Shown in pieces: positions 1-64,000 of a stretch of 64,000 bases of DNA. Origin of the DNA: Armatimonadota bacterium (GTDB taxonomy: Bacteria > Armatimonadota > Fimbriimonadia > Fimbriimonadales > Fimbriimonadaceae). The stretch lies in the NCBI GenBank assembly GCA_037138755.1, contig JBAXHT010000001.1:467805-531804 (forward strand). The letters run 5' to 3'. Numbering within the stretch: position 1 is the first letter of the stretch; each line of letters begins with the position of its first letter. A model generated the notes under the pieces. That model was given only the letters and a program-made list of their open reading frames with translations, did no database searches and had not been told where the DNA came from. The position numbers were made by a program, and so were the translations under genes.

Positions 1-1500
1 CACCAAATCCCCTGCGACGGCCTTTGGCTCGATCTCGACTACATGCGCGACTACCGCATCTTCACCGTCAGCAAAGACAAGTTCCCCAACGGCCCTCAAG
101 AAACCGCCGACGAACTCACCAAAACCGGCAGAAGAATCGTCCCGATCATCGACCCGGGCGTCAAAAAGGACCCCGGCTACGATGTCTACGATGACGGTCT
201 GAAGAACAACGCCTTCTGCCAAACCAGCGAAGGCAGCCCATACGTCGGCCTTGTCTGGCCCGGCGAAACCGTCTTCCCAGACTTCACCCAAGACAAGGTC
301 CGCCAATGGTGGGCAGGATACGCCAAACAATTCCGATCATCAGGCTTTGGAGCCTGCTGGGTCGATATGAACGACCCCTCCACCGGCCCCGTTGACCCCT
401 ACGAGATGTGGTTCCAAAACGGCAAAGACCACCACAACAAGCATCGAAACCAATACGCCCTCGGCATGCAACTCGCAACCTTCGAAGGGTTCAAACAAGC
501 CAAACCGAACGAGCGCCCGTTCATCCTCTCCCGATCCGGCTTCATTGGCACCAGCCGATACGCTGCCATCTGGACCGGCGATAACTGCAGCAACTACTTC
601 TATCTCGCCAACTCAATCCCCTGCAGCATCGGCCTCAGTCTCAGCGGACAGCCGTTCGCCGGAATGGACATCGGCGGCTTCGGCGGCGACGTCACCGACG
701 AGCTCATGGTCGATTGGATCAAGCTCGCCTTCCTCTTCCCATTCGCAAGAAACCACAACGGAAAAGGGAACCGCGACCAAGAGCCGTTCGCCTTCAAGGC
801 CCCGGTCATGTCGGTCATCCGCCGCTACATCCGCCTGCGCTACAAGCTCCTGCCCTACATTTACAACCTGTTCATCCAGCAGGAAGAAGCCGGCGACCCG
901 ATTCTCCGGCCGGTTTTGTATCACTACCCGGAAGCCGGAAACGAGAAGCTCGACGACCAGTTCATGATCGGCGACGCCATCCTCCAGGCCCCCTTCGTCA
1001 ACGAAGAGAAGTCACGTAAGGTCACCCTTCCCGGAACCGACAAGTGGTACGACGCCCGCACCGGCGAATGGCTCGCTCCTGGTTCGCATATCATCAAGCG
1101 AAGCCGGGAAGAAACCGCCCTCTTCATCCGCGAAGGCGCAATCCTCCCCATGCAGCCCGGAACTCCGACCACCACCGAGAAGGAGATGCATAACGTCAAC
1201 TTCCACATCTTCGTCCCCGAAGACTGGACGGGCGAAACCACCTACACCTACAAAGCCGATGACGGCCTCACCTACGACTACCAAAAAGGCATCCGCTCCG
1301 CGGTCCGCCTCACCGTGGTCGGCGCCAAAGGCCACCTCATCCTCAACCTCGAAGAACTAGCCGACGACCACGGCCCCATCAACCCCACGTTTGTGTTGCA
1401 CGGTAATCCGAAGAGCGTCAAACTCAAAGGCCAAAACCTGCCGACCAAGCCCGGACGAGTGATGCTGACGGGACGAGGTTTAAGTGTTCAGGTGAGTTGA
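1..1500 (+). CDS. Glycoside hydrolase family 31 (alpha-glucosidase type), 5' end cut by window
   Basis: The frame is open from base 1, so the true start lies upstream. The part seen holds the catalytic (beta/alpha)8 barrel and C-terminal sheet domains of GH31, which release alpha-linked glucose or xylose from oligosaccharides. Visible landmarks are GLWLDLDYM at the left edge, the nucleophile motif WVDMNDPS (GH31 consensus WxDMNEP, here with Asp in place of Glu after Asn), and WTGDN with the acid/base Asp. DDGLTYDY near the end resembles the C-terminal domain of this family. Substrate cannot be read from the fragment. The gene uses many C-ending codons, like the esterase-like gene at 3639 and the PSD1 gene at 20774. 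Confidence 0.9.
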   Translation, partial: HQIPCDGLWLDLDYMRDYRIFTVSKDKFPNGPQETADELTKTGRRIVPIIDPGVKKDPGYDVYDDGLKNNAFCQTSEGSPYVGLVWPGETVFPDFTQDKVRQWWAGYAKQFRSSGFGACWVDMNDPSTGPVDPYEMWFQNGKDHHNKHRNQYALGMQLATFEGFKQAKPNERPFILSRSGFIGTSRYAAIWTGDNCSNYFYLANSIPCSIGLSLSGQPFAGMDIGGFGGDVTDELMVDWIKLAFLFPFARNHNGKGNRDQEPFAFKAPVMSVIRRYIRLRYKLLPYIYNLFIQQEEAGDPILRPVLYHYPEAGNEKLDDQFMIGDAILQAPFVNEEKSRKVTLPGTDKWYDARTGEWLAPGSHIIKRSREETALFIREGAILPMQPGTPTTTEKEMHNVNFHIFVPEDWTGETTYTYKADDGLTYDYQKGIRSAVRLTVVGAKGHLILNLEELADDHGPINPTFVLHGNPKSVKLKGQNLPTKPGRVMLTGRGLSVQVS

Positions 1501-1548
1501 TTCGGTTGGTCGAGTGTCTATATTCGGTATCTCACGGGCAATCGATCG

Positions 1549-2793
1549 CTAGCAGAAGTCACCTAGGTAGAACTTCGAGTTCCAATCCATAATGTTTTTT
1601 TCCATTTGATAACATTCTTCAAATACTTCCCTTGCAGGTAAGCGTTGGTGCCATAAATTTAGTGTTTGATACTCCACAGAAGCCACTTCCAATTTGGCGA
1701 ATCTGATAAGTTCGTCTATGTTACGCTCGGTCCATATTCTGCAGTCGTTTGTATAACGCTTCAGATCAGGTTTCCGGAGTAACTCTGAAAACTTGGCATC
1801 AACGATCAGATCTGTTGTTGCGCCGAGGAGAACGCTGATTCGTTTTGCGTCGTTCAGATCTCCTCGAACTTGCCTCACCTTTTTTTCGGAAGGCTGCTGG
1901 TAGGCCTCAGCTGCACTGGCCTGTTCGGCGAGATGGCTCACGAGTAGCCCAAAGATCTTTAGACTGGGAATGTTCGCCCAGTATCGAGACATTACGAAGT
2001 CTACGATCCTCTCCAGAGCACTCTCTCCGAATGACTTTTTCGCTAATTTGATTATTTGTTTAGCGGTGTCACCCAGACCATTGGTCACAACGTGCGATAG
2101 CTCTGGTCTTCTCAACCGTGAATTGGCTGGCAATTCTCCACGGACTTCGAGATAGACGACGTCCAAAAAGAACTCGCGAGAAATGCCCATCTCTTCAACT
2201 TGAATCTGCCTCCGATTGGCAAATCGTGCGTGCCACTGCTCTCTAAGGACCATATAGTCCGTAGGATCTGGTCTTGGAGTGAACTCCGGTGCTGGCATCA
2301 TAGGAACAGCCGCTGGTACGAAAACCAGATCAGACGGGTGTATTGCCTGAATCAAATTTGGTTGTCTGTACATGGAGGCACCTTCAGCGTATGCAACAAA
2401 CAATGCAACAGTCGTTTTTGTTTCAATCTCTGGATAAGGAAGAAAAGAGCGCCCGACGGCTAGCTTTCCCATAAACTCAAACATCTGAGGTCGCTTAAGG
2501 TCGTCCATGGGAGCCGATTCAGCAAGAAGAGTTGGATCAATGGGACAAAGCCACCGTTGTCTACTTGTGAGAGCGGTCAAAAGGCTAGATAACTCGCTCC
2601 AGACTCCAACCTCAGAAAAAAGCATCTTCGTAATCAGAAACTGATCCAGTCCGATAACCCTAGTTGGCCAAAGATTTTTTGGGACCTGCCTGTTCCAGTG
2701 TTTCGATTGGCTTTGGCAAAAAAACAGTGCGTGGGAGTTGGCAAATCCCAAAAAACTCCAACAGTGCGGGTCTCCGCAAATAGAACAGTTCAT
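1549..2793 (-). CDS. Hypothetical protein, AT-richer than neighbours, N-terminal CxxC
   Basis: 414 residues if started at the ATG at 2793, which has GAGGG about 10 nt upstream; a TTG at 2829 would add 12 residues but has no such site. The N-terminus reads MNCSICGDPHC, with Cys and His that could hold a metal. The rest is mixed helical sequence with no signal peptide or membrane segment and no motif I recognise. Base composition is visibly lower in G+C than the flanking genes, and codon use differs, which suggests later acquisition. It ends 48 nt beyond the GH31 gene, convergent with it, and lies 46 nt downstream of the DUF695-RraB gene on the same strand. Confidence 0.6.
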   Translation of the reverse strand: MNCSICGDPHCWSFLGFANSHALFFCQSQSKHWNRQVPKNLWPTRVIGLDQFLITKMLFSEVGVWSELSSLLTALTSRQRWLCPIDPTLLAESAPMDDLKRPQMFEFMGKLAVGRSFLPYPEIETKTTVALFVAYAEGASMYRQPNLIQAIHPSDLVFVPAAVPMMPAPEFTPRPDPTDYMVLREQWHARFANRRQIQVEEMGISREFFLDVVYLEVRGELPANSRLRRPELSHVVTNGLGDTAKQIIKLAKKSFGESALERIVDFVMSRYWANIPSLKIFGLLVSHLAEQASAAEAYQQPSEKKVRQVRGDLNDAKRISVLLGATTDLIVDAKFSELLRKPDLKRYTNDCRIWTERNIDELIRFAKLEVASVEYQTLNLWHQRLPAREVFEECYQMEKNIMDWNSKFYLGDFC

Positions 2794-2839
2794 CGAGATA
2801 CATCCCTCTGATTCAAGCAGAGGGCTCAAGTTCGCATCC

Positions 2840-3571
2840 TCAATTCACCACCGGACAAGCCCAGCCATCAAACGTCCCACCATACCGAGCCGCCAAAGCC
2901 TCGAGCTCCAAAACTAACGGCCCCATTCGCGACGGCTCAATCGCCGTCTCCTTCACAAATTCGCACCAAAAATCGCCCGGCGCTGGCTCCCAGCGACCCT
3001 GCTTCCCAAGCACATACCCCTGAGCAAACACCTCCCCCAAAAACGCCTCCCGCCCGGCGTCCGAAGAAAACCAGGCCGCGAAATCCACCGGACGAACTTT
3101 CGTGTGGTCATCCCCATGCTGCTCCAGCTGCTGATACAAAGGGAAGTAGGCCGAGGTCACCCGCTCCAAGTCCGTGATCTTCGCATTCGCCTCGTACCAA
3201 GCCCAAGGATCTGGGTGCGGAGGAACAAGCGTAAAGGTCTCCTTCTTAAAAAGCCCCAACCCAACCGTAATCGGCGCGACTGTAGGCGTCTGCGAGACAA
3301 ACAAGATCACCGTCCGCCCGTTCCCCGTCAAATGTCCAACTAGAACCACGGAAGACGGCACCGCCTTCTCCAACTTATCCTCAATCAGATTGTTCCGCTT
3401 GTACTCCCCCGAGTCCGCCGGAACTCCCGTCGGGGCCGGTTGATAGTTCAGAGTCACGCTCAACAGGTGTGGAAACTGAGCCCGCAAAGACTCCAAGTCC
3501 CCGCGAAACATGCCAATCATCGGCCTCGTTTCCGCATCCCGCACAAAGCTGATATAGCTGGCTTCGCTCAT
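2840..3571 (-). CDS. DUF695 / RraB two-domain protein
   Basis: 243 residues. The first about 130 residues look like the DUF695 domain, and the last about 100 look like RraB (regulator of ribonuclease E activity B): a tract with aromatic residues and AAWFSSDAGREAFLGEVFAQGY, followed by the family-type ending RYGGTFDGWACPV. RraB binds RNase E in Escherichia coli; the role of DUF695-RraB fusions is unknown. Start ATG at 3571 is preceded by AGAGGA very close to the codon and by TAAAAC six bases upstream, so it could be a leaderless start. No membrane or signal segment is present. Domain call from sequence resemblance only. Confidence 0.6.
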   Translation of the reverse strand: MSEASYISFVRDAETRPMIGMFRGDLESLRAQFPHLLSVTLNYQPAPTGVPADSGEYKRNNLIEDKLEKAVPSSVVLVGHLTGNGRTVILFVSQTPTVAPITVGLGLFKKETFTLVPPHPDPWAWYEANAKITDLERVTSAYFPLYQQLEQHGDDHTKVRPVDFAAWFSSDAGREAFLGEVFAQGYVLGKQGRWEPAPGDFWCEFVKETAIEPSRMGPLVLELEALAARYGGTFDGWACPVVN

Positions 3572-3638
3572 TCCTCTGTTTTACCGCCAGACAAGCTTCG
3601 TGTTACACTGACCCACAACCTCCAAAGGCCTGGTCGAT

Positions 3639-5291
3639 ATGCAAACTGCCCTCCGATTTGTCCAAACGCTTTTTGCGATGATGCTTCTCGCAGTGTCCGC
3701 CAGATCTGCCCCGTCGCAAGCCGACACAAAAACCCTCCGAGTCTTCATCTTCGCAGGGCAGTCGAACATGGTCGGCTCCCACTCCCGAGCAACCGACATC
3801 AAGCTCTTCCCACCCTTCGCAGGACTCGATCAGCCCCAAGAGAACGTGATGTACTCCTATTCCATTGGGCGCGAGGAAATGAACTCCTCCAACGGCTGGA
3901 CGACGCTCAAGCCCCTCGGAAACGTCATTGGCCCCGAAGTCAGCTTCGCCCGCAAAGTCGCCCGGGTCACCAAGGCTCCCATCGCCATCATCAAGTGTGC
4001 CTCCGGCGGCACCACTCTTGGCGAGGACTGGAACCCAGATACTCCCGGTGGATTCAAGCTCTACCCCCTCACCCTCCAACTCATCCGATCCTCCCTCGCC
4101 GAGCTAGACCGCAAAGGAATCCGTTACCGCGTCGAAGGCTTTATGTGGCATCAGGGCGAAAACGACATGTTCAGCCGGGAACTCAAACCCGCCTACGCCA
4201 AGAACCTCAAGAACTTCCTCGCCAGTTGGCGCCGCGACCTCAACATTCCCAAACTCAATTTCTACATCGGCGAGCTCTGCACCAAAACGATTTGGGGCAT
4301 GGACAACCGCGAAAACATGCACGCGATCCGCACCGCCCAAAAAGCCGTCGCCGCCGAAGACCCCAGAGCTGAATACATCCCGACATCCCAAAACGCCGTC
4401 GAGATCGGAGATGGTGCGGGGCTGCACTACCACTACGGCACCTTGGGCCAGCTCCAGCATGGCGAAGGCTACGCCAATGCCTATCTCCACAAGATCGGCA
4501 AGCTAGCCCAACGAACCCGCCCACTCAAAACGTGGCCGTTCCGCAAATCCAGCCCCGTCAAGCTGTTCATCCTCGCCGGACACCGAAACATGGAAGGCGA
4601 ACGAGCTTTCCGAGCCGACCTTCTCACCTCACCTATCGCCAAAGACAATCCCAAAATCCCCTTTAGATACAACCTGGGAGGCGGAACCACCATCTCCCGA
4701 GCCTGGGAACCCCTCGGCGTCGCCGGCGCTTCCGAAACTTTCGGCCCCGAACTCAGCTTCGGCCAACAACTTCAAGCAGCATCGATCGGCAGCTTCGCCA
4801 TCGTCAAGTTCACCCATAGCGGCTCCCAAATCAACGACTGGACCCCTGCCGGAACCTCGGCAACTGACCTGAACCTCTACTCCAAATTCATCGACTTCAT
4901 CAAACAGTCGATCAAGGACCTAAATGCTAAAGGGCACCAGGTTGAGCTAGCTGGAATCTTCTATCACCTTGGTGAAAACGACATGGCATACGGCCCTTAT
5001 CGCCGCCAAGCCAGCAAGTGGCTCGCTGCCACGGTAAACCAAAGCCGGATTGACCTATCCATGCCAAGTCTGAAGTGGTTCGTGAGTCAACAAACTCCGT
5101 CGGAATCGTCCGGGCCGGGTGAAGAAAACTTAGCAGATCAGCTCGCCAAGATCGCTGCCTCTGACTCTTCTTTCATAGTAGTTCCCACTACTGACCTCCC
5201 GCCACAACGCGAAAGAATCGTGTTGACCGCGCCAGGGGTCGTCAAGCTCGGCGAACTCCTCGCGAGTAGATTTCTTGCTGATCAACGGTGA
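3639..5291 (+). CDS. Secreted tandem SASA-domain (sialate O-acetylesterase-like, CE6 type) protein
   Basis: 550 residues with a signal peptide (hydrophobic stretch to about residue 24). The first SGNH/SASA domain carries FIFAGQSNMVG with the nucleophile Ser42 and, further on, WHQGENDM with the family His region. A second copy of the fold starts near residue 306 (KLFILAGHRNMEG) in which the Ser is replaced by Arg316, and the later motif is YHLGENDM. The first half should be an active carbohydrate acetyl-esterase; the second is probably non-catalytic and may bind substrate. AAAGG ten bases before the ATG serves as ribosome site. It is flanked by GH31 and GH1 genes, which fits polysaccharide use. 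Confidence 0.8.
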   Translation: MQTALRFVQTLFAMMLLAVSARSAPSQADTKTLRVFIFAGQSNMVGSHSRATDIKLFPPFAGLDQPQENVMYSYSIGREEMNSSNGWTTLKPLGNVIGPEVSFARKVARVTKAPIAIIKCASGGTTLGEDWNPDTPGGFKLYPLTLQLIRSSLAELDRKGIRYRVEGFMWHQGENDMFSRELKPAYAKNLKNFLASWRRDLNIPKLNFYIGELCTKTIWGMDNRENMHAIRTAQKAVAAEDPRAEYIPTSQNAVEIGDGAGLHYHYGTLGQLQHGEGYANAYLHKIGKLAQRTRPLKTWPFRKSSPVKLFILAGHRNMEGERAFRADLLTSPIAKDNPKIPFRYNLGGGTTISRAWEPLGVAGASETFGPELSFGQQLQAASIGSFAIVKFTHSGSQINDWTPAGTSATDLNLYSKFIDFIKQSIKDLNAKGHQVELAGIFYHLGENDMAYGPYRRQASKWLAATVNQSRIDLSMPSLKWFVSQQTPSESSGPGEENLADQLAKIAASDSSFIVVPTTDLPPQRERIVLTAPGVVKLGELLASRFLADQR

Positions 5292-5329
5292 CACGTGAGC
5301 GATCTGAGCACATCGGCTGGCTTTAGGCG

Positions 5330-6694
5330 TTAAGCCGAGTCCAGCAAACTCTCACCATTCGACTCAATGACACTGCGATACCAGTAGGCTGAATCCTTCG
5401 GAATCCGCTCCTGCGTCTGATAGTCGACATAGACCAACCCGAAGCGGAACCGGTACCCCTCGTTCCACTCAAAGTTGTCCATCAATGACCACTGGAAGTA
5501 GCCGCCGATCTCGACGCCGTCTTGTCCTGCGCGGTGGAACTCGCGGATATAGCGAGTCAAGAAGTCGATTCGCTGAGGGTCGTGGACTTTGCCGTCCACA
5601 TGGGGCCAGTCGGAGAGTCCGAGGCCGTTCTCGGTAATGACAATCGGCTTGCCGTATCGCTCATAGAAGAACTTCGGACCCCAATACAGAGCTTCCGGAG
5701 TAACAGGCCAGTGGTAGATCGTCCGTGCCATGCCCTGGTGGTGGGGAATCTCGACGGCTTCGCCATTAGGCCCTTTCTTGACCGCGTGTGCATTGTAAAT
5801 GTTCGCGCCGAAGAAGTCGGGAACTTGGTTGATGATCTCCATGTCGCCCTCGGCAGGTTTGCGATAGCTGGTTTCCCAAACCTTGTCGACGGCATCTGGA
5901 TACTTACCGAAGAAAACTGGATCGTTCCAAAGGGCAAGGCTCCACGTGTTGAAGGCCGTCATCTCGACGGTTGCTTTACGAGCCACTTCAATGTCCTCCG
6001 GAGAGTCCGAGCCGGGGATCGAACAAACTCCCACTGGAGCCCAGCCGATCTGGGCGCCATTGGTCACGTTTGCCCGCAACACTTGAGACGCCCGACCGTG
6101 AGCAAGAAGCGCGTTGTGCGCCGCCCACAGGATTTCTTGCTGCCCCAATTTGTCTCCCGGAGCATGGTTGCCGATCTCCATGCCTAGGCCAATGAAGCAT
6201 TGTGGCTCGTTCAAAGTCATCCAAGAGGTCACACGGTCGCCGAGTTTCTTGGCGACAACCTCGGTGTAGTCTGCGAACCACTTGCTGATGTCCGGGTTAA
6301 GCCAGCCTCCTCGGTGATAGACATCCAGCGGGGTGTCCCAATGGTAAAGCGTCACGTGAGGATCGATGCCGTTTTCCAGCAAGCAGTCGATCAAATTGTC
6401 GTAGAATTCGAGCCCTTTGGGGTCTACCGCACCGGTTCCCGAGGGCATGATTCTCGGCCACGAGAGCGAAAGACGGTAGTTGTTCACACCGAGCTCCTTC
6501 ATGAGGGCGCAGTCTTCGCGGTAGCGGTTGAAATGGTCGCACGCGACGTCGCCATTGCTCGCGTCGCTAATCTTTCCCGGGCGCTTGCAGAACATATCCC
6601 AAACGCTGTGGCCACCGCCAACGAGGTACGGGGCGCCCTCAATCTGGTACGAGGCGGTGGCTACGCCCCAACGAAAATTCTCAGGAAAAGACAC
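5330..6694 (-). CDS. bglA: Beta-glucosidase, glycoside hydrolase family 1
   Basis: 454 residues from the GTG at 6694, the usual GH1 length; the frame stays open upstream to 6784 but that part is promoter and would overlap the divergent gene. VSFPENFRWGVATASYQIEG is the family N-terminus. The acid/base motif is TLNEPQ and the nucleophile motif VITENG, followed by YFQWSLMDNFEW and the typical C-terminal KDSAYWY. It should hydrolyse beta-linked glucosides (cellobiose or similar) in the cytoplasm, as there is no signal peptide. TATACT sits 7 nt before the GTG with no Shine-Dalgarno sequence, so the mRNA is probably leaderless. Confidence 0.93.
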   Translation of the reverse strand: MSFPENFRWGVATASYQIEGAPYLVGGGHSVWDMFCKRPGKISDASNGDVACDHFNRYREDCALMKELGVNNYRLSLSWPRIMPSGTGAVDPKGLEFYDNLIDCLLENGIDPHVTLYHWDTPLDVYHRGGWLNPDISKWFADYTEVVAKKLGDRVTSWMTLNEPQCFIGLGMEIGNHAPGDKLGQQEILWAAHNALLAHGRASQVLRANVTNGAQIGWAPVGVCSIPGSDSPEDIEVARKATVEMTAFNTWSLALWNDPVFFGKYPDAVDKVWETSYRKPAEGDMEIINQVPDFFGANIYNAHAVKKGPNGEAVEIPHHQGMARTIYHWPVTPEALYWGPKFFYERYGKPIVITENGLGLSDWPHVDGKVHDPQRIDFLTRYIREFHRAGQDGVEIGGYFQWSLMDNFEWNEGYRFRFGLVYVDYQTQERIPKDSAYWYRSVIESNGESLLDSA

Positions 6695-6701
6695 GCCTAA
6701 A

Positions 6702-6707
6702 AGTATA
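6702..6707 (-). promoter_or_regulatory. -10 element (TATACT) placed 7 nt before the GTG of the GH1 gene
   Basis: On the minus strand TATACT is followed by seven bases and then the GTG start. A transcript starting 6-7 nt after the -10 element would begin at or next to the start codon, i.e. a leaderless mRNA. Inference from spacing only. Confidence 0.5.
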
Positions 6708-6772
6708 TGTGATTTACCGATAGCCAATGCCTGTTTCTGTGTGGGAACCAGTATGCTTTGGGGCGAATCACT

Positions 6773-7771
6773 ATGGCTGAACAAGTGCGTTGGGGAATTA
6801 TTGGGCTGGGAAACATTGCTCGGCAGTTTGCGGAAGGACTAGCCGTCTCAAAGACAGGAAAGCTTGTAGCGGCGGGTTCGAGAACTCTGAGCCGGGCCGA
6901 GGAGTTTTGCGAAAAGCACGGGGGAACCGCCTACGGTTCGTACGAGGAAGTGCTCAACGATCCGAATGTCGATGCGGTCTACATCGCAACTCCGCACCAT
7001 ACACACATGAACGATACGATCGCGGCGGCAAAAGCCGGAAAAGCGATTCTGTGCGAGAAGCCAGTTACGCTGAATGCCCTGGAAGCCGAGCGAGCATTGG
7101 CTGCGGTGAAGGAAGCCGGCGTCTTCTTCATGGAGGCATTTATGTATCGCTGTACAGTCCAGACGGCAAAGATTCGTGAGTGGATCGAAAGCGGTTTGAT
7201 TGGTGAAGTAAAGCTGGTGAACGCCTCGTTCGCATTCCAAGCGGGCGAAGAGTGGACGAACTTCCGGAACGACCCGGCTCTTGGTGGCGGTGGGCTGATG
7301 GATGTCGGCTCGTACTGCGTTTCGCTTGCCAGGCTGGCGTTTGGCGAAGAGCCGAGTGAAGCATGGTACGTTTCGCAACCAAGTGCAAAGGGCGTGGATT
7401 GGATCGGTAGCGGAATGCTCAAGTTCTCCGAAAACCGCTCGGCGGTTTTCCAGACGGGTGTCGGAATCATCTGCCGAAACGATGCGGTGATCATGGGAAC
7501 CAAAGGGCGAATTGTGGTTGATGACCCTTGGAAGAACGGGACGGGGAAGAAGATTCGTCGCTATGAGGGTTGGGACACCGTGGCCGAAGAACTCGACCTG
7601 GGAATCACAAATGCTGAGCTTTATGCCGCAGAAGCGGATGCCGTTGCGCAGTATCTTGAAGCCGGCGAATGCCCTCACGTGACGATCGAGGACACGATGC
7701 AGCAAATGAGAACTCTTGACAAACTCCGAGCCTCTGGAGGAGTCGTTTTTGGAGCGGAGCTGAAAGCATGA
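6773..7771 (+). CDS. Gfo/Idh/MocA family NAD(P)-dependent oxidoreductase
   Basis: 332 residues from ATG 6773, preceded by GGGGCGA. The N-terminal Rossmann fold shows GIIGLGNIARQFAEG; EKPVTLN near residue 93 is the family motif with the catalytic-region Lys-Pro; the C-terminal half is the alpha/beta dimer domain. Relatives oxidise or reduce sugars and inositols, or act as trans-1,2-dihydrobenzenediol-type dehydrogenases. The substrate is unknown. It overlaps the aldo/keto reductase by an ATGA, so the two are co-transcribed, and it diverges from the GH1 gene, which suggests a shared role in sugar metabolism. Confidence 0.88.
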   Translation: MAEQVRWGIIGLGNIARQFAEGLAVSKTGKLVAAGSRTLSRAEEFCEKHGGTAYGSYEEVLNDPNVDAVYIATPHHTHMNDTIAAAKAGKAILCEKPVTLNALEAERALAAVKEAGVFFMEAFMYRCTVQTAKIREWIESGLIGEVKLVNASFAFQAGEEWTNFRNDPALGGGGLMDVGSYCVSLARLAFGEEPSEAWYVSQPSAKGVDWIGSGMLKFSENRSAVFQTGVGIICRNDAVIMGTKGRIVVDDPWKNGTGKKIRRYEGWDTVAEELDLGITNAELYAAEADAVAQYLEAGECPHVTIEDTMQQMRTLDKLRASGGVVFGAELKA

Positions 7772-8670
7772 AATACGCACGAATTGCCCACTTAGACAAA
7801 GATATCTCGCGTATCGTTTGCGGAACCGACTGGTTGATGAGCACAGCGCCGTACGACTCGTTTAAGGCTCTTGATGCCTTTGTAGAAGCAGGCGGCAACT
7901 GCTTCGATACTGCCCATTGCTACGGAGCGAACAGCAACATCTTCGGAGCGTGGCTCAAGGCTCGTCGCAATGCGCACAAGTTGGTGTTCCTGAATAAGGG
8001 TAACCATCCTTACGGCTCACCAAGGTTCAGTGAACTCTTCACCAAGAACGACATTTTCGAAAACCACGAGCGATTGGGGGTTGATCACACGGATCTGTAC
8101 GTTTTCCACCGAGACGACCCTTCGGTGCCAATTGAAGAAGTCGTTGATTGGATGAACCGGATTATCAAGGCTGGGCTAATCACCGCTTACGGCGGTTCCA
8201 ACTGGCAACCGGCTCGCGTTGAGGCGGCCAACAAGTACGCGTCTGATTCAGGGCAACAAGGCTTCTCTTGCAATAATCCTAACCTGACGCTAGCACATAA
8301 TGTGAAGCCGCTCTGGGACGGCTGCGTCACAATCGACGAAGCTGGGCGTAAGTGGCACGAGGCGAATCAGCTACCGCTGTTCGCTTGGTCATCCGCCGCT
8401 CGCGGTTACTTCGCAGAGACTACAGACGCAGAGGTGCTCGCTGCTTACGACTGTGCCGAGAGCCAGGCGCGACGGGCGCGGGCAACCGAGTTGGGAGCAA
8501 AAAAGGGCTTTAGCGCGACTCAGATCGCACTGGCTTGGGTCCTCAACCAGCCGTTTCCAACGTTCGCACTCTGTGGGTTGCGTAAACCGAGCGATGTGGA
8601 GCAGAACAGTCAAGTTCCGGACATTGCGCTTACGCCAGAAGAAATGCGGTATTTGGAGCACGGCAACTAA
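7768..8670 (+). CDS. Aldo/keto reductase family protein
   Basis: 300 residues in a TIM-barrel pattern. FDTAHCYGAN carries the Asp and Tyr of the AKR active site, FLNKGNHP the Lys region, and YVFHRDDPSVPIEEV the conserved His. The C-terminal QIALAWVLNQPF and cofactor region fit an NADPH-dependent reductase. The start overlaps the oxidoreductase stop by four bases, so it is the second gene of that operon. The pair probably works on a keto-sugar or related carbonyl; the precise substrate is not readable. A strong stem-loop follows the stop. Confidence 0.87.
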   Translation: MKYARIAHLDKDISRIVCGTDWLMSTAPYDSFKALDAFVEAGGNCFDTAHCYGANSNIFGAWLKARRNAHKLVFLNKGNHPYGSPRFSELFTKNDIFENHERLGVDHTDLYVFHRDDPSVPIEEVVDWMNRIIKAGLITAYGGSNWQPARVEAANKYASDSGQQGFSCNNPNLTLAHNVKPLWDGCVTIDEAGRKWHEANQLPLFAWSSAARGYFAETTDAEVLAAYDCAESQARRARATELGAKKGFSATQIALAWVLNQPFPTFALCGLRKPSDVEQNSQVPDIALTPEEMRYLEHGN

Positions 8671-8692
8671 AACCCGCAAAAACGACGAACGA

Positions 8693-8723
8693 GAAGGGCG
8701 AATTCCTATGGAACTCGCCCTTC
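8693..8723 (+). promoter_or_regulatory. Stem-loop ending directly at the glycosyltransferase start codon
   Basis: GAAGGGCGAATTCC (8693-8706) pairs with GGAACTCGCCCTTC (8710-8723), 14 positions with a single mismatch and a 3-nt loop. The 5' arm contains the only purine-rich ribosome-site candidate for the next gene, and the GTG start follows the 3' arm with no gap. There is no U-tract, so it does not look like an intrinsic terminator. It could limit translation of the downstream gene or stop readthrough from the reductase operon. Confidence 0.55.
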
Positions 8724-9905
8724 GTGCATATTGTTCAGCTCGTCGAATCGGGCAACCCGCAGATGTTTGGCGGAGTGATATCTTCATGCCTTACCCGAGC
8801 CCAGTTCTTGATGGAACACGGACATGAAGTCTCCCTCGTTTGCCGTGGATATCCCGAATGGGATCAGCCGTTCGTGCATAAAGGCGTAAACGTTTATCCA
8901 ACAAGGCCAAAAGACTTCAAGCTCGGGAAGCTGTGGGAGAAGCAGTACCTCCATCCGCTCCTGCCGCATTACATGGCAAAAGCGGTTGATCGTATAGCGA
9001 CAGAAAAGGGTGTCGATCTTTTGGAGATCAACGATAGCTTCCCGGCGATGAAGATGGACCGGGTTATCGCCAAGCACGATATCTGGGTCGCGCACTCGAT
9101 CCAGGGAACGGCGTTTTTACACCCGGGTCTTCCGCCAAAAATCAAAGAAGCCTCGATGAAGTGGGAAGAAAAGGTTGCTCGGATGAGCGACATGTCTTTC
9201 CCGCTGAGCAACTACTTGGCCTCGGCATTCAAGCCCTTTGTTGATGATTCGAGAGTGCGGATTGTTTACAACCCGATTCCGTTGGCGTTTCGAGACTATC
9301 AGCGACAGCCTCAGCAACTTGACGCAAGTCAGCCGCTCAAGCTTCTCTTTATGGCTCGAATGGACTCCGGGAAGCGCATTTTGAAGCTGATCGAGGCGAT
9401 TGGGCGACTCCCCGATCCATCGAGGGTTCGGCTGAAAGCGGTCGGTCAAGGCGATGAACTCGCTGCCGCTCGGCGGCTTGTCGGAGAACTAGGTCTTCGC
9501 GGATCAGTGGAGTTCACAGGAGATTATGTTTATGGAGCCGATGCAGTACTTGCCGAATATGACCAGACTGACCTGGTCGTAAATCCTACAGCAATGGAAG
9601 GTTTTTCCTTGGCGATTCTTGAGTGCATGGGCACTCGGACTCCGCTCATGGTGACAGACTTGCCGCCGAATGTCGAGGCACTGGGCCGGGACTACCCGTT
9701 GTACTTTGGAGTGGACAATGTCGAACAACTCTCGACCCAACTCCAACGAGTGGTCGATGACCGGTCGCTACTGAAGACTTCAGCCGACGAAATGGCGCGC
9801 CGAGCACCGTTGTTCACTCCCGAGTCGTGCTTCTCGCCGATGACTGATGCGCTTCAGGAACTCGAGCAAGGAAAGATCGAGCGTCGTCTTCGGGCTGCGG
9901 CTTAG
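8724..9905 (+). CDS. Glycosyltransferase family 4 (GT-B fold)
   Basis: 393 residues. The N-terminus HIVQLVESGNPQMFGGV is the usual start of GT4 enzymes, so the GTG at 8724 is the right start. The C-terminal nucleotide-sugar domain has LLFMARMDSGKRI and the E-x7-E-type region NPTAMEGFSLAILECMG. The enzyme should transfer a sugar from a nucleotide-sugar donor in glycan or exopolysaccharide synthesis; donor and acceptor are unknown. It overlaps the convergent DUF1801 gene by 4 nt at the stop codons. The start is buried in the stem-loop at 8693. Confidence 0.85.
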   Translation: MHIVQLVESGNPQMFGGVISSCLTRAQFLMEHGHEVSLVCRGYPEWDQPFVHKGVNVYPTRPKDFKLGKLWEKQYLHPLLPHYMAKAVDRIATEKGVDLLEINDSFPAMKMDRVIAKHDIWVAHSIQGTAFLHPGLPPKIKEASMKWEEKVARMSDMSFPLSNYLASAFKPFVDDSRVRIVYNPIPLAFRDYQRQPQQLDASQPLKLLFMARMDSGKRILKLIEAIGRLPDPSRVRLKAVGQGDELAAARRLVGELGLRGSVEFTGDYVYGADAVLAEYDQTDLVVNPTAMEGFSLAILECMGTRTPLMVTDLPPNVEALGRDYPLYFGVDNVEQLSTQLQRVVDDRSLLKTSADEMARRAPLFTPESCFSPMTDALQELEQGKIERRLRAAA

Positions 9906-10354
9906 GCTGCAGGCTTCGGGCGTCGCTTAGGCCCTTCCATCTGGCGGATGATCACGCACGGCTCGGTCGCAACGTTTGGCCGAGCGGCGGTCAACACTGC
10001 TTGATCAATCAGGTTTCGGATGTAGGGATCATCCAGGTCTTCAATTCGGTTCAGTTTGATGTGCCGAATTTTGGCGCCAGAGCCGACTAGCCGGCCCTCG
10101 GGATCATCCAACGAAACCCCGTTAGTGAAGCCAATGTTCACGTAGCTCGTGTAAGTAGGGAGATGGATAAAGTGATCTCTATTCTTGTCTGAGAACCCGT
10201 AGGAGGGGCCAACGGTGTTTGTGGCGTCCCAGATGATTTCGACGCACGGAGGAAGAATGCTGAGAATTGATTGACGAAGCCCGCGGGCAAGCTCAACGGT
10301 TTTCGAAGGGTACGGCTTAAGAAACTCTAGATAGTCTGGCGGCTCAGGGTGCAT
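9902..10354 (-). CDS. DUF1801 domain protein
   Basis: 150 residues. The pattern LRQSILSILPPCVEIIWDATNTVGPSYGFSDK followed by HIKLNRIEDLD and a C-terminal Lys/Arg-rich tail fits DUF1801 (YdhG/SufE-like iron-chaperone fold family). Function in bacteria is not established. No signal or membrane segment. TAGGAT lies 5 nt before the ATG with no ribosome site, a possible leaderless start. It overlaps the convergent glycosyltransferase stop by four bases. Confidence 0.7.
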   Translation of the reverse strand: MHPEPPDYLEFLKPYPSKTVELARGLRQSILSILPPCVEIIWDATNTVGPSYGFSDKNRDHFIHLPTYTSYVNIGFTNGVSLDDPEGRLVGSGAKIRHIKLNRIEDLDDPYIRNLIDQAVLTAARPNVATEPCVIIRQMEGPKRRPKPAA

Positions 10355-10380
10355 AAGTTATCCTACGCTCCCGGCGACGA

Positions 10381-10854
10381 TCAGTCAATCTGCGAAAGTG
10401 CATCGACGACTTCAACGACGGCAAGTGCCGCTTCGCGGCCTTTATTGCCGAACTTGAGCCCAGCTCGATCCAGGGCCTGGTCCTGAGTGTCCGGGGTGAG
10501 GATGCCCCACGCGACCGGTTTGCAGAATTCGACTTGGAGAGACATCAACGCTCCTCCAACATCTCCGCCGAGGAGTTTGGCGTGTGGGGTCTGGCCTTGA
10601 AGAATACAACCGAGCGCGACGATACCATCCGGGGCCGCCTTACTTTTCAGCAGCTTTTTAACAACGACTGGAATCTCCCAGGTGCCCGGAACGTGGACGA
10701 CCGTGATGTTTGCCACGCCGTGGCTTTCTAGTTCTTCAACCGCTCCGGCCAGAAGTTCCTTGGTGACAAGCTCGTTCCAGCGACTGACGACAATCGCCAC
10801 TGACTTGCCTTTACCGTTCATCTTGCCGCGAATCTGCTTCATGCTCACCTTCAT
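10381..10854 (-). CDS. ribH: 6,7-dimethyl-8-ribityllumazine synthase
   Basis: 157 residues, the normal length. The enzyme condenses 5-amino-6-ribitylamino-uracil with dihydroxybutanone phosphate in riboflavin synthesis. VAIVVSRWNELVTKELL, HVPGTWEIPVV and the loop GCILQGQTPHAKLLG with the catalytic His are all present, with the late motif PVAWGILTPDTQDQAL. A second ATG at 10842 aligns better with the family start (M-x-x-I-x-G), so the true protein may be four residues shorter. It follows the FecCD permease by 9 nt on the same strand. No FMN riboswitch is visible. Confidence 0.95.
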   Translation of the reverse strand: MKVSMKQIRGKMNGKGKSVAIVVSRWNELVTKELLAGAVEELESHGVANITVVHVPGTWEIPVVVKKLLKSKAAPDGIVALGCILQGQTPHAKLLGGDVGGALMSLQVEFCKPVAWGILTPDTQDQALDRAGLKFGNKGREAALAVVEVVDALSQID

Positions 10855-10863
10855 TATGGCTGG

Positions 10864-11856
10864 TTAGCGTCGACGCATCAGGATAAGGAGGCTTGGAGCA
10901 CCGAGGATGGAAGTCACTATGCCGACCGGAAGCTCGGTACCTTGGGGGCCTCTCTGAGCGATAGCATCCGATGCCAGAAGCAACAGCGAGCCAGCTATCG
11001 CGGATAGAGGGAGGGTCTTTCGGAGGTCGACCCCAACCAGGGAACGGGCAATGTGAGGGGCGACTAATCCAACGAAACCAATAATGCCGACCGGGCCAAC
11101 TGTGATCGCAACCATGGCCGTCACAACAACGAGGACCTGATTCCGTAACTTCTGGACGTCTACTCCAACCGAAGCCGCTGTATCCTCGCCAACTGCCAAC
11201 GCGTTGAGTTTTCGAGACGCCCGGAACAGGAGTAAGAAACCTATCACGAAGGAACCGGCAAGGAGCAGAACCGGCCACCAGAACGCCGTGGACATGCTGC
11301 CCATTAGCCACCGTAACAAGACGGCTTGATCCTTTCCACTCTCTAGCACGATGAGGGAAAGTAGCGAGCTGAGCATGGTTGAAACAACAACTCCAGCAAG
11401 CAGCAACGATGGTGTCTCAATGACTCCGTTGCGTCGGGAAAGTCGAGTGACAAGCAATAGAGTCAGTAAGCCAGTCCCGAAGCCTGCAACCGGTTTGATG
11501 ATAATCAGCAACCCCTCTGAGAATCCAAGACCGAGGGTCAGTGCGCCGCCGATAGCGGCCCCGCTCGAGGCGCCAACAACGTACGGTTCCGCGAGTGGAT
11601 TTCGGAAGAGAGTCTGCAAAGCGGCCCCGCAGACTCCCAGCGATGCTCCGACGAACAGGCAGTAGCAGGCCCGAGGAAGCCGCAAGTTCCAAATCACGTT
11701 GTTCGTGTAGTTGTCGCCGACAGGTCCCCGAAGAACTTCTCCAAGGATGGCCAGCGGGTTGTACCATAGCGTGCTCCCGATTCCCACATGAAGCAGGAAA
11801 CCAAGAAGCAGAAGCAGGCACCCAAGCCAGATGATGCGCAGAGTTGGCTTGGGCAT
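10864..11856 (-). CDS. FecCD/BtuC-type ABC transporter permease
   Basis: 330 residues with about ten hydrophobic helices. NNVIWNLRLPRACYCLFVGASLGVCGAALQ and the later GIIGFVGLVAPHIARSLVG are FecCD hallmarks; the latter contains the cytoplasmic loop that contacts the ATPase. Such permeases import cobalamin, haem or ferric siderophores with a binding protein and an ATPase, but neither is encoded next to it here: ribH lies downstream and an aminotransferase is divergent. The partners must be elsewhere or the gene is an orphan. Confidence 0.9.
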   Translation of the reverse strand: MPKPTLRIIWLGCLLLLLGFLLHVGIGSTLWYNPLAILGEVLRGPVGDNYTNNVIWNLRLPRACYCLFVGASLGVCGAALQTLFRNPLAEPYVVGASSGAAIGGALTLGLGFSEGLLIIIKPVAGFGTGLLTLLLVTRLSRRNGVIETPSLLLAGVVVSTMLSSLLSLIVLESGKDQAVLLRWLMGSMSTAFWWPVLLLAGSFVIGFLLLFRASRKLNALAVGEDTAASVGVDVQKLRNQVLVVVTAMVAITVGPVGIIGFVGLVAPHIARSLVGVDLRKTLPLSAIAGSLLLLASDAIAQRGPQGTELPVGIVTSILGAPSLLILMRRR

Positions 11857-11876
11857 ATCGTGATAAAGTCTATACT
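11849..11876 (+). promoter_or_regulatory. Promoter for the aminotransferase gene
   Basis: TTGGGC (11849-11854) and TATACT (11871-11876) are separated by 16 nt. The GTG start lies 9 nt after the -10 hexamer, leaving at most a few bases of 5' leader. The -35 overlaps the start of the divergent permease gene. Confidence 0.5.
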
Positions 11877-11885
11877 CTCAGTACG

Positions 11886-13067
11886 GTGAACACGCTCAAT
11901 CTCTCCCATCGCGCTCAACTTTTAAAGCCCTCGCCCACGTTGGCGATTACCGGAAAAGCCAACGCGATGCGAGCCGACGGGATTGATGTCGTCTCGTTTG
12001 GGGCTGGTGAACCGGACTTCAACACTCCGCAGCCAATAATCGATGAAGCCGTCTTGGCTCTTAATGAAGGGTTCACGAAGTACACCCCGAGCGCGGGAAT
12101 CAAGGAGCTGAAGGAAGCAATTTGCGCCAAACTCGTCCGCGAAAACAAGCTGAACTACTCTCCCGACCAGATTATCGTGAGCTGCGGAGCGAAGCACTCG
12201 CTCTACAACGCGATGCAGGTTTTATTAGATCCTGGCGATGAAGTCATTTTGCTGGCACCCTATTGGATGACCTACGCAGACCAAGTCGTGCTCGCAGGTG
12301 GCACTCCGGTCGTCATCAAATGCTCCGCTGAGGAGGGGTTTGTTCCGACATACGACCAGCTTCGAGATGCGATCACGCCGAAAACTCGCGCAATAGTCCT
12401 CAACAGTCCGTCGAACCCGTCTGGTGCGCTTCTTCCTCGTCACACCTTGAAGGAAATCGGAGCACTGGCCCTTCGAAATGGTTTCTGGATCATCGCCGAC
12501 GAAATTTATGAGCGGCTGATCTATGGCTACGAATTTGAGTCCATCGCTGCCCTCGGAAAAGACGTGCAGGATCAGACGATCACGATTGGCGGATGCTCGA
12601 AGAGTTACGCCATGACTGGATGGCGAATTGGGTTCGCCGCCGCCCCTCAACAAGTAGCCAAGGCGATGAGCAATTTCCAAGACCAGGTGACCAGCAATCC
12701 CACATCATTCGCCCAACGCGGAGCAGTGAAGGCATTCGGGTTGCCCGCAGAGTCGGTTGAGGCAATGCGAGCAGAGTTCGAGGTGCGCCGCGATCTGATC
12801 GTCGGCCTGCTCACCGCAATTCCCGGCGTGAAGATCGATCCTCCCAAGGGCGCCTTCTATGCGTTCCCGGATGTTTCTGCTTTGCTCAAGCCGGGCGAGA
12901 CTGACTTGGATCTTGCGGGAGAACTTCTCGAAAAGGCACTGGTGGCCGTCGTCCCTGGCTCCGTCTTTGAAGGGCAAGGCCACATCCGTCTGAGTTACGC
13001 CACGAGCCGAGCCAACATCGAAAAGGGGGTTGGGCGAATCGCAGAGTTCTTCGCCGCTCGCGCATGA
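11886..13067 (+). CDS. aspC: Class I pyridoxal-phosphate aminotransferase (aspartate type)
   Basis: 393 residues from the GTG at 11886; an ATG at 11844 would put 14 extra residues across the promoter and into the divergent gene. The N-terminal LSHRAQLLKPSPTLAITGKA and GVDVVSFGAGEPDF-like section match family Ib aspartate aminotransferases. NSPSNPSGA contains the conserved Asn, ADEIYERL the Asp that contacts the pyridine nitrogen, and GGCSKSYAMTGWRIG the Schiff-base Lys. It should exchange amino groups between aspartate and 2-oxoglutarate, possibly with prephenate as well. The stop overlaps rnc by ATGA, so both are co-transcribed. Confidence 0.9.
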   Translation: MNTLNLSHRAQLLKPSPTLAITGKANAMRADGIDVVSFGAGEPDFNTPQPIIDEAVLALNEGFTKYTPSAGIKELKEAICAKLVRENKLNYSPDQIIVSCGAKHSLYNAMQVLLDPGDEVILLAPYWMTYADQVVLAGGTPVVIKCSAEEGFVPTYDQLRDAITPKTRAIVLNSPSNPSGALLPRHTLKEIGALALRNGFWIIADEIYERLIYGYEFESIAALGKDVQDQTITIGGCSKSYAMTGWRIGFAAAPQQVAKAMSNFQDQVTSNPTSFAQRGAVKAFGLPAESVEAMRAEFEVRRDLIVGLLTAIPGVKIDPPKGAFYAFPDVSALLKPGETDLDLAGELLEKALVAVVPGSVFEGQGHIRLSYATSRANIEKGVGRIAEFFAARA

Positions 13068-13753
13068 CACCACCGACCGGAATTCCTAAGGGAATTCCCT
13101 TAAAGAATGAGGCTGTCTTCAGGCTGGCGATGACCCATCGCTCAGCATCGCCAAACGACGTTGCTGGTTCGTACGAGCGACTGGAGTTCTTCGGTGACTC
13201 CGTACTAGGCTTAGTAGTCGCACAGTATTTATACGAGCACTTCCCTCAATGGGATCAAGGATTGATGTCTAAGGCGAAGAGTAGTGTTGTGCAAGAAGCA
13301 CCTCTAGCGGAAGTCGCAAAGAAACTTGGGCTAGAGCCTTACCTTGTCCTCAGTGCGAGCGAGGAACAAACTGGAGGTAGGAACAGAGCCTCGGTGCTAG
13401 CCGACGTCGTTGAAGCAATTTTTGGTGCGATTTATCTCGAGTCGGGCCTCGAAGTCGCCCGTTGGTTCATCCTCGAGCAGCTAAATCCATATCTTTTGAG
13501 GATCAGCACTGGCGATGTTAGTCCGGATGATTTTAAGTCTAAACTCCAGGAAATGGCACAGTCCATCTGGCGAAAGACCCCTTCTTACCAGGTTTTAGGC
13601 GAAAGTGGTTATGCGCATGACCGTCGATATCGGGTTGTAGTATTATTTGATGGAGAGGTCATCGGAGAAGGCTCGGGACGATCGAAAAAAGAGGCAGAGC
13701 AGGCAGCCGCCGCGGAAGCCATAGAAGTTATTCGACGTAACGTAAAGCTTTGA
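13064..13753 (+). CDS. rnc: Ribonuclease III
   Basis: 229 residues. The N-terminal catalytic domain has YERLEFFGDSVLGLVV, the RNase III signature with the metal-binding Glu and Asp, and ADVVEAIFGAIYLESG with the second acidic pair. The C-terminal dsRNA-binding domain covers about residues 155-226 (FKSKLQEMAQ, YRVVVLFDGEVIGEGSGRSKKEAEQAAA). It processes rRNA and double-stranded RNA. It starts on the aminotransferase stop (ATGA). A perfect 16-nt palindrome sits in codons 8-14 (13087-13102), making a short hairpin with the preceding GGAATTCC; RNase III genes in other bacteria are often self-regulated by stems, but those lie in the leader. Confidence 0.95.
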   Translation: MTPPTGIPKGIPLKNEAVFRLAMTHRSASPNDVAGSYERLEFFGDSVLGLVVAQYLYEHFPQWDQGLMSKAKSSVVQEAPLAEVAKKLGLEPYLVLSASEEQTGGRNRASVLADVVEAIFGAIYLESGLEVARWFILEQLNPYLLRISTGDVSPDDFKSKLQEMAQSIWRKTPSYQVLGESGYAHDRRYRVVVLFDGEVIGEGSGRSKKEAEQAAAAEAIEVIRRNVKL

Positions 13754-13857
13754 ACCCTCGCTTTATTGCTTGATATTGGACTGGAGGAGAATGGAAGTGC
13801 ACCCCTTGGCACTCATATTGCCCCTCATAAACAACAATCGTGAAGAAGGTAAACAAC

Positions 13858-14574
13858 ATGAAGGGAATTTTAGTAGGAATGGCAGTCGTCGGAATGAGTG
13901 CAAGCGCACTCGCCCGGCCAGAGCTGAACGCATTCATTAACAAACCAGCAAATACGATTCCCGAACTGATCTCCCAGATCAAGTCGGATCGACAGGTCGC
14001 AGATCGATTCATGCGGCACTTCTCAATGGGACGAGATGAAGTCATCGAGTTCGTCAGCGGTCTTCGACTGGGAACGATCCAAAAGTCTTCTTACTACACG
14101 ATTTACTCCGCCCCAGAAAACGGCGTTCTGAAGTCCCACGTCTCATTCTTTAAGAAAGGCACCCCAGCCTTCGTTGACGCAGAAGGAAATCCGATTCTCC
14201 GAGTCAAGTGCGGAAATCCGTTCGTTGGCGGTCCAGTGCGAGCCTATGCTACAAACGATCCAGGTGTTGAGGACGTTGCTGCAGGCGCTGTTGAGATGCC
14301 TGTCGAAATGGGTGCTGTTGCTGCAGCGGCACCGGTGGATCCAACGGTCGTGGTGGCAAATATTCCAACGGTTACGATTCCAACGATCCCGATCACCACG
14401 AACACTGTTCCAAGTACAAACAGCCGAGGAAACGTCTTCGGAGCGTTGGCCGGTCTTGGCGCGGCAGCTTCCTTCGTCCAAACTGGGACAACCACGCAGG
14501 TCGTGCCGGAGCCAGCCTCGATGGTTGCTCTCGGTCTTGGAGCAGCTGCACTGCTGCGACGACGAAAGAAGTAA
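13858..14574 (+). CDS. PEP-CTERM sorting-domain surface protein
   Basis: 238 residues from the ATG at 13858, with AAGG seven bases upstream. An N-terminal signal peptide ends near ALA-RP. The middle (about residues 25-125) is a compact domain without a recognised family. A Val/Pro/Thr-rich linker leads to the C-terminal VPEPASMVALGLGAAALLRRRKK, a textbook PEP-CTERM tripartite signal (PEP motif, hydrophobic helix, basic tail) recognised by exosortase. The protein should be exported and processed at the cell envelope. Exosortase is not in the window. It is monocistronic and ends at a strong terminator. Confidence 0.88.
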   Translation: MKGILVGMAVVGMSASALARPELNAFINKPANTIPELISQIKSDRQVADRFMRHFSMGRDEVIEFVSGLRLGTIQKSSYYTIYSAPENGVLKSHVSFFKKGTPAFVDAEGNPILRVKCGNPFVGGPVRAYATNDPGVEDVAAGAVEMPVEMGAVAAAAPVDPTVVVANIPTVTIPTIPITTNTVPSTNSRGNVFGALAGLGAAASFVQTGTTTQVVPEPASMVALGLGAAALLRRRKK

Positions 14575-14594
14575 GCCGCAAACCTTCACGAGAT

Positions 14595-14630
14595 AAACCC
14601 CACTAGCTTGGTTTGTTGGTGGGGTTATTC
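14595..14630. terminator. Intrinsic terminator between convergent genes
   Basis: AACCCCAC (14596-14603) pairs with GTGGGGTT (14619-14626), followed on the plus strand by ATTCCTTTT. It lies between the PEP-CTERM gene and the convergent M24 peptidase gene and can serve the plus-strand transcript. Confidence 0.75.
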
Positions 14631-14633
14631 CTT

Positions 14634-15713
14634 TTATATCTCCTCTAGCACAGGCGAGATTTCCGCATTAAAGCTGATAGCAGTCTGAGCAGAATAGTAC
14701 AAGTTCTCCAGCCGCACTCCAAACTCACCGGGCAAATAAATTCCGGGTTCTATGCTGAAACAGTTACCCTCGACAAGCGCCACATGATTGTCCGGCGAGA
14801 TGTTCGGGTGTTCGTGAACTTGGGTACCGATCCCGTGTCCGGTTCTGTGAGTAAAGAATTCGCCGTATCCCGCGTCAGCGATCACTTTCCGGGCCGCGCC
14901 ATCGACTTCGCTGGGGATCGCTCCGATTGTTGCTACTTGCCGGGCCGCTTCGTGGGCTCGGTAGACGGTCTCGTAGACCTCTTTTTGCTTTGTCGTGGCT
15001 GAGCCAAACACCATTGTTCGGGTGATGTCGCTCTGGTAGCCCTGGAATTCGCAGCCAAAGTCGGTCAGAACAGGCATGTCCCGCTCTAGTCGAGTATCGC
15101 CGTTAACATGGTGGCTCTCCGCAGAACCCGAGCCGAAGCCGACGATGCAAAACGTCGGATTTCCTCCAAGCCGAGAAAACTCGTCTCGAATGATCTTTTC
15201 CAGTTCAATCTCCGTCATTCCCTCGCGCAGCGAAGTCTTGACTTTGAGGAACACCTGATCGGCGAGATCGCCCGCAGCTTTCATCTTCGCTAGCTCATCC
15301 GCGCTCTTGCGCCCGGTGATTTGGCCGAGGTACGCACCTCCGGCGACAAAGCGAATTCCGATGAATGCTTCCTGCATCTCGAGCAGCATCTTGGCTGGCA
15401 TGTGGTCGTCCACCAGAAACACTCCTGCCTCGCCGTGCCACTCCTCGATCAACTCGGTAAACAACGCAATCGGATCTTCGCCATCTCGCCAGTCCCGAAT
15501 GTTTGAAATACCCGCTCGACGCGCTTGGATCGAACTCAGAGCTGGGCAGATGAGGCACTGCTCGCCAGACTTGTGCACGGCAAGCACCATAAATCGCTCA
15601 TGGGCGTCTTCGGGGAAATCAGCCAGATAACCTAGCGTTGGCGCCGTTTGGGCTAGAAATCCATCCAGAGCATGATCATTCACCAGTTCAACAAGGCGTT
15701 CGATTCTCGTCAT
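14634..15713 (-). CDS. pepP: M24 family metallopeptidase (Xaa-Pro aminopeptidase type)
   Basis: 359 residues: an N-terminal creatinase-like domain to about residue 125 and the pita-bread catalytic domain after it. Metal-binding residues are visible in DFGCEFQGYQSDITRT (two Asp), HRTGHGIG (His), FSIEPGIYL (Glu) and VRLENLY (Glu). It should remove N-terminal residues ahead of proline, or cleave Xaa-Pro dipeptides. Its ATG lies 4 nt beyond the gamma-glutamyltransferase stop on the same strand without a ribosome site, so it probably depends on translational coupling. Confidence 0.9.
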   Translation of the reverse strand: MTRIERLVELVNDHALDGFLAQTAPTLGYLADFPEDAHERFMVLAVHKSGEQCLICPALSSIQARRAGISNIRDWRDGEDPIALFTELIEEWHGEAGVFLVDDHMPAKMLLEMQEAFIGIRFVAGGAYLGQITGRKSADELAKMKAAGDLADQVFLKVKTSLREGMTEIELEKIIRDEFSRLGGNPTFCIVGFGSGSAESHHVNGDTRLERDMPVLTDFGCEFQGYQSDITRTMVFGSATTKQKEVYETVYRAHEAARQVATIGAIPSEVDGAARKVIADAGYGEFFTHRTGHGIGTQVHEHPNISPDNHVALVEGNCFSIEPGIYLPGEFGVRLENLYYSAQTAISFNAEISPVLEEI

Positions 15714-15719
15714 TTTGTT

Positions 15720-17366
15720 TTAGTATCCCGCATAGCCCGATGTGGAAATCCTTGGATCACACCCGATCGTTCGGTTTTGGTTAGAGTCGAGCAGGATCAA
15801 ATGGCAACTACCCTGGCTTGACTGTGAAGTATCGATTTGATGTCCCATCCCGCGCAGCAAGCCGAGAGTATCTGGGCCAATGCCAGGTTCTACCCGTATC
15901 TGGTCCGGGAACCACTGGTGGTGAAAACGCGGCGCATTGACGGCGCGCTGGGCGGTCAACCCATGAACACCAACGTTCAAAATCGTCTCGAAGACAGTGT
16001 TGATGATCGTAGGTCCGCCGGGCGAACCGAGCACCATCCATAGTTTGCCGCCCTTGCTGACAATGGTTGGAGTCATGCTCGATAGCGGCCGTTTGCCCGC
16101 TTGAATCGAATTGATTTCGCCCTGCAAGATCTTGTACCGGTTCGGGCTCCCCGGCTTGGCGGTGAAGTCGTCCATCTCGTTGTTCCAAATGAACCCGAGC
16201 TTCGGGGAGGTCACCTTGCTGCCGTAGGAATCGTTGATCGTGTAGGTCTGGCTCACCGCATTGCCTTCGGCGTCAACGATGCTGAAATGCGTGGTGTGCT
16301 CACTCTCCTTTTCTGGCTCTAGCCCTGGTTTGATTGACTCGCTCGGCGTTGCCCGACTTCCAATTTCCGCTCGGCGTCGGGACAAGTAAGCCGGATCAAG
16401 AAGAGAAGTGATCGGGACTGTTGCGAAACCAGGATCTGCCATGTATTCGGCTCGATCTGCGAAGCAGCGCTTCATGGACTCCGCCATCAGATGAATCGTC
16501 CCGCCGGAGTTGAGTCCTGACTTCTTAAGGTCATCGTCTTTCAACATCCCCAGCATCATCAAGACAATGACGCCTCCTGAGCTTGGTGGGGGCATTGTGG
16601 TGACTTCGGCACCGTTCCAGTTGCCAACGAGCGGTTCTCTCCATTCCGGTTTGTAGCTTGCAAGATCTTCCTTGGTGATGAGCCCCCGGTTGGTCCGCAT
16701 CTCCGATTCAATTTCGTCGGCAGTTTTGCCCTTATAGAAGCCGTCGCGGCCCAGATCACGAATTCGTTCAAGCGTCTTAGCTAAATCAGACTGGACAAAG
16801 TTTTGTCCCGGTTCAAACCCGGTTCCGTCAGCAGCAAAGTTTCGATAAGTTGCCGGGAACTGTTTGTTCAGTCTCCCAAAGTTTGAAAAGTCACCCGCCT
16901 GGACTGCACTCAGCGAGAATCCTTTCGCTGCCATCTCCACCGCAGGCTGGACGAGGCGCCGCCACTCCAGCTTGCCAAACTTCTTATGAGCTTCCCAGAA
17001 ACCGGCAACGGTCCCAGGAACTCCGGCCGCTCGATAGCCAAGGTAACTCTCACTTGTCGGGTTCCCCTTGGCATCGAGATACATCTCCCGAAACGCCGCC
17101 TTTGGCGCGATCTCGCGATAGTCCAGGGCATACGATTCACCGTTTGCTCGGCGGTAAATCATGAACCCTCCACCGCCAATGTTGCCCGCTGCTGGGAAGC
17201 AGACGGCGAGAGCGAATCCTGTCGCAACTGCGGCGTCTACCGCGTTTCCGCCTTCTTTCAAAACGGCTGCCCCAATTTCTGAGGCCAAGTGGTGATCGCT
17301 CACCACCGCCGCATGGCTGTATCGGTTCGTCGCTCCGATCTGAACGGCCAGCGCGGCGGCGATCAT
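15720..17366 (-). CDS. ggt: Gamma-glutamyltransferase (glutathione hydrolase)
   Basis: 548 residues of a self-cleaving precursor. The family start is AAVVSDHHLASEIGAAVLKEGGNAVDAAVA. The small-subunit nucleophile Thr is in EHTTHFSIVDAEGNAVS (about residue 356), and the oxyanion and substrate pieces are SSMTPTIV and GSPGGPTIIN. It hydrolyses gamma-glutamyl bonds of glutathione or gamma-glutamyl peptides, normally in the periplasm; the first about 17 residues are hydrophobic and may be a short signal peptide. It overlaps the S9 peptidase by 4 nt, and an M24 peptidase follows: three peptidase genes in one unit. Confidence 0.92.
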   Translation of the reverse strand: MIAAALAVQIGATNRYSHAAVVSDHHLASEIGAAVLKEGGNAVDAAVATGFALAVCFPAAGNIGGGGFMIYRRANGESYALDYREIAPKAAFREMYLDAKGNPTSESYLGYRAAGVPGTVAGFWEAHKKFGKLEWRRLVQPAVEMAAKGFSLSAVQAGDFSNFGRLNKQFPATYRNFAADGTGFEPGQNFVQSDLAKTLERIRDLGRDGFYKGKTADEIESEMRTNRGLITKEDLASYKPEWREPLVGNWNGAEVTTMPPPSSGGVIVLMMLGMLKDDDLKKSGLNSGGTIHLMAESMKRCFADRAEYMADPGFATVPITSLLDPAYLSRRRAEIGSRATPSESIKPGLEPEKESEHTTHFSIVDAEGNAVSQTYTINDSYGSKVTSPKLGFIWNNEMDDFTAKPGSPNRYKILQGEINSIQAGKRPLSSMTPTIVSKGGKLWMVLGSPGGPTIINTVFETILNVGVHGLTAQRAVNAPRFHHQWFPDQIRVEPGIGPDTLGLLRGMGHQIDTSQSSQGSCHLILLDSNQNRTIGCDPRISTSGYAGY

Positions 17367-19879
17367 TTGTCTTTGCCCAATACGTACTTATCTAGCCAAG
17401 CGATCCAGCGCGCCCACTGATCCATCAGAGTCTCGCGGGCGATCTGCCCGTGGTCTTCGTAGGGATACATGTAGAGCGCGGCCGGTTTGCCGATGCTCTC
17501 GAGCACATTGAACATCCGTGCCGAGTTGATCGGGTCGGTTCCCACGTTCTGGTCATCCATTCCTGCGTACATGAGTAGTGCCCCGCTCAGGTTCTCGGCA
17601 TAAAGAATCGGAGACATGTCGAGGTACGTACTTCGCGCCTCGAAAAGCGTGCGTTGCTCGCCCTGGAAGGCGATTGGTGTCAGCGTTCGGTTGTAGTTCC
17701 CGGCTCCCGCAATTCCCGCTTTGAAGAATGGAGTGTGGACCATTGCGTTCGCAGTGCTAAACCCGCCGTAACTGTGTCCGCCAAGCGCGAGCTTGGTGCG
17801 GTCGGCGATTCCTCTCGCGTCCAAAGCGTCAATCGTCGCCGACATGTTTTGGCGGAGATGATCGACATAGAAGTCGTTCACTCGAGTTTTTGGTCCTACG
17901 ATCGGACAATCTGGTTCGACGAGTGCCCAGCCGCGCCGGATCAAAAGTGATTTCGGGCTGCCACCTTGGGCCGGGAACATGTTCGGATTGGGATTTCTTA
18001 TCCCTCGGTCGTAGGCGGCTTGATTATCTACTTCGTTTGGATAGAACCAGAAAAAGGCGGGCAGACGATCACCTTCGGCATGCCACTTGGGAGCCGTCAC
18101 CTTGACCCAGAACTTGAATCCATCTGCGCGGGTTACCTGGAACCGATAACGCTTGGCTTCGGTAAGGTCTGGTGCGTAGTCTTTGTTCTGTGTGACCTGT
18201 TTAGTGCGCTTGCCCCCTTCGAAAACGAAGCTGTTGCTCGGCTCCGTTGCCGTTTGGTGATCCACCAGAAGGCGGGTTCCTTCGGCGTTCAAAATGCCAT
18301 CAATCGTCTGGTAAGTCTTCTCTTCGCACTTCCAAAGTAAATCGACTTTCTTCGACTGGGTATCGAAGCTATTCAGGAACGGACGAGTTGGATTCTTCTC
18401 CTCATCCGTCGTGGTGTTCGTTCCTCTGAGCAGGATTTTGGGTGCCGTATCATCCAGTACGCTGACTCCGTTAGCATTAGCCGTAAGAACTGGAGTTCCG
18501 GGATTCTGTTCCGCCCCCTTGTATGACCAGAGAACGGTCTCGGTCATCTCTTTGTTGAGTTCAAATCGCTTAAATTTTGTCTCACCATCCTTGGTTTCGC
18601 TCAGGAAGATCGCAGTTCCCGTTGCGTTCCAGAGTAGACCGCTAAATCCCTGCTCTCGGGTTGCGAGAACAGTCTCACCGTCCTTCGCAAACGGGGCGAC
18701 CCACTTCACCAATTCTTCTGGCTCGCGGGGTGCGGTTGGCGCAACACCTGGTCGCTGTCCTCGACCTTGTTCGTCGTCTTCCGGAGAGAGAATCGGTTGA
18801 GCTGGGACCGAGGAAGGTTTGGCTTTTGTACGTACAAAGTACAAACCGGAGCCGTCCGGCATCCAGTCGACCTGCCTTCGGGCGGCGAGTGGCGTCACCG
18901 GAGGAGTTGTGACCAATGGATCAGGGGCTGGTTCACCGGGGCGAAGTGGCGTCTCTTCCAGCGTTATGAGTGCTTTGCCTGTAGAATCCCAAATTTCTTC
19001 CTTCCGACCGAAGTTGGACGCAGGCACGATGTATGAGAACGGCTTCTGCACCGTCGTTACTCGGAAGAGATTGCCTTTAGGGGCAGGATCCACCGAGGCG
19101 ATCATTGCTGGCTTGCCGACCGGAGCCATTTTGCCATCCAGGTTCACCTTGGCTAGTTGCCCGGTCATGTAGTATTCGAACCGCCGCTGATCGTTCTCAT
19201 TCTGCAGAAGGGTTCGGAACTGGCGAAGGCGATTTTTTCCAGTGTCGGTGACCTGAACTTTTGGCTGGCTCGGCAGTGCGGTTGCAACGGGTTCGTCCCC
19301 TCGATTCGTCGGAACAAAAACTCCAACAACTCCGGAGGAGTCCGAAACCCATTCAGGCGAGACTCGGGTGGCGAGGATCGGCTGTTTGGTCAACTCCCGG
19401 GTTGAGTTCTTCTCTGCGTCATGAACCCAAACCGTCGAAGCTTCCTCGCCATGAACCATATAAAGGAGAAACTTGCCGTTCGGGGACCAAGTCCCTCCGC
19501 TGAGCCACTTCCCTTTCGGCGCCTGAATCGTGCGCGTAGAAAAATCGGCGGCACTTGTCAGGACAATTGACGTCGATGTGCGAAAGGACATCGGACGGGC
19601 TCGATTTGCTACTGGATCGATCATGATTCCCGCCAGGTTCTCGTATTTGGTCGAGATATCGGCGAGGTTGACGGCCCGATCCGCCTGAACCCGTGCGAAC
19701 CAGGTTCGTGTCGCATTCAAGTTCGAGAGGTTAACGTTGAGCTGTCGGGGCTGGTCGAAATACTCGGCAATCTCAGCCGGGGGTCTCAAATATGATTCCG
19801 CGTTGATTGGAGTTGGAGCCTGAGGAGCTTTTGCTCCCGCATCGAATTGCAGTGCCAGAACTGCCGCAAAAAAGTGCAT
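17363..19879 (-). CDS. S9 family serine peptidase (prolyl oligopeptidase / glutamyl endopeptidase type)
   Basis: 838 residues with an N-terminal signal peptide (MHFFAAVLALQFDAGAKA). A beta-propeller region covers about residues 60-560; the alpha/beta-hydrolase domain follows. Catalytic Ser in GGHSYGGFS (near residue 700), Asp in YAGMDDQN (about 773) and His in YEDHGQ (about 810). It should cleave peptides outside the cytoplasm. The motif set and length match the group annotated as S9 or glutamyl endopeptidase in Armatimonadota and Bacteroidota. TAAGCT lies six bases before the ATG. It heads the S9-ggt-M24 unit. Confidence 0.9.
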   Translation of the reverse strand: MHFFAAVLALQFDAGAKAPQAPTPINAESYLRPPAEIAEYFDQPRQLNVNLSNLNATRTWFARVQADRAVNLADISTKYENLAGIMIDPVANRARPMSFRTSTSIVLTSAADFSTRTIQAPKGKWLSGGTWSPNGKFLLYMVHGEEASTVWVHDAEKNSTRELTKQPILATRVSPEWVSDSSGVVGVFVPTNRGDEPVATALPSQPKVQVTDTGKNRLRQFRTLLQNENDQRRFEYYMTGQLAKVNLDGKMAPVGKPAMIASVDPAPKGNLFRVTTVQKPFSYIVPASNFGRKEEIWDSTGKALITLEETPLRPGEPAPDPLVTTPPVTPLAARRQVDWMPDGSGLYFVRTKAKPSSVPAQPILSPEDDEQGRGQRPGVAPTAPREPEELVKWVAPFAKDGETVLATREQGFSGLLWNATGTAIFLSETKDGETKFKRFELNKEMTETVLWSYKGAEQNPGTPVLTANANGVSVLDDTAPKILLRGTNTTTDEEKNPTRPFLNSFDTQSKKVDLLWKCEEKTYQTIDGILNAEGTRLLVDHQTATEPSNSFVFEGGKRTKQVTQNKDYAPDLTEAKRYRFQVTRADGFKFWVKVTAPKWHAEGDRLPAFFWFYPNEVDNQAAYDRGIRNPNPNMFPAQGGSPKSLLIRRGWALVEPDCPIVGPKTRVNDFYVDHLRQNMSATIDALDARGIADRTKLALGGHSYGGFSTANAMVHTPFFKAGIAGAGNYNRTLTPIAFQGEQRTLFEARSTYLDMSPILYAENLSGALLMYAGMDDQNVGTDPINSARMFNVLESIGKPAALYMYPYEDHGQIARETLMDQWARWIAWLDKYVLGKDK

Positions 19880-19888
19880 TGCGCTAGC

Positions 19889-20443
19889 TTAATCAATTAC
19901 AGTGACAGTTTTCTCGATTTCTAGGATCCCGTCCACTGTGACGGCAAGTTTTTGGTTTCCATTTTCAATAACCGTCCAACCGCGCTGGGCAAACTGGGGC
20001 CAGATTGCGCCGTTCAAGTCGTGTACAAAGTGCTCGATATCTTTTGGATCGAAACTCTTTTCGGTGCGAAGCAGGTTTCGTTCTAAGTTGACCTCGAGTG
20101 CGCAGGTAAGGCAAACCACTGTCGTGGCTCCAGCTTCTCGAACAAAAAGTTCAATGCTGTCTGGGAACGAGCAGTGCTCGATCACGACTGCAAAACCGGC
20201 ATCCGAGTAAGTGCGTGCGCACTGGCCAGCTGCGATATGTGCCAAGCAGAACTGGCGATGGCACTCCTCGTCGTACCCTTGGGTTGGTTGGCGCAGTCCT
20301 GAGACCACGTATTGGCGGAAGTAGTCAAGGTCAATCCGAAACGCCTTCTCATATCTTTCGGCGAGTGCCTTTGCCGTAGTCGATTTCCCAACTCCGGGCG
20401 CACCGGAGATGAAGAAGATTCGCCCTTTTGGCAAGGCAGGCAT
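19889..20443 (-). CDS. P-loop kinase-like protein (AAA/adenylylsulfate- or shikimate-kinase-like fold)
   Basis: 184 residues. Walker A is FISGAPGVGKSTTAKALAERY near the N-terminus, followed by RIDLDYFRQYV. The later CLTCALEVNLERNLLR resembles the lid and Arg region of small-molecule kinases. Substrate unknown; it is of the size of adenylate-kinase-like or zeta-toxin-like kinases but has no antitoxin partner nearby. The ATG lies 7 nt after TATACT with no ribosome site, so a leaderless mRNA is likely. It is divergent from tRNA-Gln, with which it shares the palindromic -10 element, and ends 10 nt before the S9 peptidase. Confidence 0.75.
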   Translation of the reverse strand: MPALPKGRIFFISGAPGVGKSTTAKALAERYEKAFRIDLDYFRQYVVSGLRQPTQGYDEECHRQFCLAHIAAGQCARTYSDAGFAVVIEHCSFPDSIELFVREAGATTVVCLTCALEVNLERNLLRTEKSFDPKDIEHFVHDLNGAIWPQFAQRGWTVIENGNQKLAVTVDGILEIEKTVTVID

Positions 20444-20450
20444 CGACCGA

Positions 20451-20458
20451 AGTATACT
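20451..20458. promoter_or_regulatory. Palindromic -10 element shared by the kinase gene and tRNA-Gln
   Basis: AGTATACT reads the same on both strands. On the minus strand TATACT precedes the kinase ATG by 7 nt. On the plus strand TATACT (20453-20458) precedes the first base of mature tRNA-Gln by 12 nt, the usual distance for a tRNA promoter. Confidence 0.6.
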
Positions 20459-20470
20459 GTTGGCACGATT

Positions 20471-20544
20471 TGCCGGATCGTCTAATGGCAGGACAGCTGT
20501 TTTTGGTGCAGCACGTCAAGGTTCGAATCCTTGTCCGGCAGCCA
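20471..20544 (+). tRNA. tRNA-Gln (anticodon TTG)
   Basis: The acceptor arm TGCCGGA (20471-20477) pairs with TCCGGCA (20534-20540), followed by discriminator G and an encoded CCA. The D-arm contains CTAATGGCAGG, the anticodon loop is TTTTGGT with TTG at positions 34-36, and the T-arm is AAGGTTCGAATCCTT. All arms fold normally. A decayed copy of this gene lies at 24873-24932. Confidence 0.96.
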
Positions 20545-20552
20545 CTTTTTTG

Positions 20553-20590
20553 AAACCGACCCCCGACTTTTGGGTCGGGGTTTCTTGTTC
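20553..20590 (+). terminator. Intrinsic terminator after tRNA-Gln
   Basis: CCCCGAC (20561-20567) pairs with GTCGGGG (20574-20580) around a TTTTGG loop; an alternative 10-bp pairing AAACCGACCC / GGGTC...TTT is also possible. TTTCTTGTT follows. It lies 9 nt after the tRNA CCA end. Confidence 0.75.
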
Positions 20591-20773
20591 TACTCCCCTT
20601 AAACTCACGCTTACGTTTGCTAACAGACGGCCATCCGTATCAAAAAACAAGGCACGGTACGAACTCGATCCTTGGTCCAGCGCTAAAAACACTGGGTTGA
20701 TGCGCTCATCATGCAGAATCTTTGCCGAAGGAGATTTTTGCGGTAGTGCTGGTTACGGTAGCATCGGAGTTGG

Positions 20774-23143
20774 ATGATGCGAGGCAAAGTCGGTTCGCAA
20801 AAAAAGTTGGTTCGCCGAGCAGGGTTCATTGCGTCTGTCGGCGTTCTGACGTACGGCATCGCCAGCGCCAATTATCCTTCGACGCTTGATTTCGCCTCGG
20901 ACGTAGACCCGATTCTAAGAGCCCATTGCTCACCTTGCCACTACAGCAAAGAGCCCGCCGCTGGCCTCGCGTTTGACCAACTTGCCGGCCTCATGAAGGG
21001 TGGGGTATCCGGCCCCGCGATTGTGACCCGCAACTCGGGGAAGAGTCGGTTGATAAGACGAATATTGGGCCAGGATGGCTTACCGAGAATGCCCATCGGA
21101 TTTAACGCCCTGGCCAACGCCGATATCGCAACCCTTCGAAGTTGGATTGATCAGGGAGCAAAATCATCATCGGCAACTGCCCGACGGACCCATTGGGCCT
21201 ATGTCGTGCCGGTTCGCCCCCCGATTCCGGCTATCAAGCAATCCACATGGGTGCGGAACCCCATCGACTCCTTTGTTCTGTCCACGCTAACGAAAAACGG
21301 GCTGAAACCGTCTCTCGAGGCCGATCGGGCCACCCTGATCCGCCGGGTCACGCTTGACCTCATCGGCCTGCCTCCAACTCCTTTTGAAGTGGATGACTTC
21401 ATGGCCGACCGAAGCCCCGGCGCCTACGAAAGAGTGGTAGACCGACTGCTCGCCAGCAAACACTACGGCGAAAGAATGGCGCTCCCCTGGCTAGATCTTG
21501 CCCGCTATGCCGATAGCAACGGCTTCCAGCAAGAGGGCGACAATCAACAGTACGGTTGGAGAGATTGGGTGGTGAGAGCCATCAACCAAAACATGCCCTT
21601 CGACGAGTTCACCATCGAACAACTCGCCGGAGATTTGCTTCCAAACGCCACCGTGGACCAAATCGTCGCCACCGGATTTAACCGAAACCACATGCTCAAC
21701 GGTGAAGGCGGCGCGATTCCTGAAGAGCAACGGTCGGTCAACCTTTTTGACCGTGTAGATACCACTTCGACCGCTTGGTTGGGTCTCACGATGGCCTGCG
21801 CGCGGTGTCACGACCACAAGTACGACCCCATCTCCCAGCGAGACTACTACCGCATGATGGCGCACTTCAATCAAGTGCCCGAAACCGGGGTGCCTAGCGG
21901 GGGTGGACAGTACCGGATCGCCGATCCAACCGTATACGGTGGTACAAAAGATCAGATAACTCGGCTAGCTGCGGCTGAAAACGAGCTTGCAAAACTCAAA
22001 ACTGCCAATCCACCCGATAAGAAACTAATTGCCGCCGCCTCTGAGATTGTAGAAAAACATCGAGCGGAAATGCCCCGAGTGATGGTCATGTCCGACGCCC
22101 AACCCCGAAAAACCTATATCTTCAATCGCGGTAACTATCTGGAACACGGAGAGGAAGTCGAACCGGGCCTGCCCGAGAAGATTGCTCGCGCCACAGTCCC
22201 GGCCAAAAATCGAATGGCGCTTGCCCGATGGATCGTTTCTTCCGAGAACCCGTTGACAGCAAGATTCTTTGTCAATCGAACCTGGCAACTCTTCTTTGGC
22301 CGGGGTTTGGTACGAACCGAAGAGAACTTCGGCGTCAAAGGTGAACCGCCTACCCATCCCGAACTTCTCGATTGGCTTGCCGTCGAGTTTCGCGAGCGAG
22401 GCTGGGACGTCAAGCGCCTACAGCGCCTCATCGTCACCAGCAGCGCATATCGCCAAAGCTCAAGGGTGACGCCTGAGTTGATTCGACGCGATCCCGAGAA
22501 CCGACTCCTTGCTCGTGGTGCGAGATTCCGCCTTCCGTCGCCGATCCTAAGGGATATTGCCCTGAAATCCAGCGGGCTGCTCAATCCGGCCATGGGCGGA
22601 AAACCCGTCTATCCTTACCAGCCGAAGGAGATTTGGGACGGCCTAGCCATCACTCTAGAGCGAGACTTCAAGTACCCGCAGTCCAAGGGAGCTGATAATT
22701 ATCGTCGAAGCATCTACACCTTCTGGCGCCGTACCGCTGCCCCCGGCAACATGTTCGATGCCTCGTCCCGGCAGGTCTGCACTGTGCGAAATAGCGTTAC
22801 CTCGTCCCCCCTCCATGCCCTCACGATGCTGAACGACATCACTTGGGTCGAAGCTGGCCGCGGATTAGCCCAGCAGGTCCTTAAACTTCCCGCCCGCAGT
22901 CGGCTCAGTGAAGCGTTTCGCCGAGTTTGCACCCGAAGACCCAACGCCGCCGAGCTAAGCGTACTGGAGCGGAGCCTGGCTCGGTCACAGCAATACTTCG
23001 AGTCAAATCCTGCCGAAGTTGCCCCATTTCTTGCCGTCGGAGACCTTCCGGTGGACCCGAAACTTAACCCCGTCGAAGTCGCGGCCTATGCCAGCGTTTG
23101 CCTGGCTATCTACAACCTGGACGAGGCCATGACCCGCGAATGA
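20774..23143 (+). CDS. PSD1 protein with cytochrome c-like, DUF1549 and DUF1553 domains
   Basis: 789 residues. A signal/anchor covers about residues 12-32. A haem-binding CSPCH is at about residues 52-56 in the planctomycete-type cytochrome c domain (PSCyt1). The DUF1549 domain follows (PIDSFVLSTL, LTLDLIGLPPTPFEVDDF, CARCHDHKYDPI, which adds a second CxxCH) and then DUF1553 (NRTWQLFFGRGLVRTEENFGVKGEPPTHPELLDWLA). Such proteins are exported, and their role is unproven, often assumed to be in polysaccharide breakdown or electron transfer. The DUF1501 gene starts on its stop codon (ATGA). The pair lies between the intact and the decayed tRNA-Gln. Confidence 0.9.
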   Translation: MMRGKVGSQKKLVRRAGFIASVGVLTYGIASANYPSTLDFASDVDPILRAHCSPCHYSKEPAAGLAFDQLAGLMKGGVSGPAIVTRNSGKSRLIRRILGQDGLPRMPIGFNALANADIATLRSWIDQGAKSSSATARRTHWAYVVPVRPPIPAIKQSTWVRNPIDSFVLSTLTKNGLKPSLEADRATLIRRVTLDLIGLPPTPFEVDDFMADRSPGAYERVVDRLLASKHYGERMALPWLDLARYADSNGFQQEGDNQQYGWRDWVVRAINQNMPFDEFTIEQLAGDLLPNATVDQIVATGFNRNHMLNGEGGAIPEEQRSVNLFDRVDTTSTAWLGLTMACARCHDHKYDPISQRDYYRMMAHFNQVPETGVPSGGGQYRIADPTVYGGTKDQITRLAAAENELAKLKTANPPDKKLIAAASEIVEKHRAEMPRVMVMSDAQPRKTYIFNRGNYLEHGEEVEPGLPEKIARATVPAKNRMALARWIVSSENPLTARFFVNRTWQLFFGRGLVRTEENFGVKGEPPTHPELLDWLAVEFRERGWDVKRLQRLIVTSSAYRQSSRVTPELIRRDPENRLLARGARFRLPSPILRDIALKSSGLLNPAMGGKPVYPYQPKEIWDGLAITLERDFKYPQSKGADNYRRSIYTFWRRTAAPGNMFDASSRQVCTVRNSVTSSPLHALTMLNDITWVEAGRGLAQQVLKLPARSRLSEAFRRVCTRRPNAAELSVLERSLARSQQYFESNPAEVAPFLAVGDLPVDPKLNPVEVAAYASVCLAIYNLDEAMTRE

Positions 23144-24609
23144 ACCTATTTTTTGAGCGCGACCTACGAATCTCTCGCCGTCAATTGCTCGGCGCCGCCG
23201 CCCAGGGCGCTGGTTCCCTCGCCCTCATGGGCCTGCTCGCCCAGGACGGATTTGCCTCAACTCTCGCCCCGCAAAAAAGGGGTCTCAAAGGGCTTCCCGG
23301 TCTACCGCATTTTCCCGCGCGAGCCAAGCGAGTGATCGTCCTCTGGCAAGGTGGCGCCCCCTCTCAGGTGGATCTTTTCGATCCCAAGCCCAATCTGGAA
23401 GCATTGCGAATGCAGGAGCTTCCCGACTCCGTTCGCTCCCGATCGCGCCTCTCCACGATGACCAGCGGCCAGGCCAAATATCCCATTCTGCCCGCGATTC
23501 AGCCTTTCAAAAACTACGGTCAAAGTGGCACCGCCATGTCCACCCTGCTCCCACACTTAGGCAGCGTAGCCGATGACATATGCCTCGTGCGCTCGATGCA
23601 CACCGAAGTCGTGAACCACGCCCCGGGAGTCACCCTTTTTCTAACTGGCAGCCAAATCCCAGGTCGGCCCAGTATGGGAGCTTGGGCCGCATACGGTCTT
23701 GGATCCACCACCGATGAGCTTCCCGCATTCGTCGTCATGACCTCTAACGACGAGAAGAAAACCTGCGGCCAACTGTTCTATGACTACTATTGGGGTAGCG
23801 GATTTCTGCCGTCCCTCTACCAGGGCGTGCGCTTCCGCGCCGAAGGTGATCCCGTTCTGTATCTAAGCAATCCTCCCGGCATGTCGCCCGCTCTCCGGCG
23901 GGGCGTCCTCGATGACATCGCAGATCTCGACCGCCAGCGTCACAAAGTCTACGGGGATCCCGAGATCGAATCCCGTATCGCCCAGTACGAGATGGCGTTT
24001 AAGATGCAAACCAGCGTCCCCGATCTAACTGATCTATCCAAGGAATCAGCCGACACTCTGGAGATGTACGGTCCCGACGTCCAGCGAAAGGGAAGTTACG
24101 CCTACAACTGCCTCCTCGCCCGGCGCCTGGTCGAACGCGGCGTCCGGTTTGTCCAGCTCATGCACAGTGGCTGGGACCAACACTCCAATCTCGACACCCA
24201 ACTCGCGCTTCAATGTCGAGACACTGATCAACCGTCCGCCGCCCTCATCAAGGACCTCAAACAGCGCGGAATGCTGGAGGACACCATCGTCGTTTGGATC
24301 AGCGAGTTTGGTCGTACTGTCTTCGTTCAGGGCGATATTACTAAGCCTGATGGTCACGGACGTGATCATTTCGGATCCTGCTACAGCATCTGGGCCGCCG
24401 GAGGCGGCTTCCGAGGCGGCACCGTTCACGGCGAAACCGACGAGTTCTGCTACGGCATCACCAAGGACCCGGTCAGCGTCAATGACCTCCAAGCCACCCT
24501 ACTCCATCAACTGGGCATCGATCACAAACGCCTCACCTTCCGGCACCAAGGCCGCGACTTCCGACTAACCGATGTCAGCGGCGAGGTCGTCAAAAACATC
24601 ATCGCATAG
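23140..24609 (+). CDS. DUF1501 domain protein with Tat signal
   Basis: 489 residues from the ATG at 23140, which overlaps the PSD1 stop as ATGA; an upstream start would run inside PSD1. SRRQLLGAAAQGAGSLALMG is a twin-arginine signal, so the protein should be exported folded. The sulfatase-like DUF1501 body shows VIVLWQGGAPSQVDLFDPKP, SMHTEVVNHAPG and the end VVWISEFGRTVFVQGD with DGHGRDHFG. DUF1501 and PSD1 genes almost always travel together, but the reaction is unknown. It is the last gene before the decayed tRNA-Gln copy. Confidence 0.9.
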   Translation: MNLFFERDLRISRRQLLGAAAQGAGSLALMGLLAQDGFASTLAPQKRGLKGLPGLPHFPARAKRVIVLWQGGAPSQVDLFDPKPNLEALRMQELPDSVRSRSRLSTMTSGQAKYPILPAIQPFKNYGQSGTAMSTLLPHLGSVADDICLVRSMHTEVVNHAPGVTLFLTGSQIPGRPSMGAWAAYGLGSTTDELPAFVVMTSNDEKKTCGQLFYDYYWGSGFLPSLYQGVRFRAEGDPVLYLSNPPGMSPALRRGVLDDIADLDRQRHKVYGDPEIESRIAQYEMAFKMQTSVPDLTDLSKESADTLEMYGPDVQRKGSYAYNCLLARRLVERGVRFVQLMHSGWDQHSNLDTQLALQCRDTDQPSAALIKDLKQRGMLEDTIVVWISEFGRTVFVQGDITKPDGHGRDHFGSCYSIWAAGGGFRGGTVHGETDEFCYGITKDPVSVNDLQATLLHQLGIDHKRLTFRHQGRDFRLTDVSGEVVKNIIA

Positions 24610-24872
24610 TGGCGAATATCAACGATCTAATTGGAATGAACCCGCCGTCGAGATGGAACTTAGCCGTCTGACCGAAATACCTCCCAGATTTGGGCGCGTG
24701 GAACAAAGAGTCACGTGAAATGCTCGAACCTGGGCTTCTTAGCGGAAAACCATGCCAAAGCTCGTCCAGGACCTTTCGGGCATTTCCAGCACGTCTTCCT
24801 CAAGCTCATCTCTCAAGGCGGCCCATTACGGAAGCATGCGCACGTCGGTGAAGAGCATGAGCCTCTCAGGAT
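24610..24872. other. Gap without a supported gene, between DUF1501 and the decayed tRNA
   Basis: This 263-nt stretch has a weak open frame (from 24715) with no ribosome site, and a minus-strand frame broken by stops; neither resembles a family I know. It may be eroded coding sequence at the edge of an insertion. No terminator or inverted repeat of note is visible. Confidence 0.4.
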
Positions 24873-24932
24873 TCAAATAGAAGGTCAGCTATTTTGTTTT
24901 AGCACGTCAAGGATCGAATCCCTGTCCGGCAG
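24873..24932 (+). pseudogene. Decayed tRNA-Gln copy (3' two-thirds preserved)
   Basis: Bases 24901-24932 match the last 32 bases of mature tRNA-Gln up to the discriminator base (20510-20541) with two differences; one changes the invariant T-loop TTC to ATC. Weaker similarity extends back through the anticodon and D-arm region to about 24873 (TCAAATAGAAGGTCAGCT against TCTAATGGCAGGACAGCT). The anticodon stem is destroyed, and CCA is replaced by ACA, so it cannot be functional. Position and orientation fit the far repeat left by insertion at a tRNA gene. Confidence 0.8.
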
Positions 24933-24971
24933 ACACTCCTTCTTTTCGTTCGCGTAGAATGAAGCGTCCTT

Positions 24972-26228
24972 ATGACTGACCTCGACCTTATGCTTCGCTT
25001 CATGCTCCAAGTGCTTGCCGTGCTGGGAGCATGCAAAGTCATTGGGTATCTAGGAGTCAGATTCTTGGGTCAGGCTCAAGTCACGATGGAGATGGTGGCG
25101 GGGGTCATGCTTGGCCCATCGCTGTTCGGATTACTCGCGCCCGATGGGCAGTCGGCACTGTTCCCGATCAAGAATGAGGCAGGAAGCGGGAAGCATCCTT
25201 CGATGCTGATCCTGTACGTTGTGGCTCAAACTGGGCTGGTGCTTTACATGTTCTTGGTCGGCACCGAGTTCGACCTTGGACTGGTCAAGGGCAAGACAAA
25301 GGCGGCTCTCTCGATTTCAGGTGCAGGAATCCTGTTTCCGTTCGTGTTTGGGGTGTTGGCCTACTACACGTTGATGTCCAGCCATCAAGGCTTGTTCGGA
25401 GCAAACATTACAGATTCGGCCCGGGCTTTGTATCTCGGAGCCGCGATGTGTATCACCGCGTTTCCGATGCTCGCGAGGATCATCTATGAGGCCGGATTCA
25501 CAGGAACCCGACTTGGCACCCTTGCCCTTGGGAGCGGCGCGACGGATGATGCGGCGGCCTGGTCGATTCTCGCAGTTGTTTTGGCTCAGAGTAAGGGCGA
25601 TCCAAAAATTGCTTTGTTCGCAATTGGTGGCGGAATCCTGTTTGTTACTCTGATGCTGACAGTTGGAAAGGTGCAATTAGCCAAGTTTCTGGCTGGCAAA
25701 ACTCTCGATCAAACCCTGTTCACATTCATCACTCTGCTTCTATTCGCGGCGGCTTGGTTCACAGATGCCATTGGTGTCTATGCTGTCTTCGGTGCGTTTA
25801 CGCTGGGAGCGGCAATGCCCAAAGGCGAACTCACGAAGGGACTGCAGGCAAAGATAGAACCGCTAACAGTTGGCCTCTTCCTGCCGTTCTTCTTCGTCTA
25901 CTCCGGGCTCAATACGAAGCTATCGTCCATCCAGGGAGCCGAAATGTGGATTATCGCGTTGATCGTTCTGATAGCCGCAATCGCTGGGAAACTGGGTGGG
26001 TGCTACCTGGCGGCACGTTTGAGCGGAGAAAGGCACATGAACGCTCTCGGAATCGGGATCCTCATGAATTCCCGTGGTCTGATGGAGCTGATCATCCTCA
26101 ACATTGGCCTTCAGAACGGAGTGATTACCCAACAGCTCTTTTCGATCATGGTTGTCATGGCGATCGTCACCACCCTAATGGCGGCGCCGCTCTTCAAGCT
26201 CATCAAACCGAAGCTGATTCTAGAGTGA
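24972..26228 (+). CDS. Cation/proton antiporter, CPA2 (KefB-like) membrane domain
   Basis: 418 residues, almost entirely hydrophobic with about 12 helices. GVMLGPSLFGLLAPDG near residue 45 and the core ALGSGATDDAAAWSILAVV with the paired Asp residues are typical of CPA2 Na+(K+)/H+ exchangers, as is MNSRGLMELIILNIG near the end. It lacks the C-terminal RCK/TrkA-N domain of KefB/KefC. It should move protons against sodium or potassium across the inner membrane. TAGAAT is 11 nt before the ATG. It begins 39 nt after the decayed tRNA-Gln and would have been the tRNA's neighbour before the insertion. Confidence 0.88.
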   Translation: MTDLDLMLRFMLQVLAVLGACKVIGYLGVRFLGQAQVTMEMVAGVMLGPSLFGLLAPDGQSALFPIKNEAGSGKHPSMLILYVVAQTGLVLYMFLVGTEFDLGLVKGKTKAALSISGAGILFPFVFGVLAYYTLMSSHQGLFGANITDSARALYLGAAMCITAFPMLARIIYEAGFTGTRLGTLALGSGATDDAAAWSILAVVLAQSKGDPKIALFAIGGGILFVTLMLTVGKVQLAKFLAGKTLDQTLFTFITLLLFAAAWFTDAIGVYAVFGAFTLGAAMPKGELTKGLQAKIEPLTVGLFLPFFFVYSGLNTKLSSIQGAEMWIIALIVLIAAIAGKLGGCYLAARLSGERHMNALGIGILMNSRGLMELIILNIGLQNGVITQQLFSIMVVMAIVTTLMAAPLFKLIKPKLILE

Positions 26229-26246
26229 TTTATCGGTCACTCGGTG

Positions 26247-26252
26247 TATAGT
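26247..26252 (+). promoter_or_regulatory. -10 element (TATAGT) 6 nt before the halogenase-like ATG
   Basis: TATAGT, six bases, then ATG at 26259; no Shine-Dalgarno sequence fits in the space. This supports the ATG at 26259 rather than the in-frame GTG at 26244, which lies upstream of the -10 element. Confidence 0.5.
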
Positions 26253-26258
26253 TGCTCC

Positions 26259-27968
26259 ATGCGTGACGTTATCTTCATAGGCGGTGGCCCCGCTGGTTCG
26301 ACCGGTTGTTGTTTGCTCAAGAAGTACAAACCCGAGATGGACGTTCTGGTACTCGAGCGCGAAAAGTTTCCGCGCGAGCATGTTGGCGAGAGCCAACTTC
26401 CGCCGATTTCTGTTGTACTCGACGAAATGGGATGTTGGGATAAAGTTGAAGCCGCGGAGTTTCCCATAAAGATCGGTGCGACCTACCGTTGGGGCAATAC
26501 GAATGACCTTTGGGACTTCCAGTTTCTGCCTATCGAGAGAGTTGAAGATGAACCTAGGCCGGCAAAGTATGAAGGTTGGCGGAAACTCACTGCGTTCCAA
26601 GTAGAACGCTCGGTCTACGACAAAATCTTGCTCGATCACGCCAAGGAAATGGGGGTTGAAGTCAGAGAAGAGACAAAGGTAGTCGAAATATTACGCGACG
26701 GGGACAAAATCACCGGATTAAGGCTCGAAGACGGGACCGTGGAAACGGCCCGATACTATGTTGATGCAACCGGGGCATCGGGAACACTGCGAAGGGCGAT
26801 GGGAGTGGAAACGATCGAACCATCCAGCCTTCGGAATGTTGCATTTTGGGATTATTGGAACGACGCCGAGTGGGCCTTTTCGGTTGGTAGAGGCGGAACC
26901 CGGGTCCAAGTCATGAGCCTGGGGTACGGGTGGATTTGGTTCATCCCGATTTCGCCCACTCGCACAAGTATTGGCTTAGTATGTCCTGCCGAGTATTATC
27001 GCCAGTGCGGTCTCTCGAAGGAAGAACTGTACGAAAAAGCCGTTCGCGAGGAACCAAGAATTGCATCTCTCATCCAAGGTGCAACTGCGGATGGGGAAGT
27101 CAAAGGCACAAAGGATTGGTCCTACTACGCGGAACGTGTCTATGGAGAAAATTGGTTCTTAGTTGGTGAGGCGGCGGGGTTCGCCGATCCCATATTGGCG
27201 GCAGGGTTGACGATGGCCCATCTAGGAGCTCGTGAACTCGCGTATACGATTCTTGCTTTGGATGAAGGTGCTCACGACGCAAAGTGGCTAAAAGAGGAGC
27301 TCCAGGATAACTTAACAAGAAGGGTCGCTCAGCATATCAAGTTTGCGGACTTTTGGTATACGGCCAATGGGTGCTTTACCGACGTGAAGGAGCATACAAA
27401 GACCATCGCAGCGGAAGCAGGCTTGGAGTTTGATGCCAACCAAGCATTCCAATGGCTCGGAACGGGCGGATTTATGGATTCCGGTAATGCAGGAATATCA
27501 GGTTACGATTTGGAATCAGTGATTGACACCATCGAGTTGATGACCGAAGGCGAAGCGCAACTCGAAGTATTCAAATACAACCGCTTCATATTAGATATGG
27601 AAGGCGCAATCGAAGAGGATGTTGCAAGCTACCAAGATGGAAAAATAGTTGCACTTCGTCGCTGGCGAAAGGGGAGTGCGGTCCTTCCTCAGAAGGGAAT
27701 GTATTACGTTCTCCTGCAAATCCTTCAGCGCGGAGGCGATATTTCGTTCCTCATACCAAACATGATCGCAGCAGTTAAGCAACACGGCGCTCGTCCAACA
27801 GATAAGAAGGCTATGTCGTACGGTCTATGTCACTTAGAATCTTTGCTGAAGTGTGGATGGGTACGCGGAGTAATGGTTCCTGGTCAGCCTCCGCTTCGCT
27901 TCGAGCTTCCGAGGCAGGAGCGGGCTATCAAGATGAACACGGATACGTTCGTGGAGTTCAGTGTCTGA
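26259..27968 (+). CDS. Flavin-dependent halogenase-like FAD monooxygenase
   Basis: 569 residues. The N-terminal FAD-binding fold has FIGGGPAGSTGCCLL, and VGESQLPPI follows near residue 43. FPIKIGATYRWG near residue 70 holds a Lys that could match the halide-transfer Lys of halogenases. GWIWFIP near residue 222 is the WxWxIP motif of flavin-dependent halogenases, and VGEAAGFADPILAAGLTMAH the second FAD motif. It may chlorinate or brominate a small molecule using reduced flavin, or be a halogenase-family oxygenase. No flavin reductase or biosynthetic cluster is adjacent. The last 8 nt overlap the next gene. Confidence 0.8.
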   Translation: MRDVIFIGGGPAGSTGCCLLKKYKPEMDVLVLEREKFPREHVGESQLPPISVVLDEMGCWDKVEAAEFPIKIGATYRWGNTNDLWDFQFLPIERVEDEPRPAKYEGWRKLTAFQVERSVYDKILLDHAKEMGVEVREETKVVEILRDGDKITGLRLEDGTVETARYYVDATGASGTLRRAMGVETIEPSSLRNVAFWDYWNDAEWAFSVGRGGTRVQVMSLGYGWIWFIPISPTRTSIGLVCPAEYYRQCGLSKEELYEKAVREEPRIASLIQGATADGEVKGTKDWSYYAERVYGENWFLVGEAAGFADPILAAGLTMAHLGARELAYTILALDEGAHDAKWLKEELQDNLTRRVAQHIKFADFWYTANGCFTDVKEHTKTIAAEAGLEFDANQAFQWLGTGGFMDSGNAGISGYDLESVIDTIELMTEGEAQLEVFKYNRFILDMEGAIEEDVASYQDGKIVALRRWRKGSAVLPQKGMYYVLLQILQRGGDISFLIPNMIAAVKQHGARPTDKKAMSYGLCHLESLLKCGWVRGVMVPGQPPLRFELPRQERAIKMNTDTFVEFSV

Positions 27969-28500
27969 AAGAGAGTTTGGTGCTAGCTTCGCGGGTTCAG
28001 CATCAAAGAAGGGTTCGTTTTCTTTCACGACAGGCGAGGACGGGGTTCGGTTAGAATTCCTATCATCTGAAACAACATTCTGCTCCTCTGATCAAGGATT
28101 CATTGAGGGATTATGGAGATTCGATTGCGGCGAACTCTTTCTTTTTCAACCCCGCACGAACAGGTATTTGGAAATCAACCTTGCTCCAAACGGTGCATGG
28201 TGGAGTTGCGTCTTTTCGAGTGTTAGAGAGCGTGATCTGCAGACGGTGCACCCACAATTAGTGCGTGTCTGGACTGTTGACGCGGCCGTCGGTTGGCGAG
28301 CCGGTTTCGAGCTGAGTTGGAAGGAGATTGAACGTAGCCTTGGCTCGGCGGAAGATCTCCGTGGAAACATCACGCTTATCCTCGGCGGCTGTCCCGATGT
28401 CAACCCGCCCCTCGAGAACTTACACTCCGTCGCGAAACTTGGGGCGGTAGATTTTCACCGTCCTCACGAGTGGCTCTCACTCGATCAACTTGTTACCTAA
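27961..28500 (+). CDS. CBM9-like (carbohydrate-binding, DOMON-type) protein
   Basis: 179 residues from a GTG inside the end of the halogenase gene (8-nt overlap). Short beta strands dominate. ELFLFQPRTNRYLEINLAPNGAWWSCVF resembles the CBM9-like domain core, and RAGFELSWKEI followed by RGNITLILGG fits its second half. No signal peptide, so it is probably cytoplasmic. The coupling to the halogenase-like gene suggests they act together, perhaps with this protein binding a glycosylated substrate. The overlap with the convergent lipoprotein gene is 4 nt. Family call is tentative. Confidence 0.55.
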   Translation: MSEREFGASFAGSASKKGSFSFTTGEDGVRLEFLSSETTFCSSDQGFIEGLWRFDCGELFLFQPRTNRYLEINLAPNGAWWSCVFSSVRERDLQTVHPQLVRVWTVDAAVGWRAGFELSWKEIERSLGSAEDLRGNITLILGGCPDVNPPLENLHSVAKLGAVDFHRPHEWLSLDQLVT

Positions 28501-29183
28501 AGACCAGCTTTTAGCTGCTCAATAAAGGTCTCGGCTTTTCGAATATGGAATCGCCGAACAGAGTTGAAAATTTTTCCTTCCTGGGTATTTGGGTCTACCT
28601 TAGTTCGCTCATGGCATGCGATCGCGCCTTTGAGTAGGTCTGCCAAAGCTGGGTCCTGCCCGTGACCTTTGATGATCGGTGCGATCTCGTACAAGCAGCC
28701 TAACAAAATCGGAGCTGCGTCTTCGTCCTTCGCGTCAAGAGTCTTTTTCGCTGTCTCAATCGCGACGGCAAACTTGCCGTTGTGAGCCTGAGCTTGCGAT
28801 AGTCGGAGAGTGTCTTGAATCCGACGGTCCTCGTCACCGGGAACCTTGATCGCCTTCATAAGGATTTCTTCGGCTTCGGGCCACCGTCGCGAAATTCGCA
28901 GAATTTCAGCGTATTGCCAAAGGTCATTTTGAGGGACCTGCGACTTATCAACGTTAGTCAACAACTCCTCGGCATACTCGCGAATCTTGGCCAGCCGCTC
29001 CTCATCCGTCAACTGCCCTTTCTGATACTTAACGTCCAAAGCGTCTGTGGCCTGTTTCAGAAGGGAATAGGCCACCTCCATGCGATCCACTTGCGGGATC
29101 GACGACAGGTCGTTCGGGTTGCTATATTGCCCGCAACCCGCCAGCAGCACGCTCGTGAGCAACAGGCTACATGTAAATCGCAT
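28497..29183 (-). CDS. Lipoprotein with TPR-like helical repeats
   Basis: 228 residues from the ATG at 29183, inside the last 17 nt of pyrC. MRFTCSLLLTSVLLAGCG is a lipoprotein signal with lipobox L-A-G-C. The mature part is helical with repeats of TPR style (WQYAEILRISRRWPEAEEILMKAI, LSQAQAHNGKFAVAIETAKKTL). It is probably an envelope-anchored scaffold. Its place at the end of the pyr operon looks positional rather than functional. The pyrC overlap implies translational coupling. Confidence 0.75.
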   Translation of the reverse strand: MRFTCSLLLTSVLLAGCGQYSNPNDLSSIPQVDRMEVAYSLLKQATDALDVKYQKGQLTDEERLAKIREYAEELLTNVDKSQVPQNDLWQYAEILRISRRWPEAEEILMKAIKVPGDEDRRIQDTLRLSQAQAHNGKFAVAIETAKKTLDAKDEDAAPILLGCLYEIAPIIKGHGQDPALADLLKGAIACHERTKVDPNTQEGKIFNSVRRFHIRKAETFIEQLKAGL

Positions 29184-30489
29184 ATCGCTCCGATGGGAAT
29201 CTTTGATCGCGATAGATTTCACCGCCGCAGAACGTCAGCACCGCTTTGCCCTTAAAGCTCATGTTATGGAACGGCGCGTTCTTGCTCTTGCTGAAGGATT
29301 TATTGCGGTCAAACTTCCACTCCAGGTTTGGGTCGATGACGGTGAGTTGAGCGACGGGAGTTTCGCCCGGCACCAGCGTCCCGGCATCAAGATGAAGGAT
29401 CTGCGCTGGCATCGTGCTGAGTTTATTGACCGTCTCCAAGGGAGTCAGGATTCCCGTGTGAGTCAAGTTCGTCAGGGTGACGGCAAGGGTCGCTTCAATT
29501 GTGCTCGCGCCAAACGGAGCTTCGTCAAAAGGAACGTCCACTTCGTGCGATGCATGTGGGCTGTGATCGCTCGCGATGCAGTCAATGGTTCCGTCTTGCA
29601 GGGCTTGCTCGAGCAACTCGATATCAACCTTCGTTCGCAACGGCGGCTGCATCTTGAACTTAGTGTCAAAGTCGCCGATGTGGTCTTCGGTAAAAGTGAA
29701 GTGCATCGGGCAGATCTCGCACGTGACCGGGGCCCCGAGGGACTTCATGAGCCGAATAATTTCAACGGCACCCCAAGTACTGACGCGCATGATGTGAACC
29801 GGGCAACCAGTGTGCAACGACAGCAAACAGTTTCGCATCGTTGCGATCTCTTCTGCTGTACGAGGAGTCCCCTTGAGACCGAGCATCGCAGAAACCGCAC
29901 CATCGTTCATGACGCCGCCTTCGCTGAGGCTAGCGTCATCGCAGTGAGCCATGATCGGTAGTCCGAGTTGGACACAGAACTCCATCGCATCGGTCATCAG
30001 TTGAGAATTCTGAACTGGAAACCCTTCGTCACTCGCCGCAACGATTCCTGCCCTTTTCATTGCGCCAAGATTCGAGAGTTCGAGACCCTTCAGACCTTTT
30101 GTTAATGCGCCAACTGGAGCGACGAACACCCCGCCGGCCTCGGGTGACGCGGACTTATCGAGAATGAAGTCAATGATCGCCGGATTATCCAAGGGTGGAT
30201 TCGTATTTGGCATACAGCAAATCGTGGTGTATCCGCCAGCCGCCGCAGCCTGGGTTCCTGTCTGAATTGTTTCCTTATGCTCCTGCCCAGGTTCACGAAG
30301 GTGAACATGCATATCAACCAGGCCCGGCGTGATCCAAAAATCGGTGCAATCGTAAACTTCGTCGATATCGCTAAGGTCACCAATCTCACCAATTTCGATA
30401 ATCTGGTCGTCCTCAATCAGAACCGAGCCGATCGTGTCTAGCCCTTGCGACGGGTCGATGATTCTTCCGTTTCTAAGGAGAGTTCTCAC
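29167..30489 (-). CDS. pyrC: Dihydroorotase
   Basis: 440 residues from the GTG at 30489, which has GGAGGT five bases upstream and overlaps the pyrB stop (GTGA). It closes carbamoyl-aspartate to dihydroorotate in pyrimidine synthesis. Zinc ligands are in DMHVHLREPG; the Lys of GALTKG lies where class I enzymes have related residues, and ASDHSPH holds the late Asp and His. Length and motifs match the class I (PyrC/PyrX-type) enzymes, which in some bacteria bind aspartate carbamoyltransferase; here pyrB is directly upstream. Confidence 0.95.
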   Translation of the reverse strand: MRTLLRNGRIIDPSQGLDTIGSVLIEDDQIIEIGEIGDLSDIDEVYDCTDFWITPGLVDMHVHLREPGQEHKETIQTGTQAAAAGGYTTICCMPNTNPPLDNPAIIDFILDKSASPEAGGVFVAPVGALTKGLKGLELSNLGAMKRAGIVAASDEGFPVQNSQLMTDAMEFCVQLGLPIMAHCDDASLSEGGVMNDGAVSAMLGLKGTPRTAEEIATMRNCLLSLHTGCPVHIMRVSTWGAVEIIRLMKSLGAPVTCEICPMHFTFTEDHIGDFDTKFKMQPPLRTKVDIELLEQALQDGTIDCIASDHSPHASHEVDVPFDEAPFGASTIEATLAVTLTNLTHTGILTPLETVNKLSTMPAQILHLDAGTLVPGETPVAQLTVIDPNLEWKFDRNKSFSKSKNAPFHNMSFKGKAVLTFCGGEIYRDQRFPSERYAIYM

Positions 30490-31397
30490 GCGGCACCTCC
30501 GAAGCACCAATAGAAACTTGCCATTCTCACAAAAACACCATTTTCAACCTGCGCGGTAATTGCCGACCGCTCACCGTCAGCAGTTGGATCATCGATTTCA
30601 ACACCTCTGTTGATCGGGCCCGGGTGCATGACAATACAGCCGGCATCCGCAACTCGCAGTCGCTCCGCATTGATCTGGTACATGTGTGCATACTCGCCAA
30701 CCGAACCGATCATGCCCTGCTCCATCCGCTCCTTCTGAAGGCGCAGGCAAATCACAACGTCCACGTCCTCAAGACCTTCGTCAAGATCATCGTAGAATCC
30801 ACCAGGCAGGCTTGCCGTCTGAGAAGGGAGAAGGGTTCTCGGACCCACAAAACGAACTTCAGCTCCCAGTTTCTCAAGTAGCCAACCGTTCGATCTTGCG
30901 ACTCGCGAGTGCTTGACGTCACCTACGATGGCAACTTTCAATCCCTCGATTCGGCCCTTCCGTTCAAGGATGGTTACCGCGTCAGCCAGAGCCTGGGTTG
31001 GGTGCTCATGTTGCCCATCACCGGCGTTCACCACGGGGCCGCCAAAATGCTTGGCTGCCAATCCTGGCGCACCGCTCGACTTGTGTCGCATCACCAACGC
31101 GTCCAGCCGCTCATGGCGCAACGTCAAGATGGTGTCCTTAAGCGTCTCACCCTTGCTCATGCTACTCGCGCTAGTCGCGAAGTTACTGGAGCGCATCCCA
31201 AGGTAAAAAGCTGCTTGTTCGAAGCTAACTCTCGTACGAGTGGAGTTTTCGAAGAAGAGCATCCCAACGACTTTTTTGCTGAGGTTTGGGACGGCTTCAT
31301 CAGCTCGAACGCGCTTCTTAAAATCGCGACCCAGTTCAATGAGGGCATTGATCTGATCCGGCTCAAGGTTCCTTATCTCTAGAAGGTTTTGCGGCAT
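30486..31397 (-). CDS. pyrB: Aspartate carbamoyltransferase, catalytic chain
   Basis: 303 residues. The carbamoyl-phosphate signature is FFENSTRTRVSFE, followed by SSMSKGETLKDT with the loop Lys, HPTQALADA, and HPGPINRGVEI near the end. It makes carbamoyl-aspartate, the first committed step of pyrimidine synthesis. No pyrI regulatory chain is present. It begins on the pyrR stop (TAATG) and ends on the pyrC start, so pyrR-pyrB-pyrC are translated as a coupled unit. Confidence 0.95.
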   Translation of the reverse strand: MPQNLLEIRNLEPDQINALIELGRDFKKRVRADEAVPNLSKKVVGMLFFENSTRTRVSFEQAAFYLGMRSSNFATSASSMSKGETLKDTILTLRHERLDALVMRHKSSGAPGLAAKHFGGPVVNAGDGQHEHPTQALADAVTILERKGRIEGLKVAIVGDVKHSRVARSNGWLLEKLGAEVRFVGPRTLLPSQTASLPGGFYDDLDEGLEDVDVVICLRLQKERMEQGMIGSVGEYAHMYQINAERLRVADAGCIVMHPGPINRGVEIDDPTADGERSAITAQVENGVFVRMASFYWCFGGAA

Positions 31398-31930
31398 TAG
31401 GCCTTCTCCGTTTGGGCTGGCTGCAAGACTACAGCGTCCTCGCCATCATACTCATTAATCTTCACCACGATGTTATCGCCACGTTCAGTTTGAATCGTTC
31501 GTCCACAGAAATTGGGTTCAATCGGCAACTCGCGATGTCCTCGATCTAACAGAACCGCAAGTTTGACGGTTGCGGGGCGACCGTGCCTAATCAGGGCATC
31601 TAACGCGGCCCGAATCGTCCGTCCGGTGAAAATAAGCTCATCCACCAGGACAACGTGCTTGCCAGTGACTTCAAATGGGATCTCAGATTCATCCTCTGTC
31701 CTAACTGGCGCGTCATCTCGAAAGGCACGGATATCAAGCCTTCCGCAAGGGACGGTAACACCTTCAATCTGGGTCATGTGGAAGGCGAGCCGCTTCGCGA
31801 TTGGATAGCCACGTTTGAGGACACCAACCACGACGAGGTCCTGCGCACCCTGGTTTGATTCCAAAATCTCGTGTGCAAGGCGGCCGAGAGTCCGCCTGAT
31901 ATCCCCCGAATCTAAGATGACGGCGCCCAT
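31397..31930 (-). CDS. pyrR: Bifunctional pyr operon regulator / uracil phosphoribosyltransferase
   Basis: 177 residues from the ATG at 31930; an upstream start would add 10 residues unlike the family. The PRPP-binding loop is VVLVDELIFTGRTIRAALDAL, and RLAHEILESNQG and LDIRAFRDD match PyrR. PyrR binds pyr mRNA when UMP is high and has weak UPRTase activity. I could not find the PyrR-type anti-antiterminator hairpins upstream: CATAAT lies only 10 nt before the ATG, so the leader is short. Any control would have to act within the operon or otherwise. Confidence 0.9.
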   Translation of the reverse strand: MGAVILDSGDIRRTLGRLAHEILESNQGAQDLVVVGVLKRGYPIAKRLAFHMTQIEGVTVPCGRLDIRAFRDDAPVRTEDESEIPFEVTGKHVVLVDELIFTGRTIRAALDALIRHGRPATVKLAVLLDRGHRELPIEPNFCGRTIQTERGDNIVVKINEYDGEDAVVLQPAQTEKA

Positions 31931-32129
31931 GCTTGGGACGATTATGGCAGACCAGCGCAAGTCTTAGCCGCGTTCTCAGGTTTCTCCAAACAATTCCTCA
32001 ACTTCACCTGAGATTCCTGCGGGGACATACCAAGGATTCTTACTGGGTAGGACAACCGAGTATTGGGAGCAGTATGCCTCGAAGCAACAAAAGGAACTCA
32101 AATTTGAATGAAATCTGCGGAGGAGAGCG

Positions 32130-33206
32130 ATGGCAATAGCTCGCGCCTCCGTCGGCGTGGATATTGGCCACAGCGCGATCAAGGTCGTGCAGGTGGACAA
32201 ATCCGGTGCCGGATGGAAGATCGTTAAGGTAGGAACTGCACTGACTCCACCGGATGTCATGCGGGACGGAAACGTCACCAATCCCGATGAGCTCGGAGCT
32301 GCGATCAAGCTGGCGATGAAGGAAGGGCATATCCACAGCGGCCATGCCGTCATCGCCGCCGCTGGCGGTGCCACGTTCGTCCGAACAGTTCCCTTCCCAA
32401 AGATGTCGCCGAACATGCTCCGAGACTCCGTGAAATTCGAAGCTGGTCGCTACGTGCCGGGCTCCATCGAAGAATCCTACGTCGAAGCAGAAATCGTCGG
32501 ACCACTCTCCGAAACGCAGATGAATGTGTTGCTCGCATCTGCCCCGAAAGACTTGGTGGGCGGCCGAATTGCGGCTTGTAAGGAAGCCGGACTCCACGTT
32601 GATATCGTCGACCTAGAAACGTTCGCTGCCTACAGAACTTTGGTTGAGACTGACCCTAGCCGTAGGGCCGGTGAAGAGTCTTACATGTTCCTCAACATTG
32701 GTGGCACCAGCACCTCCGTAACGGTAATCGACAAGGGTGTGTTCGTCATGAATCGAACCATGCCCTCCGGCGGAAACACGCTCACCGAGGCTCTGAAGCA
32801 AGCCTTCAAGCTTGAGACGGTTGACGCAGAAGCCGGCAAAACGGTTCTCGATATGCGCGAGTTGTTGGCTGGAAGCGTGGTTGAGAACCCACCGCTCAAA
32901 GTTATGGCCTCCCAAGTCGACGACCTCGTCCGGGAGATTCGCCGATCGTTGAACTATCTACAAACGCAAAACCAACAGGCGGAAGGAACCCCACCGGTTG
33001 AGATCAAAGAAATCATCCTCACTGGTGGCGGTGCGAAGCTTCGAGGGCTCGACGCCTATCTCAGCGCGAAGCTCGGATTAAACGTCCACGCGCTGGGTGC
33101 CTTCGATAACCGAAACATTATCAGCCTCACCGGAACCGAGGATTCTGGGCTGGACTTAACGATTGCCGTAGGACTGGCGATCAGAGGGCAGCTCAAAGCC
33201 GCTTAA
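32130..33206 (+). CDS. pilM: Type IV pilus assembly protein PilM
   Basis: 358 residues of the actin-like fold. VGVDIGHSAIKVVQVDKSG at the start and the phosphate loops MFLNIGGTSTSVTVIDKG and EIILTGGGAKLRGL are typical. RTVPFPKMSPNMLRDSVKFEAGRYVP is the conserved PilM section. In known systems PilM sits at the cytoplasmic face and binds the N-terminal tail of PilN; NLIES in the next gene matches that tail. A strong GGAGGAG precedes the ATG. It opens the pilMNOPQ operon. Confidence 0.93.
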   Translation: MAIARASVGVDIGHSAIKVVQVDKSGAGWKIVKVGTALTPPDVMRDGNVTNPDELGAAIKLAMKEGHIHSGHAVIAAAGGATFVRTVPFPKMSPNMLRDSVKFEAGRYVPGSIEESYVEAEIVGPLSETQMNVLLASAPKDLVGGRIAACKEAGLHVDIVDLETFAAYRTLVETDPSRRAGEESYMFLNIGGTSTSVTVIDKGVFVMNRTMPSGGNTLTEALKQAFKLETVDAEAGKTVLDMRELLAGSVVENPPLKVMASQVDDLVREIRRSLNYLQTQNQQAEGTPPVEIKEIILTGGGAKLRGLDAYLSAKLGLNVHALGAFDNRNIISLTGTEDSGLDLTIAVGLAIRGQLKAA

Positions 33207-33216
33207 GGAGAACACG

Positions 33217-33813
33217 ATGCCGTTTATCAATCTCATTGAATCAGACCTAATCGTCGCCAAGAAGGCTGCCCAACAAATGCGACTGAGCCAAGTGGCGCTC
33301 ATCGCGGCTGGAAGTGTCGTAGGGATCGCCTACCTCGTCATTCTTGGCCAGGGAGCGGCGCTCGCATCGGAAGAACAAGGAGTTCAGGCCAAGTTGAAAA
33401 AGCTCAAGCCAATGCTCAAAGAAATCGAGGAACAAAAGCGCATCGTTGCTGATCTTGAGCCAAGGCTAGAGACTTTGCAAGATGCTCGCGAACTCACAAG
33501 TCGCTGGGGAAGATTGCTGAACCATGTTGCAGTTAACACCCCGCCTGATGTCTATTTGACTGCAATTCGCGCTGACGCGAGTCAGCCGGATCAGCCAATC
33601 AAGGTCACATTCATCGGTACCGGAAAGTCGCAGTCGGATGCGTCCCAGTTTGTTCTGCGTTGCCAGAACTCTCGCGATATTGAAGGGGTGAACCTCGTTG
33701 GGTCTCAAGAAAAGCTTTTGCGACAGATGTCTGCGATCGAATTTGAAATTGCGGGCTCAATTGTGGGGTCTGCAAAGAAACCCGCTAACGACGAAAAGGA
33801 AACCAAGTCATGA
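33217..33813 (+). CDS. pilN: Type IV pilus inner-membrane protein PilN
   Basis: 198 residues: short cytoplasmic tail MPFINLIESDL (the PilM-binding INLL-type motif), one membrane helix at about residues 27-50, a coiled coil to about 90, then a periplasmic ferredoxin-like domain. With PilO it forms the alignment complex joining PilM to PilQ. Ribosome site AAGGAG is just upstream; the stop overlaps pilO by ATGA. Confidence 0.88.
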   Translation: MPFINLIESDLIVAKKAAQQMRLSQVALIAAGSVVGIAYLVILGQGAALASEEQGVQAKLKKLKPMLKEIEEQKRIVADLEPRLETLQDARELTSRWGRLLNHVAVNTPPDVYLTAIRADASQPDQPIKVTFIGTGKSQSDASQFVLRCQNSRDIEGVNLVGSQEKLLRQMSAIEFEIAGSIVGSAKKPANDEKETKS

Positions 33814-34457
33814 AGTTTAAAGCACAGCTGCAGCCCAAATCATTCTTCATGCTAGCCGGAGTGGTCTTCTTGGCCGGGATGGGAATTGTCTACCTCACCT
33901 ACGCAAGCTTGGGAGAGCAAGAACGCGCTCTTCAGGTCTTGAAGTCTGAACTGAAGGACGATAAGGCGGTTCAGAAGGAGATGGACGAGAGCAAGCTCAA
34001 AATCAACAAACTCAAGTCGAAGCTCAGCCACCTCGAACATGGAATTCCCGAGGCCGCTTACATCGCCACCATGCTTCATGAACTCGAGGAGTTTGGCAAG
34101 AAGAACAACTTGCAGATTCTCAGCGTTCGCCCCGTCCTCGCAGACAAGAGCAAAAAGGAGGGAGACAAGACGAAGAAGAGTGCCTACGAGGAGCAAAACA
34201 TCGCCGTGAAAGGTCGAGGCACCTATGGGGACGCGATGCGCTTTGTGGATGCACTCAGAAACTTCCCAAAGATCGTTGCGGTTAAGTCGTTTACGATCGT
34301 TCCCAAGGACTCCGGCAAGATCGAGCCAGGGAGTCCACCTCTAGAATTCGACATCGCTCTTCAAGCGTACGCGTTTAAGGATTCACCAACCGTCGACCCA
34401 GACGCAGAAGGAGACAAGACAGCTAGCCGAACAAAAGGGGTGAAAGATGAATCGTGA
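33810..34457 (+). CDS. pilO: Type IV pilus inner-membrane protein PilO
   Basis: 215 residues: one membrane helix at about residues 11-31, a Lys/Glu-rich coiled coil (about 38-75) and a periplasmic domain with LEEFGKKNNLQILSVRP and GTYGDAMRFVDALRNFPKIVAVKSFTI, the PilO pattern. The C-terminal tail is charged. It pairs with PilN. It overlaps pilN by 4 nt and pilP by 11 nt. Confidence 0.88.
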   Translation: MKFKAQLQPKSFFMLAGVVFLAGMGIVYLTYASLGEQERALQVLKSELKDDKAVQKEMDESKLKINKLKSKLSHLEHGIPEAAYIATMLHELEEFGKKNNLQILSVRPVLADKSKKEGDKTKKSAYEEQNIAVKGRGTYGDAMRFVDALRNFPKIVAVKSFTIVPKDSGKIEPGSPPLEFDIALQAYAFKDSPTVDPDAEGDKTASRTKGVKDES

Positions 34458-35067
34458 GAAGAAGCAGATGGTTGTACTCGGCGTTCTCGCGCTGATGATT
34501 GTTTGTGTCGGCGCCTTCCAAATGATGGGAGGGAGCAGCGCTCCAGCCCCTGCTCCGGCAGCGAAGAAGGAAGAGAAGACAGCTGAGAAGACTTCAGCGG
34601 TTTCGGAAGACAAGCCGAAGTTCGCGAATCCAGATCAGTCAGTACCCCTCGCGAAACGGGACCCTTTTGCCCCATCGGCCTTTGCAATTGCGGCAAATGT
34701 TGACCCCGCCACGGTTCCGCCGACAAAGCCAGGTCCTAAGGAATCACCTCGAGTGAAGCCGATTCCTGATGCTCTAGGAGGGCCCAAGCCAGAATTCAAC
34801 TGGGAAGCCGGTGGAGTCAAGGACAGCGGGGTTGGCCCACTCGTGCCACCAGCACCGAAGTTTGGCTACACGCTCATCGGCTTTGTTCAAGGCAAATACC
34901 CTGCAGCCGTTTTCGCAGACGCGACAGGAAATCAAAAACTCGTGGAGGCTGGCGATGCTATCGACGGCTCCGCAACGCTCGTTGCCGTTTACGGCAACAA
35001 AGTGAAAGTCAAGTTTCACGATCAAACACTCGTTTTGACCGTAGGAGGAAACCCCAATGGAAAGTAA
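34447..35067 (+). CDS. pilP: PilP-like pilus periplasmic protein
   Basis: 206 residues. An N-terminal hydrophobic segment (about 7-25) is a membrane anchor, not a lipobox, so unlike classical PilP it is not a lipoprotein. A Pro/Ala/Lys-rich linker carries VPLAKRDPFAPS, the DPF motif common in PilP/GspC-like proteins. The C-terminal beta domain (FGYTLIGFVQGKYPAAVFAD onward) resembles the HR/PilP domain that docks on the secretin. Identified mainly by position between pilO and pilQ. Confidence 0.72.
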   Translation: MNREKKQMVVLGVLALMIVCVGAFQMMGGSSAPAPAPAAKKEEKTAEKTSAVSEDKPKFANPDQSVPLAKRDPFAPSAFAIAANVDPATVPPTKPGPKESPRVKPIPDALGGPKPEFNWEAGGVKDSGVGPLVPPAPKFGYTLIGFVQGKYPAAVFADATGNQKLVEAGDAIDGSATLVAVYGNKVKVKFHDQTLVLTVGGNPNGK

Positions 35068-37861
35068 ATGGATCCGAACAGCCCTCATCGGGCTTTGCAT
35101 CGTGGCGGCGCATGTCGCTCACGGTGCCGGGCGCATTACAGGCGTTTCAGTTCTGAAAGTCGGTAAAGGTGTGCAAGTTCTGATCCAAGGGTCAGACCTA
35201 GGCAAACCGAGAGCCGAGTTCCTGAATACTGCAACCCAGTACGCGCTCGAATTTGACGCTAAGCTATCGCTGAAGAGCGATAAGCTGAACATCTGGCAGA
35301 ACGGATTGGAAACAATCCAGCCTGTCTTCAGTAGTGGAAAAACAGTTCTGAAGTTCAAGTTCACCGAGCCAATCAACGCAGTTCTCGCAACTGACAAGAA
35401 GGGCGTCAGCGTGAGCTTTGAACCAGCGGAGCTTCTTCTGCTCAAGATGATGACCACCGAAGGTAAGGCAGCTGCGAAGTTCGCTTCTAGCTCCAAGCCA
35501 AGCGGCAAGATTCTGCCCAAGACTCCCCCGAGAGTTGAAGCCGCCGTTGAGTACTTCAAGACTCCGGAGTCGAAGGCGACCATCACGGTGGAAAGGCCCA
35601 CAGCTTTTCTTAATCGAGCGATGTCCACTGGCACTCCGACGACCCTGCCCGCCATTCGGAACTTCGGCCCTTTTGTACCAAAGCTCGCTGAGCAGAAGCC
35701 TACAGAGCAAAAGCCAACGGCCGCACAACCATTTCGGAACGAACCCTCAAAGGGCACGGCTACGAAGGGTGTAACGGTCGGAAAGGGAGACGACATCCGA
35801 GTTTCGCTCGACTTTGTTGACACCCAGATTGTCAACATCGTCAAATCGCTTGCGCTCCAAACCCGCGTGAATATCGTAACTTCGCCCGACGTCACCGGAA
35901 AATTGACCGTCAAGTTGGACAAAGTCAGCGTTAAAGACGCTCTCAACCTTGTCACTTCGCTGGCGGGGCTCAAATATGCCCAAGTAGGACGGACTTACAT
36001 CGTCACCACCGAATCCAAGTTCCTTGAGACGCTTCGCGCGGTTCAAGGTCCAAGAGAAGATACAGTGATGTCTCGAGTCGTTCCTGTCTTCAGCGGCCAG
36101 ACCATGCAGATCAAACTTGCAGTTCTCAAATCGGTTTCCTCCGAGAACTCATTTGGTCGATTTGAGCTGGTACTCCCCTCTGAACGAACTGCTCTGAACG
36201 CTGGTCCAGCTGCTTCCAACGACAAAGATGGCAAGCTCCCTGCTGGCCAATCCCAAGCCGGAAGTGATAGCGATCCGTACGTCATGCTCATTGGTTCTCC
36301 GGGGCGGCTCGACGAAATCGAGGCACTCGTGCGATCCATTGATCGGCAGCTCTGCACGGCGCTCGGAATCAAACCTCCTAAAGTGGTCGATTCGATCGTG
36401 AAGTCATACAACGTCCACGGCGGTCGAGCCATCGATCTGATCGAGGCTCTTGCCGGAAAAGGCAAAACAAACGTCGGAAACGTCGAGTGCTTCGCCACTC
36501 CGACCACCAGCATCTCCAAACAGACGATCGTCCTAAAAGGCTTCGTCGATGAGGTTGAGCAGGTGCTCAGCGCCTTCCAGGAGCTGGACAGCGACGAAGC
36601 GGCAACGATGACGGAGTTCCAGGTCGCTGACCTCAAATACTCCGACCCTCGAGCGGTTCGCGAAGCATTAATCTCAAACATCCCGGGTTTATCAGTTGTC
36701 ATCGCGCCAAACGCGGTGCTCAACCCAAAGGTCTACCAAGAAGATCGGATGAGGAATCAGGCTGAGCAGCGTGGCACCGACACACCGGCACCTCAAGGTG
36801 GTGGAACTCAGACGGCAGCCATGCAAAACGGCGCTGGTGGCGGTCAACAGCAGCAGCAGCAAGGGGCGGGCGGTCAGCAGCAACAGCTCAAGTCTGACAA
36901 GACTGACTCAAGCACCGGTCTCATTCTTCCGTTCGACGAGTTTGAAGCGGTTGGAATGCCGATGCGACTTATCATGAAAGGTAGCAAGGACCAAGTCGAC
37001 CGAGCCATGCAGCTCATCCAACAGTTCGACGTGGCTCCGCGCCAAGTCTCGCTTGAAATGCGGGTCATGGAAGTCAGCCGGGAAGAGCTTCTTCGGGTCG
37101 GCATCGACTGGAACTTGTTCACCAGCGGAGCGATCAAGACGATCCGTCTGAACAATCCCTCCTCGGGAACCAACAACCGAATTGGCGTCAGCGTCCAGGG
37201 CAGCGATGTCTCAGGTGACGTCTCGGCAATCCTCGATTCGATCTCGAACGGTAGCCGACTCATCTCTAGGCCAAACCTAATCTGTAATGATGGACGAGCG
37301 AACGAGGTCTTCGTCGGTGACGTGATTCGCTACATCGAGTCGATCATCAGCGGCCAGAACGGTCCTTCGGTCACCCAAGGAACGGTCAGCACCGGCGTCC
37401 GACTCGCGGCCTATCCACGGCTCGGCGGCGACGGAACGATCAACCTCGACCTCCGAACCAAAGTGGTCTACCTTAAGGGCTGGGAAGTCGTGAGCCAAAT
37501 CGGCGGACGACTGCCTCAGACAAGCGAGCGAACCGCTCAGAACTCGATCACGCTCAAGGATGGCGAAACTTTCGCTATCGGCGGCCTGATTCAGCAAGAA
37601 GACCGAAAGTCGATGACTGGATTGCCAATCCTCAAGGATCTGCCCATCTTCGGCCAGTTCTTCCGAAGCACCTCAACCGACAAGGTCAAGACCGAGATGG
37701 TCATCTTTGTCACCGCAAAGATGCTGAACCAAGGTCAACAAAAGACCCTGCCCATGGAGAAGGATACGTCGATCAATCACGACGGATCGTTCAAAAACGG
37801 GCAGGCGTTGATCAACACCGAAAGCCCAATCAAGATGGGCAAGAAAGGAGGCAAGAACTAA
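35057..37861 (+). CDS. pilQ: Type IV pilus secretin PilQ
   Basis: 934 residues with a signal peptide (cleavage near AHG-AG). An AMIN-like domain spans about residues 25-125; the STN/N0 domain is near 255-325 (ISLDFVDTQIVNIVKSLALQTRVNIVTSPDV); N1-type repeats follow. A Gln/Gly-rich linker with two Q runs lies at about 590-615. The secretin domain follows: SLEMRVMEVSREELLRVGIDW, then SRPNLICNDGRANEVFVG and the ending KDGETFAIGGLIQQ...GLPILKDLPIFGQFF. It forms the outer-membrane pore for the pilus. It overlaps pilP by 11 nt. Confidence 0.93.
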   Translation: MESKWIRTALIGLCIVAAHVAHGAGRITGVSVLKVGKGVQVLIQGSDLGKPRAEFLNTATQYALEFDAKLSLKSDKLNIWQNGLETIQPVFSSGKTVLKFKFTEPINAVLATDKKGVSVSFEPAELLLLKMMTTEGKAAAKFASSSKPSGKILPKTPPRVEAAVEYFKTPESKATITVERPTAFLNRAMSTGTPTTLPAIRNFGPFVPKLAEQKPTEQKPTAAQPFRNEPSKGTATKGVTVGKGDDIRVSLDFVDTQIVNIVKSLALQTRVNIVTSPDVTGKLTVKLDKVSVKDALNLVTSLAGLKYAQVGRTYIVTTESKFLETLRAVQGPREDTVMSRVVPVFSGQTMQIKLAVLKSVSSENSFGRFELVLPSERTALNAGPAASNDKDGKLPAGQSQAGSDSDPYVMLIGSPGRLDEIEALVRSIDRQLCTALGIKPPKVVDSIVKSYNVHGGRAIDLIEALAGKGKTNVGNVECFATPTTSISKQTIVLKGFVDEVEQVLSAFQELDSDEAATMTEFQVADLKYSDPRAVREALISNIPGLSVVIAPNAVLNPKVYQEDRMRNQAEQRGTDTPAPQGGGTQTAAMQNGAGGGQQQQQQGAGGQQQQLKSDKTDSSTGLILPFDEFEAVGMPMRLIMKGSKDQVDRAMQLIQQFDVAPRQVSLEMRVMEVSREELLRVGIDWNLFTSGAIKTIRLNNPSSGTNNRIGVSVQGSDVSGDVSAILDSISNGSRLISRPNLICNDGRANEVFVGDVIRYIESIISGQNGPSVTQGTVSTGVRLAAYPRLGGDGTINLDLRTKVVYLKGWEVVSQIGGRLPQTSERTAQNSITLKDGETFAIGGLIQQEDRKSMTGLPILKDLPIFGQFFRSTSTDKVKTEMVIFVTAKMLNQGQQKTLPMEKDTSINHDGSFKNGQALINTESPIKMGKKGGKN

Positions 37862-38262
37862 TGAAACGAGTTGCAATCGCAATCTTCGGCCTCGCCCTCC
37901 TTTCGGGGTGCGGCGGATCGGGGAACACAGCCCTACTTCCTAGCCTCTACGCTGGGAAATGGAGCGGAACTTGGGCAAGCGGCGACGCGAACGATAATGG
38001 CAACATGTCGTTCATTGTCACTACCGACGGCAGTCTGTCTGGAACGATGAACGATAAGCTCGGTGCAACGGGCACCGTCGCCGGATTTGTCAACAAGTCG
38101 GGCAGTCTCACTGCGGTCACTAGCTTCCCAACTGGCGGCAACATGGTCATCGGTGGAACCGTGACCACCAACGGAGGCAGACTCGTCGGCAGCTTTAGCT
38201 ATACACGTCTCGGCGTGAACTACGGGGGCAACTTCGATGTTGGCCCTTCAGGAGGAGGTTAG
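37861..38262 (+). CDS. Small lipoprotein downstream of pilQ
   Basis: 133 residues. MKRVAIAIFGLALLSGCGGSG is a lipoprotein signal with lipobox L-S-G-C. The mature part is a small Gly/Thr-rich beta fold (WSGTWASGDANDNGNMSFIVTTDGSLSGTMND), similar in style to lipocalin-like stress domains. The ATG shares one base with the pilQ stop, so it is in the pil operon and may be an envelope accessory of the pilus. No named family recognised. Confidence 0.72.
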   Translation: MKRVAIAIFGLALLSGCGGSGNTALLPSLYAGKWSGTWASGDANDNGNMSFIVTTDGSLSGTMNDKLGATGTVAGFVNKSGSLTAVTSFPTGGNMVIGGTVTTNGGRLVGSFSYTRLGVNYGGNFDVGPSGGG

Positions 38263-38265
38263 ACC

Positions 38266-39219
38266 ATGAAAGGAATCAAAATCAGCGTGGCGATTCTCGC
38301 CCTAGCATTCGTCGGCTGTGGTGGACAAGGCGGAGCCGGAACCGGCTTTCCCGATCCTCCAATCGCGTCGGTCCTCCGGGCAACCGGACCAGGAGTTAAC
38401 GGTGGGACGGCACTCCGCACCTACCTCGCTGGGGACACCTGGGAATATGAAGTTTCCGGAACGATGCTGCGCGAAGAGTTTGACGAAAGTGCGACGAGAG
38501 TCAGCCGGAATCAAGGGCCGGTGAGTGGGTCAATGACACGGACGATCACCTCGGTGAACATCCAGGGCATCGGACCTTGCTTCAAAGTTACTGATGCACT
38601 CACCTACAAACTCAACGGCGGGCTCCCGACTGTGGAAGTTTTGGAGACCTACATGACGCAAGCGGTTGGGGGAGCGGTCACCATGCAGGGTCGGCGACAG
38701 AACAATGCCAATACGGCTCCTGGTTTGACCGGTTCACCTCAAGCGTGGCTACCGGGCACGTTCGGCGCAGGTGCCAACGTAGGCGGAGCTGGGCAGTTCA
38801 ATAACACCCAGACTGGTTATCCCGCAACCACCTTCGACATCTCGACTGCGTTCGCGGTGACCGGTGCGAGCACGGTTGTTGCCGACGTTGATCCCGTGTT
38901 CAACACATGGCGCGCGCTGTACACCGATACAATGCACAATAACTGGGATGTCTTGGCTTGGTTCAAGGCGTTCAATATAGCTAACGGGTTTGTGTTCAAG
39001 ACCCGAGAAGATATCAGCTCGACGGACGAATGGTCGCCAGTGCTTGGCGCACCGGTGTCGCGAAAGTACAATTCAACCCGAATTGACTCCGTTATCCATG
39101 GCTCGATCAACTATACGCCGCCAACCTCGACGACCGCAGAAGCGATCCAGTACACCTACCACACGATCAATCGAACGTTGAACCTGGACATGGTGCTCAA
39201 GCGACGATCGCTTCAGTAG
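38266..39219 (+). CDS. Lipoprotein, last gene of the pil operon
   Basis: 317 residues with an N-terminal lipoprotein signal (ISVAILALAFVGCGG). The mature part has long beta strands, with YLAGDTWEYEVSGTM near residue 45 and TSVNIQGIGPCFKVTDALTY. Function unknown. AGGAGG lies seven bases before the ATG and the gene follows the previous lipoprotein by 3 nt, so it is co-transcribed with pilMNOPQ. The stop overlaps the convergent acyltransferase gene by 7 nt. Confidence 0.7.
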   Translation: MKGIKISVAILALAFVGCGGQGGAGTGFPDPPIASVLRATGPGVNGGTALRTYLAGDTWEYEVSGTMLREEFDESATRVSRNQGPVSGSMTRTITSVNIQGIGPCFKVTDALTYKLNGGLPTVEVLETYMTQAVGGAVTMQGRRQNNANTAPGLTGSPQAWLPGTFGAGANVGGAGQFNNTQTGYPATTFDISTAFAVTGASTVVADVDPVFNTWRALYTDTMHNNWDVLAWFKAFNIANGFVFKTREDISSTDEWSPVLGAPVSRKYNSTRIDSVIHGSINYTPPTSTTAEAIQYTYHTINRTLNLDMVLKRRSLQ

Positions 39220-40526
39220 AGCTTCACCTTCTTACGGCGCTTAGAGGCATCTCGCTTACGGGGTGCCTTTTTGTTTTCGCCTTCTAGGTAAGCGTAGCTC
39301 TCCATCGCTGCGACTTCCAAAGGGCGTAAAGGAAGTTGATACGGCTTGAAATCGGGTTCGCTATTCCCCGCAGGGAGGTACGACTTCACAAACGGTCGCT
39401 CGAACACCCAAGAGAACGCCAGGGAGACTACGACGATAACGGGCAGCGCGAGGGTGACAAGGTAAGTCGTCTCCATCTCCGGACTCGACGCCCAACTCGG
39501 GCGGTTGACATATAGAACTTGTAGCAGCGGATGATGAATCAGATACAAGCTGTAGCTCGCCACACCAATCCGAACGAGCCACCTCGCACTCAACGCCCGC
39601 TGTGCAAGCCCCCCTGGAGAGATCGTGGCCGAATACAGAAATGCCGCCGTCGCGAAGCCGCAGGTCAGGTCGCTGGCAATCAGCGTGGTTGAGTCCAGGC
39701 TCTTCCCCACTACCGCCTGTTGGTAGACCATGTAAAACGTCGCGATGAATCCTGACCAAAAGATTGCAAAGCCGTACGCGGGCTTCAGACCCTTTACTGG
39801 GTCTGGCCGGTGCGCGTAATGCGCCGCCATCATCCCCGCTACGAATAGGATTGCGAACCAAGAGTACATCTTCGCCGCGCCAGGAACAAATGCCGCGACC
39901 AGCAAAGATGGAATCGCGGTGAGGATCAGCAGCGCAACTGGCGACCGCTTCTGCATCACCAAGATCAGCCACGGGAACAGTAGGTAAAGCTGGGCTTCAA
40001 TCGAGATGCTCCACAGCGCGCCATTGATGCGGTACATCCAGTCCATGGAGAGGTTCTGAAGCAGGAAGATGTGAGCAAGAAGGCTATCCAGGGTGACCGG
40101 CATGCCACTGGACGCCTTAACGTAGGTGTCGAACGGACGGATGTCTTTGTTTGGCCAAGTCACCCAGTAGCAAACGGCCACTGAGAGTAGTAGCGTCGCG
40201 TAGTAGGCGGGAAGAATACGCAAGGTTCGCCGCTTAAAGAATCCTCCGAGTCCGTAGACCCTGCCGTCGCCTCGCTGAAACAGCCCGTATTGGAGGCAGA
40301 AACCGGACAAGACGATGAACGCGGCAACCGCCAAGTGTCCGTTCCGAAACGCGCCCATTGCATTCGCAAGAAACGTCCCCTGCGTCTGGTTAAACCTTGC
40401 GGAATCGGATGGAATGACCATCGAGCAAAAGTGACTCAGTACGACGTACAAAGCGGCCAAAGCCCGAATTCCTTCAATGAATTCGAGCTTCGCACTGGTC
40501 TCCGTAAATCGTTTGGCCTTTCTCAA
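39213..40526 (-). CDS. Acyltransferase family 3 (OafA/YrhL-type) membrane protein
   Basis: 437 residues with about ten helices. KLEFIEGIRALAALYVVLSHF near the start carries the family Arg and His, and RRTLRILPAYYATLLLS and NGALWSISIEAQLYLLFPWLI are the next conserved blocks. Such proteins acetylate sugars or lipids in envelope polysaccharides. The C-terminal 45 residues are soluble and end in a strongly basic tail. The start is a TTG at 40526, as no ATG fits the family start. It diverges from the PrcB-like gene. Confidence 0.88.
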   Translation of the reverse strand: MRKAKRFTETSAKLEFIEGIRALAALYVVLSHFCSMVIPSDSARFNQTQGTFLANAMGAFRNGHLAVAAFIVLSGFCLQYGLFQRGDGRVYGLGGFFKRRTLRILPAYYATLLLSVAVCYWVTWPNKDIRPFDTYVKASSGMPVTLDSLLAHIFLLQNLSMDWMYRINGALWSISIEAQLYLLFPWLILVMQKRSPVALLILTAIPSLLVAAFVPGAAKMYSWFAILFVAGMMAAHYAHRPDPVKGLKPAYGFAIFWSGFIATFYMVYQQAVVGKSLDSTTLIASDLTCGFATAAFLYSATISPGGLAQRALSARWLVRIGVASYSLYLIHHPLLQVLYVNRPSWASSPEMETTYLVTLALPVIVVVSLAFSWVFERPFVKSYLPAGNSEPDFKPYQLPLRPLEVAAMESYAYLEGENKKAPRKRDASKRRKKVKLY

Positions 40527-40560
40527 GCTGATTCGTAACCTATCGATACTGCAATCGTCG

Positions 40561-40566
40561 TACCAT
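40561..40566 (+). promoter_or_regulatory. TANNNT element (TACCAT) 6 nt before the PrcB-like ATG
   Basis: TACCAT, six bases, then ATG at 40573. It fits the same spacing as the other suspected leaderless starts in this window, though TACCAT is a weak -10 hexamer. Confidence 0.35.
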
Positions 40567-40572
40567 TAAGGC

Positions 40573-41733
40573 ATGAATACGGTTCGAGTTGCGTTTGGGT
40601 TAATTATGATTGCTTTGTCGGCGGTCGTTCTTGGGCAGAATGTCTCCTACCGAACAATTGCTTCGGGCAACAACGCCACTGAAAAACAGCAACGGATGTT
40701 CCAGATTACCGACCAAGGCGCGCTTGAAAATTACTTACTCATCGCCCAATCTAACAGCCGACCCAAGGTGGACTTCTTTAAGGATCGGGTCGTTGCTGTT
40801 TTTCTCGGTACTCGGTCATCGGGTGGCTATTCGGCCTCGGTCAGCAAGGTTTCTGTCGCGGCAAGCGTCGCAACTATCGAAGTCACCGAATCCACGCCGG
40901 CAGCGGGTGAGATGACAACTCAAGCCCTGACCAGCCCTTGGGTCATGATCGCCATCGACCGTTCTGTACTTGAATTCAAACTCAAGGTCACAAAAGTTCA
41001 AAAGGATGGCGGCATCATGGTCGGGCCGTACACAACCTGGTACCCCGGCTATTGGAATCCCTGCTGTGACGGCTACTACGACGGTTTTTACAACCCGTTC
41101 GGTCAGGTCTTTTACACTCAGCAGACGTTCAACTACTGGGTCCAACAATCTGGGTTCAGTTACAACTCCGCTGGATTATCGTTCAACTTCCAAACTTCGG
41201 CGCTTGCGATCGTCTCGATTGGGCGTTTCAGCCAAGGTTTCAACTGCGCCGTCGAAAACGTCGTTTACAACCAAGGGGCGGCAAAAGTCTGGGTTCGCAG
41301 ATCTTCGGTTCAGCAACAGCAACGCGGGGCTCGTTGGTTCGGCGTGGGCGTCGATCGATCTGCTAGATCGATCGCAACTGAGTATTTTGACGATTCCTCC
41401 CTGGTTCTTGGCTATCAAGGTGACGCCCTGATGCGGGCTTCGCAGGTTGGCGTGATGCTCACGGCTCAGCAGCTTCGTTCCCTGCCTTCGTCCGTGACGG
41501 TGAAGGGGTATTCACCGAACACTGAAAACGTGGCGGCGATTACACTCGCTCCGCAAAACCGAAAGGGCTACAAGTTTGAGGGTGTTGCTTACCGAGGCAA
41601 CCAAGCGGTAGCGCTCTTCTCCCGGCCCGCCGCGACTCCAGATACGAAGGCTCAGACTTACTTGATACGTGTTCCAAGAGGAATCAGTTCAGTGAGTATC
41701 GAAGAGATGCCAGCAAAAAAGGCCATCCGTTAA
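40573..41733 (+). CDS. Exported protein with PrcB-like domain
   Basis: 386 residues with a signal peptide (cleavage near VLG-QN). Residues about 60-135 resemble the C-terminal domain of PrcB, a protease-complex subunit: VAVFLGTRSSGGYSASVSKVSV and ESTPAAGEMTTQALTSPWVMIAID. The centre is Tyr/Phe/Pro-rich (YPGYWNPCCDGYYDGFYNPFG). The rest has no recognised family. Probably an envelope protein of unknown task. The stop overlaps the convergent nitroreductase gene by four bases. Confidence 0.65.
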   Translation: MNTVRVAFGLIMIALSAVVLGQNVSYRTIASGNNATEKQQRMFQITDQGALENYLLIAQSNSRPKVDFFKDRVVAVFLGTRSSGGYSASVSKVSVAASVATIEVTESTPAAGEMTTQALTSPWVMIAIDRSVLEFKLKVTKVQKDGGIMVGPYTTWYPGYWNPCCDGYYDGFYNPFGQVFYTQQTFNYWVQQSGFSYNSAGLSFNFQTSALAIVSIGRFSQGFNCAVENVVYNQGAAKVWVRRSSVQQQQRGARWFGVGVDRSARSIATEYFDDSSLVLGYQGDALMRASQVGVMLTAQQLRSLPSSVTVKGYSPNTENVAAITLAPQNRKGYKFEGVAYRGNQAVALFSRPAATPDTKAQTYLIRVPRGISSVSIEEMPAKKAIR

Positions 41734-42524
41734 CGGTTGGCGAGGCCCTGCCGATTCAAAAACTCCCTCAACTTCTCACGACCCGAGAGCCCTTCATCGC
41801 GGGTGCGAGCCGCATTCTTTTGTGACCACGGAACGTCGGTTGACATGCCCTGGGTTCCAAAGAATTCCCCGGCACGGGAGTCGTATTCGCTCGGATCGAG
41901 CGACTCGCCGTAGACCTCTTCAAACCAGACTTGATCCTGCCCAAGTCTTGGCTTGATCTCAGCATTCGCCGTCTCGGCCGGAACTCCGATACACAGCCCA
42001 AAAACCGGCGCAACGCGCTCAGGGAGCCGAAGCAACTCTTTGATCGTGTACGGCTGGTTTCGCAAACCGCCAATGTAGCAAATCCCGAAACCAAGTGCCT
42101 CCGCCGCACAAACCATTCGCTCTGCCGCAAGAGCGGCATCAATGACGGCGACCGTATACATTTCAATCGTGTCCAGCCCGCTTGGAACCTCTCCAGCGTA
42201 TTCTGACAACCGGTGTAGATCGGCTAAGAATGCAAAGAACAGAGGGGCCGTTACAACTTGCTTCTGTTGACCACAAGCTTCGGCAATCGCTGCGCGCTTG
42301 ACGGGATCTTTTACCGAAACAACGGACCAGCTCTGCAAGTTGCTACTCGTTGCGGCGGATTGCGCAGCCGCAACTAATCCTTGGACCATCGAATCCGGAA
42401 TCGGCTGATCAGCAAATCGCCGGACCGAGCGGTGGGCTAATAGAGAACCGATCTCATCGAGTGAAAACCCAGCTTCGGAGCCAAACCGCTTCTGCCAAGC
42501 GGCCTCAAATGTCTCGCCGAACAT
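41730..42524 (-). CDS. NfsA-type nitroreductase family oxidoreductase
   Basis: 264 residues. LLAHRSVRRFADQPIPDSMVQGLVAAAQSAATSSNLQSW is the FMN-binding start of oxygen-insensitive NAD(P)H nitroreductases, and LGFGICYIGGLRN and LPERVAPVFGLCIGVPAE follow. It should reduce nitroaromatics or quinones using NADPH. It starts 2 nt after the stop of the small membrane-protein gene, third in a unit with 42751-43497 and 42527-42754. Confidence 0.87.
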   Translation of the reverse strand: MFGETFEAAWQKRFGSEAGFSLDEIGSLLAHRSVRRFADQPIPDSMVQGLVAAAQSAATSSNLQSWSVVSVKDPVKRAAIAEACGQQKQVVTAPLFFAFLADLHRLSEYAGEVPSGLDTIEMYTVAVIDAALAAERMVCAAEALGFGICYIGGLRNQPYTIKELLRLPERVAPVFGLCIGVPAETANAEIKPRLGQDQVWFEEVYGESLDPSEYDSRAGEFFGTQGMSTDVPWSQKNAARTRDEGLSGREKLREFLNRQGLANR

Positions 42525-42526
42525 GA

Positions 42527-42754
42527 TCAGCGATGACCCTGAGCTTCGCGCTCCTTCATCCGATCCATGTCAACCTGCTTTTCCTGAGCGAGTGCCTTTT
42601 TACTCAGTGCGTTGCCCCAGGCCCGACCGCCGTAATAGGTTGCGGCAAGGCAGAAGACGAAGAATAGCAACGTTCCGACCACAAAGCCGATCGCGAACTT
42701 CTTGCCGTTGATTGGCTTAGGCGGGCTAAACATCCCCGGATTCTGTTCACTCAT
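42527..42754 (-). CDS. Small single-pass membrane protein
   Basis: 75 residues: Pro-rich cytoplasmic start (MSEQNPGMFSPPKPINGKKF), one membrane helix at about residues 22-44, and a charged helical tail (SKKALAQEKQVDMDRMKEREAQ). No family recognised. It overlaps the stop of the preceding rhomboid-like gene by ATGA. Confidence 0.65.
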   Translation of the reverse strand: MSEQNPGMFSPPKPINGKKFAIGFVVGTLLFFVFCLAATYYGGRAWGNALSKKALAQEKQVDMDRMKEREAQGHR

Positions 42755-43497
42755 TTCTTTTCGTCCTCTAGACTCCCCTCAAACAGTCTACGCAATCGCT
42801 CACGCTCCGCTCGCTCCTGCTCGCGTAAAAACACATCGCTTAAGTAGGCGTCTTCTTTAACTTTCTGGGCTTTAGTTTGCTTCACGGCGCAGGCAGAATG
42901 ATGTGAGTATCCGTATCGGATAGGGAGCCGATTCGAAGCGTACAAGAAAGCCGCCAGACAACTGGCAAGCGAAAGGATTCCCAAAGGCAGGTTTCCTGCG
43001 CCGTACGTGACCAGAACGGACGCCACACCAAGCCAACCAATCCACATCGCTTTGACGGGGATTAGACCAAAAACCATGACGCAGGCGTTTGGTTGACGAG
43101 TCGCCCAGATAACGGTCAGAGCTGAGTTGACGATCAGGATTCCAGAAAGCGGCTGCCGAAGGATAACAAACGGCAAGAGACTGAGCACAGTGATAATGCC
43201 CAAAATGATTCCGAATCGCGCCGGCGTGTGATCCCGCTCGACACTCCCACCGACCATGACAAGCCAGAGAGGCAAAAAGACGAGGGCGAGCGGTCCCAAG
43301 TTGTTGACGAAGAGGAATGTAATTGCCGTCCAGATTTTCGGCAAAAGCGCGCCGTCAAATCCGAATAGATTAAGCATGAATCGAGATGAGCCAAGAGTCA
43401 GTACAGCACCCAGAATGACTACCGCAGTCAGACCGATAGTGACCGGAGTCCGTCGTCCAGCATCTCCAAACAAGGAACTGAGTTGGGGCTTCGCCAT
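42751..43497 (-). CDS. Rhomboid-like membrane protein, no catalytic motif
   Basis: 248 residues with about six helices and a charged cytoplasmic tail. WTAITFLFVNNLGPLALVFLPLWLV and IVNSALTVIWATRQPNACVMVFGLIPVKAMW resemble rhomboid/Der1/TMEM115-like folds, but the rhomboid GxSG serine is absent, so proteolysis is not expected. CATAAT lies 8 nt before the ATG without a ribosome site. It heads a three-gene unit with the small membrane protein and the nitroreductase, and diverges from the riboswitch-controlled exporter operon. Confidence 0.6.
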   Translation of the reverse strand: MAKPQLSSLFGDAGRRTPVTIGLTAVVILGAVLTLGSSRFMLNLFGFDGALLPKIWTAITFLFVNNLGPLALVFLPLWLVMVGGSVERDHTPARFGIILGIITVLSLLPFVILRQPLSGILIVNSALTVIWATRQPNACVMVFGLIPVKAMWIGWLGVASVLVTYGAGNLPLGILSLASCLAAFLYASNRLPIRYGYSHHSACAVKQTKAQKVKEDAYLSDVFLREQERAERERLRRLFEGSLEDEKK

Positions 43498-43588
43498 ACA
43501 GTTCTATTATGGATGAACCCATTCAACTCATTATGATTCAGTCAAATCCCTGAATCTAGACCGTAAAGTGCAGATTGACGAAACGACT

Positions 43589-43731
43589 GCCCCCAAAACC
43601 ACGTTATCTAACGCGAAAGGGAGTAACTGGTCGGGCAAAGTCGCCCGAGGCATGGGTTCGTCAGTACGGGTGAAAACCCCGGATCCATGAGCAGCCTGAG
43701 ATTTGGCGTGCGCAGTGAGACTTTTGGGGGC
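43589..43731 (+). promoter_or_regulatory. Outer 10-bp pairing around the riboswitch
   Basis: GCCCCCAAAA (43589-43598) is perfectly complementary to TTTTGGGGGC (43722-43731). The 3' half shares its T residues with the 3' strand of P1, so the outer pairing either competes with P1 or extends it, with the small CGTTA/TAACG hairpin (43602-43613) bulged between. A second hairpin, GAAACAGC/GCTGGTTC (43732-43750), follows directly. These are the likely parts of the expression platform. Confidence 0.6.
43616..43725 (+). promoter_or_regulatory. yybP-ykoY (Mn2+-sensing) riboswitch aptamer
   Basis: The element can be aligned block by block with the Lactococcus lactis yybP-ykoY aptamer as I remember it. 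P1 is AAAG (43616-43619) with CTTT (43721-43724). Loop L1 is GGAGTAAC. A hairpin TCGGGC/GCCCGA (43631-43648) follows, then a stem CATGG/CCATG (43651-43655, 43685-43689) enclosing the conserved L3 sequence CGTCAGTAC and a GGGT-GAAA-ACCC hairpin. A further hairpin (43691-43711) leads to the conserved 3' segment GCAGTGAGAC. This class binds Mn2+ between L1 and L3 and normally turns on Mn export genes. Here the next gene is a TolC channel. There is no U-tract, so control is probably at translation. Confidence 0.82.
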
Positions 43732-43778
43732 GAAACAGCCTAGCTGGTTCGTCACATCTTGTTGAGGTTTCCCATTAG

Positions 43779-45161
43779 TTGAATCTATCTTTTCTTTCTG
43801 CGCTGCTCTATGTGCTTGCTCCTCAGCAGGCAAACCTCACTTTGGAGTCCGTCCTCAAGGATGTTGACCGAGCTTTTCCCAAGCTGATGGCAACCCGCCT
43901 CGAAGCCGCCGTTGCCAGGGCTAAGAGCCAAGAAAAACGCGGCGCCTTCGACCCCGTACTCGCCTTCGAAACCGAGTTCCTGCGCTACAACTCCTCTAGC
44001 GACCCCGGCAAGGCAAAAACGACTTCGATGTCGGACGCAGTCATCGAGGTTCTTGATCGAAGCGGTGTCAAGTACTCGATCGGAGGTCGACTCAACCGAG
44101 GCGACGTGAAATCGCCCGCGTCCTTCACCGGCTCAGTCGGCGAATATTTCGTCTCGGCCAAAATCCCACTTCTCCGAGACCGGATCAATAACGCCAAAAC
44201 GATTGCCGAGCAACAAGCCCTCCTTGGTGAGCCGATTGCTGACCAATTCATCCGCGAAGCTCAACTCAACCTCTTCGAGAAAGCTGGAACCGCCTATTGG
44301 GAGCTGGTCGGTGCCAAAGCAAAAATCGAAGTCGCTCAACAACTCCTGAAACTCGCCGCCGACCGCGCCGAGTACATCCGAGAAAGAATCCGTAAGGGCG
44401 CAAACCCTCCAATTGACCAAGAGGAAGCCGACGCCGAAGTCGCGCGCCGCCAGGGTGGCCTCGACAAGGCCGAACGCGATGTGCAGAAAGCGGAAATCAA
44501 ACTTGGGCTGTACCGCTGGAATGAGGATGGGTCAACCATTGATGTCTCCCGAACCCAAGTTCAGATCGAAGCACTCGATGACCGAGGAGCAAAAGTCGAG
44601 GCCAAGCAAGCACGGGCAACCGCGACCAAAGATCGTCCTGAACTACTCGCTCTGAATCTCAGCCAGCAAATTCTCGCCCTCGAGCTGGGCCTCGCCCAGA
44701 ATGATCGCAAGCCCGGTCTCGACCTTGTGATCGGTCCCGGTTTCGACTTTGGAGCTGACAACATCGGCAACACCATGAAGGCAGGAGTGTTCTACACAAT
44801 CCCGCTTCGCCAAAACTCAGTCGATGGTCGAATCAACGCCACCAAGTCCAAACTGCAAAAGCTCAGCTTTGAATATCGCCAGCTCGAAAGATCAGTACAG
44901 ATCGAAGTCGATGACGCTCTCTCGGCTATCTCGCAGGCTGAGAAGAGGGTTTCCGCCGCCGAGGCAGAAGTTAAATCTAACAACGCGGTGGAAGAAGGCG
45001 AGCGGATTCGATTCGTAGAAGGACAGAGTACGCTTTTCTTGCTTAACCAGCGGGAGCGTGCGACCGCCGAATCTCAGGCTCGCCTTATCGATGTCAAAGT
45101 GGAACTCCAACTCGCAAACCTTGCCTTTCTGGCTTCAACGGCTCAATTGGGTGGCAAGTAA
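43779..45161 (+). CDS. TolC-family outer-membrane efflux protein
   Basis: 460 residues from the TTG at 43779, with GAGG eleven bases upstream; the first about 18 residues form a signal peptide. Two halves of the TolC fold are visible: long helices (FIREAQLNLFEKAGTAYWELVGAKAKIEVAQQLLKLA, QAEKRVSAAEAEVKSNNAVEEGERIRFVEGQSTLFLLNQRE) and strands between. It should form the trimeric exit channel for the ABC-HlyD pair encoded just after. It is the first gene behind the Mn2+ riboswitch, so its translation is probably the controlled step. The stop shares one base with the next ATG. Confidence 0.88.
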   Translation: MNLSFLSALLYVLAPQQANLTLESVLKDVDRAFPKLMATRLEAAVARAKSQEKRGAFDPVLAFETEFLRYNSSSDPGKAKTTSMSDAVIEVLDRSGVKYSIGGRLNRGDVKSPASFTGSVGEYFVSAKIPLLRDRINNAKTIAEQQALLGEPIADQFIREAQLNLFEKAGTAYWELVGAKAKIEVAQQLLKLAADRAEYIRERIRKGANPPIDQEEADAEVARRQGGLDKAERDVQKAEIKLGLYRWNEDGSTIDVSRTQVQIEALDDRGAKVEAKQARATATKDRPELLALNLSQQILALELGLAQNDRKPGLDLVIGPGFDFGADNIGNTMKAGVFYTIPLRQNSVDGRINATKSKLQKLSFEYRQLERSVQIEVDDALSAISQAEKRVSAAEAEVKSNNAVEEGERIRFVEGQSTLFLLNQRERATAESQARLIDVKVELQLANLAFLASTAQLGGK

Positions 45162-46918
45162 TGGCTAATCCTTCACCACTTCAGCGTGTCGGAAAACTGC
45201 TCATTCACGAGAAGAGCGAACTCTGGGTTCTGCTCACCTACTCGGTTACCCTTGTCATCTTCTCGCTGCTCATTCCGTTGACGATGAATGCCCTCGTCAA
45301 CACGGTAGCTGCCGGACTCTTTGTTCAGCCGCTGGTGATTCTTGCCCTACTGGTTTTCGGAGCTCTGTTCCTCGCAGGCGTCATGCAAATGATGCAGCTG
45401 AACTTGGTGGAAGCGATTCAACAACGAATCTTTGCTGAGAACGCGATGAAGATCGCGGATGTCCTAGCCCGTGCATGCCCTCGCAGCTTGCGCGCAGAGT
45501 ACATTCCCGAGCTAGTTAATCGCTTCTTTGATGTTCTCACGGTTCAGAAAGCGGTTGCCAAGCTCCTAGTTGATGGCGCAACTGCGCTGGTTCAAGCGAT
45601 TCTCGGCCTCGCGATTCTGGGGTTTTATAGCCCTTCACTGCTCCTGCTCGACCTTGTCCTCATTGTCGGTCTGCTCATCATCACCTTGCTCTTCGGCATC
45701 GGTGGACTACGCACATCCATCTACGAATCCAAACAGAAATATCAGGTCGCTGACTGGCTCGAAGACATTGCTCGCTGCAACGTCTCGTTGAAGGTTCACG
45801 GAAACCGCGACTATCTCGCGCATCGCGCGGACGAGTCGGTTCTCGGCTATGTTCGACAGCGCAAGGCCCACTACGCGGTCACCATTCGCCAGGTTGGCTC
45901 GTTCTATCTGTTCCAAGCCTTTGTCCAAGCCGCAGCACTTGCGGGTGGTGGCTGGCAGGTCATCAATGGCGGACTGACCCTCGGTCAGCTCGTCGCCGCT
46001 CAAATCATCATCACCACTGTTTTGGCTGCGCTTGAAAAGCTGGTTCGTCAAGCCGACGTCTTCTTTGACCTCTTGACGGGCCTGGATAAAGTTGGTCACG
46101 TTGCCGACATCGAAACCGAGAGAATGGATGGGCGCGATCTTCCCCACCCGGAGCAATCGAAAGGCCTCGAAGTTGTCTGCCGAAACGTACGTTTCCACTA
46201 CGATCCGACGAGCCCGATTCTCAATGGAATCGACATGACGTTGGAACCGGGCGAACGGGTCTCCCTGGTTGGCGCCAGTGGCGCAGGCAAGAGCACCCTC
46301 GGCGCCCTTCTGTGCGGCCTAGACGATCCTTCTCACGGGACCATCGAACTCGACGGTGTCGAGTCCAGAACGCTTTGTTTGGATTCCCTACGTAGTCACG
46401 TCTCCATGATTGGCTACGAAAACGAGCTCTTCGACGGCACAATCGAAGAGAACATCCTTGTTGGGCGAGAGCATATTTCGCCGCAGGATGTCCGCTGGGC
46501 CCTTGATGTTTCCCAGCTCACTGATGAACTTTCGGCGATGCCAGATGGCCTGCGAACAAAGGTCATTTCGATGGGCAAGAACCTCTCACGAGGTCAGGTG
46601 CAGAGACTCCTCATCGCTCGCGCGATTGTTGGACGACCGCGACTACTCATTCTCGACGAAGCCTTTACTGGAATCGACGAACGCCAAACGCTGATGATCC
46701 TTGACGCAATCTTTAGAGCAGATAACCACTGGACAATTATCGACATCTCCCACGATCCCGAGGTGGTTTTGAGGTCGGACAAGATTTATGTTCTCCAAGA
46801 CGGTTTGATCAAAGAAGGTGGTCCTGCTCTGAAGCTTGCATCAAACGAGTTTGGCTCGTTCTGCCAGCTCTTCCCAAGACTCAGCCGCCTCATACGAGCG
46901 GAGGGAGCACAGTCATGA
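45161..46918 (+). CDS. ABC exporter, fused membrane and ATPase domains
   Basis: 585 residues. About five to six helices lie in the first 300 residues, with no N-terminal C39 peptidase domain. The ATPase half has Walker A GASGAGKST (about residue 370), signature LSRGQVQ (LSGGQ with Arg for Gly), Walker B LLILDEAF, D-loop TGIDER and switch ISHDP. It should work as a homodimer in a type I secretion-like or efflux assembly with the adjacent TolC and HlyD proteins. No substrate protein with RTX or double-Gly leader is next to it, so a small molecule or a metal complex is as likely as a peptide. Confidence 0.9.
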   Translation: MANPSPLQRVGKLLIHEKSELWVLLTYSVTLVIFSLLIPLTMNALVNTVAAGLFVQPLVILALLVFGALFLAGVMQMMQLNLVEAIQQRIFAENAMKIADVLARACPRSLRAEYIPELVNRFFDVLTVQKAVAKLLVDGATALVQAILGLAILGFYSPSLLLLDLVLIVGLLIITLLFGIGGLRTSIYESKQKYQVADWLEDIARCNVSLKVHGNRDYLAHRADESVLGYVRQRKAHYAVTIRQVGSFYLFQAFVQAAALAGGGWQVINGGLTLGQLVAAQIIITTVLAALEKLVRQADVFFDLLTGLDKVGHVADIETERMDGRDLPHPEQSKGLEVVCRNVRFHYDPTSPILNGIDMTLEPGERVSLVGASGAGKSTLGALLCGLDDPSHGTIELDGVESRTLCLDSLRSHVSMIGYENELFDGTIEENILVGREHISPQDVRWALDVSQLTDELSAMPDGLRTKVISMGKNLSRGQVQRLLIARAIVGRPRLLILDEAFTGIDERQTLMILDAIFRADNHWTIIDISHDPEVVLRSDKIYVLQDGLIKEGGPALKLASNEFGSFCQLFPRLSRLIRAEGAQS

Positions 46919-48546
46919 GACGCGCAATCAAAGAAGTAAGGCGACGGTCCTCGGGACAACGAATTGCACGAGTTCTCGTCTTCTTGCTAATTCTTTCCGT
47001 CCTCATTCTCTGGCTTGTCCCTTGGCAGCAAACGATCATCGGTGGCGGACAAGTGGCGGTTTTTAACCCGGCCGAGCGACCTCAAACGATCGAGGCTCAG
47101 ATTCCAGGCCGAATTGTTAAGTGGAATGTCTCTGAAGGTCAGCTGGTTGGGGCCGGCGACATCATTGCCGAGATCGAAGACATCGACCAAAAGTTTCTTG
47201 ATCCGGAGATCGAGAAGAGAATGACAGGGCAGCAAGACGCCCTGACCCAGAGCCAATCCTCCGAGACGTCCCGAATCGCACGAATCACGTCGCAGATCGG
47301 TGAGGTTCAGTCATCAAAGGTTCAGCAACTGAAAAATGCTAATGAGCGGATCCGGCAGGCACAGAACCGCCTGAAGGCCGCCAAAGCCGCCCAGGCACAG
47401 TCGGAACAGAACCTCAAGGCATTTGTCAAAGTAGCCAAAGCATCGGCTGAGCAACGAAAGCTCCAAGCTCAAGACATCGTTCGCCAGAACGATCAACTCT
47501 TGATCACCGCCAGGCAGCAGTTTGAAGTTGAGAAGAAGAACTTTGAGCGAGTCGCCTACCTTGCAAGCAAGGGTCTTGAATCAAAGAGAAACTTTGAACT
47601 TGCCGAAGCCAGTCAAGTTGCGGCAGAAGCTCGGGTGAAGCAGCTAGAAGAAACCGTTGCCGCGGCGAAGCGAACCGTAGAGCTAGGCACCCTCGGCCAA
47701 GACCAGGCCGAAATCGACATCGCGCGCCAGCGCGAGGCAGTGACGCAGGCCAAGGAAGGCGTGCTCGCTGCAGATCGAGATGTCTCGATAGCAAAGAACG
47801 ACCTTGTTCGGATCGAGAATGATGCGAGTGCGACCATCGCGAGCTTGGAAGCTTCGCTCCAGAGTGCGGAAAGCACTCGGGCAAAGGCGACTTCCGACCT
47901 CGAGAAGATCAAGCTAGAGTCCGCAAACGTGACTGGTCGTCGAAGACAAGCCCAGATCAAAGCCCCAGCTTCTGGAAGGCTCATCAACATCGCTCGCTTT
48001 GGAGCGGGCTCGATGGTAAAAGCGGGTGATGTCCTTGCGACAATTGCTCCGGAAACAAAAGACCGTATCGTTGAGATGCTCGTGACAGATAATGACGTGC
48101 GATTCATTAGCATCGGTCGTCCGGTTCGGCTCCAATTTGCGGGCTACCCTGCTGTCCAGTTCTCTGGGGCACCGGGCGTCTCCGTCGGAACCTATGGCGG
48201 GCGAGTTCAGTTCATCGACCCGGTCGACGACGGCTCGTCTCGCTTCCGTGTGCTCGTCAAAGAGGCTCGATTCGTCCTTCCTGGTGGCAAAAAGGATCAG
48301 CCTTGGCCACCGGCCAACAACTTGAGGCCCGGCGCCGAAGCGATCGGGTGGATCATGCTTGACACCGTCCCGCTTGGCTTCGAGCTTTGGCGACAGTTCA
48401 ATAACTTCCCGCCTCGAATTCCAAAGGGAGATCCTCTTCTCGGAAAGGCGAATAAGAAGGAATCAACTGACCAGAAGCAAAAGGTTGATAAGGAAGACAA
48501 GGCGGATTACCTAAGCCCGACCATCAAAGTGAAAGCGAAGCGATAA
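46915..48546 (+). CDS. HlyD-family membrane fusion protein
   Basis: 543 residues. One membrane helix at about residues 18-38, then a lipoyl-like half (IEAQIPGRIVKWNVSEGQLVGAGDIIAEIED), a very long coiled coil with many Gln, Ala, Glu and Arg (about 100-345), the second lipoyl half (QIKAPASGRLINIARFGAGSMVKAGDVLATI) and beta-barrel region (VTDNDVRFISIGRPVRLQFAGYPAVQF). The C-terminal tail is Lys/Asp-rich. It bridges the ABC exporter and the TolC channel. It overlaps the ABC gene by ATGA, the last gene of the riboswitch operon. Confidence 0.9.
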   Translation: MRRAIKEVRRRSSGQRIARVLVFLLILSVLILWLVPWQQTIIGGGQVAVFNPAERPQTIEAQIPGRIVKWNVSEGQLVGAGDIIAEIEDIDQKFLDPEIEKRMTGQQDALTQSQSSETSRIARITSQIGEVQSSKVQQLKNANERIRQAQNRLKAAKAAQAQSEQNLKAFVKVAKASAEQRKLQAQDIVRQNDQLLITARQQFEVEKKNFERVAYLASKGLESKRNFELAEASQVAAEARVKQLEETVAAAKRTVELGTLGQDQAEIDIARQREAVTQAKEGVLAADRDVSIAKNDLVRIENDASATIASLEASLQSAESTRAKATSDLEKIKLESANVTGRRRQAQIKAPASGRLINIARFGAGSMVKAGDVLATIAPETKDRIVEMLVTDNDVRFISIGRPVRLQFAGYPAVQFSGAPGVSVGTYGGRVQFIDPVDDGSSRFRVLVKEARFVLPGGKKDQPWPPANNLRPGAEAIGWIMLDTVPLGFELWRQFNNFPPRIPKGDPLLGKANKKESTDQKQKVDKEDKADYLSPTIKVKAKR

Positions 48547-48549
48547 ACT
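48544..48549 (+). promoter_or_regulatory. -10 element (TAAACT) 6 nt before the queC ATG
   Basis: TAAACT overlaps the hlyD-like stop codon and lies six bases before ATG 48556, with no ribosome site between. It could give queC-queE-metK its own leaderless transcript inside the preceding operon. Confidence 0.4.
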
Positions 48550-48555
48550 GATAGC

Positions 48556-49248
48556 ATGGCTCGGCGTGCAGTGGTGCTTCTCTCTGGTGGACTCGATTCC
48601 GCGACCGCCCTCGCAGTCGCCCGAGCGGAAGGCTTTGAAACCTTTGCGATGTCGTTTGACTACGGTCAACGGCATCGCATTGAGCTTCAAAGGGCCGCAG
48701 ATCAGGCTCGGCTCCAAAGGGCGACGATGCACATTACGGTGAACATTGATCTGCGCCAGTTCGGCGGTTCAGCGCTTACATCTTCTCTGGACGTGCCTAA
48801 AGACCGCACTGACGGCGAAATGGAGTCTGAGATTCCGATCACCTATGTCCCTGCTCGAAACACGGTCTTTCTGTCTTACGCTCTAGCTTGGGCAGAGGTG
48901 TTAGGTGCCTTCGATATCTTTATTGGCGTAAACGCAGTGGACTATTCCGGTTACCCAGATTGCCGTCCCGAGTTCATATCCGCTTACGAAGAGATGGCGA
49001 ATCTGGCGACCAAAGCCGGGGTTGAGGGGAAGGGACTGACGATCCACACCCCATTGATTGATCTCAAAAAGTCGGCGATCATCGCGCTGGGGCTTGCTAA
49101 AGGCGTCGACTACGGGCTGACTTCAAGTTGCTACGACCCAACCCCTGAAGGGCGGCCATGTCGCCGTTGCGACTCGTGTCAGATTCGAGAGAAGGGGTTT
49201 GCGGCTCTCGGTCTGCAAGACCCGCTGGTGAAAAAGTTTGAAGGCTAA
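48556..49248 (+). CDS. queC: 7-cyano-7-deazaguanine synthase
   Basis: 230 residues. The PP-loop ATP motif is [17 protein letters not shown], followed by SFDYGQRH, and the zinc site comprises the Cys of [19 protein letters not shown]. It turns 7-carboxy-7-deazaguanine into preQ0 with ATP and ammonia, a step in queuosine synthesis. [22 protein letters not shown] and [19 protein letters not shown] are family blocks. It overlaps queE by 11 nt. Confidence 0.96.
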
Positions 49249-49918
49249 GATTTCAGAGATCTTCCACTCCGTCCAGGGTGAAGGAGTCTTCGCGGGAGTC
49301 CCATCCACCTTCATCCGGTTCTCGGGCTGTAACCTCCGTTGTGTCTGGTGCGATACGCCTTATGCAAGTTGGCACCCGGAAGGCGACGTCTTATCGGTGG
49401 ATCAAATCCTTCAGCAGTTAAGTGACATCAATCATGTGGTTATCACGGGAGGAGAGCCTATGCTTTTTGAAGCGGTGGTCCCACTCGCCCAGGCTTGCAG
49501 GAGCCTCGGTAAGACCATCACGATAGAAACCGCAGGGACGATTTTTCGTGAGGTCGACTGTGATCTCATGTCAATCAGCCCAAAGCTGTCGAATTCCGTT
49601 CCTACGGACCATCCGGAATGGTCGGCTCGGCACGATCAGCTAAGGCTGAATATTCCTATTCTGAAGCAACTCACCTCGGGCTACAATCACCAGCTCAAGT
49701 TCGTCGTTTCTGGATCGGCTGACATACCAGAAATCGAGGAGCTCTTGGAAAAGATTGGCTGCATCAATCCTGCGAACGTCCTCCTTATGCCTGAAGGACG
49801 CGATGCTGAGAAGCTGTGGCAGACCGCACGACTTCTGGTCCCCGAGGTGATCCGACGCAATTGGAGGCTTGCACCGCGTCTCCAGATCGACCTCTTCGGG
49901 GACACGAAAGGAACCTAA
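49238..49918 (+). CDS. queE: 7-carboxy-7-deazaguanine synthase, radical SAM
   Basis: 226 residues from a TTG inside the end of que[41 protein letters not shown] contains the CxxxCxxC cluster motif (CNLRCVWC) of the radical SAM family. [10 protein letters not shown] and later TIETAGTIF match QueE. It rearranges 6-carboxy-tetrahydropterin. The neighbouring metK supplies S-adenosylmethionine, which this enzyme and later queuosine steps need. Confidence 0.95.
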
Positions 49919-49941
49919 ACGGGTACGCTATTGGTTCCGAA

Positions 49942-51081
49942 ATGAAGATTTACACCTCCGAGAGCGTGAGCATTGGCCACCCGGACAAAGTAGCCGACCA
50001 GATTTCCGATGCGCTACTCGATGAGTTCCTGAAGCAAGACCCCAAGAGCCGCGTTGCGGTCGAGACCATGATGGCCCATGGCGTTGCCATCGTTTCAGGA
50101 GAGGTGACTACAAACGCTTATGTCGACGTTCAGCGAGTTGTGCGTAGCACGATAAAAGAGATCGGCTACACCAGCACCAACGTCGGTTTCGACGGTGATA
50201 ACTGCGGTGTCCTCGTCGCTATCCAAGGGCAGTCAAACGACATCGCTATGGGCGTCGACACCGGCGGTGCCGGCGATCAAGGCATGATGTTTGGTTACGC
50301 AACCAATGAAACCGACGAGTTGATGCCCCTTCCCATCACAATCGCTCACGCAATCATGCGCAAGGCGGTCGAAGTGCGCCGCTCAAATCCCGGTCTTGGC
50401 CTCCGTCCGGACGCCAAGAGTCAGGTTTCGGTGATCTACGAGAACGGTAAGCCAAAGTCAATTGACACGGTCGTCGTTTCTCACCAGCACGACGATTTCG
50501 ACGCTCTGGGTGCCCAGATTCCGCAAGCAGAGATCCAGCGACGGGTTCAAGAGTATGTGATACAGCCGGTTCTAGAATCCTACAAGCAGTTCATCGACGG
50601 AGACATTACCTATCACATCAACCCAACTGGTCGGTTCGTGATTGGCGGACCTGCCGGAGACACGGGACTTACGGGTCGAAAGATCATCGTCGACACTTAC
50701 GGTGGAATGGCACCCCACGGCGGCGGAGCGTTTAGCGGAAAGGACCCCACAAAGGTTGACCGCTCGGCTGCCTACGTTGCTCGGTATCTTGCCAAGAACA
50801 TCGTCGCCGCGGGCCTCGCCGAACGCGCGGTGGTGCAGCTAGCCTACGCCATTGGCGTCGCTCAGCCGGTTGCGGTGAACGTGGATACCTTCGGAACCGA
50901 GTCCATCGATCCAGACGAGATCGTTGCCCGAGTCCGCAAAAACTTCGACCTTTCTCCGGCTGGAATCATTAAGGAGCTGGATCTGCTCAACGTGACTTAC
51001 AGGCCGACGGCCATGAACGGTCACTTCGGCAACAGTGCTTTTCCTTGGGAGAGCACAAAGGTTGCATCTAGTCTCCGGTAA
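49942..51081 (+). CDS. metK: S-adenosylmethionine synthetase
   Basis: 379 residues from the ATG at 49942; an upstream start would run inside que[44 protein letters not shown] and [19 protein letters not shown] are the classical motifs. It makes SAM from methionine and ATP. TACGCT lies 12 nt upstream but no ribosome site is visible, and queE ends 24 nt before. The last codons form the left arm of a perfect hairpin whose loop is the stop codon region. No SAM riboswitch is visible. Confidence 0.96.
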
Positions 51082-51097
51082 CGGAGACTAGATGCAA
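51062..51097. terminator. Perfect 16-bp hairpin with the metK stop codon in its loop
   Basis: TTGCATCTAGTCTCCG (51062-51077) is perfectly complementary to CGGAGACTAGATGCAA (51082-51097) with a GTAA loop that holds the metK TAA. It separates metK from a convergent lipoprotein gene ending 6 nt later. No U-tract follows on either strand, so it may be a weak bidirectional terminator or an mRNA-end protector. Confidence 0.65.
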
Positions 51098-51102
51098 TTG
51101 GG

Positions 51103-51492
51103 TCACATCTTGGTGTAGACAGAAGTTGTTTTGGAGGTTGCTAGTTCAAGCTTGTCGCCCTTTAGAGTCGCTTTGTACCCAGACGTTGTTGAATCTTCAT
51201 TCTGGAATACGAGTCGACTGCCGTCGAGCTTCCACTCCATCTTCGTGTTCACGTCTTTCTCGCCACCTGGCGAAGAAATTTTGCCGATCATCGAGGCTGC
51301 CCCCGATTCTTCTAGTGTTAGAACAAGCCGCCCGTTCGGAGTGCGCCACTTTCCAACATAGGCTTTATCAACGGCACCTTTGAACTCAACTTTCGGTGGA
51401 GGTGGAGCTTGTTGCTCTTCCTCTTCCGGTTTGCAGCCGGACAAGGTCAGTAAAAGGGCCAGAGGGAGAAGGAATGAGAGAGATTTGAACAT
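51103..51492 (-). CDS. Lipocalin-like lipoprotein, cassette copy A
   Basis: 129 residues. Signal with lipobox (LLLTLSGC), acidic then Pro-rich linker (KPEEEEQQAPPPP), and a small beta domain: YVGKWRTPNGRLVLTLEESGAASMIGK and KMEWKLDGSRLVFQNED. The domain resembles the lipocalin-like or META type of small envelope folds. It is the third gene of cassette A and pairs in sequence with the lipoprotein at 52781. Its ATG lies only about 10 nt beyond the terminator hairpin at 51503. Confidence 0.72.
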   Translation of the reverse strand: MFKSLSFLLPLALLLTLSGCKPEEEEQQAPPPPKVEFKGAVDKAYVGKWRTPNGRLVLTLEESGAASMIGKISSPGGEKDVNTKMEWKLDGSRLVFQNEDSTTSGYKATLKGDKLELATSKTTSVYTKM

Positions 51493-51524
51493 AAAAAGAA
51501 AAGGGACTCGCTTCTGCGAGTCCC
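51490..51524 (-). terminator. Terminator hairpin placed immediately before a start codon
   Basis: Minus strand: GGGACTCGC, loop AGAA, GCGAGTCCC (51503-51524), then CTTTTCTTTTTATG, where ATG is the start of the cassette-A lipoprotein. It follows the small lipoprotein gene at 51538. The T-rich tract makes it a good intrinsic terminator and may reduce expression of the last cassette gene. Confidence 0.7.
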
Positions 51525-51537
51525 GATTTGCTTGGAC

Positions 51538-51747
51538 TTAGCGTCCTTGGCTACCCTGTCGTTCGCCCATTGCTTTTCCGTACGCTTCCATTTCTTTCGC
51601 GTGCTTCGCGGCCTGTGGCGGCATCGACTTCAACTGCTCTTCCGTTGGAGGAGGAGTTGGTGGGTTGGTCTTCATTTCAGCTTCGCCAGAGCCACACCCA
51701 ACGATGAGTGTGGCTATGAAGGCTATTGAAAGGAGTCGAATCATCAT
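51538..51747 (-). CDS. Small lipoprotein, cassette copy A
   Basis: 69 residues from the ATG at 51747, which overlaps the prepilin stop (ATGA); starting further upstream would add residues that overlap the prepilin gene. MMIRLLSIAFIATLIVGCG is a lipoprotein signal, followed by a Pro/Thr-rich linker and a charged helix (EEQLKSMPPQAAKHAKEMEAYGKAMGERQG). It is homologous to the small lipoprotein at 53199. Function unknown; gene order suggests a link with the prepilin-like protein. Confidence 0.7.
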   Translation of the reverse strand: MMIRLLSIAFIATLIVGCGSGEAEMKTNPPTPPPTEEQLKSMPPQAAKHAKEMEAYGKAMGERQGSQGR

Positions 51748-52622
51748 AGAGGTGAATCTTGTCCTGCGCAAGGGTTGCCCGGATCAAACATCCAGGTCCA
51801 CGAGTCGCCGTATGGGAAATGGCTGAATCCTGGGTAGACCGTTGTACACCAGTTCAACGAGAACTTCTTGAAGCTCTTTGCGTGTCCATCAGCGTAGGCT
51901 GCGTTTGCGCTTTCGGTGTATCGGTAGCGAGGCATGGACCACTGGTTGTAGTTATCACCATCTCCTTCGTTCTTTGCACCGGAGTTGCGTCCGCCAGTCA
52001 CCTGTGGAGGCCAGACTTCGCCGCCGTGGAACCACCAGTCGCCTTCAAGAGTTCGTGCACCTTCCGGTCCGCCGCCCCACTGGGTCGTCAAACCGATCGT
52101 GGTCATGATGAGCTGGTTAGCTGGTCGAGTGAAGCGGGTTTGGCTGATCGACGGCTTCGGCTGAACGGTTCCGCCAGGGTATCCAACTTCAACCAGACCT
52201 GTGTAGTCTCCAGGAGCATAGGCTTCTGGGAAGATTGCGTTGTGTGCAGCGTAGCCATTCTTCGAGTTGGAAGGCTCAGCTGGTCCGCGCCAGATTCCGC
52301 CCACGGCTCGAGCTTCGCCCTGTGTCCAAGCGTCGCTTCGATCAGCACCGCTCTTAATGTAAGGCATGGTAAGTTCGCGCCAGCTGAACCAGAACAAATT
52401 AGACTGGGCTGGGTTTCGAGCATATCCGCCACGCGCGAAGAAGTCGTCGGCATCTGCCGAGTACATGATGACTCCCAAACCGATCTGCTTTTGATTCGAA
52501 AGGTCAGAAGCCTTCTTTGCGGCCATTTTGGCCTGTGCAAAGACAGGGAAGAGGATGGCGGCAAGGATCGCGATAATTGCGATGACCACCAATAGTTCAA
52601 TAAGCGTAAATGCTCGTTTCAT
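51744..52622 (-). CDS. DUF1559-type prepilin-like protein, cassette copy A
   Basis: 292 residues. [20 protein letters not shown] is the type IV prepilin signal with Phe and Glu5 after the short basic leader; cleavage by prepilin peptidase would leave a methylated Phe. [11 protein letters not shown] follows, then a DUF1559/pseudopilin head with DADDFFARGGYARNP and the C-terminal ESANAAYADGHAKSFKKF. AAGGTG lies eight bases before the ATG. The first about 29 codons plus the leader are identical in DNA to copy B at 54289. It should be an exported surface or pseudopilin protein. Confidence 0.88.
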   Translation of the reverse strand: MKRAFTLIELLVVIAIIAILAAILFPVFAQAKMAAKKASDLSNQKQIGLGVIMYSADADDFFARGGYARNPAQSNLFWFSWRELTMPYIKSGADRSDAWTQGEARAVGGIWRGPAEPSNSKNGYAAHNAIFPEAYAPGDYTGLVEVGYPGGTVQPKPSISQTRFTRPANQLIMTTIGLTTQWGGGPEGARTLEGDWWFHGGEVWPPQVTGGRNSGAKNEGDGDNYNQWSMPRYRYTESANAAYADGHAKSFKKFSLNWCTTVYPGFSHFPYGDSWTWMFDPGNPCAGQDSPL

Positions 52623-52645
52623 GATTTCAACACCTTCATTGGTGA
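52534..52645 (-). repeat. 112-bp identical repeat, copy A
   Basis: Bases 52534-52645 are identical to 54201-54312. The repeat covers the ribosome site, start and signal helix of the prepilin-like gene plus 23 nt of leader. Identity stops sharply at both ends, while the flanking proteins are only distantly alike. Confidence 0.93.
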
Positions 52646-52780
52646 ATTACCGTGGTCGGAACACTCCGAACACTGTAACTTCACTGAGCATTATACAAAT
52701 GTTTTGCCAAAACTGTGCAAAAAATATTTATCTGTAAATCACTTCTCCCAAAAGACCCATCAATGATCCTCAATCTAGGT

Positions 52781-53194
52781 TCAATCTGAAGTCTTTACAT
52801 AGGCCTGTGAAAACCTCCCCTGGGTGTGGATCAGGCTCCCACTGGAGAGCTTCCAGGTGAGCACCACTGCTGGAAGCGATGGGTGACCGTAAAAGAACCA
52901 CTTATCTCCAGCAGTCCCCCATTTAACGGACGATGAGACGTCCATTGTCCTATCTGAGTCTTTTCCGCCCACTTTGACTCTGCTCTTCGAGACAGCAGTT
53001 CCATCTTCCTTTAGCTCCATCGACTTATCGCCCTTGGAGCTCTTCCAAAGGCCGACGACTTCCCTGGGATGATCAAGGCTCGCTGGGACACTAACCACGG
53101 GAACCACCGGCACGTCCTCGGCATCTCCTCCCGCGCACCCTGCCAGGGTGGAGGAAAGAACTGTAATTCCAATACCAGTGATTCCGAACTTCAT
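52781..53194 (-). CDS. Lipocalin-like lipoprotein, cassette copy B
   Basis: 137 residues from the ATG at 53194; the frame is open upstream but that part overlaps the previous gene and lacks a signal. MKFGITGIGITVLSSTLAGCAGG is a lipoprotein signal with lipobox L-A-G-C. The beta domain VVGLWKSSKGDKSMELKEDGTAVSKS and VKWGTAGDKWFFYG aligns with the copy A lipoprotein. It ends cassette B. The following 158 nt before cassette A are AT-rich without a terminator I can identify. Confidence 0.68.
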   Translation of the reverse strand: MKFGITGIGITVLSSTLAGCAGGDAEDVPVVPVVSVPASLDHPREVVGLWKSSKGDKSMELKEDGTAVSKSRVKVGGKDSDRTMDVSSSVKWGTAGDKWFFYGHPSLPAVVLTWKLSSGSLIHTQGRFSQAYVKTSD

Positions 53195-53198
53195 GTTG

Positions 53199-53429
53199 CT
53201 ATTTGGAGGAATGACCTTGACCCGACAAATACTCTCCCTTCGCTCGCTCTTTCCGTGCCTGTTCCTGAGCAGCAGGGGGAGCACCCTTGATCGATTCCTC
53301 GAACTGGGCATCTGTAACAGGCTTGCTGACCTCGGGAGGCGGCGAGTTGTCGGGAGAGCCACATCCTGCGCTCATTAGAGCGCAGGCGGTCATGGCTATT
53401 GAAAACACGAGTGATACTTTTCTCATCAT
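53199..53429 (-). CDS. Small lipoprotein, cassette copy B
   Basis: 76 residues from the ATG at 53429, overlapping the prepilin stop in the same ATGATG arrangement as in copy [25 protein letters not shown] is a lipoprotein signal; then a Pro-rich linker and a charged helix ([34 protein letters not shown]) like that of the 51538 protein. Function unknown. Confidence 0.68.
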
Positions 53430-54289
53430 CGGGTGCCGTTGTATGCCCCGCATGCATCCCATGGATCGAACCTGGGTTCATCACCGGGGAAGAGCCCTTC
53501 TACGTACATTTGGGTACACCAGTTGAATGCAGCACTCTTTCGGAACTTAGCGTGACCATCTGCGTAGCCTGCGTTCGCTCCTAATGAGTAGCGGAACCTC
53601 GGCATTGCCCAAACCGGCCAGTTCGTTCCATCCTGGTTGTAGCAGTGGAATCCAGCCCGACCTCCAGTCAAGACCGGCGGCCAAGGATTGGATGAACACG
53701 TTTTGGTTGCTTCGTTATACACCCGGTTTTCGCCACTCCACCACCACCAAGAGGAATCCATGTTCGCGCCTGGAGAGCCTTCAACGCTCCATGTTGGATT
53801 GATACCAGTCGTGGTAACCAAAACCTTCTCGGTTAGGTTGTTTATCTGAGTTTGGCTGACAGAGGCTACTCCTGCCGTACCGCAGAGCCGTGAACCCCAG
53901 TTAATATTTCCGCACATCGGGAAAATTTTATCGTGAGTCGCATATCCAAGACTGTTGCGAACTCCAGGGGTCGACCACATTCCACCGATTGCATCATAGT
54001 TGTCTACACGGCCCGACTTAACATAGGGCTGTGTAGCGTGGGTCCATTTATAGTCCTGCTGCCATGCCCCGGCAGCGGTCGTTACAACGTACCAGCCTCG
54101 GGCAAAGTTGTCGTCGAAGTCGGCCGAGTACATCATAAAGCCCAACGTTAGCTGCTTTTGGTTGCTCAAGTCGCTCGTTTTCTTGGCAGCTTCTTTAGCT
54201 TGTGCAAAGACAGGGAAGAGGATGGCGGCAAGGATCGCGATAATTGCGATGACCACCAATAGTTCAATAAGCGTAAATGCTCGTTTCAT
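53426..54289 (-). CDS. DUF1559-type prepilin-like protein, cassette copy B
   Basis: 287 residues. The leader and first helix ([20 protein letters not shown]) are identical to copy A, and [33 protein letters not shown] follows the same plan. The middle diverges, with Trp- and Gly-rich stretches (WWWWSGENR), and the end keeps [27 protein letters not shown]. Ribosome site AAGGTG as in copy A. Expected fate is the same: export and prepilin-peptidase processing. Confidence 0.88.
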
Positions 54290-54312
54290 GATTTCAACAC
54301 CTTCATTGGTGA
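54201..54312 (-). repeat. 112-bp identical repeat, copy B
   Basis: Identical to 52534-52645 and in the same orientation, 1,667 bp apart, spanning the start and leader of the copy B prepilin-like gene. Confidence 0.93.
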
Positions 54313-54425
54313 CCTTGGACCGGACTCAACCCCACCCCAAGATTCATGATCATCATAAGTGTTCTTCATAACGGTGAGATCAACTTTTTGCTCAGAAAAT
54401 CTCTATTTGAATTGATATACAGTGA

Positions 54426-54459
54426 AATCTCATAGTTTATTATTTATAACTATGAGATT
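54426..54459. promoter_or_regulatory. Perfect 12-bp inverted repeat in AT-rich intergenic DNA
   Basis: AATCTCATAGTT (54426-54437) and AACTATGAGATT (54448-54459) are exact reverse complements around a 10-nt A/T loop. It lies between the divergent prepilin cassette (54289) and the gene at 54519, 47 nt upstream of that gene's -10 hexamer. A second, smaller palindrome, ATGATTTCAT, is at 54466-54475. Operator or hairpin; no T-tract of a terminator. Confidence 0.55.
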
Positions 54460-54505
54460 AATGCATGATTTCATGATACATCAAACTCGTTCGAGTTACA
54501 GAAGA

Positions 54506-54511
54506 TAGACT
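54506..54511 (+). promoter_or_regulatory. -10 element (TAGACT) 7 nt before the ATG at 54519
   Basis: TAGACT, seven bases, then ATG 54519, without a ribosome site: suspected leaderless start. It supports the choice of this start codon. Confidence 0.45.
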
Positions 54512-54518
54512 CGCTGTC

Positions 54519-55028
54519 ATGCTATTCGACGTTTCCAACTACACAGAGCTGGCCCTGGTCGCTCAGCGTGACGACTTTGAGCTTTCCCGAAACTTTTACG
54601 GCTTCGGAACCGGCAACCGGGGGCGAGGGGCTCTGTTCGGCGGAATTCGGCGAGGAAAGGTTGCCTACCAGTTCGGACTATTCAACAACCTGGACCTCGA
54701 CCCCTTTGTTCTGATCGATGGCCCAGGACCGAGTGACGTTGTCGCGTTCGGGGACTACCGAACTCAGCCCGGAGGAGGAATTGATATCTTGTTCTTTCCT
54801 GGTGATGAGCAAAGGTCGCTCTTCTTCGGAGTCGGTATTTACACCCAAACCTACACGTTCGTCGGCCGTTCTCTCTCTAACGGGAGCCTCTTCGACCTTG
54901 GTCAACGTTCGGTTTTTGAAGGTGCATTCAGCCTGGGCTTCATGGGAGAACTCGAGCGAGGAACAAGTCTCGGCATTGGCTGGCATACTCACCTGGGTTG
55001 GAACTTCACCTTCAGTAGTCGAAGATAG
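54519..55028 (+). CDS. Hypothetical beta-rich protein
   Basis: 169 residues with no signal peptide. The sequence alternates polar and aromatic residues with many Gly (FYGFGTGNRGRGALFGGIRRG, SLFFGVGIYTQTYTFVGRSL, FEGAFSLGFMGEL), in the style of outer-membrane barrel strands, and ends WHTHLGWNFTFSSRR with a C-terminal region rich in aromatics. It may be the preserved C-terminal part of a longer barrel protein or a free-standing gene; I do not recognise a family. No downstream partner on the same strand. Confidence 0.5.
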   Translation: MLFDVSNYTELALVAQRDDFELSRNFYGFGTGNRGRGALFGGIRRGKVAYQFGLFNNLDLDPFVLIDGPGPSDVVAFGDYRTQPGGGIDILFFPGDEQRSLFFGVGIYTQTYTFVGRSLSNGSLFDLGQRSVFEGAFSLGFMGELERGTSLGIGWHTHLGWNFTFSSRR

Positions 55029-55185
55029 AACCCGGTAGTTTTGCGGGTGTTACTTCAGATTTTTCTGCGCAAAACTTAAACCAGTTCCTCCACTTTAGAA
55101 GAGGAACGTGAGACCAGACTTGGGCGCAACTCGATCTATCTTCCGAGGCGCGCCTATTTTTTCGCCCAACGATCAGCTTTAGCGC

Positions 55186-56217
55186 CTAAACAGACCTCAG
55201 CTCATCGACCAACTCAAGACACCCAAACCTAACGGGATCCACTGCGGGGACTCCCGCCAGAGCCGACAGATCGGCTAGCTCACGCCGCGCTGTATCTTCA
55301 TCCAACTCGCTAGTGTTAGCGCATAATCCGCGAACCTGCGCGGCGGGGAACGTGCCACCTGCGCAAGCAAGGTCTTCGTATAGCCGCATAAGAGTTGGGA
55401 TCGGCGGTATCTCGACCTCTGGCAATCGCCGAAGGTGAGTCTGTCCGACTTTGAGGCATAGAATCATGTCTGTCGGCATCGAGCCTCGCAACAAAGGCAT
55501 TGTCGAAGTAGAGCCAGGGTGAATTATCGAGCCCTGCCCTTCAACAATCACCCACTCTCGCGCTTCGTTGCGAAGAACTTCGCGTTCAACTGCGCCACTG
55601 GCGTAGTCCACCCGAATGGCATCTAGAGGAATGCCAGCGCCAGTAACTGTAATCCCTATCTGGCCCGTCGCAACAAAGCCTGCGTTAACTCCCGCGTCTC
55701 CGGCTGCCTTCCATAGTTCTAATCCAGCGGTCATCTTCCCGACGGCCATGTCTGTACCAACCATGAGGATTCGTCGGTTCGCAAGAAATCTTGCTTTGCC
55801 GGTTCCCGTGTCCAGGCCGGTTGGTTCTTGACGGACATCCCATATGACTTGGCCCTTTTTCAGGTGCGGGTACTGTGGCGCAAGCGGTTCGTGGAGACCA
55901 TTGATGACGCTCATCCCTAGCTTCACCGCCTCCGAAATCACCCCGCGCCAGGACTCTGGCAATCGACCGCCCGGAGGTGCAGTTCCCAAGGCGAAAATCG
56001 TCGCGCCTAGTGCCGCCGCTTCCTCCACGCTTGAAACGACCGGGCAATCACGCGGTGTGGTGACTACTTCGGACACAGTCTTCCCCACATGATACGAATC
56101 GATTACACAAGCAATCGGGTTCGGCGAGTAACGCAAAATGCCGTAACCCATTTTTCCGATGTCTTGCCCCAACGCGCCCTCCATGTAAATGGCGATTGGC
56201 TGTTTAGAATCAATCAT
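55186..56217 (-). CDS. dgcN: DUF1611 protein, DgcN-like N-acetyltransferase
   Basis: 343 residues from the ATG at 56217, inside the end of the dgcA-like gene (8-nt overlap). QPIAIYMEGALGQDIGKMGYGILRY is the family start, and RILMVGTDMAVGKMTAGLELWKAA the P-loop of DUF1611 proteins. In marine bacteria, DgcN with DgcA forms a D-glutamate breakdown route in which DgcN acts as an N-acetyltransferase; that work is known from the family, not shown here. Co-encoded with DgcA-like and 6-phosphogluconate-dehydrogenase-like proteins. Confidence 0.82.
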   Translation of the reverse strand: MIDSKQPIAIYMEGALGQDIGKMGYGILRYSPNPIACVIDSYHVGKTVSEVVTTPRDCPVVSSVEEAAALGATIFALGTAPPGGRLPESWRGVISEAVKLGMSVINGLHEPLAPQYPHLKKGQVIWDVRQEPTGLDTGTGKARFLANRRILMVGTDMAVGKMTAGLELWKAAGDAGVNAGFVATGQIGITVTGAGIPLDAIRVDYASGAVEREVLRNEAREWVIVEGQGSIIHPGSTSTMPLLRGSMPTDMILCLKVGQTHLRRLPEVEIPPIPTLMRLYEDLACAGGTFPAAQVRGLCANTSELDEDTARRELADLSALAGVPAVDPVRFGCLELVDELRSV

Positions 56218-57241
56218 TGAGCGAAGCTCCGTGGCCGGGCACGTCAAGCGGGACAATGACCCCGTTGACAATCGGCGCGCCGCTTGCAGGATCGGGATTC
56301 AAATTGAGGTGGGAATCAAGATCAATATGATCAAAAAGCGCTCCCATTGCCGCACCGGCGGCGATCGCCACGCTGCTCTCGCTCATACACCCAATCATGG
56401 TCTTCAAGTTGTGCCTTTTCGCCTCGGCAACGATTCGCAGAGCCTCCGTCACTCCGCCGCATTTCATGAGCTTCAGGTTTACGCCATCAACTCGGTCGGC
56501 CCATTTCGCCACGTCCGATGCCCATCGGCAAGACTCGTCGATGAAGAGAGGTAATTCACGGTTCCGGAAGAGTTCCAGCAGCCCATCTTCCCCACCTTCG
56601 ACCAAAGGTTGCTCGACATAGTCCACGCCGTGGCTCTTAAGCCAGGAGATCATCTCAATCGCCTCCTCCACCGTCCAGCCACCATTTGCGTCGACCCGCA
56701 AGATCGAACCAAACGGAGCAGATGCCTCCTTTGCAGCTAAGAAATGCTCTTTGTCGTGCGCCCGCCCTTCCGGCGAGCCCAGCTTGATCTTCAGGCACTT
56801 CGCACCGGTGCGTCGCAGGATATCAGGAACTCGTTCGAGAGTCACCGCCGGAGGATTGATGCCAATGGTAACACTCGTGGGAACAGACTTCTTCTCAAGT
56901 CCCAATAGCTCGTAGAGCGGTTTGCCCGCCTTATTGGCGCGCAAGTCCCAAAGGGCAATATCAAGCGCCGCCATCGCCGGTGGATCGACCTCAGCGGCGA
57001 GCATCGCCTCCCAAGTCTCCTCGGGCTCCAACGAGAATCCTGAAGCGCAGAAAGCTGACAGCTGCCCAAGAGCCCGTTCCGCCGTCCATGCCTTTCCAGT
57101 CGCTGGAGCATGTTCGCCGAGACCGACAACTCCTCCGTCTTCAACCGAAACAAACAAGTTATCAGAAGAGGCCATCGTTCCTCGGCTGATCGCCAGCGGA
57201 TACAGCTTAGGAAGGGTCAAAATGTTAAAAGTCACTTTCAT
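56210..57241 (-). CDS. dgcA: Enolase-superfamily epimerase/racemase (DgcA / L-Ala-D/L-Glu epimerase type)
   Basis: 343 residues. Catalytic landmarks are KIKLG (the K-x-K pair) at about residue 152, RVDANGGW, YVEQPL, FIDESCR and NLKLMKCGG with the second Lys, the pattern of muconate-lactonizing-type dipeptide epimerases. It could epimerise Ala-Glu dipeptides from peptidoglycan, or racemise N-acetyl-D-glutamate as DgcA does; the fused position with the DUF1611 gene favours the latter. The ATG overlaps the stop of the 6PGDH-like gene (ATGA). Confidence 0.85.
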   Translation of the reverse strand: MKVTFNILTLPKLYPLAISRGTMASSDNLFVSVEDGGVVGLGEHAPATGKAWTAERALGQLSAFCASGFSLEPEETWEAMLAAEVDPPAMAALDIALWDLRANKAGKPLYELLGLEKKSVPTSVTIGINPPAVTLERVPDILRRTGAKCLKIKLGSPEGRAHDKEHFLAAKEASAPFGSILRVDANGGWTVEEAIEMISWLKSHGVDYVEQPLVEGGEDGLLELFRNRELPLFIDESCRWASDVAKWADRVDGVNLKLMKCGGVTEALRIVAEAKRHNLKTMIGCMSESSVAIAAGAAMGALFDHIDLDSHLNLNPDPASGAPIVNGVIVPLDVPGHGASLND

Positions 57242-58191
57242 TCGGTTGGTCTCCAGATATCTCCTACGCGGCTGATTTGGCGCTCTTCAACAAGTTCTTG
57301 CTTTGGTCCGTAAGGATGCCCGCCGAAGCCGTGACGCATCATCGCGATTCCCTTTGCCCAGTCCTTTTGGTTGTCTCGACTTGTGAAAAGTTGCATCACG
57401 GACTGTGCGATGACTGGAATGGGAACTTCCATTCTCATTGCGTCTGAAATCAGCCAGTTCACCTCCCCAGTATCTTCAATGTAACCGGGGACTTCCGAAA
57501 GTCCGTCCTTCGCCAAGTACTGCTCGTGCAACAAGTCAACGAGCCATGAGCGCACCACCGACCCATTTCGCCAGCAGGAAAGAACGTCCGCCACAGGGAG
57601 CTTCTGGTCAAACTTTTCGAGCAAATCTAGTCCTTCGCCGATTGCTTGGAGCATTCCAAACTCGATACCGTTATGGACCAGCTTCACATAGTGACCTGCG
57701 CCTGGTCCGCCCGCGCGAACGTATCCTCCTTCACAAGCGAGGTCGAGCAGAATGGGTTCGACCGCGTCGAGAGCAGAGTCATCTCCGCCGACCATAAAGC
57801 AAGCTCCCTGGCGCGCGCCTCCAACTCCGCCGCTAGTACCTAGATCGACAAATCGAAGACCTTGCGAAGCAAGTCTCTCGTGCCGACGAATCGAGTCTCC
57901 CCAATACGAGTTTCCACCGTCGACAATAATGTCTCCAGGTGACAACACAGCTGCGAGACGATCCAGCATCGCATCGATGGCGGGTCCCGCATGGATATAA
58001 ACAAACACGATTCGCGGACCTGACAGCGACTGCAAGCCGTCAAGTGACGGGAAATAGTCGATCCCGCGTTCGATCAAATCTTCTGAAGCGGGTTCCAGGT
58101 CAACCCCAACTACCCGATAACCTTTTCCCAGAGCCTGCCAAGCGAGCCCTCCACCGATTCGGCCCAACCCAACAACTCCGAACTCCTTCAC
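57238..58191 (-). CDS. gnd: 6-phosphogluconate dehydrogenase, short NAD-type
   Basis: 317 residues from the GTG at 58191; upstream codons would add a basic stretch unlike the family. FGVVGLGRIGGGLAWQALGKGYRVVGVD is the Rossmann start, DGGNSYWGDSIRRHE the substrate loop, GTSGGVGGARQGACFMVGG and GHYVKLVHNGIEFGMLQAIGEG the catalytic Lys/Asn region. It oxidises 6-phosphogluconate to ribulose 5-phosphate and CO2. CAAAAT lies 6 nt before the GTG. It opens the operon that continues with dgcA and dgcN. Confidence 0.88.
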   Translation of the reverse strand: MKEFGVVGLGRIGGGLAWQALGKGYRVVGVDLEPASEDLIERGIDYFPSLDGLQSLSGPRIVFVYIHAGPAIDAMLDRLAAVLSPGDIIVDGGNSYWGDSIRRHERLASQGLRFVDLGTSGGVGGARQGACFMVGGDDSALDAVEPILLDLACEGGYVRAGGPGAGHYVKLVHNGIEFGMLQAIGEGLDLLEKFDQKLPVADVLSCWRNGSVVRSWLVDLLHEQYLAKDGLSEVPGYIEDTGEVNWLISDAMRMEVPIPVIAQSVMQLFTSRDNQKDWAKGIAMMRHGFGGHPYGPKQELVEERQISRVGDIWRPTE

Positions 58192-58270
58192 CCTTCTATT
58201 TTGCCTGGTTGCAACCTTCTGACGGGGCAAAACGTTGTAGACAGGTACCCTTAACGTTCCCCGGAGACCT

Positions 58271-58939
58271 ATGGTTCAGCTACTCGAATGGTTCAGACAT
58301 CTGGATAAACACCTCGTCGAGCTCATCGCTCAGTATGGCAACACGGTGTATCTCATCCTTGCCGGAATCATCTTTGCTGAGACCGCAGTGGTCATTTTCC
58401 CTTTCCTTCCTGGTGATTCATTGCTATTTGCCGTCGGCTTGATCGCCGCCGACGAAAAGAAGGGATTAAGTATCCCGGTGCTTTTCCTACTGCTTACGGG
58501 AGCTGCGATAGGGGGAAACATCGTTAACTACTGGATTGGCAGGTTTTTCGGCGAACGCGCTTTCAGAAACCCGAACGCAAAGTTTTTCTCGCAAAAGAAT
58601 CTCGCCAAGACCCACGAATTCTTCGAAAACTACGGTGGAAAGGCCATCGTGATCACGAGGTTCGTGCCGGTTGTCCGGGCCTTTGCACCTTTCGTTGCGG
58701 GAATGGGAGCCATGACATTTGGTCGGTTTATGATCTACAACGTCATTGGCGGAGTCCTCTGGGTTGCCGTTTGCATGTTCGCCGGAGTCTTCCTTGGTGA
58801 TCAGCCGTACATCAAGGATCACTTCGAAGTGGCGGTGCTGGTGCTGGTTCTTATCTCAGTTCTGCCTATCGTCTTCGAGTTTGTCATGCACAAGAAACGG
58901 GCAAAGACCAAATCTCAGTCCGAGAGTACTGCCGAATAA
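58271..58939 (+). CDS. DedA/VTT-family membrane protein
   Basis: 222 residues with four to five helices. ILAGIIFAETAVVIFPFLPGDSLLF, GAAIGGNIVNYWIGRFFGERAF and the family motif VITRFVPVVRAFAPFVAGMGAMTFGRF are present, with a Lys-rich C-tail. DedA proteins flip membrane lipids, including undecaprenyl phosphate. GGAG lies seven bases before the ATG. Its 3' end overlaps the convergent glycosyltransferase gene by 25 nt. Confidence 0.92.
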   Translation: MVQLLEWFRHLDKHLVELIAQYGNTVYLILAGIIFAETAVVIFPFLPGDSLLFAVGLIAADEKKGLSIPVLFLLLTGAAIGGNIVNYWIGRFFGERAFRNPNAKFFSQKNLAKTHEFFENYGGKAIVITRFVPVVRAFAPFVAGMGAMTFGRFMIYNVIGGVLWVAVCMFAGVFLGDQPYIKDHFEVAVLVLVLISVLPIVFEFVMHKKRAKTKSQSESTAE

Positions 58940-60129
58940 ACTTCGAGAAGCTTGGCGGTGTGGAAGTCGATGGTCGGCGGGCACTTCCAGTAGTTGTCGT
59001 ACCCTCTAGCACCCAGCTCGCTGACGAAATCGTCGGACTCATACTCTTTGATCTTTGCCACCAGGCTTTCAATGGACCCGGCCTTGAATGTCACCCCGTG
59101 TCCGAGCTTTCGGACGGTGTCCACTGCGGCCGTGCAATCAGAAACGATTACCGGGATTCCGTTTGCCGCAGCCTCGTTGACCACCATTCCCTGAGTTTCG
59201 TACCAGACGGAAGGAAAGACGAGCGCGCGGGCGCTTCGCAGAATTTCGGTTACCTCGGTTGGCTTGCGCCAACCCATTAACTCAGCTTCTGGATTAACCT
59301 CTAGTATCCGGTCTGCTAGGCCACCCGTTCCAACAAACTTGATCGGAGCTTTCGCCTGGAATGCCGCTGCGGCAGCCAGGTCGGGCCCTTTCTCGTCAGA
59401 AAAGCGGCCGATATAAACAAGGTGCTTGGAACCCGCTGGGTTGGATCGCTCCAAACGAGCTGCACCGATCGGATTATCCACATAGTGGCAGATCGCACTG
59501 GGTGGCAAGTACGAGTCGATGATCTGTTTACTGAACTCAGAAACAAAAATGAAGTGCTTCACTCCGGTCGGAACTTTTCCTTTCCGAACCTGGATTGCGT
59601 GTCGAGCGACAAACCAGCTCTTCTTCGTAAACGAACCATTCGTGCAAGACTTGGTCAAACATCCGATCCCTAATCCACGCTCACTGCAGATGGATCGATT
59701 TCTTGCATCATAAAAGCCGGCGAGGGGGCAGGCCAGTCCAAAGTCGTGACAAGTCATAACGACTCGAAAACCTAGTTCGATGGCGACAGATATCGGGCTT
59801 GCTGTGAGTGCATCTCGCCATGAGTGGATATGGACCACAGTATCTTTTGTATCCAAGGAACCAAGTAACTCTCGAAAAGCAACTTCAGCTGGTCGGTTCC
59901 AGAGACCGCTGATGATCGCTTTTCGAGCGGCAACCTCGGTGATTTTTTTCTGGCCCAGAGAAACAACTGTTAGGTTCTCGATGGAGTTCAGTGACTCCGG
60001 TATTTCGCCGACCGCACTGAAGACGTAGACGTGATCCACTTGCGATGCGAGTGCCACTGCCGACTCTAGAGCGACCTTTCCCGCACCTCCATTCACGTAG
60101 GTGTAGTCCGTGATGATGACGACCTTCAA
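58915..60129 (-). CDS. Glycosyltransferase family 4
   Basis: 404 residues from a TTG with AGGAGG seven bases upstream; the TTGA overlaps the helicase stop. MKVVIITDYTYVNGGAGKVALESAVAL is the GT4 start, HLVYIGRFSDEKGPDLAAAAAF the donor-domain start and SVWYETQGMVVNEAAANGIPVIVSD the E-x7-E-type nucleotide-sugar site. It should add a sugar in cell-surface glycan synthesis. Substrates unknown. Coupled to the DinG-like gene only by position. Confidence 0.88.
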   Translation of the reverse strand: MKVVIITDYTYVNGGAGKVALESAVALASQVDHVYVFSAVGEIPESLNSIENLTVVSLGQKKITEVAARKAIISGLWNRPAEVAFRELLGSLDTKDTVVHIHSWRDALTASPISVAIELGFRVVMTCHDFGLACPLAGFYDARNRSICSERGLGIGCLTKSCTNGSFTKKSWFVARHAIQVRKGKVPTGVKHFIFVSEFSKQIIDSYLPPSAICHYVDNPIGAARLERSNPAGSKHLVYIGRFSDEKGPDLAAAAAFQAKAPIKFVGTGGLADRILEVNPEAELMGWRKPTEVTEILRSARALVFPSVWYETQGMVVNEAAANGIPVIVSDCTAAVDTVRKLGHGVTFKAGSIESLVAKIKEYESDDFVSELGARGYDNYWKCPPTIDFHTAKLLEVYSAVLSD

Positions 60130-62192
60130 GGAGCGCCTCCTATTCCGATCCAGCCTGCCGCGTCAGCGAAATCGTCGAATGTGCGCATCCCATCTGGGAA
60201 GTTTGCCAGAATTTGCTCCCCGTATCGTTTAGTCCTCAACCGTGGATCCAGCAAGGCGATGATGCCTCGATCATTTAGGCTCCTAATCAGCCTTCCTGCA
60301 CCTTGTCGCATCATCATCTTAGCATTAGGCAAGGTGTGTACCATAAACGGGTCTAATCCTTGCTGATGTAAGTATGCCATTCTTGCGACAACTTGTGGCT
60401 CGCTTGGTACTTCAAAGGGAATCCGTACTACCACAACACAAGAACAGGTTTCTCCTGGCGCGTCAAAACCGGTCCAAAACGACCTCAGAGCAAACAACGA
60501 TGCGTAGACGTTCTTCTTAAACTGCTCGCCGACCATCGCAGTTCCTGTCTTTCCCTGGATCAAAATTGGCAGTTCAGGGCTAACCGTCATATGCGCGTAA
60601 ACCCCTTCCATCTCTTTTCGACTGTGGAAAAGGGCTAATGTTCGCCCGTCGCAGATCTCGATGATGTGGCTCAACTCAGCTGCCAATGCTCGATAATAAA
60701 TCTGCTCCATCTCCCCACCTCGGCTCTGAGTTGGGTCGGGAATTCGGTTGTGTGGCGGAAGGTAAAGCGCAGTTTGGGTGGAGAAGTCGAACGGCGAAGG
60801 AAGCACTTCATTGAATGTTGCCTTAGCCCCGGTTGTTCGCTCGAAGTGCTCGAACTCATTATCAATCTGCATCGTCGCCGACAGGCATGCATAAGGCGTA
60901 CGGTCCCAGAGGAGTGCCCTCAGCGGCCCCTGGAGATCAATCACGTCGTGCCGCAGAATCGCTTCAGAGCGACTCGACCCGACGTAGCTGACACTTGCCC
61001 CTTCGGGTCGGCTCAGCGAGTGGGCACCCACTGCGAAGTCCCGGATGAACGAAACGTAGTTCCGCGTACTCTCCGCAAGCTGCTTCGCCTCCGAAACCCG
61101 AGATTCCAGTCGGTATCGCTCTATGGCGAGGAGCACATACATCGCGTGCTTATCACAGGCTAGCCTAACTCGCTCGGCGATCGCCTCGACTTGAGCCAGA
61201 TGCTTCTTTGCGTTCGCCTTTTGGACTGCTGGGTGTTCGTCAACCTCCGCCGGCGAGACTGCGACAATCCCCCCGTCCGTCAGCATCATCCCCATCGCCA
61301 TCAGATCCTTCTGCGCTTGGGTGATCTGCTCCCGAAACTCTTCAGCCTTTGCTGACCACTCGCGGTCGTCCTCGCAGGCATGAGCAATCGGAGAAACGTG
61401 CTGCTCCAGCCGGGTTGCAATCCCTTGTAGGGCACTCAGCTTCGGTCCTGTAATCTCAAACTCAAGCCCGTTGATTGCCGCCGAAGGGAAGTCATGCGCT
61501 TCGTCGAGTATTAAGAAGTCGTACTTACCGAGAATCCCCTCTTTCTCGAGTTCAGGGTCAGCTGACTGGGCATCCGTGATCACGACACTGTGATTCGTAA
61601 TCACAACCTTGCCTTTTTCCAGCCGCCGACGCGCTTTGTAGTAGTAGCAATCATCGTACGCCGGGCAAGCCTTCGCCGGGCAAACGGGCGGAACCTGAAC
61701 CCGTTGCCACAGCCGGTTGATCTCCCGATCCGGCTTGCGGATGATCTTCCGGAACTCGTTCTCCGTCCCGAGCTCCGCACTCAGATTAAACTCATCAACT
61801 TCGTTCGGAAGAGCTTCATCCAAACCGATCAAGCACGTGTATCGCTGTCGCCCAATCAAGAACGCCGTCTCAACGTGATCATCAAAGAGGCTCAATGCCA
61901 GAGGCAAATCTTTGGTCCAATATTGGTCGGCAAGGATGTTGGTGTATGTCGCGATCACCGTCCGCTTATCGCTAGCGATTGCATTGGCAATCGCCGGAAT
62001 CAAGGTCGCGAGCGACTTTCCGAGCCCGGTCGGAGCTTCAAAGAGCCCGGTCTGCCCCTGCTCAATCAAGTCCGACAGAAGCATCGCTAGCTGAACTTGA
62101 TCGCCACGCGTATCGTAACCCGACCGCTTCGCGAGGCGGTCGAAGGCGAGTTGCACCAGTTCGGCCGCAGACATAGCCTCAATCTTACTCAT
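60126..62192 (-). CDS. dinG: DinG/XPD-type ATP-dependent DNA helicase
   Basis: 688 residues. Walker A is FEAPTGLGKSLATL (about residue 55), the DEAH box LDEAHDF (about 230), and four Cys of an iron-sulfur cluster lie between (CLIGLDE, then PPVCPAKACPAYDDC). Late motifs are SFWTGFDAPGE and MMMRQGAGRLIRS with the arginine finger. It unwinds DNA, and RNA-DNA or G4 structures in relatives. A second ATG at 62174 has TAAGAT seven bases upstream and begins MSAAELVQLAF, so the protein may be six residues shorter. Confidence 0.92.
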   Translation of the reverse strand: MSKIEAMSAAELVQLAFDRLAKRSGYDTRGDQVQLAMLLSDLIEQGQTGLFEAPTGLGKSLATLIPAIANAIASDKRTVIATYTNILADQYWTKDLPLALSLFDDHVETAFLIGRQRYTCLIGLDEALPNEVDEFNLSAELGTENEFRKIIRKPDREINRLWQRVQVPPVCPAKACPAYDDCYYYKARRRLEKGKVVITNHSVVITDAQSADPELEKEGILGKYDFLILDEAHDFPSAAINGLEFEITGPKLSALQGIATRLEQHVSPIAHACEDDREWSAKAEEFREQITQAQKDLMAMGMMLTDGGIVAVSPAEVDEHPAVQKANAKKHLAQVEAIAERVRLACDKHAMYVLLAIERYRLESRVSEAKQLAESTRNYVSFIRDFAVGAHSLSRPEGASVSYVGSSRSEAILRHDVIDLQGPLRALLWDRTPYACLSATMQIDNEFEHFERTTGAKATFNEVLPSPFDFSTQTALYLPPHNRIPDPTQSRGGEMEQIYYRALAAELSHIIEICDGRTLALFHSRKEMEGVYAHMTVSPELPILIQGKTGTAMVGEQFKKNVYASLFALRSFWTGFDAPGETCSCVVVVRIPFEVPSEPQVVARMAYLHQQGLDPFMVHTLPNAKMMMRQGAGRLIRSLNDRGIIALLDPRLRTKRYGEQILANFPDGMRTFDDFADAAGWIGIGGAP

Positions 62193-62233
62193 GTCCTAGC
62201 CTGTTCGTCGGCTGATTCCGTCGTGGCAACGAA

Positions 62234-62653
62234 TCACTTAAGAGTTAACAGAACGCCTGCAATAATCAACGCACAGCCAGAAAGGAGTTTTGCATCAAGC
62301 TTCTCCCGGAGAAGCACAACCCCCAAGACAACGGCGATAACGAAACTCAACTTATCAATCGGCGCAACCCGAGAGACTGCCCCTTCGGGATCGGCAAGCG
62401 CCCTGAAGTAGCAAGCCCACGATGCCCAGGTTGCCACCGCGCTCAAAGCCAGGAATCCCACATTTCGCCCAGTGAGTTGAGCAAAACCGGTTTGCTTTGT
62501 GCTCCAAGCCAACAGAACCGAAAATGCCAATACGAACATGACTCGAACCGCGAGTGCCAGGTTGGGCGGCACGCCTTCGACTCCTTTCTTGCTCAGAACG
62601 GCAGTGATTCCGGCAAAGAGTGCCGAAAGAAGTGCCCAGCCGCGATATTCCAC
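62234..62653 (-). CDS. Single EamA-domain membrane protein
   Basis: 139 residues from a GTG, with five hydrophobic helices. GWALLSALFAGITAVLSKKGVEGV at the start and SRVAPIDKLSFVIAVVLGVVLLREKL near the end are one EamA/DMT repeat; full-length DMT exporters have two. It would act as a dimer, like SMR-type half-transporters, exporting small metabolites. It ends 42 nt before the helicase start on the same strand. Confidence 0.85.
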   Translation of the reverse strand: MEYRGWALLSALFAGITAVLSKKGVEGVPPNLALAVRVMFVLAFSVLLAWSTKQTGFAQLTGRNVGFLALSAVATWASWACYFRALADPEGAVSRVAPIDKLSFVIAVVLGVVLLREKLDAKLLSGCALIIAGVLLTLK

Positions 62654-62696
62654 ATCCGTAAAGACGAACGCTCGACTACAAGAAGTCTCGGAAGAA

Positions 62697-62930
62697 TCAA
62701 GCCTGTTGAGCGATCAAAAAACCTTGACCATCCGGCAACTGAATGGTATCTCCAGGGTAGAGCTTTTTGCCTCTCCGGTTCTCGTCCTCTCCGTTCACCA
62801 ACGGCATCACCTCGGCCAAATAACCCTTGGCTTCTGCGCCGTTTGAGATGACGTTAGCCAGCTTCAGCAACTGTCCCAAAGTGATGTACTCACTCCAAAT
62901 CTGAATTTCTTTCAAAGTGGTGTCGCCCAT
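62697..62930 (-). CDS. S4-domain RNA-binding protein (YaaA/RlbA type)
   Basis: 77 residues. [25 protein letters not shown] is the S4 RNA-binding helix pair, and [24 protein letters not shown] the loop with the basic contact residues. Short S4 proteins of this kind are linked to ribosome or rRNA binding and often sit near dnaA/recF in Firmicutes; here no such neighbour exists. It overlaps the end of the DUF1559 gene by 19 nt. Confidence 0.85.
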
Positions 62931-63580
62931 GCCTGGTCATATGTACCGCGCGCAAGTGACTTCGCGTGGAAGTCGGCAAAGAGAGTCACATAACGATAAC
63001 CCCGAATCAAGTTGAAGAACGTGTTAGCGTCATCGTCTGCCGCCAAAGCCCGTCCCGAGCCGTGCCAATGTCCCCCCGCATCAAACATCAAGTTGATCGA
63101 GGCTGGGGCTTGAAGCGATGTTTGGGAATGGTGGTTGAAAGCGATCTCGGTTCGGAACAGATAGCTGTTTCGGTAAAGTGCGAATAGCGATGGGCTTGTC
63201 GCAAACACGTCTGGAAAGTGGTTATCCAAAACTGTCGTGCCCTGGTCGGCAGGACAACGAAAAATCTCCTTACTTTTTGCGTAAGGCATCAGTGCGTCCT
63301 GCATTTCGGGCATCGCCGCGATGAGCGCTTGAAACTCTGGGCGGCCGTCCCAGATATTCGGTCGATACTTATCGCTCGCATCCACCGCAAAGGCGAACAA
63401 GTCATCGCTGTCTGTCATGTACAAGCCGTGGGCCGTGCCAATTTGCTTAAGGTTGCTGATGCAAGCAGTTTGCTTTGCCGCGGCCTTCGCCCTGGCGAAA
63501 ACGGGAAACAGAATTGCCGCGAGAATTGCGATGATCGTAATCACCACCAGCAGCTCAATCAGTGTAAACGCGCGGCGCAC
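62912..63580 (-). CDS. DUF1559-type prepilin-like protein, third in the window
   Basis: 222 residues from the GTG at 63580, giving [20 protein letters not shown], the same leader shape as the other two; longer starts would place an odd 41-44 residues ahead of the prepilin signal. [38 protein letters not shown] is the usual continuation, and the end has [23 protein letters not shown] lies 7 nt before the GTG without a ribosome site. Not part of the 112-bp repeat; it pairs with the S4 gene instead of the lipoprotein cassette. Confidence 0.82.
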
Positions 63581-63587
63581 AACAAAC

Positions 63588-63593
63588 ATAATA
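63588..63593 (-). promoter_or_regulatory. -10 element (TATTAT) 7 nt before the GTG of the third prepilin-like gene
   Basis: On the minus strand TATTAT, seven bases, then GTG at 63580. This sets the start at MRRAFT and suggests a leaderless mRNA. Confidence 0.5.
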
Positions 63594-63690
63594 CGGTCAA
63601 ACGCACCAAAAACGGTGCAGGTTCCTGCATCGCGACATGCGACGTTTGAAAGTGGCAAAAAGTTGCTCCAATATGCCATGATTAAGGTTC

Positions 63691-63710
63691 GCGCCCGTGT
63701 GTCTGGGCGC
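63691..63710 (+). promoter_or_regulatory. Short hairpin upstream of the last gene
   Basis: GCGCCC (63691-63696) pairs with GGGCGC (63705-63710) over an 8-nt loop, ending a few bases before the GGAG ribosome site of the gene at 63725. Confidence 0.4.
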
Positions 63711-63724
63711 ACCTGGAGCGACCC

Positions 63725-64000
63725 TTGGCAAAGCCGACCGTATTGAAACCTGAAGAAGCAACCGCACGACTCTACGCAGATCGCCTGATCCTCGAAAAGC
63801 TCACCGAAATGGAAGCCGCCGTCAAGCTAGGTGAACTAGCTGACAAGCTCAGCGACTCCGGTATCGGTCTCGCCGCCGTCCGTTCACTCATGTCCTCGAA
63901 CGCCGACGTATTTGCCTACCACGAGCGACGCTGGATTCCGGCATCGCGACTCACTGCAGAAGGTCGCCCAGTTTCCGAAATCATCCGAGCTGTTCTCGAC
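63725..64000 (+). CDS. Unidentified protein, 3' end beyond the window
   Basis: 92 codons visible from a TTG with GGAG seven bases upstream; the frame is open to the window edge. The N-terminus is helical and charged ([35 protein letters not shown]), followed by [29 protein letters not shown]. The layout suggests a winged-helix or related small N-terminal domain of a larger protein. No family named. Confidence 0.6.

Follow-up and report, generated by a model that had tools for sequence, protein, structure and literature searches.

The 8-bp palindrome AGTATACT, which separates a gene for tRNA-Gln from a divergent gene for a small P-loop kinase-like protein (hereafter called the kinase gene) in the 64-kb stretch of DNA analysed here (the window), from a bacterium related to Fimbriimonas, is probably a bidirectional core promoter from which both the tRNA and a leaderless kinase mRNA would be transcribed. 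It contains two TATACT hexamers, which share the whole of TATA (Table 1). From sequence we infer both transcription starts, activity in the two directions and any interference between them.

Table 1 Features at the tRNA-Gln/kinase locus (positions in the window)
Feature	Position	Strand	Basis or remark
Shared core of predicted two-way promoter, AGTATACT	20451..20458	.	Palindrome, counts, -10 model
Predicted -10 box of tRNA-Gln, TATACT	20453..20458	+	12 nt before mature tRNA
Predicted -10 box of kinase gene, TATACT	20451..20456	-	7 nt before ATG
Small kinase-like P-loop protein of 184 aa (AAA_18/AAA_33-type)	20443..19889	-	ORF, Pfam
Inferred kinase transcription start	20443..20444	-	Canonical -10 spacing and leaderless register; at the A of ATG or 1 nt before it
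tRNA-Gln, anticodon TTG	20471..20544	+	ARAGORN; Rfam agrees
Possible tRNA -35, TTGGCA	20428..20433	+	5/6 match, 19-bp spacer (longer than usual)
Inferred tRNA-Gln transcription start	20465	+	Canonical -10 spacing; leader about 6 nt
Intrinsic-terminator-like stem-loop and T run, 3' of tRNA-Gln	20561..20580	+	Sequence scan

The initial annotation described the site as one palindromic -10 hexamer. It is indeed self-complementary, and its distances of 7 nt from the protein start and 12 nt from mature tRNA-Gln were confirmed from the ORF and with ARAGORN, but the palindrome, which is perfect, extends over 8 bp and holds two overlapping hexamers instead of one. The A at 20451 on the plus strand is the source of the T at position 6 of the minus-strand hexamer. 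This single base distinguishes the minus from the plus reading, so interference between the tRNA and the mRNA should be testable by one change.

AGTATACT occurs once in the window (mean of the shuffled sequences 0.12) and at just two places in the 3.27-Mb genome, compared with 14 times in the reversed-letter control. The second genomic copy (G000 C2:465193; L087, about 1501) is in an AT-rich region, 30 nt before an ATG of a 118-codon ORF. With a -10 model built from 51 leaderless boxes of the same genome, from which the kinase box had been left out, AGTATACT scored 9.7 on each strand, within the top quarter of these boxes, and it was the only 8-mer in 464 kb to reach its score on both strands. 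The scores of GGTATACT were 10.1 forward and 2.7 in reverse. Overlapping -10 elements which can be read both ways, one mark of a bidirectional promoter, are thus present at AGTATACT. A generic sigma-70 scan did not pick up the site, whose 19-bp spacer and absent minus-strand -35 exceed the rule of the scan.

On the plus strand, the tRNA-Gln is the sole Gln tRNA with a TTG anticodon among the tRNAs found in the genome. Of 44 tRNAs surveyed, 43 had a best -10 candidate and one had none; the commonest distances from the box to the mature tRNA were 11-13 nt, a range into which the 12 nt of tRNA-Gln fits. The possible -35, TTGGCA, sits within the first codons of the kinase gene. Most tRNA boxes in the genome have the form GG-TAnnnT (the two bases preceding the 31 boxes that scored at least 7 were GG in 21, GC in 3, CA in 3, AG in 2 and GA in 2), so that the reverse reading is broken at most other tRNA boxes. 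tRNA-Gln has an A where most carry G, and the same A was present at 1 of the 30 other tRNA boxes. Among the 43 tRNA genes, it was only at tRNA-Gln that TAnnnT could be read in reverse in the TATA-sharing register, and only there that an ATG or GTG ORF start lay within 10 nt of the box.

The kinase ATG is the first ATG, GTG or TTG past the upstream stop codon. Nothing but TCGGTCG separates it from the box, and there is no Shine-Dalgarno leader. The predicted protein matched AAA_18, AAA_33, Zeta_toxin and CPT, all general P-loop families, just over the Pfam cut-offs, whereas every NCBIfam match was far under cut-off and gave no named family; comparison with solved structures returned two weak matches. 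No -35-like hexamer was found at 15-20 bp on the minus strand (best 2/6), nor any other box fitting the -10 pattern, which is stricter than TAnnnT, on that strand at 20380-20800. Downstream on the minus strand, the ATG of a gene for an S9 peptidase follows a TAAGCT box at a distance of 6 nt (19879-19891), and the first three bases of this box are the stop codon of the kinase gene.

The TANNNT at 7 nt from the kinase ATG agrees with the register of leaderless genes, which peaks at 6-7 nt genome-wide. This was assessed in the window and 20 further stretches of 20 kb from the same genome (L088-L107, G000), together 464 kb with 347 genes that were called mechanically, making their start choices approximate, and 2,575 internal in-frame ATG or GTG codons served as the control. 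At 6 or 7 nt, TAnnnT preceded the starts of 52 of the 347 genes and 21 of the 2,575 control codons, and GTAnnnT at 6 and 7 nt preceded 29 and 8 genes, compared with 0.1 and 0.5 when scaled from the controls. A genome of the same genus, G008, had TAnnnT at these distances in 6 of 71 genes and 4 of 565 controls (p 2e-4; a smaller sample), and the likewise smaller samples of G026, G029 and G041 had it in 2 of 54 (p 0.04), 3 of 68 (p 0.06) and 3 of 65 genes (p 0.02), respectively. In 50 kb of E. coli it was found before none of 39 genes. Leaderless mRNAs therefore look common in this genome by their sequence signal, and the kinase gene looks like a member of the class. No clear -35 was visible at the 51 leaderless boxes used for the model, so the missing -35 on the kinase side is no objection. 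TAnnnT was also present 5-8 nt before a plausible start of kinase homologues that are not beside tRNA-Gln (L009, L010, L012, L014, L020, L021 and L025). If true, this would point to widespread leaderless expression in Fimbriimonas. Searches of the openly licensed literature, PMC10783764 included, turned up no dedicated report on leaderless Armatimonadota (Armatimonadetes) or Fimbriimonas promoters, which is weak evidence of absence.

The kinase gene, tRNA-Gln and AGTATACT are in the same places in the genomes of two close congeners, G016 and G001. All three are also present in a third, G002, where the distance to the ATG is 10 nt and the leader would be short, and TTGGCA was not found at the corresponding place there. 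The window's genome (G000) and G016 agree at all 27 intergenic bases, compared with 24 of 69 fourfold sites in the kinase gene; G001 agrees with G000 at each of the 15 positions that span the ATG, the spacer and the palindrome, compared with 22 of 66 fourfold sites, and differs in the tRNA leader. Box and ATG are separated by the same 7 nt in all three genomes, although their silent sites are close to random (about 35% identity). A back-translated search of the genome contigs gave three loci. In G007 the kinase gene is farther off, apparently with a box of its own (TATCCT, 6 nt before a GTG), and the reverse reading is broken in the tRNA box, TGTATACT. G017, G018 and G012 have a different divergent gene, whose distance from the reverse hexamer is 6, 7 and 9 nt, respectively; the partner fragment in G018 is Creatinase_N by Pfam, and the partners in G017 and G012 were judged by eye to be alike. 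CCGAAGTATACT persists in G003 and G010, where no kinase gene was found beside the tRNA. At these loci (L049 and L048, respectively) an S9-like peptidase gene is next to tRNA-Gln, and, judged by eye, kinase-like N-terminal residues apparently persist in frame past the palindrome, suggesting that the kinase gene has been lost.

The perfect 8-bp symmetry and its conservation could also be those of a site for a dimeric regulator, with no pair of -10 boxes at all. This is extremely improbable, since the sequence and both distances are typical of -10 boxes, and the orthologous sites AGTATAAT or GGTATAAT have retained the -10 and lost the symmetry. In addition, the 20 congener genomes contain 26 AGTATACT sites in total, 8 of them at tRNA-Gln, and these gave no sign of a regulon.

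The relation between the reverse hexamer, that is, the A at its decisive position, and abutting starts was examined at 32 tRNA-Gln loci, 30 from one search and two from another. The reverse hexamer was intact at 7 of 7 loci with a divergent start within 10 nt that was judged real and at 9 of the 25 others (Fisher 0.003), or, with a mechanical 10-nt rule, at 8 of 9 and 8 of 23 loci (Fisher 0.008). Within the genus alone (20 genomes) the A was present in 7 of 7 compared with 7 of 13 (Fisher 0.044), and all three tests treat related genomes as independent. The seven A-bearing abutting loci comprise two kinds of partner gene, and in an RpoB tree of 21 genomes (without G007 and G009) the genomes with the A did not form a single clade, several forks being weakly supported. 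Seven congeners keep the A without a convincing abutting start. In G003, G009 and G010 the next gene is at least 74 nt away, and in G004, G005, G013 and G019 the partner is 31-32 nt off and seems to have a CATACT of its own, although in G013 there is also a GTG in frame 10 nt away. By their sequences these seven count against a strict link between box and partner.

They also favour a reading in which the box is the promoter of tRNA-Gln only, the palindrome results incidentally from a lineage-specific -10 of the form AGTATAMT at this tRNA, and the kinase gene is weakly transcribed or transcribed from elsewhere. Of 20 congeners, 14 have retained the A at tRNA-Gln, these seven among them, and the retention of CCGAAGTATACT in the two genomes with no kinase gene beside the tRNA agrees with such an incidental origin. 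We nevertheless regard this reading as rather unlikely, because the position of the kinase start matches the leaderless register exactly, homologues elsewhere carry such boxes, few other tRNA boxes in the genome have the A, the 7 nt from box to ATG have stayed the same while silent sites were nearly randomised, and the minus strand offers no alternative box that fits the stricter pattern. The proposal of the initial annotation that one -10 is common to both genes is in this way supported by the leaderless register, the tRNA register and conservation.

In the preferred reading, that of a bidirectional core promoter, the housekeeping RNA polymerase would melt the shared TATA in either orientation. 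The plus-strand TATACT would direct transcription of tRNA-Gln with its short leader, and the minus-strand TATACT that of a kinase mRNA beginning at the ATG or 1 nt before it. The upstream half of each promoter would lie inside the other gene, the -35 region of the tRNA in kinase codons and that of the kinase gene in the 5' end of the tRNA, so that the kinase side would be without a -35 and would rely on the -10 alone, as seems to hold for the leaderless genes of this genome. A single polymerase would be bound at any time, and the drop in kinase output would depend on occupancy by tRNA transcription. The earlier claim that polymerase binds in one direction at a time can be kept in so far as steric exclusion of simultaneous polymerases at AGTATACT follows from the geometry, and PMC12825309 states for bidirectional promoters that a bound polymerase sterically excludes a second. 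Such exclusion need not amount to meaningful competition between tRNA-Gln and the kinase gene.

Such competition would be central to a dedicated switch, in which transcription of tRNA-Gln, high in fast growth, silences the kinase gene, which comes on when tRNA synthesis falls. The overlap does force mutual exclusion, and the promoter of the sole TTG-anticodon Gln tRNA found in the genome may be busy. In PMC12825309, competition at five E. coli bidirectional promoters was negligible at their low basal activity and emerged only on strong activation of one direction. In the relatives, moreover, the partner is either the kinase gene or a creatinase-N-type peptidase gene, and is distant or absent in others. 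Since the partner genes differ in this way, we consider a dedicated switch between tRNA and kinase improbable and favour an architectural origin over a purpose-built one.

None of the 78 divergent ORF neighbours in the 464-kb sample had one box in common. Six of the 78 had a leaderless box on each side within 150 nt, and in four of these (L097, L101, L089 and L104) the starts of the divergent leaderless pair were 31-52 nt apart, with two separate -10 boxes back to back. At these four loci, too, the polymerases should be mutually exclusive.

A family-wide search for one -10 common to two ATG starts covered 61 genomes, of which only four were of the same genus, and gave 6 sites with distances of 6 and 6 nt and 2 sites with 6 and 7 nt, compared with 1 and 1 in the reversed-letter control. 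Long ORFs in both directions were present at 2 of the 8 sites, both in G024 (L200 and L204, about 1501-1526), where a single ANTATANT box is placed at exactly 6 nt from the ATG on either side. The first pair consists of two genes with 3-keto-disaccharide hydrolase domains (Pfam, both) facing away from each other, and the other of an inositol-phosphatase-family gene opposite a long ORF. The congener G077 matched the minus-strand protein of the first pair only weakly, at 39% identity over part of the query, and gave a 57% match for the second, beside which no divergent start was found; this comparison thus gave no evidence that the G024 pairs are conserved. From these sequences, the tRNA-Gln/kinase site is apparently not the only case of one shared box in the family.

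A more general idea, possible and put forward here tentatively, is that in Fimbriimonas and its family, where many promoters appear to consist of a bare -10 touching a start codon, one box may make up the entire promoter region of a divergent gene pair, as a minimal two-way switch at which neighbours can dock. The kinase gene would have docked in one lineage and a creatinase-N-type peptidase gene in others, the two protein pairs of G024 would be alike in this respect, and the output of the docked gene would be set by the occupancy of the tRNA promoter. If the tRNA-Gln/kinase site is indeed a two-way promoter, it would be a natural promoter with very few parts, namely a box of 8 bp and, for the protein gene, no leader of its own.

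Both two-way promoters and leaderless genes adjacent to a -10 are already known. As in the leaderless genes of Deinococcus-Thermus (PMC12340547; PMC3160421), TANNNT stands 6-7 bp before the start codon, and for the -10-adjacent ORFs of Deinococcus bases 1, 2 and 6 are essential and the -10 alone is sufficient (Zhong et al., PMC12340547). The present genome differs in belonging to another phylum, and the present box in being common to divergent genes; the terms divergent, bidirectional and palindrome were looked for in PMC12340547 and not found. Among the openly licensed papers listed by a search, none is by title and abstract about a leaderless bidirectional promoter at a start codon, again weak evidence of absence. 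There is also a likeness to the bidirectional promoters of E. coli and other prokaryotes described by Warman, Grainger and colleagues (PMC12825309, PMC10268837), which have a symmetric -10 read both ways, close divergent starts and exclusion. The favoured separation of starts there is 18 bp, with 10 and 23 also common (PMC12825309), and divergent starts were counted within a window of 7-25 bp; the separation of 21-22 bp predicted here is inside that window and is not the favoured one. Unlike those promoters, the present site shares the whole of TATA, would serve a tRNA and a leaderless mRNA, is without a -35 on one side, and has a two-way activity that is predicted. By its sequence features, the tRNA-Gln/kinase site is best read as a very compact promoter of the two-way kind recently described by these authors, here for a leaderless gene and a tRNA gene.
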